DNA of 20,077 nt, taken from assembly GCA_024680445.1 (NCBI GenBank), contig JAILCJ010000065.1, positions 1 through 20,077 of the forward strand, given 5' to 3'. Each line of letters starts with the position of its first letter. Positions within the stretch are counted from its first letter, which is position 1. Shown piece by piece: positions 1 through 20,077 of this stretch. A program made the position numbers and the translations under genes. The notes below the pieces were generated by a model. It did no database searches and was not told the DNA's origin. It worked only from the letters and a program-made list of their open reading frames with translations. The DNA comes from Campylobacter sp. (lineage in GTDB: Bacteria; Campylobacterota; Campylobacteria; Campylobacterales; Campylobacteraceae).

Positions 1-39
1 GGCAAAAATAAGAATTTTTAAATTTAAAATAAGAAAAAA

Positions 40-51
40 ATCAAATTTGAT
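40..51. repeat. 12-bp palindrome ATCAAATTTGAT past the 3' end of the first methyltransferase gene
   Basis: The word is a perfect 12-bp palindrome lying three bases beyond the TAG stop of the minus-strand gene at 54-1595. In the direction of that gene it is followed by a run of seven T, so it could act as a weak terminator, but a stem made almost entirely of A:T pairs is poor. The same palindrome occurs at 8172-8183 and three times in the array at the right end of the window (19845, 19898 and 19961). Confidence 0.4.
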
Positions 52-53
52 AT

Positions 54-1595
54 CTAAAATTTTTCAAGAAAAAATGCGTTTTCCAAGCTTTCTTTGACTT
101 TTAAAACATATTCGTTTGCATCGCTGATATTTACATCTGTGTCAAATTCTTTTTGAAAGAGCAAGCGAAATTTTGTAACTATATCATCTATGCTATTTTT
201 GCCATCAAAAAGCAAGGCAACTTTTGCTCCCATGTCGTCTAGTTCGACTTTTTCGTTAAATTCGTTTGCCATTAAGATAACCGGTTTTTTGGTAGAGGCA
301 AAATAGCTAACATAGCCTACAACGCACTCTTTTAGCCTAGTTTTGCCAGCTTCATAACGCAAACACTGAAATTTTTTGCCAGTCAGTATGACATTTGAAT
401 TTGAGATTATGCTTAAAAATGCGTCCATGCCGTCTTGGCAAACCTTGCCGTCAAAATTTTTTAGCCCAACGCTTGAAGGATAAAGTTTCATAGCTTTTTT
501 ATAAAATTTTTCAAATTTAGAATTTAAAACTTCGTCTTTTATATAAAATTTGTCATCTTTTTGAGTGATTTTTGCAATGAAATTTATACCCACAAAGTCG
601 TCTATGCCGATTTGAATATCTTGTTCGCTATCGACATTTTCTTTGTGTACGATTATGCTTTTTCTAAACGAGCGATTTAGCATAAAATCACGCATTTGCT
701 CCCTATCGACCTTGCTTTTAAAATTTGCATTGATGTGATTATCGTATTTGCCTATGCCGATGCCGGGAAAAAATATATCGTCTAAACTTGCTTCGCTAAG
801 ATGAGATAACCCTAAAATTTTGAGTTTTTGTGCAAATTCATAAAAATACACCGCATCATTTGTTGGCTCCAAAAATTCATGCGAAATATAATAATCATTT
901 TTGCCCTCTTTTAAAATTTCATGCAAAAATTCAAGCTGAACTTTAAGCATATTTAGATTTGCGATATAAATTTCATCTTTGGCATAAGGCAAATTTGCTT
1001 TTACAAAGTCGGCAAAAAATTCAAGTTCATTTTTTGAAATTTCAAGTTTTCTCACGCCTTTTTTTTCTTTGCTAACAAAAAGCATAAAATCACGCATGAT
1101 ATCAAGCGAGTGCCAACCCGGATAGGTATTGTACGATACAAAGGCTACTCCGTGCGGTTTTAGTAAAATTTTAATCATAGCCAAAAGTGCGTTTTTAACA
1201 TTGTCTTTAACCCAGCTATAAAAGCCATGAGCGATGATATAATCAAATTTGCCAAGCAATTTTATATTTTCATCACTAAGCGAAAGTATGTCTTTTTGTA
1301 GCATTTGAAAATTTTTAACACCCATTTGTAAGGCGATCTCGTTTCCGATATTTACTTGGGTTTTTGATATGTCTATACCGATAACTTCGGCATCTTTGTT
1401 GTGTACGGCAAAGGGCAAGATATTACCACCATACGATCCGCCAATCTCTAAAACCCTAGCCGTTTTGGTTGGTGTTGGACGGGCTTTTAAAAATTTGGCT
1501 ATTGCATGCAGTCGTATAGGGGACGAATCGACAAAAGCAGCCGAAAAATACGGAAATTTATCGTAGTAATCCTTTACTTCTTTGTTCTGGCCCAT
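54..1595 (-). CDS. Class I SAM-dependent methyltransferase with regulatory domain, substrate unknown
   Basis: The N-terminal half is a Rossmann-fold SAM methyltransferase. The SAM-binding motif I is LEIGGSYGGN (residues 49-58), followed by the acidic strand GIDIS (73-77) and the family stretch FDYIIAHGFYSWV (117-129). In this family a helical 'methyltransferase regulatory domain' (about residues 200-300) and a C-terminal winged-helix-like part follow; the 513-residue length fits that arrangement. The substrate is not known; protein methylation has been suggested for relatives. The ATG at 1595 is preceded by AAAGGAT at a suitable distance and a -10-like TAGAAT. The gene stands alone, divergent from the antiporter gene, with 116 bp between the starts. 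I am confident of the family, not of the function. Confidence 0.85.
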   Translation of the reverse strand: MGQNKEVKDYYDKFPYFSAAFVDSSPIRLHAIAKFLKARPTPTKTARVLEIGGSYGGNILPFAVHNKDAEVIGIDISKTQVNIGNEIALQMGVKNFQMLQKDILSLSDENIKLLGKFDYIIAHGFYSWVKDNVKNALLAMIKILLKPHGVAFVSYNTYPGWHSLDIMRDFMLFVSKEKKGVRKLEISKNELEFFADFVKANLPYAKDEIYIANLNMLKVQLEFLHEILKEGKNDYYISHEFLEPTNDAVYFYEFAQKLKILGLSHLSEASLDDIFFPGIGIGKYDNHINANFKSKVDREQMRDFMLNRSFRKSIIVHKENVDSEQDIQIGIDDFVGINFIAKITQKDDKFYIKDEVLNSKFEKFYKKAMKLYPSSVGLKNFDGKVCQDGMDAFLSIISNSNVILTGKKFQCLRYEAGKTRLKECVVGYVSYFASTKKPVILMANEFNEKVELDDMGAKVALLFDGKNSIDDIVTKFRLLFQKEFDTDVNISDANEYVLKVKESLENAFFLEKF

Positions 1596-1620
1596 GCCAA
1601 TCCTTTGAATTTTTTGCGTT

Positions 1621-1626
1621 ATTCTA
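1621..1626 (-). promoter_or_regulatory. Candidate -10 box for the first methyltransferase gene
   Basis: TAGAAT on the minus strand lies 26 bases upstream of the ATG at 1595, with AAAGGAT as ribosome binding site in between. It differs from TATAAT at one base. The upstream side is T-rich with no recognisable -35, which is usual for sigma-70 promoters of Campylobacter. Confidence 0.45.
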
Positions 1627-1682
1627 GCTAAAAATCTAATAATTTGTAAATTTTCTTAATAAAAACAAAACTTTCATTATAG

Positions 1683-1688
1683 TATAAT
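1683..1688 (+). promoter_or_regulatory. Candidate -10 box (TATAAT) for the antiporter-cysQ unit
   Basis: A perfect TATAAT sits 23 bases before the TTG start at 1712, behind a long AT-rich stretch without a clear -35. The ribosome binding site AAAGGA (about 1701-1706) and the start follow directly, implying a short leader. The two divergent candidate -10 boxes are about 60 bp apart, so the two transcription units could influence each other. Confidence 0.6.
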
Positions 1689-1711
1689 CACGAAATTTTT
1701 AAAGGACGGTT

Positions 1712-2884
1712 TTGCAAGAAGGCACTTTATTAACACTTATAACTTTGGCTAGTATTATTTTCATATCTCCGTATTTTTCACGCCTTTTTAAGCTACCGAT
1801 CGCCCCTGTTGAGATAATTTTGGGCGTGATAGTTGGCAATGTTGGTTTTCTTACTCATTCGCCAGAATTTAAGCTAGTAAGCGATGTTGGCTTTTATTTT
1901 TTGATGTTTTTAGCTGGTATGGAAGTGGATATGCAAATGTTTTTGCAAATGTCAAGGCGAGTTGTGCGTTTAACCATAGCTTATCTTGCCTTGCTTTATA
2001 TTTTGGCAACCATTGTTACGGCAGTTTTTGGCTTGCATCCGCTTTTTATCATTATCATACCGATAATGAGCGTTGGAATGATTTTTGCCCTTATCAAAGA
2101 GCATGGCAGAGACAATGAGTGGTTAAATTTATCCATGCTTGTTGGATCTCTTGGCGAAGTGCTTAGTATAGTGTTGCTAACGATAGTTTCGGCGTATTTT
2201 AGTTTTGGCACCTTTGGAGAATTTTGGTTTAGCATCTTGTATCTTGTGATATTTTTGGGACTTAGCATACTCGGTTTTAAACTGCTTGATGTGCTATTTT
2301 GGTGGCTACCCTCCCTTAAAGTCGTGCTTATGCCAGAATACGATAAAAACGAAAAAGATGTGCGACTAAGTATAGCCTTATTTTTGTTTATAATCGCAAC
2401 CATGGTTTATTTGCGTTTAGAAGTTGCCTTTGGGGCCTTCGTGGCAGGCATGTTTATAGCGACTTTTTTCGATCACAAAACAGATTTGCCACAAAAACTC
2501 GGTAACTTCGGTTTTGGCTTTTTGGTGCCTATCTTTTTTATTTATATAGGTTCAACTCTAAAACTTGAAAAAATACTAGACCTTGAAATTATAAAAACAA
2601 CCTTTTTCATAATAATTTGCATGATAGTTTGCCGTTTTATAAGTAGTTTGATCTTTATAAATTACCTAAAACTCAAAGCCACTTTGCTTTATGCTTTATC
2701 GCACTGCATGCCTTTAACTTTGTTAGTTGCTGCCGCTACTATCGCTTATAAATCAGGAAATATAGACGAAAGTTATTATTCGTCTTTTATCTTAGCAAGT
2801 CTTTTTGAGGCTGTTTTTGCTATGATTATGATCAAAATTGTATTAAATTTGCAAAAAAGGAGACAAAATGAAATTCTATCTTGA
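1712..2884 (+). CDS. CPA2-type cation/proton antiporter (KefB/NapA-like membrane part)
   Basis: The 390-residue protein is strongly hydrophobic throughout, compatible with about 12 membrane helices of the sodium/hydrogen exchanger fold. Family-like stretches are LPIAPVEIILGVIVG (residues 28-42), SDVGFYFLMFLAGMEVD (57-73) and, later, FGAFVAGMFIATFF followed by VPIFFIYIGS. It probably exchanges Na+ or K+ for H+ across the inner membrane; the ion cannot be read from the sequence. There is no C-terminal KTN/RCK nucleotide-binding domain, unlike KefB/KefC. Helix 5, where relatives have an ND, DD or QD pair, appears to read GSLGEV (145-150) with Glu149. The TTG start is chosen because AAAGGA and TATAAT sit directly upstream. 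The 3' end overlaps cysQ by 17 bases, so the two are co-transcribed. Confidence 0.8.
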   Translation: MQEGTLLTLITLASIIFISPYFSRLFKLPIAPVEIILGVIVGNVGFLTHSPEFKLVSDVGFYFLMFLAGMEVDMQMFLQMSRRVVRLTIAYLALLYILATIVTAVFGLHPLFIIIIPIMSVGMIFALIKEHGRDNEWLNLSMLVGSLGEVLSIVLLTIVSAYFSFGTFGEFWFSILYLVIFLGLSILGFKLLDVLFWWLPSLKVVLMPEYDKNEKDVRLSIALFLFIIATMVYLRLEVAFGAFVAGMFIATFFDHKTDLPQKLGNFGFGFLVPIFFIYIGSTLKLEKILDLEIIKTTFFIIICMIVCRFISSLIFINYLKLKATLLYALSHCMPLTLLVAAATIAYKSGNIDESYYSSFILASLFEAVFAMIMIKIVLNLQKRRQNEILS

Positions 2885-3668
2885 ACTAGCCAAAGAAGCT
2901 GCCATAAAGGCGTCTTTGGAGATAAAAAAACACTATGATGATTTTGAATCTTGGCAAAAAAGTGATAAATCCCCAGTTACAAGTGCCGATCTTGCCGCAA
3001 ATCAAGTTATTATTCAAAATTTAGAGCCAAGTGGCTTTAAAATTTGCTCCGAAGAACGAATTTTAAATTATGATGAGTTAAAAAATGAAGATTATTTTTG
3101 GGTGGTTGATCCCCTTGACGGGACAAAAAATTTTATCCGCCGAGACGGAGGATTTAGCGTTTGTATAGCCTTAGTAAAAAACGACACCCCAGTGCTTGGC
3201 GTTATCATGATACCACAAAGCAATGAGATTTTTTACAATGATAATAACACGGTTTATAAAGAAATTTACGCCGATGGAATTTTAAGCCAAAAACAAAATT
3301 TATGCGAAGCAAAAAAAGAAAATTTCGGCAAAATTTACATAGGCGCACACAAGGCATCGCCAGCCGCCGAGGCCTTGTCAAAAGAATTTGGCTTTGAAAT
3401 AATTCGTGTTGGTTCTGCTATAAAATATTGCCGAATTTGCGAAGGTGGCGGAATTTACGTTAGATTCTATCCAAGTTCGCTTTGGGATAATGCAGCAGGA
3501 GAAGCCTTGTTAAGAACAGCTGGTGGCGAAGTACTTAGCGTAAAAGATAAAAAGCCTATTGACTATAGTACAAAAAATGGCTTAATATGCCCAAATTTCA
3601 TAGCCATAGGAAAAGAATTGCTCGATCAAAAAGATAAAATTTGTAGTATTCTTGAAAAGATTGATTAA
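2868..3668 (+). CDS. cysQ: 3'(2'),5'-bisphosphate nucleotidase CysQ
   Basis: This is an inositol-monophosphatase-superfamily enzyme. It likely converts the 3'-phosphoadenosine 5'-phosphate left over from sulfate assimilation or phosphopantetheine transfer to AMP. The metal-binding motifs are present in order: SEE (residues 61-63), DPLDGTKNF (81-89) and WDNAAGEALL (206-215). PVTSADLAAN (36-45) is typical of the CysQ branch. At 266 residues it has the usual full length. The ATG at 2868 has AAGGAG a few bases upstream and lies inside the last codons of the antiporter gene, which points to translational coupling. An inositol monophosphatase of other specificity cannot be excluded, but the CysQ-like N-terminus makes the nucleotidase more likely. 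Confidence 0.88.
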   Translation: MKFYLELAKEAAIKASLEIKKHYDDFESWQKSDKSPVTSADLAANQVIIQNLEPSGFKICSEERILNYDELKNEDYFWVVDPLDGTKNFIRRDGGFSVCIALVKNDTPVLGVIMIPQSNEIFYNDNNTVYKEIYADGILSQKQNLCEAKKENFGKIYIGAHKASPAAEALSKEFGFEIIRVGSAIKYCRICEGGGIYVRFYPSSLWDNAAGEALLRTAGGEVLSVKDKKPIDYSTKNGLICPNFIAIGKELLDQKDKICSILEKID

Positions 3669-3675
3669 AAATTAG

Positions 3676-3706
3676 AAATTTGCCAAAAATTAATTTTGGC
3701 AAATTT
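3676..3706. terminator. Bidirectional intrinsic terminator between cysQ and the D12 methyltransferase
   Basis: A perfect 13-bp stem (AAATTTGCCAAAA at 3676-3688 and its complement at 3694-3706) closes a five-base loop. It begins eight bases after the cysQ stop and is followed on the plus strand by a T-rich run. On the minus strand it overlaps the original TAA stop (3706-3708) of the methyltransferase reading frame. It can serve both converging transcription units. Confidence 0.8.
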
Positions 3707-4800
3707 TATATTTTTTCTAAGACATAAAGATATTCGTTTACATAAATACTTCTGGTTTTTAGGTTTCTGCTGGCACGAAATGTGTTGTATCTTTGCTCGA
3801 AAAGTTGCAGTTTGCCAAGGTGTTTGAGATTTGCTGCAAAATCTGCCTAACTTATAAAACCTGCGGAGTGAAACGATATAAGCACGATTTTTGCTTTTAA
3901 TTTATTAATCAAGTCAAAAAATGCCTCCCCAGCCTTTGCCTTTTGGTTATAAACCGAGCGATTCCAATCTGTGCTAATGCCTGCAACTTTTGAAATTTTT
4001 TCTGGTTTTTTGTATCTTGCGATAAGGTTTAGCATAAAATAATTTGAACCATAAGGGTGTTGGTTATAAGGCGGATCAAGGTAGATAATATCTAGCTTGT
4101 CAAGCTCGTTAACTAAGCGATTTGCGTCCATGTCATATACCGAATAGGGCACATTGAAATTTGAAAAAACTGGCAAAGGCAGTTTTATCTCGCCCAAAAT
4201 TCGTTTTAAGGCGTTTCGTCCTTCGCCCCCAAATTGTCCGATATTTTGCCTATTTTTGTAAAAACCTTTGAAAACTCCCCCTGTGTTTGCGTGCGTGCTA
4301 GCCTCGTAAAGCAAGGGTGCTATGAAAAATTTTTGCATGTCTGGATGAAGTTTTTTTATCTCTCTCATCACAGAATCTATAAAAATCGCATTTTTTCTCG
4401 TGTAAAACACCCTTTCGTTTGCTTGTATGTCAAGGTCGTCTTTTGGTGCGTAAAGTTCGGTGATAAAACCCGGTTGTAGATCTTGTCTAACTCGTCTTAA
4501 AAACGCTCGAAAAGACGCCTTTAAATGCTCTTTAAACTCTTCATCTGCGTTGTAAAGATAGCAGTCATTTACTATCTTTGAATAAAGTTCTAAATCGTTT
4601 GCAACTATGTAATTTGCGTGTTGTTTTAGGTATCTTGAAACTATGCCAGAGCCTGCAAATAAATCCCCAACGCTAAATTTGTCTTTGTTTAAAGCATCCT
4701 TTGCATAGCTCACGCCTTGCTCGATCAGCCCAAGCAAGGCACGTTTGTTGCCTATGTAGGTTAAAATTTGGTTTTTTAAATAAAGCGGATTCTCGTTCAT
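3706..4800 (-). pseudogene. D12-class (alpha) adenine-N6 DNA methyltransferase interrupted by an in-frame TAG
   Basis: The N-terminal 317 codons (4800 down to 3850) encode an alpha-class adenine methyltransferase: TYIGNKRALL (14-23), SAM-binding DLFAGSGIVSRYLK (46-59) and catalytic DPPYNQHPYGSNYF (242-255). The frame stops at TAG (3849-3847) directly after SFHSAGFIS. In the same frame, 46 further codons run to TAA at 3706-3708. They encode the expected C-terminus of this subfamily, with GKLQLFEQRYNTFRASRNL and NEYLYVLEKI. The intact protein would have been 364 residues. No length change is involved, so this is a nonsense mutation (relatives commonly have Tyr after GFIS) or a base-calling error. 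The start ATG overlaps the serC stop by one base (TGATG), indicating coupling. No restriction enzyme gene is adjacent. The truncated product keeps the catalytic motifs but lacks the conserved tail. Confidence 0.85.
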
Positions 4801-5879
4801 CAGCCGTGTTTTTTCGCAAATTCTGCCATAAAATCAGCCAAAATTTTAGCGTCCTCGATACTAACTGCATTATAAAGTGAAGCCCTGATACCACCGAGCA
4901 AACGGTGACCTTTAAGACCAAGCATATTTTTATCCAAGGCGTCTTGAACAAATTTAGCCTCCAAATCCTCGCCTTTTGCTATGTTAAAGCTGATATTCAT
5001 AGGCGATCTGTCGGCTTTTTGTGCGTGTCCTAGATAAAAACCGCCAGAATTATCTATGGCGTCATAAACAAGTTTTGCTTTTTGTTCGTTTCGTGCTTGA
5101 ACGGCTTTTAAACCGCCAAGATCCAAAAGCCATTGCATAGTCAAATTTAGCATATAAATGCCAAAAGTTGGCGGTGTGTTGTAAAGGGATTTTGCGTCTG
5201 CGTGGGTTTTATAACGTAAAAAAGTTGGAACATTTTGCGTCCAGACACGATCTATCAAGTCTTTGCGGATTATAACTATGGTTACGCCACTTGGCCCTGC
5301 ATTTTTTTGTGCTCCGCCGTAAATCATGCCTATATCGCTAAAATCAAGCGGTCTTGAAAAAAAGTCACTAGATGAATCTACGACTAGCGGTGCCTTGCTT
5401 TTTGGCAAAGTTTGATACTGTGTGCCATAAATGGTATTGTTCGAGCAAATGTAGCAATAATCGGCATCGCCACTAAAATTTACTTGCGGTATGCGATCAA
5501 ATTTACTATCTTCGCTAGTGGCAACGACTTCGACATTTACGCCCATTAGTTTTGCTTCTTTTATGGCTTTGTTCGTCCAAACGCCCGTGTTTGCGTATTG
5601 TGCTACGCCGCCTTTAAAAAGATTGTAAGGCACCATGGCAAATTGCAAATGTGCTCCGCCTTGCAAAAATAAAATTTCGTATTCGTCGCCGATACCGTAA
5701 AGTTTGCGTATCTTATCCATGGCTCCAAAATGCACTTCTTCGTAGGTTTTTGAGCGGTGGCTTATCTCCATGACAGACGCACCAAAGCCGTTAAAATCGA
5801 CAAATTCGGCTTGTGCTTTTTGTAAAACTTCAAGTGGTAAACCAGTTGGGCCCGCACTAAAATTTATCTTTCTTTTCAT
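4800..5879 (-). CDS. serC: Phosphoserine aminotransferase SerC
   Basis: SerC is the cytoplasmic PLP enzyme that converts 3-phosphohydroxypyruvate and glutamate to phosphoserine in serine synthesis. In many bacteria it also acts in pyridoxal phosphate synthesis. It opens with [11 protein letters not shown] (5-15) and has GGAHLQFAM (74-82), [10 protein letters not shown] (146-155) and VVDSSSDF (166-173). The Schiff-base lysine lies in [12 protein letters not shown] (Lys192). The 359-residue length is normal. AGGAGT lies a few bases before the ATG, in the eight-base gap after xseA. The gene follows xseA as in C. jejuni; the broken methyltransferase is attached to its 3' end. Confidence 0.96.
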
Positions 5880-5887
5880 TTTTACTC

Positions 5888-7054
5888 CTATTTTGTTATT
5901 ACGGCGTTTCTTATGCCGTCTTGTTTTATAATGCTTATTTCATCGCCGATTTTTAGCTCCATAAGATCGGCGTTTTTGCCGTTTATGTGAATTTGAGCCA
6001 AATCCTTGGTGCTTTCAAAAAATTTCGCCTTTGCGTCAAAGGCAATTTGCAATCTATCTAAATGCAATTTTAATTTTGTAAATTTGTTTTTTAAAGCTAT
6101 ATCTAATCTTTCGCCAAGCACCTTAGTTTCGTTTACAACAAGGTCTATTCTAGCCTTTAAAGCCATGGGTGAAAATTTGGATCCAAGCATGTTTAATTTG
6201 TATGATAAAGTTTCGATTTTTTGCTTGATGTTTTTATCAAATTTGTCATCAAGTTCATCGAGATATTGAAAAATGGCGTTTTCATCTGGTAAAAGTTCTG
6301 CCATGGCAGCGCTTGGTGTTGGAGCTCGATAATCAGCCACAAAATCGCTTATAACATAGTCTATCTCGTGTCCGATAGCACTGATAATAGGGGTTTTACA
6401 AGCAAAAATTTGCCTAGCCAAATTTTCATCATTAAAGCACCACAGATCCTCTCTGCTTCCGCCTCCACGTGCCAAAACTATCACATCTACGCCAAAATTA
6501 TCGGCTTTTTGCAAGGCATTGATGAGAGAAGCAGGGGCGTTGGCACCTTGTGTTAAAGCGTCAAAGATAAAAATTTTACTTGCCTTCCAGCGACTTTGAG
6601 TAATGCGAAGCATATCTTGCAAGGCAGCCGAAGTTGCCGAAGTTACAAGGGCTATGCGTTTGGCAAAAAGCGGTAGTTGTTTTTTGTAAGAAGGTTCAAA
6701 AAGCCCTTCTTTGGCTAGTTTTTCTTTGAGTTGTTTAAATGCGACTTCGAGTTCGCCTTCACCGCTGACATTAAGAGTTTGGGCTATGAGTTGATAGCTA
6801 CCAGATGGGCCATATATCGAAATTTTGCCGTAAATTACGACGCTCATGCCGTCTTTTACTTCAAAGCGAAGTTTGGTATTATTTAAGCGGTACATAACCG
6901 TACTTATAGCTGATTTTTCATCTTTTAACGTAAAATACCAGTGCCCCGAACCATGTTTTGTAAGGCGTGAAATTTCGCCACTAACTTCGACAAAACCGAT
7001 ATTTGCTTCTAGCAAAGCCTTTGCTTTTTCATTTAAATCGCTAACACTTAGCAT
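5888..7054 (-). CDS. xseA: Exodeoxyribonuclease VII large subunit XseA
   Basis: XseA is the catalytic subunit of exonuclease VII, which degrades single-stranded DNA in repair and recombination. An N-terminal OB-fold (about 1-100, with [20 protein letters not shown]) is followed by the nuclease core: [19 protein letters not shown] (133-151), [12 protein letters not shown] (194-205), SAIGHEIDY (225-233) and [15 protein letters not shown] (241-255). The C-terminal third is helical. At 388 residues it is slightly shorter than the E. coli protein. No xseB is visible in the window, so the small subunit must be encoded elsewhere. The start lies inside the last codons of the upstream methyltransferase (14-base overlap), with AAGGA about five bases before the ATG. 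Confidence 0.95.
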
Positions 7055-8153
7055 ATTTATCCTTGCGGTATTTTTCTCTTATCAAATTTATGCTGATTTT
7101 TTTGCCCTCTCTTAGCACTTGCCAGTATTCAAAGCCGTTTAATCTGCTAGATTTTGCCTCTTTAAAAATGGCGGCAAGGCTGTGCATATCGTAGTTTTTG
7201 TTTTGAAAATTTAATTTGCCGTTTTTGTCTAAAATAGCGAATTTATCGCTGTTTTTAAGATAAAATTTTTCATCGTTTTTAAAATACCCAGCCTCTATCA
7301 TTTCGCCCATGCTTACCTTTGGTGGCTTTTCATCAAATTTGGCTTTACATATATCGTCATCATCAAATTTGATATTTTCAAGCCTTTTTTTAGCAAATTT
7401 GATATATTTTTCGTCTTTTTCTATCATTATAAAATTTCGTCCAAGTTTTTTTGCCGCCGCCGCTGTTGTCATGGTTCCGCCAAAAGGATCAAGCACGGTG
7501 TCGCCGAGTTTTGAGCTAATGGCTATGATACGATAAAGCAAGGCTAGGGGTTTTTGCGTGGAGTGAAGTTTCGCTCCGTTTTCATCTTTTAAACGTTCGT
7601 TTCCGCTGCAAAGCGTAAATTTCCAAACCGAACCTAACTGTTTTCTTTCGCCCTTATCGAAATTTAAGACATTTTCTTTGTTTAACTCTTTTGCGGTTTT
7701 GTAGTTAAATGTAAATTTTGCTTTTTTATCTTTGCACGCCCAAATAAGCGTTTCGTGCGAATTATTTAGCCTTGTTCCCATAAAATTTGGCGTTGGATTG
7801 CTTTTTTGCCAAATGACATCATTTATAAACCAAAATCCAAGCTCTTGCATAAGTCCGCCAAGGCTATAAATGCACTGCATACCGCCGATGAGCCAAAATG
7901 AGCCGTTTGGCTTTAAAACTCTCTTGCACTCGCTAAGCCACTCACGGCTAAATTTGATATATTCATCATCGTTTTTAAAATCTCTGTCCCACTCATCATC
8001 ACAGCCGTCAAATTCGCCACCTTCTGGACGATTTAAAACTCCGTCTACTCGCATCCAGTATGGTGGATCGGCAAAAATTAGATCTATGCTATCATCTGGC
8101 AATCTTTTTAAAATTTCGCGACAATCGCCCTTTAAAATTTGATTTTTTAGCAT
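7041..8153 (-). CDS. Beta-class DNA methyltransferase, CcrM/HinfI-like, with C-terminal RAMA-type domain
   Basis: The motif order is that of beta-class amino-methyltransferases: the catalytic motif IADPPYWMR-like FADPPYWMR (27-35) comes first, then HSTQKPLALL (197-206) and the SAM motif LDPFGGTMTTAAAAKKLGR (221-239). The C-terminal 90 residues (about 280-366) resemble the extra domain of CcrM and HinfI methyltransferases, including HSLAAIFKEAKSSRLNGFEY (324-343) and a final DNA-contact-like helix. By that resemblance the target could be GANTC with adenine-N6 methylation, but this is inference. Motif I has Met where relatives usually have the second Gly of GTGTT or GSGTT. No restriction partner is adjacent, so it looks like an orphan regulator or remnant. 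No clear ribosome binding site precedes the ATG. The gene lies between ubiE and xseA, which adjoin in C. jejuni. Confidence 0.85.
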   Translation of the reverse strand: MLKNQILKGDCREILKRLPDDSIDLIFADPPYWMRVDGVLNRPEGGEFDGCDDEWDRDFKNDDEYIKFSREWLSECKRVLKPNGSFWLIGGMQCIYSLGGLMQELGFWFINDVIWQKSNPTPNFMGTRLNNSHETLIWACKDKKAKFTFNYKTAKELNKENVLNFDKGERKQLGSVWKFTLCSGNERLKDENGAKLHSTQKPLALLYRIIAISSKLGDTVLDPFGGTMTTAAAAKKLGRNFIMIEKDEKYIKFAKKRLENIKFDDDDICKAKFDEKPPKVSMGEMIEAGYFKNDEKFYLKNSDKFAILDKNGKLNFQNKNYDMHSLAAIFKEAKSSRLNGFEYWQVLREGKKISINLIREKYRKDKYAKC

Positions 8154-8171
8154 TTAAAAACCCGATGATTT

Positions 8172-8183
8172 ATCAAATTTGAT
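8172..8183. repeat. Palindrome ATCAAATTTGAT between ubiE and the beta-class methyltransferase
   Basis: In the 39-bp gap between the ubiE stop and the ATG at 8153, the perfect palindrome ATCAAATTTGAT occupies the centre. It is identical to three copies in the right-end array and to the copy at 40-51. It could be an operator or simply an example of a word common in this genome; nothing here distinguishes these. Confidence 0.45.
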
Positions 8184-8192
8184 CTTGAAAAA

Positions 8193-8909
8193 TTAAATTT
8201 CATTAACTTTCCTAGCGATGAAAAGCGTAGAGATATCCATGCTAAATCCACGGCAAACTTCGATATCAAAACCGGCTTCGTGCAACTCATCGCAAAAGCT
8301 TTTTGCGTCCAAAAAGCCTTCTATCGAGTTTGGTAAATACTCATAGGCTTCTTTGTTTTTGGAGATAAAACCGCCGATTATCGGTAAAATTTTGCTTAGG
8401 TAAAAGTCACGAAGTGCGGTTAAAAAGCCTGATTTTTTGCGTTTGGTAAATTCAAGCACGACGACATAGCCGCCTATTTTTAGCACTCTGTTAAATTCTG
8501 CTAGGGCTTCTTTTCTTGCAACTACATTTCTTATGCCGTAACTTATGCTTAAAATATCCGTGCTTTGGCTTTGGAGTGGGATATTGTCTGCAAAGGCTTG
8601 AATAAATTTGAAGTCTTTAAATTTATTTCTTGCGACTTCTAGCATGCCATTTGAAGGATCTACGCCGATAAGACTTTCAAGTCCTACTCCAAGTTTAGCA
8701 GCGATATCTCTCCAAATACCCATCATATCGCCAGTTCCACAAGCAACATCGACTATGCAGATATTTTTGCCTATGAATTTTTTTAGACTATGCTCGCAAG
8801 CAAATTTTCGCCAACTAATATCGACGCCCATACTCATTACTCTGTTTGCAACATCGTAAGTTGGGGCGATATCGTTAAACATTTCTACGATTTTTTCTTG
8901 TTTTTCCAT
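8193..8909 (-). CDS. ubiE: Demethylmenaquinone C-methyltransferase UbiE/MenG
   Basis: The enzyme methylates demethylmenaquinol with SAM to give menaquinol, the last step for the respiratory quinone; epsilonproteobacteria use menaquinone rather than ubiquinone. Diagnostic stretches are VEMFNDIAPTYDVANRVMS (8-26), the SAM site VDVACGTGDM (53-62), IGVDPSNGML (81-90), SYGIRNV (123-129), VLEF (151-154) and EYLPNSI (190-196). Its length, 238 residues, is normal. It starts seven bases after the upstream gene's stop; an AAAGG within the last codons of that gene is the only possible ribosome binding site. Confidence 0.94.
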   Translation of the reverse strand: MEKQEKIVEMFNDIAPTYDVANRVMSMGVDISWRKFACEHSLKKFIGKNICIVDVACGTGDMMGIWRDIAAKLGVGLESLIGVDPSNGMLEVARNKFKDFKFIQAFADNIPLQSQSTDILSISYGIRNVVARKEALAEFNRVLKIGGYVVVLEFTKRKKSGFLTALRDFYLSKILPIIGGFISKNKEAYEYLPNSIEGFLDAKSFCDELHEAGFDIEVCRGFSMDISTLFIARKVNEI

Positions 8910-8916
8910 AAAAATT

Positions 8917-10275
8917 TTATGCCTTTTGATAAGAGATTTTTAAATTTTTGGAGTGTTTTAAGCCGATAGCTTTAAAATTCTTGCCAAATTTCAAAATTTT
9001 GTGTCTTATTTTATAAATTTTTGCGTAAATTTTGGCTTTTAACTTTTCGCTATCGCTATCATCTCCGGCTTTTTGTGTAAAATCTAAAAGATTTTCATAA
9101 GTGTAAAGTTTGCTAAGAGATTTTTTGAGTTTTTTGTTAAAAATATAAATTTCGTCTTGTTCTTTTAAAAAATCATAGAAATTTTCAAAGAGAATTTGCA
9201 CTTTCATGCTTTGATCTAATGCCAGAAAAAAGCTTGAATTTTCGCTATCCTCGCTAAGTTTGTTGTAAATTTTAATGGCTTTTAAAAGCTCTTTTCTAAG
9301 TTCATAAAAAATTCTTGCATAAATTTTGATTTTTGCTGTAGGTCCTGCAAAAAAATCGCTTGTATCGCTTAAAAATAGCTCAAAATCTTTTAAAAAATCC
9401 GTTTGATTTATACAAGCCATGGCTTCTTGATTCGCATTTTCAAGTGCATGTTCTAGTAGCTTACTCATCCACGCACTGCCTTTTATATCATCTAGCAAAA
9501 CAAGAGCTTTTAGTATGTTTTCGTTTTGTGAAATTAGCAAAGTTAAATGTTGTATTTTGTTTATAAAAAATAAAATCGTTTTTTCATCAAAGGCGTTGCT
9601 AAAAAGTTCAAGTAAAATTTTGCAAGTTTTTAGCTTTTTCGCGATTTTTAGAAATTTTTGAGTGTCGGCGTCTTGGATATATGATCTGTTTAGGGCATAA
9701 ATTTCAAAGCAAAGTTTAAAACAAAGTGTCGCTATGGCGTCTTTGGTGGCTAAATTTGGTGGAAAATAAAGTGAAATTTGGTGATTTTTAAGCACATAAA
9801 AAGCGTTTGCAAGGTCGAATTTTTCGTCGCTTAAACCATTTTGTTCTATATAGGCTTCATTAAATTCTTTTTTGTTGGTGATTTCAAATTTGATAAATTC
9901 TTGCAAAAAGGCATAGGGTTTAAAATACACCCCAAAAATTTCATCTACAAAATCAATGCTAAGCACGCAAGTTCCGCTAAATTCGCCGTCGTAGATTTCT
10001 ATTTTTACTGGGTTGTTGTTTAGCTTAAAGCCATAAATTTGTTTGCTAAATGTGAAATTTGCGTGTTTTTGTGCTTGATAGTATTCTTGCTTTGAGATAG
10101 GGACTATGTCGAAGTTTTGTTCGCAAAGATACACTCCGTCTAATTTTTTGTAAATTTTCTCATCAAGGTAAAAATTCTCGCAAATTTGATATGAGAAATT
10201 TACGCCATTTTTTGACAAAAATACTATTAAACTATCGTCTTTGAGTAAAAATCTGCGTTTTATCTTTAAAGCCAC
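8917..10275 (-). CDS. CYTH/CHAD-like protein with degenerate active site, function unknown
   Basis: Its position corresponds to the unnamed gene between perR and ubiE in C. jejuni (Cj0323). The N-terminus LKIKRRFLL (3-11) looks like the CYTH start EIERKFL, but both catalytic glutamates are lysines. KIEIYDGEFSGTCVLSIDF (91-109) and FEITNKKEFNEAYI (130-143) match later CYTH strands. The helical remainder has CHAD-like basic helices, for example FLKIAKKLKTCKILLELF and IYKIRHKILKFGKNF near the end, although the family's histidines are largely absent. CYTH enzymes hydrolyse triphosphates and CHAD domains bind polyphosphate; neither activity should be assumed here. The start is GTG, supported by AAAAGGTG five bases upstream. 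A 58-bp gap after perR may hold its own promoter. The domain assignment is my inference from motif shape. Confidence 0.6.
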   Translation of the reverse strand: MALKIKRRFLLKDDSLIVFLSKNGVNFSYQICENFYLDEKIYKKLDGVYLCEQNFDIVPISKQEYYQAQKHANFTFSKQIYGFKLNNNPVKIEIYDGEFSGTCVLSIDFVDEIFGVYFKPYAFLQEFIKFEITNKKEFNEAYIEQNGLSDEKFDLANAFYVLKNHQISLYFPPNLATKDAIATLCFKLCFEIYALNRSYIQDADTQKFLKIAKKLKTCKILLELFSNAFDEKTILFFINKIQHLTLLISQNENILKALVLLDDIKGSAWMSKLLEHALENANQEAMACINQTDFLKDFELFLSDTSDFFAGPTAKIKIYARIFYELRKELLKAIKIYNKLSEDSENSSFFLALDQSMKVQILFENFYDFLKEQDEIYIFNKKLKKSLSKLYTYENLLDFTQKAGDDSDSEKLKAKIYAKIYKIRHKILKFGKNFKAIGLKHSKNLKISYQKA

Positions 10276-10333
10276 AAAAGCACCTTTTATGAAAATGTAT
10301 TATTTTAGCAAGTGCTGGCTTAATAGCAAGTTA

Positions 10334-10744
10334 TTACTTACATTTTTCGCAATTTTTTACACTCAAAACTACACTGACTCTATCTACAAAATTTCCTATT
10401 TTTTTTTCGATCATGTTTTTAAAATAGCTAAGTTCGGCTTCTTCGTGGCTTATATCCATGACTTCGCCGCAATTTTCGCAAACAACATGAATATGCGGAT
10501 GTTCGTAGATATCATAACGTGGTTTTTGATTTATCATATTTACTTCAACCACAAGCCCTTCGTCTTTTAAAGTGTTTAAATTTTTATAAACGGTAGCAAG
10601 TGAAACAGAAGGGTTTTCTTTGCGAATTTCATCGTATAGTTCGTCTATGGTTGGGTGGGTATGATGATCTAAAACTTTTAAAACGCTTAGTCTTTGTGGT
10701 GTGACTTTGAGTTTTCTGCTTTTTAATAATGCAACATGAGGCAT
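10334..10744 (-). CDS. perR: Peroxide-stress repressor PerR (Fur family)
   Basis: A 136-residue Fur-family protein with an N-terminal winged helix (TPQRLSVLKVL, 15-25; SLATVYKNLNTL, 48-59) and a metal-binding dimer domain. Aligned to B. subtilis PerR, the regulatory Fe/Mn ligands are all present as His30, Asp78, His84, His86 and Asp97. The structural zinc cysteines are Cys89/Cys92 and Cys132/Cys135. Asp78 (in RYD) is the residue that favours PerR over Fur. The location next to dxs matches C. jejuni perR, which represses katA and ahpC and is reported to control itself. AAGGAAAG precedes the ATG. The coding strand contains a run of nine A (10399-10407), upstream of the second cysteine pair. Confidence 0.93.
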   Translation of the reverse strand: MPHVALLKSRKLKVTPQRLSVLKVLDHHTHPTIDELYDEIRKENPSVSLATVYKNLNTLKDEGLVVEVNMINQKPRYDIYEHPHIHVVCENCGEVMDISHEEAELSYFKNMIEKKIGNFVDRVSVVLSVKNCEKCK

Positions 10745-10809
10745 AGACTTTCCTTAAAATTTTTTTGCATAATTTATCAAATCTATGCTTATGTGTTTAT
10801 TAAATAATA
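10745..10809 (-). promoter_or_regulatory. dxs-perR intergenic region with candidate perR promoter and operator
   Basis: The 65-bp gap separates the dxs stop from the perR start. It contains AAGGAAAG as ribosome binding site and an imperfect inverted repeat at 10767-10788: on the minus strand GCATAGATTT, then GAT, then AAATTATGC, the arms matching except for one bulged G. AT-rich TAATATTA and TAATTAAT words lie next to dxs. C. jejuni perR is known to have a promoter in this gap and to be autoregulated. The repeat is a candidate PerR operator, but it does not fit the 7-1-7 PerR box well. Confidence 0.4.
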
Positions 10810-12633
10810 TTAATTATCCTTTGAGATTTTTTGCTCCAAGTCCTCTAAGCTAAGTCCCAAACTTGCTTCAACTAGCTTTGTTTCGCCGTGTGTGATAAAG
10901 CTATCATCGTATTCAAAACTTGTTATGCTAACATCTAAAATTTTATGTTCTTGCAAAAATCCAGCCAAAATTTCGCCTATGCCACCTTTTTTGGCACTAT
11001 CGCTAAAAATGTACCATTTTTTGCATTTATTTGCTAATTCTAGCAAAAGTTCGCTATCTAGTGGTTTTGCAAAAACCAAATCAACAAGGTTGGCGTCAAG
11101 TCCTTTTTGTATTAGCAAATTTGCCTTGCCAACGCCATTTCCATAGCCTATAAATGCCCTATCACTTTGGCTTTTTACCAGCCACTCGCCTTTGGCGTAG
11201 CATAAGTCTTTTGCCTCGTTTTCTTCATATATAAACGCACCCCTTGGATATCTAAACGCACTAATGCCTTTAAATTTGTATGCAAATTCCATAACTTTCA
11301 TAAAATTTGTTTGCGATCTTGGTGCAAAAAGCGTCAAATTTGGTATGAGATTCAAGTAAGCTATATCAAAAACGCCTTGATGAGTTTCACCGTCTTCGCC
11401 CACGATTCCGGCTCTATCCATAGCGAAGGTCATATTTAAATTTAAAATCGCTCCGTCATGTAAAATTTGATCAAAGGCCCTTTGTAAAAAGGTCGAATAC
11501 ACTACAACAAAGGGTTTAAAGCCTTCTTTTGCCATTGCAGCCATTGAGCTTACGGCGTGCTGTTCGGCTATGGCGACATCCCAAAAGCGGTGAGGGTATT
11601 TTTCTATCAAAGCCTCCATGCCTGTGCCAGTTGGCATTGCAGCCGTTACGCCAACGATATCTTTATGTTCGGCGGCTAAAATTTGCAAATTTTCGCTAAA
11701 AATTTCAGTTGCTGATTTTTTATCGCTATTTTTTTTGATACTTTCTCCGCTTTGTATATCAAAAGGTCCGACACCATGCCAGTTTGCATAATAACCTTCG
11801 GCTTTTTCATAGCCCTTGCCCTTTATGGTTTGGGCATGAACGATGACTGGTTTTTTCATGGATTTTGCCGTGGTAAATGTTGAGATAAGCTCGGATATAT
11901 CGTGTCCGTCCACTGGTCCTATGTATTCAAGTCCTAGCTCTTCAAATAAAATTCCCGGAGTAATCAACCTTATGCTTTCTTCTGCTCGTCTAGCCATGTA
12001 AGCTGCCGAATCAGGCATATAAGTTAGCAGTTTTTCAACTCCGCTTTTAAATTTTTGATATGCTTCGCCCGCCATGATATGGCTTAGGTATTTGCTAATG
12101 GCACCTATTGGCTTGCTAATACTCATCTCATTGTCGTTTAGTATGATGACACAGGGGTATTTTCTATCGCCTAGTTCGTTTAGGGCTTCATAAACCATGC
12201 CGGCACTCATGGAGCCATCGCCTATTAAAGCGACTGGAATTCTGTTTTCACCTTTTAGTTTTATGGCTTTTGCGGCACCGACTGCAAGGCTGATAGAAGT
12301 CGAACTGTGTCCGGCTATAAAATAATCAAATTTGCTTTCTTTTGGCTTGGTAAAACCGCTTATGCCACCAAATTTGCGTAAGCTTTCAAATTCGTCCCAG
12401 CGTCCGGTTAAGAGTTTGTGGGCGTAACTTTGGTGACTAACATCAAAGATAAAGGGATCGTTTTGGGCGTCAAAAACATAGTGCATGGCGACTATAAGTT
12501 CGACCGCTCCCATGTTTGAGCTAAGGTGTCCGCCATTGTGGCTAACGACTTGTATGATACGTTTTCTAAGTTTAGAACAAAGTTCGTTTAAGCCTTTTAT
12601 GTCTAAATTTTTTATATTTATTATTTCGCTCAT
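10810..12633 (-). CDS. dxs: 1-deoxy-D-xylulose-5-phosphate synthase
   Basis: Dxs condenses pyruvate and glyceraldehyde 3-phosphate to DXP using thiamine diphosphate, the first committed step of the MEP isoprenoid pathway. The product also feeds thiamine and, in some bacteria, pyridoxal synthesis. Visible motifs are GGHLSSNMGAVEL (34-46), the ThDP-metal motif GDGSMSAGMVYEALN (138-152) with NDNEMSIS (166-173), the catalytic-glutamate region AEQHAV (356-361) and the transketolase motif DRAGIVGEDGETHQG (406-420). At 607 residues it is complete. Its ATG overlaps the fliH stop by four bases (ATGA), so it is translated from the flagellar gene message. Confidence 0.97.
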   Translation of the reverse strand: MSEIINIKNLDIKGLNELCSKLRKRIIQVVSHNGGHLSSNMGAVELIVAMHYVFDAQNDPFIFDVSHQSYAHKLLTGRWDEFESLRKFGGISGFTKPKESKFDYFIAGHSSTSISLAVGAAKAIKLKGENRIPVALIGDGSMSAGMVYEALNELGDRKYPCVIILNDNEMSISKPIGAISKYLSHIMAGEAYQKFKSGVEKLLTYMPDSAAYMARRAEESIRLITPGILFEELGLEYIGPVDGHDISELISTFTTAKSMKKPVIVHAQTIKGKGYEKAEGYYANWHGVGPFDIQSGESIKKNSDKKSATEIFSENLQILAAEHKDIVGVTAAMPTGTGMEALIEKYPHRFWDVAIAEQHAVSSMAAMAKEGFKPFVVVYSTFLQRAFDQILHDGAILNLNMTFAMDRAGIVGEDGETHQGVFDIAYLNLIPNLTLFAPRSQTNFMKVMEFAYKFKGISAFRYPRGAFIYEENEAKDLCYAKGEWLVKSQSDRAFIGYGNGVGKANLLIQKGLDANLVDLVFAKPLDSELLLELANKCKKWYIFSDSAKKGGIGEILAGFLQEHKILDVSITSFEYDDSFITHGETKLVEASLGLSLEDLEQKISKDN

Positions 12634-13448
12634 TTCATAGAACTCTTTAATTTTTCAAGGCGATTTTCAACCGAGCCTTCGATATTTCCAACATCGCTAA
12701 TGATGACTACTCCGCCCTTGCTTATGGCATCATCGGCTTGAATTTTTATGTGAGGATTTTGGGCAAATTTTTCGCCAACAAAAATGGTATCGGCTGGATT
12801 TAGCCTTAGGGTAATATTTTTTGCATCTTTTAGCTGATTCATCAAGGCTTTTGATAAAGAAAATGCCACTGCACTTGAATTTGCGGTGATTTCTTTTTGT
12901 ATGACTTCTTTGGCGACTTTTATCGCAGCGTCCGCCATTTCGCCTTCGCTTTTTTGTAAAAATTCTTCTAGCTTGTTATAAAAATCTGTAAGTTTTGCGA
13001 TAGATGAATTAAATTTTTCGTTTAATTGCGAAATTTCGGCTTGAAATTTTTCGTCCGCTTGTGCCTTGCCTTCGGCTATACCGTCTTCTTTGGCACGAGC
13101 GATTTCGGCTTGTAGTCTATTGTTAAATTCGTTTTCTTGATTTTCGATTTGCATTTGAAGTTTAATGATATTTGAGCTTAATTCGTCCGTTTTTTTAAGC
13201 AATTCTTCTACAAAACCAGAATCAAATTTAGGGCTTTGCTCTGTTTCTTGACTAGCTTGTGGTATCGGTGCTTCTTGTGGGATGACATCGATCTTTTCGA
13301 CTTCTTCTTCGCTTGTTTTTGGCTCGGAATTTGTGGCTATTTTATCGCTTGCACGGCGATTGTGCTCTTGTGAGCCTAACACCTTGAATCTATAATTCGC
13401 AACAAAATGCGATTCGCTTTCTTTGCTTGTGATTACGCTACTTCTCAT
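12630..13448 (-). CDS. fliH: Flagellar assembly protein FliH
   Basis: FliH regulates the export ATPase FliI and links it to the C-ring. The N-terminal NYRFKVL (18-24) is typical of epsilonproteobacterial FliH. A Glu/Pro-rich linker follows (about 40-75). A long coiled coil comes next (about 78-170, with many E, Q, K and N). The C-terminal FliH/V-type ATPase-E-like domain (about 170-272) has AAIKVAKEVIQKEI and NPADTIFVGEKF-like sequence. Identification rests on these features and on its place directly after fliF-fliG, as in C. jejuni. The stop overlaps dxs (ATGA) and the start overlaps the fliG stop by one base. Confidence 0.9.
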   Translation of the reverse strand: MRSSVITSKESESHFVANYRFKVLGSQEHNRRASDKIATNSEPKTSEEEVEKIDVIPQEAPIPQASQETEQSPKFDSGFVEELLKKTDELSSNIIKLQMQIENQENEFNNRLQAEIARAKEDGIAEGKAQADEKFQAEISQLNEKFNSSIAKLTDFYNKLEEFLQKSEGEMADAAIKVAKEVIQKEITANSSAVAFSLSKALMNQLKDAKNITLRLNPADTIFVGEKFAQNPHIKIQADDAISKGGVVIISDVGNIEGSVENRLEKLKSSMK

Positions 13449-14479
13449 TATTCTATCATCTCATCTGCTTCGCCAACTTGGAAGACGCCTTGTTCTGCAA
13501 GAGCTTGGACGGCTTCGACTATGCGACGTTGTGCCTCTTCGACATCTTTGACACGCACGGCGCCAAGGTAACCCATTTCTTCTGTGAAAGCTTCGGATGC
13601 ACGTTGAGACATATTTGCAAGAAATTTTTCTTTTAGTGCATCGCCAGAGCCTTTGAGTGCGACCATAAGGTCTTTTTTATCGACATTTTTAAGGATTTCA
13701 CGAATCGCAATATCATTAAGAGTGTTGATATCTTCAAAGGTAAACATAAGTTCTTTGATAGTGGTTGCGAGTTTTTCGTCCTCTTTTTCGATGTATTCGA
13801 TAGTTGATTTTGATGCTTTTTGACCCAAGCGGTTAAGCATTTCAGCAACCGCTCTTGGACCGCCAACTTCGACTTTGTAAGAAGTCAAGCTTTCTAGCTT
13901 GGTTTCTAGAACGGCTGAAACCCTTTTGATGACAGAAGGGCTGATATCGCCAAGGTTTGCCATGCGGATAACAACATCGCTTCGCAAATCATCTGGGAAG
14001 TATCCAAGCGTTTCGGCAGCACCGGTTGCGTCCATGTGTGCTAGGATAAGGGCGATGGTTTGAGGGTGTTCTTTGACGATAAAGTCGGATAGTTGTTGAG
14101 GTTTGATTTTGTTAAGATAGCCAAAACTCTTGTTATTTTCCATGCTTTTTGCAAGGCGATCGAGAATTTTTTGTGCTTCATCTGGGGTAAAGGTTTTATA
14201 TAAAATTTCTTTTGCATACTCCAAAGAACCGCTTTTTACATATTGATTTGACTGCATGAGAGCGTAAAATTCTTCCATTATCGCACCGGCAACTGCTTTG
14301 TCTATATTTTTTGCCGTGGCTATATAGCCTGAAATTTCGGTTATGACTTCGATATCCATGTGAGCAAAAAGCATACTTGTAGATTCTTCGCCAAGTTGGA
14401 TAAGCAAAATGGCTATTTTTTCTGGCATAGACAAGTCATCATAAAGTTGTTTTTGCTGTTCGGTAAGTTTAATGCCCAT
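13448..14479 (-). CDS. fliG: Flagellar motor switch protein FliG
   Basis: FliG is the C-ring protein that binds FliF with its N-terminal domain and meets the stator with its C-terminal domain, producing torque and switching direction. The N-terminal domain (about 15-110) includes PEKIAILLIQLGEESTSML (19-37). The middle domain has the EHPQ motif (137-140) within KEHPQTIALILAHMD. The C-terminal domain has a charged torque helix region (SQRASEAFTEEM) and the closing VEEAQRRIVEAVQALAEQG. At 343 residues it is full length. It overlaps fliF and fliH by one base on each side, so the three form one translational chain. Confidence 0.97.
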   Translation of the reverse strand: MGIKLTEQQKQLYDDLSMPEKIAILLIQLGEESTSMLFAHMDIEVITEISGYIATAKNIDKAVAGAIMEEFYALMQSNQYVKSGSLEYAKEILYKTFTPDEAQKILDRLAKSMENNKSFGYLNKIKPQQLSDFIVKEHPQTIALILAHMDATGAAETLGYFPDDLRSDVVIRMANLGDISPSVIKRVSAVLETKLESLTSYKVEVGGPRAVAEMLNRLGQKASKSTIEYIEKEDEKLATTIKELMFTFEDINTLNDIAIREILKNVDKKDLMVALKGSGDALKEKFLANMSQRASEAFTEEMGYLGAVRVKDVEEAQRRIVEAVQALAEQGVFQVGEADEMIE

Positions 14480-16179
14480 TAGTTATCCTTACGCATATTA
14501 AAGTCCGTGTCGTTTTTGATAAGGTCTTGAAGTAAAAGTGAAATTTCTTCGTTTCTTTCTTGTATGATAGTTTTCATTTTTTCTATCAAGACATCGTATT
14601 TTAACTCATCTTCGTTGAAGTCCCCGCTCATGCCAAGTTGGTCCTCGACTTTTTTTCTAGCTGCTTTTAGTTTTTCGACGCTATCTTCATCGTCTATTTC
14701 TAGTTCTTCAAGATCAGGTTCGATATTTTGCTCTTCGTCTTTTTCTTCTTCTATCATCTTTTGCATAAATGGTACTATGACTTTTTTGTAGAAAATATAT
14801 AGCAAAATAATCGCAAAAAGATATTTTAACAAAGGCATAAATGGGAAAACATAATGTTTCATTATGGTATCCATTTTGTCTTGTGGAGTATCGTCTTTGC
14901 TTAGTTTAAATTCGAAATTATCAAGGCTTACAACATCGCCACGTTCGGCGTTAAAACCGATGGCTTGTTGGATAAGTTTGGTAATGGAATTTTTTTGTTC
15001 TTGAGTAAGTGGGATGTATTCGTATTCGCTTGTTGGGTTTCCAGCCTCGTCTTTTTTAGGCTGATACGAGCCATCAACCACGACGGCGGCACTAACCCTT
15101 ACTATGCTTGCAAATTGTCCCTTTGTGGTGGTTATCTTTTTTGAAATTTCATAATTTGTTTGTTGAGAGCTTTTGTTGTATTGTTCAACGCTTTTTGAAT
15201 CGTTTAAGCCCTCGACTGGGCCTATGTTGCTAACTGCTCCGGGTACGCCACCTATATCGCCAGGCGAACTTCCTTGACGTTTTTCTTCTATATTGCTTTC
15301 GCTTCTAACGACATTGTTTGGATCGTAAAATTCACTTTGGCTGTCTTTTTTGTCAAAATCAAATTCTATATTTACCTTAGCAACCACTCTTTCGCTGCCA
15401 CCAACTATCGGCGATAAAACTTTGATGATTTTTTGTTCGTAATTTGATTCAAATTCTCTTTTATAACGAAGTTGTTGAGCGATAACTTCACTATCAAAAC
15501 CGCCGTCTTCTTCGCCAAGTGCTATGCCGTCGCTACTTACTATCTTGACATTTTCTATATTTAGTCCAGTTACTGCCGCTGAAACTAGGTTTTTGATACC
15601 AAAAATTTGCCTTTGATTCAGGCTTGTGTTTGGACGAAGTTCAACCACGATAGACGCTGTTGGTGGGACTTTTCTTTCGGTAAAAACGCTATCTTTTGGT
15701 ATGGCTATGCTAACTCTTGCTTTATTTATAGGTGCCAAACTTTCTATGGTTCTGGCTAATTCGCCCTCCAAAGCTCTTTGGTATTTTACCCTTTGTTCTT
15801 CGTCTGTGGCTCCAAATTCGTGGGTATCGAAAATTTCAAAACCAACCTTGCTATCTTTTGGAATTCCAAGTGTAGCAACAGAAATTCTTTCTTTATAAAC
15901 ATCTCCGCTAGGCACTAAAATCGTGCCCTCGTTGGCTAGTTTATATTTAACCCCGTCTTTGTTTAATTGTTCAACTATTAAAGCAGAATCGCTTGGACTT
16001 ACATTTTCAAAAAGTACGCTATAACCGGCATAGTCGTCGCCTTTATTGCTTTTATAAAGGCTAAGAAAAACCAAAAATGCAACGACAACGACAACGGAGG
16101 ATGCGATGACTATTTTTTGTCTTAGACTAAATTTTTGAACTAGTCCTGCAACTTGTTGAAATAAGGCCTTAAAATCCAT
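14479..16179 (-). CDS. fliF: Flagellar MS-ring protein FliF
   Basis: FliF forms the membrane MS ring on which the motor and export gate assemble. Two membrane segments are visible, about residues 23-42 and 445-465, enclosing a large periplasmic part with ring-building domains: GYSVLFENVSPSDSALIVE (52-70), KVGFEIFDTHEFGATDEEQ (111-129) and the YQRALEGELARTIESL stretch (133-148). The acidic cytoplasmic tail (from about 477) ends in a helix that should bind FliG. The length, 566 residues, is normal. It begins four bases after hisC with no room for a separate promoter, so its transcription comes from upstream or from inside hisC. Confidence 0.97.
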   Translation of the reverse strand: MDFKALFQQVAGLVQKFSLRQKIVIASSVVVVVAFLVFLSLYKSNKGDDYAGYSVLFENVSPSDSALIVEQLNKDGVKYKLANEGTILVPSGDVYKERISVATLGIPKDSKVGFEIFDTHEFGATDEEQRVKYQRALEGELARTIESLAPINKARVSIAIPKDSVFTERKVPPTASIVVELRPNTSLNQRQIFGIKNLVSAAVTGLNIENVKIVSSDGIALGEEDGGFDSEVIAQQLRYKREFESNYEQKIIKVLSPIVGGSERVVAKVNIEFDFDKKDSQSEFYDPNNVVRSESNIEEKRQGSSPGDIGGVPGAVSNIGPVEGLNDSKSVEQYNKSSQQTNYEISKKITTTKGQFASIVRVSAAVVVDGSYQPKKDEAGNPTSEYEYIPLTQEQKNSITKLIQQAIGFNAERGDVVSLDNFEFKLSKDDTPQDKMDTIMKHYVFPFMPLLKYLFAIILLYIFYKKVIVPFMQKMIEEEKDEEQNIEPDLEELEIDDEDSVEKLKAARKKVEDQLGMSGDFNEDELKYDVLIEKMKTIIQERNEEISLLLQDLIKNDTDFNMRKDN

Positions 16180-16183
16180 AATC

Positions 16184-17284
16184 TCACTTTAAAATTTCAT
16201 CTAATTTTTCAAATACTTTATCGTTTTGCTCTGGCGTGCCTATCGTGATACGAAGTGCATTTAGTCCATAGCTTTTCATATCTCGCAAAATAATGCCTTG
16301 TTGCAAGAGTTTATTTGCGATTTGACTTGCGTTTTGTTTATCAAATTTGAAAACTATAAAATTTGTATAGCTTGGTAAAAATTCTATTCCATGTGTTTTG
16401 GCAAATTCTTCATAGCGAAGCATTTGTTCAAAGTTGTTTTGTATGCCTGCTTTTACAAATTCTTTATCAAAAAGTGCCATGGTGGCGGCTTTTAGGCTAA
16501 GATTCGTGATATTAAAAGGTGCTCTAAGTTTGCCAAGTTCGTTTATGATAGATCTTTTGGCTATGCCGTATCCTATACGCATACCGCCAAGTCCATAAGA
16601 CTTAGAAAAAGTGCCAAGATAAATGGCGTTTTTAAAGTTTTTGCAAATATATCTTGGATCTATGCCTTTTTTAGGATCTTTAAATTTGGCATAGTCATTA
16701 TAAGCGGCGTCTATTACAACAAGGGTGTTTTTGCCAACTTCGCTTATAAAGTTATAAACCTCTCGTGCATCAAGGCAATCCCCAAGTGGGTTGTTTGGCA
16801 CGCATAAAAATATCACAGAAATTTTATGTGCGTTTTGTTTATAAAGCTTTTTAAATTCACTTAAATCATGAGTTGGGCTTTTGGTTTTTATAACGTTTGC
16901 TCCAACATGTTTTGCGTAAATTTCATACATCGCAAAGGTGGTTCCAGCAGTTAAAATAGCATTTTTTTTGTTTGCCTTGGCGTGTATGCAAAATTCTATT
17001 ATTTGATCGCTTCCGGCACCTATGATGATATTTTTCGTGCCGACTTCAAAATTTGCAGCCAAAGTATCTTTTAACTGAAAATAACTATCATCTGGATATA
17101 GATGTAGTTTATCCATCATCTCCGCAAGAGCGAGTTTTACCACCGGACTAGTGCCAAAAGGGTTTTCGTTGCTAGCTAGTTTGATGACTTCGTTTGCTTC
17201 GATACCAAATTTACTTACGACAAGTTCTATGGGCTTTCCAGCCTCGTAGCATTGCAAATTCGCTAAATGTTTGTTAAATTTCAT
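16184..17284 (-). CDS. hisC: Histidinol-phosphate aminotransferase HisC
   Basis: This PLP aminotransferase converts imidazole acetol phosphate to histidinol phosphate in histidine synthesis. It has LASNENPFG (36-44), GAGSDQIIE (89-97), VPNNPLG (162-168), IDAAYNDY (191-198) and the Schiff-base lysine in [17 protein letters not shown] (Lys228). At 366 residues it is complete. It directly follows pheA with a four-base ATGA overlap. In bacteria lacking dedicated aromatic aminotransferases, HisC can also transaminate phenylpyruvate; the placement after pheA makes a second role in phenylalanine synthesis plausible but unproven. The ATG is preceded by GGAGA. Confidence 0.95.
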
Positions 17285-18363
17285 GATAAATCTCCATTAA
17301 GATAGCTTCCTAACCATGTGATTTCTATACCGCAATTTTTCGCCAAATCAATGGCGTTTTGCACCTTTTCATCGTCTATATGCCCTTCAAAATCTATATA
17401 AAACGCACTTCTAAATTCTCGCTGTTTTATAGGACGGCTGTCGAGTTTTGTCAAATTTATATTTTCATTTTTAAAAATTTGAAGCAAATTTGCAAGTCCG
17501 CCCGGGCGGTGGTCGGTTTTGGCGACTACCGAAGTTTTGGCATTTGAAGTTTTAGTGGTTTTAAAATCGCTAAGTATGAAAAATCTCGTGCGATTTGCCA
17601 TATTGTCTTCTATGGTTTCGTAAAGTATCGGCACATTGTAAAGTTTGGCGGCTATTTTTGAGCAAATAGCGGCACTTTGGCTTTGTTGCGATGCCATAAA
17701 AGCAGCTTGGGCGGTGGATTTTGTTGGGATAAATTCTATATTGCTAAGCATGTGATTTTCTAAGAATTTTCGGCATTGATTGTAACCTTGTGGGTGAGAG
17801 TAAATAACCTTAATATCTTCGAGTTTTTCGCTTATGCTAACGAAACTATGGTGTATGTCAAGGTAAAGTTCGGCGACTATTTTTATGCCTTCAAATCTTG
17901 CAAGACAATCAAGCGTTGCTCCAACGGCACCTTCTGTGTTGTTTTCTATCGGCACGACACCGTATTTTGCCTCTTTTTGAGCTAGTTTTGTAAATACCGC
18001 CTCTATCGTTGCAAGCGGCAAATATTCGCTAACTGCACCGAATCTATCTCTGGCGGCTTGATGAGTATAGGTGCCTTCTGGTCCAAGATAAGCGACTTTT
18101 TGGGGCATTTCAAGGTTTCTGCTGGCTGCAAAAACTTCAAAATATATCGCTTCTATCGCACCCTTGTTAAGCAAGCCCCCACGAGCGTTTTGTTCTAGCC
18201 TTTCTATGATGGCTCTTTCTCGTTCGGGACGATATATCGCCGTTCCAGCGTTTTGTTTTAATTCGCCTATTTTTTTGACAAATTCCATACGCTCATTTAG
18301 TTTATTTAAAATTTCGTCGTCGATTCTATCGATATTTTGGCGAAGTTCATTTATCTCTTGCAT
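17281..18363 (-). CDS. pheA: Bifunctional chorismate mutase/prephenate dehydratase PheA
   Basis: PheA converts chorismate to prephenate and then to phenylpyruvate. Residues 1-85 form an AroQ-type chorismate mutase ([19 protein letters not shown]). The dehydratase occupies about 88-270 ([16 protein letters not shown], 89-104; the catalytic NRTRFFIL). A C-terminal ACT domain (about 275-355) contains the phenylalanine-binding GGLANLL and DSRP motifs, so feedback inhibition by phenylalanine is expected. Its length, 360 residues, is typical. The start overlaps the lysA stop by one base (TAATG) and the stop overlaps hisC, marking an operon. Confidence 0.97.
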
Positions 18364-19562
18364 TATAAAAAATCCTTTTCATGGCTAATGAGATCATCAA
18401 AACTTTCTCTTTTTCGTATAAGTCTATCCTTGCCGTTTTCTAGTGCGACTTCGGCGGCACGAGCCCTGCTGTTGTAGTTGCTACTCATGCTAAATCCATA
18501 CGCTCCCGCACTTTTTATGACTAACAAATCTCCATTTTTGCATGGTGGTAAATTTACATTTTTGCCGAAAAAATCGCCACTTTCACAGATAGGTCCAACT
18601 ATATCACAAAGGCTGGTTTCGCCTTCTTGGTTAAAGCTTGAAATTTCATGATAGGCTTCATAAAGGCTAGGGCGGATAAGGTCGTTCATACCGCCATCGA
18701 CTATCACAAAACGTTTGTTTTTGTTAAATTTTTCATATAAAACGCTAGTTAGCAAAACTCCGCTGTTGCCGACTATGAATCTGCCCGGTTCGCAAACTAT
18801 GCTTACATCAAGTCCGCTAAGTTCGCCCAAAATGCCTTGTGCGTAGTCGTATAGGTCTATCTCGGTTTCGTTTTCGTATTTTATGCCTATGCCGCCGCCA
18901 ACATCGAAAAATTTGATGTCTATTTCTAAGGCTTTTAACTCTTTGACTAATTTCGCAACTATGCCGGCTGCCTCGATGATAGGAGCGTGATCGCTAAGTT
19001 GCGAGCCTATGTGAAAATGCACGCCTATTGGCTCTAAAAATTCGGAATTTTTAGCCTTTATATACATTTGTTTGGCTGATTGTATATCAACGCCAAATTT
19101 GTTTTCGTTTAGTCCAGTTGAGATGTAGGGGTGGGTTTTGGCATCAACATTTGGATTTACTCTTATGCTAATTCTTGCTTTTTTGCCAAGACTTTGTGCT
19201 ATTTTTTCAAGAGCGTCCATTTCGGCTGGACTTTCAAGATTTATCATCAAAATATCGTTTTTTAGGGCTTGAGAAAGTTCGTCATCGCTTTTGCCAACTC
19301 CGCTAAAAATGATCTGATAGCTTTTTGCACCGGCTATAAGAGCACGTTTGACCTCGCCTATGCTTACGCAGTCAAATCCAGCTCCAAGTTGAGCCAAAAG
19401 TTTTAAAATGCTTAAATTTGAGTTTGCCTTGACGGCGTAACAAAGTAAAGATTTTCTGCCTGCAAATGCGTTTTTTAGGCTGATATAACGATTTTTAATG
19501 TAGTCAAAATCATAAACATAAAGTGGAGTTTGGTATCTTTTTGCAAGTTCTTGATAATTCAT
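18363..19562 (-). CDS. lysA: Diaminopimelate decarboxylase LysA
   Basis: LysA decarboxylates meso-diaminopimelate to L-lysine. The fold-type III PLP motifs are clear: CYAVKANSN (41-49, Schiff-base Lys45), HFHIGSQ (182-188), DVGGGIG (220-226), CEPGRF (257-262) and the active-site CESGD (326-330). I place the start at ATG 19562 (399 residues), because MNYQELAKRYQTPLYVYD is the usual N-terminus and AAGGGG lies nine bases upstream. An in-frame extension to 19679 adds 39 hydrophobic residues without family resemblance and would run through the candidate promoter. It is the first gene of the minus-strand block and lies downstream of the repeat array. Confidence 0.95.
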   Translation of the reverse strand: MNYQELAKRYQTPLYVYDFDYIKNRYISLKNAFAGRKSLLCYAVKANSNLSILKLLAQLGAGFDCVSIGEVKRALIAGAKSYQIIFSGVGKSDDELSQALKNDILMINLESPAEMDALEKIAQSLGKKARISIRVNPNVDAKTHPYISTGLNENKFGVDIQSAKQMYIKAKNSEFLEPIGVHFHIGSQLSDHAPIIEAAGIVAKLVKELKALEIDIKFFDVGGGIGIKYENETEIDLYDYAQGILGELSGLDVSIVCEPGRFIVGNSGVLLTSVLYEKFNKNKRFVIVDGGMNDLIRPSLYEAYHEISSFNQEGETSLCDIVGPICESGDFFGKNVNLPPCKNGDLLVIKSAGAYGFSMSSNYNSRARAAEVALENGKDRLIRKRESFDDLISHEKDFL

Positions 19563-19590
19563 AAAATTTTGCCCCTTAAAATTCGTTAAT

Positions 19591-19596
19591 TTTATA
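19591..19596 (-). promoter_or_regulatory. Candidate -10 box for the lysA operon
   Basis: TATAAA on the minus strand lies 29 bases upstream of the lysA ATG at 19562, preceded by a T-rich run and followed by TTAAGGGG as ribosome binding site. It would drive lysA-pheA-hisC-fliF-fliG-fliH-dxs. The repeat array begins about 160 bp further upstream, close enough to influence this promoter if it binds protein or bends. Confidence 0.45.
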
Positions 19597-19780
19597 AAAA
19601 TAATGCCAAAATTTGGCTTAATAATGCCGTCTAAAAGACAAAGTGAGTAAAATAAAAGCAAATTTTTAGTTTCAAGCAAGCAAAATCGTAAATTTTAACT
19701 CAAAATCGCAAGAATTTTGATACTCAAAGCTAAAATAATTTTATCAAGGCAGATATCAAATTTGTTTTTTAGTTTTTTGC

Positions 19781-19796
19781 CACCCTGTGGATTTTT
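19781..19796. repeat. Left arm of a perfect 16-bp inverted pair
   Basis: CACCCTGTGGATTTTT is the exact reverse complement of 19916-19931. It is the most GC-rich point of the region and accounts for the irregular 48-bp step between the first two array copies. Its complement contains AAATCCACA, which matches seven of nine positions of the E. coli DnaA box TTATCCACA. Confidence 0.85.
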
Positions 19797-19915
19797 CAGA
19801 GCATCAAATTTGCTTTTGAAAATATCAAATTTAGCTTTGAAATTATCAAATTTGATTTTATAGGGTGAGAAAACTTATCAAATTTGACAGCGAAATTATC
19901 AAATTTGATAAAGAA

Positions 19916-19931
19916 AAAAATCCACAGGGTG
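19916..19931. repeat. Right arm of the 16-bp inverted pair
   Basis: AAAAATCCACAGGGTG is the exact reverse complement of 19781-19796; the two arms are separated by 119 bp that hold array copies 2 to 6. It fills the 42-bp step between copies 6 and 7. A shorter related word, AGGGTGAGAAAA, occurs at 19862-19873 in the 32-bp step, so each enlarged step of this part of the array carries an AGGGTG element. Confidence 0.85.
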
Positions 19932-20077
19932 ACGAAAATATCAAATTTGGCTTTTAAATTATCAAATTTGATTTTTAAATTTTAAAGAATTGTCAAATTT
20001 GCTTTTGAAATTATCAAATTTGACACTGAAATTATCAAATTTGGTTTAGAAATTATCAAATTTAGCTTTAAAATGCG

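Follow-up and report, generated by a model that had tools for sequence, protein, structure and literature searches.

The array upstream of lysA

What is a dense array of short, regularly spaced words doing upstream of lysA in a Campylobacter genome? The window analysed here is the whole of contig C25 (20,077 bp), from a 1.72-Mb draft genome in 226 contigs, and it ends in such an array, which the original prediction had read as a track for cooperative protein binding along one face of the DNA or as a source of static curvature. The twelve copies of the 8-bp word TCAAATTT that had been counted in about 310 bp were all found, within 19756..20063, starting at 19756, 19804, 19825, 19846, 19878, 19899, 19941, 19962, 19993, 20014, 20035 and 20056. 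The successive spacings (48, 21, 21, 32, 21, 42, 21, 31, 21, 21 and 21 bp) bear out the seven 21-bp steps and the longer ones of 32, 42 and 31 bp that had been described, after a first step of 48 bp. The locus is laid out as follows.

18363..19562, minus strand: lysA, diaminopimelate decarboxylase (TIGR01048, 539.8 bits, cut-off 297.9)
19605..19617, minus strand: terminator-like hairpin GCCAAATTTTGGC, adjoining lysA
19756..20063, continuing to the contig end at 20077, plus strand: array of 12 TCAAATTT words, 5 being full TCAAATTTGA
19756..19803, plus strand: second module, 48 bp, with core GCCACCCTGTGGATTTTT at 19779-19796, which is one of 89 genome-wide core matches
19804..19845, plus strand: two 21-bp units
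19878..19898, plus strand: single 21-bp unit
19899..19940, minus strand: second module in the opposite orientation, 42 bp, with core at 19916-19933
19941..19961, plus strand: single 21-bp unit
19993..20063, plus strand: three 21-bp units plus a final word

The second module is 42-48 bp long and lies between words, one copy in each orientation in the window. Its core, GCYACYCTGTGGATTTTT, accounts for the 89 genome-wide matches at up to 2 mismatches (control, 0), and in the fetched DNA of other genomes the module was matched 3 times in 1.3 Mb. Tandem Repeats Finder detected a 115-bp higher-order repeat spanning 19803-20074. As the array reaches the contig end, its right part is missing. A scan of the whole window against Rfam produced 0 matches at the gathering score.

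Dozens of such clusters exist in this genome, the window array among them. With the paired pattern TCAAATTT-N13-TCAAATTT the genome gives 65 matches in forward and 52 in reverse orientation, against 0 and 0 for the reversed control, so the clustering exceeds chance. A stricter paired pattern matched 38 and 21 times in this genome and 0 or 1 times in each of 47 other genomes of the genus, and the five matches in other genus genomes are one identical sequence. To sample the clusters, an array was defined as at least four words with gaps of up to 90 bp, and the window was combined with 60 further stretches of its own genome, 40 picked for arrays and 20 for having no listed array match (two of these 20 were all N). 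This sample holds 54 arrays, including that of the window, which puts the genome's clusters at 54 or more.

The word is dispersed across genomes and lineages

Copies of the word are also dispersed genome-wide. The full 10-mer TCAAATTTGA occurs 741 times in the genome of the window (reversed control, 1), 2003 times in the 1.4-Mb genome of the uncultured rumen Campylobacter RUG537 (G071, source of locus L010; control, 1) and 386 times in C. showae CC57C. Among 47 other genomes of the genus there are 372-416 copies in five and 6-65 in 42; among 153 genomes of the family, 2003 in one (G357, taken as the same as G071), 372-416 in five, 123 and 132 in two, and 1-79 in 144. A draw of 298 genomes from the order included 268 that do not belong to the family, and these hold 0-34 copies.

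The bases that flank the word are lineage-specific: A-T in the genome of the window, T-A in RUG537 and g-c in showae-like genomes. In a further genome (G075, loci L163-L170) ATTAAATTTA with flanks, likewise centred on AAATTT, is commoner than TCAAATTTGA and ranks among the commonest 10-mers, as if it were that lineage's own dialect. In addition, 25 contigs from IMG/VR (L229-L253) carry a close pair of TCAAATTTGA.

A second sample of RUG537, taken in contig order, contained 248 copies in 148 kb (1.67 per kb), at a density of 7.09 per kb between ORFs and 1.14 within them. Here the words are mostly far apart, with a median distance of 234 bp and a longest word-free step of 2995 bp.

The AAATTT core is almost invariant

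Words within ORFs were compared with synonymous shuffles that preserve both protein and codon use. ORFs in the sample from the window's genome contained 17 words against a shuffle mean of 2.9 (maximum 6 in 20 shuffles), and those of RUG537 contained 63 against a mean of 6.5 (maximum 12); in the second RUG537 sample the tested ORFs held 156 words against 11.4 in the shuffles. Other genomes showed a smaller excess: G075 had 11 against 2.1, and G003 with G019 had 2 against 1.0. Showae-like genomes gave a weak excess (G023, 9 against 1.9; G005, 3 against 1.4; G021, 4 against 1.3). Under the highest-order Markov model AAATTT shows no excess (912 against 903.3), because its own pentamers carry the word, and codon shuffles were used in its place.

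One-base variants of the word fall almost entirely outside the core. For the 12-mer, the sample from the window's genome has 226 exact copies, 226 variants at outer positions and 3 in the core. In 14.2 kb of array DNA from this genome the 10-mer has a single one-base variant at the six core positions and 190 at the four outer ones, although arrays delimited by intact words favour outer variants. The RUG537 samples are free of that bias and gave the same picture for the 12-mer: 1 core and 38 outer variants with 69 exact copies in the first, and 0 core and 94 outer variants with 172 exact copies in the second, against 0.59 and 1.17 expected under an order-2 Markov model. The earlier claim that more than slippage keeps the word is thus upheld, and the even spread of substitutions over the unit that characterizes a neutral minisatellite was not seen in the array DNA.

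The core fits the RAATTY motif

AAATTT is a RAATTY site, and for this motif we take CJSA_0199 and Cj0208 both to be the enzyme CtsM. C. jejuni is described as taking in only DNA that is CtsM-methylated at RAATTY (PMC10046745), and the motif has been assigned to the D12-class enzyme CJSA_0199 (PMC4294202) and, in strain NCTC11168, to Cj0208 (PMC4889913). The window contains a gene of the same class.

3847..4800, frame continuing to 3709, minus strand: D12-class adenine DNA methyltransferase gene (PF02086, 74.2 bits)

This gene is a candidate counterpart of the RAATTY enzyme. Its product is 57-58% identical to the C. coli and C. jejuni proteins, orthologues with 51-71% identity are present in 16 of 17 other genomes, and a candidate exists in the seventeenth, G075. 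D12 matches above the cut-off were obtained in all 18 genomes searched, with specificity known only from C. jejuni. The window frame is interrupted by a stop following codon 317, and the relatives compared (362-386 aa) end 46 codons further on, which places the activity of this copy in doubt. A short D12-like fragment is also present at G000:C140:3-137. A second adenine-type DNA methyltransferase gene lies in the window at 7041-8153 on the minus strand, between xseA-like and ubiE-like ORFs; it matches N6_N4_Mtase and, below the NCBIfam cut-off, is CcrM-like.

In ORFs, each of the 18 family genomes tested (G071 and G075 being assigned there by matching counts) had a ratio of AAATTT to synonymous shuffles of 1.41-3.20, whereas 7 genomes from elsewhere in the order gave 0.61-1.30; the 1.3-kb stretch L181 was left out. 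Against a strict family-wide rule, eight loci labelled as Campylobacteraceae MAGs gave only 1.17. In the same test GAATTC was not enriched, and AAATTC and GAATTT were enriched in many genomes. AAGCTT, often the top palindrome, is likewise more frequent than in synonymous shuffles in many genomes, both within the family and beyond it. Within the iterated word no GAATTT-type cores, which are likewise RAATTY sites, were found, and RAATTY methylation alone is therefore not the whole rule. As for competence genes, a ComEC domain was detected in 10 of 10 genomes, yet also in 10 of 14 controls, E. coli included, and for this reason lends weak support.

An uptake-type word as the preferred explanation

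In all, the word resembles a tag for DNA uptake or methylation and not a helically phased protein track. We tentatively favour the explanation that a highly iterated palindrome, here ATCAAATTTGAT, has expanded locally and in a lineage-specific way to give the array, and that it has quite possibly accumulated as an uptake-type word. AAATTT, probably methylated as a RAATTY site, would be favoured by the Campylobacter natural-transformation machinery; DNA bearing the word would then enter and recombine more often, and the word would accumulate by uptake-driven molecular drive, in the manner of the DUS of Neisseriaceae and the USS of Pasteurellaceae. In gaps that tolerate insertions, duplication and copying may have turned single words into arrays with steps of 21-24 bp, and these arrays may have spread jointly with the second module. 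Set against the uptake reading are the low copy numbers in most genomes of the family, the weak ORF excess in showae-like genomes, the ratio of 1.17 in the MAG loci, the lack of GAATTT-type cores, the in-frame stop in this genome's methyltransferase gene and the missing 3'-end bias of the RUG537 words.

To our knowledge, Pasteurellaceae and Neisseriaceae are the only families with uptake words. Such words have been described for both families (PMC7811141): the USS of H. influenzae also occurs in close pairs, and modelling of USS shows that molecular drive can work without benefit. Like DUS and USS, the Campylobacter word is short, far above expectation, present singly in ORFs and gaps, denser between ORFs and found in a presumably competent lineage, with a density of 1.67 per kb in RUG537. 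Unlike them, the putative uptake word is a palindrome around a methylation site, has lineage-specific flanks and is condensed into arrays in one species. Compared with the CtsM/RAATTY system of C. jejuni, the resemblance lies in the RAATTY site at the core and the orthologous D12 gene in the window; the differences are that the core here is AAATTT alone and not GAATTY, that the D12 gene of this genome has an in-frame stop, and that the described system has no iterated word of 10-12 bp.

Campylobacter might possess DNA uptake sequences of a third and independent type: an iterated palindrome built on a methylated AAATTT, its flanks differing between lineages, with sequence and mark jointly identifying own DNA and with arrays in one species; we advance this as a conjecture that is still short of probable. 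If true, sequence-based and methylation-based DNA choice would be joined in one system; for C. jejuni, the published account is of reliance on methylation of a motif that is short and common (PMC10046745). An iterated palindrome around RAATTY could also account for the excess of AAATTT in Campylobacter ORFs, and it provides a direct way to ask whether uptake bias is enough by itself to fill a genome with words. Searches of an open-access library turned up no report of such a Campylobacter word in titles and the openings of abstracts.

The main rival is maintenance without uptake, in which the word would be made and kept by methylation-linked repair or recombination at the site of an orphan methyltransferase. 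Such a process has been proposed for HIP1 (GCGATCGC) of cyanobacteria, an iterated palindrome with alternative words per lineage and an orphan methyltransferase site inside, whose deviations shun the methylated centre and prefer the ends (PMC4390886). The HIP paper mentions neither Campylobacter nor AAATTT. The Campylobacter word shares with HIP1 and the alternate HIPs its high iteration, palindromy, lineage-specific alternatives and one-base variants that avoid the central positions, and a D12 methyltransferase is present in all 18 genomes searched; the word differs in sequence and phylum, in being A+T-rich, in forming arrays, and in having as its inner motif the one needed for DNA uptake in a relative. 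The densities between and within ORFs (7.09 against 1.14 per kb) fit function-limited uptake words at least equally well, and a RAATTY enzyme would mark GAATTC and GAATTT too, neither of which was found at the core. We consider maintenance of this kind on its own rather unlikely. The pattern is equally reminiscent of HIP1; uptake bias and HIP1-like maintenance are compatible, and sequence alone cannot tell them apart.

Arrays behind genes and the lysA locus

Several properties of the arrays would also suit an ordinary dispersed intergenic repeat or minisatellite, produced by copying and slippage around a functionless word. Spacers in 21- and 22-bp units have an identity of 0.74 within arrays and 0.65 between arrays, against 0.49 for shuffled letters, which indicates that the arrays share descent, and they share the second module as well. 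The arrays break the assembly at contig ends: in 17 contigs picked without array matches, 4 of 34 ends have at least 3 words within their final 300 bases.

The clusters of this genome tend to sit behind gene 3' ends. Using mechanically called ORFs and an array-rich sample, arrays were found facing a 3' end in 50 cases and a 5' end in 16 (one-sided binomial, 1.7e-5), predicted ORFs enclose 3 of the 54 arrays, and words are present at 11.9 per kb in convergent gaps, 7.6 in tandem gaps and 2.05 in divergent gaps. This filling of 3'-end gaps and rarity in divergent ones would be expected of an ordinary repeat. The words of RUG537 show no 3'-end bias (10.7 per kb in convergent, 9.8 in divergent and 6.1 in tandem gaps), so the bias of the arrays may reflect no more than a tolerance of insertions behind genes. 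Separately, sequence L118 has a run of 6 words at 269-391, with steps of 36, 18, 18, 18 and 18 bp, within a long predicted ORF, and some runs of words are accordingly coding repeats. A coding origin of the array was set aside, the frame being broken by steps of 22, 23 and 45-46 bp.

A functionless repeat, however, should decay evenly, which is at odds with 1 core variant against 190 in the flanks, and RUG537 carries single words in ORFs above codon expectation; this alternative is already disfavoured, and we regard it as improbable. REP and BIME elements are dispersed 3'-end repeats. The arrays resemble them in having palindromic units behind genes in a composite with a second module, and differ in that the Campylobacter word is also found singly in ORFs and has a core that hardly varies.

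The position upstream of lysA seems incidental. At eight Campylobacter loci (L009-L013, L037, L039 and L040) an ORF of 353-377 codons is followed by lysA at 55-57 bp, and the gap holds no TCAAATTTGA, the site being without an array; the 13 bases of GCCAAATTTTGGC come directly after the upstream ORF in five of the eight, four of these being C. concisus. Eight other loci labelled Campylobacteraceae have a gap of 81-503 bp before lysA, again with no TCAAATTTGA, and their upstream ORF is not always the same. The upstream ORF of L010 belongs to the LptF/LptG family, and C141:202-1245 is what matches it best in the genome of the window (45% identity). C141 carries, within its first 154 bases, an array much like the 115-bp unit of the window, and the 3' end of the LptF/LptG-type gene faces it. 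We infer that C25 and C141 are neighbours, with their genes separated by an array of at least 0.4 kb whose middle is unassembled. The relatives' lysA thus follows an LptF/LptG-type gene, and the counterpart in this genome ends at an array-bearing contig end, which is why the location appears incidental.

Spacing and curvature

The tight phase originally reported for the window array is real: from copy 2 onward the resultant at 10.5 bp is 0.99 (0.84 with copy 1 included), and the mean cosine of its 11 spacings at 10.5 bp is 0.82. As a selected property, however, helical phasing found no support in the other arrays. The remaining 53 arrays have 406 spacings, of which 152 are 21 or 22 bp, with further peaks at 32-33 and 45-46 bp; for the spacings of at least 26 bp (n=144) a period of 10.5 bp gives a mean cosine of 0.00, and one of 11.3 bp gives 0.45. 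A resultant above 0.8 was reached by the window array and four others of the 54; averaged over all arrays the resultant is 0.39, where uniform random spacings give 0.31.

Measured as a simple A-tract vector sum, and not with a calibrated model, the alignment of A-tracts in the window exceeds that of letter shuffles (best 120-bp resultant 7.0 against a mean of 3.7, sd 0.9), as the idea of a bent array would have it; over the 41 arrays scored, the same measure varies widely, from 1.9 to 8.3. With this spread and a cosine of 0.00, phasing and curvature were rejected as traits of the array family, and the fine phasing belongs to the window array, in which the units happen to measure 21 bp. A narrow step of 20-24 bp does recur in many arrays of this genome, and putative cooperative binding at a packing of about 22 bp is possible. 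In RUG537 the words are mostly widely separated (median 234 bp). Binding along one face or static curvature as the explanation of the array is consequently very improbable.

Possible signals for transcription

That the repeats serve as a terminator or promoter is scarcely credible: the minus-strand RNA of 19750-20077 folds at -80.9 kcal/mol against -46.1 for shuffles (z -8.07), the arrays lie behind genes and 19400-20077 has 14 promoter-like matches where 3.6 are expected, but stable folding is expected of repeated palindromes in any role, many of the promoter-like matches are created by the 21-bp unit, divergent gaps are lowest in sites (2.05 per kb against 11.9 in convergent gaps) and the terminator-like hairpin before lysA is still present. 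The promoter-like matches in question are repeated sigma-70-like pairs, TTGATA-N17-GATAAT, at 19821-20059 on the minus strand, directed at lysA. In the second module, CCAC-NNN-GTGG could make a small stem ahead of a T run.
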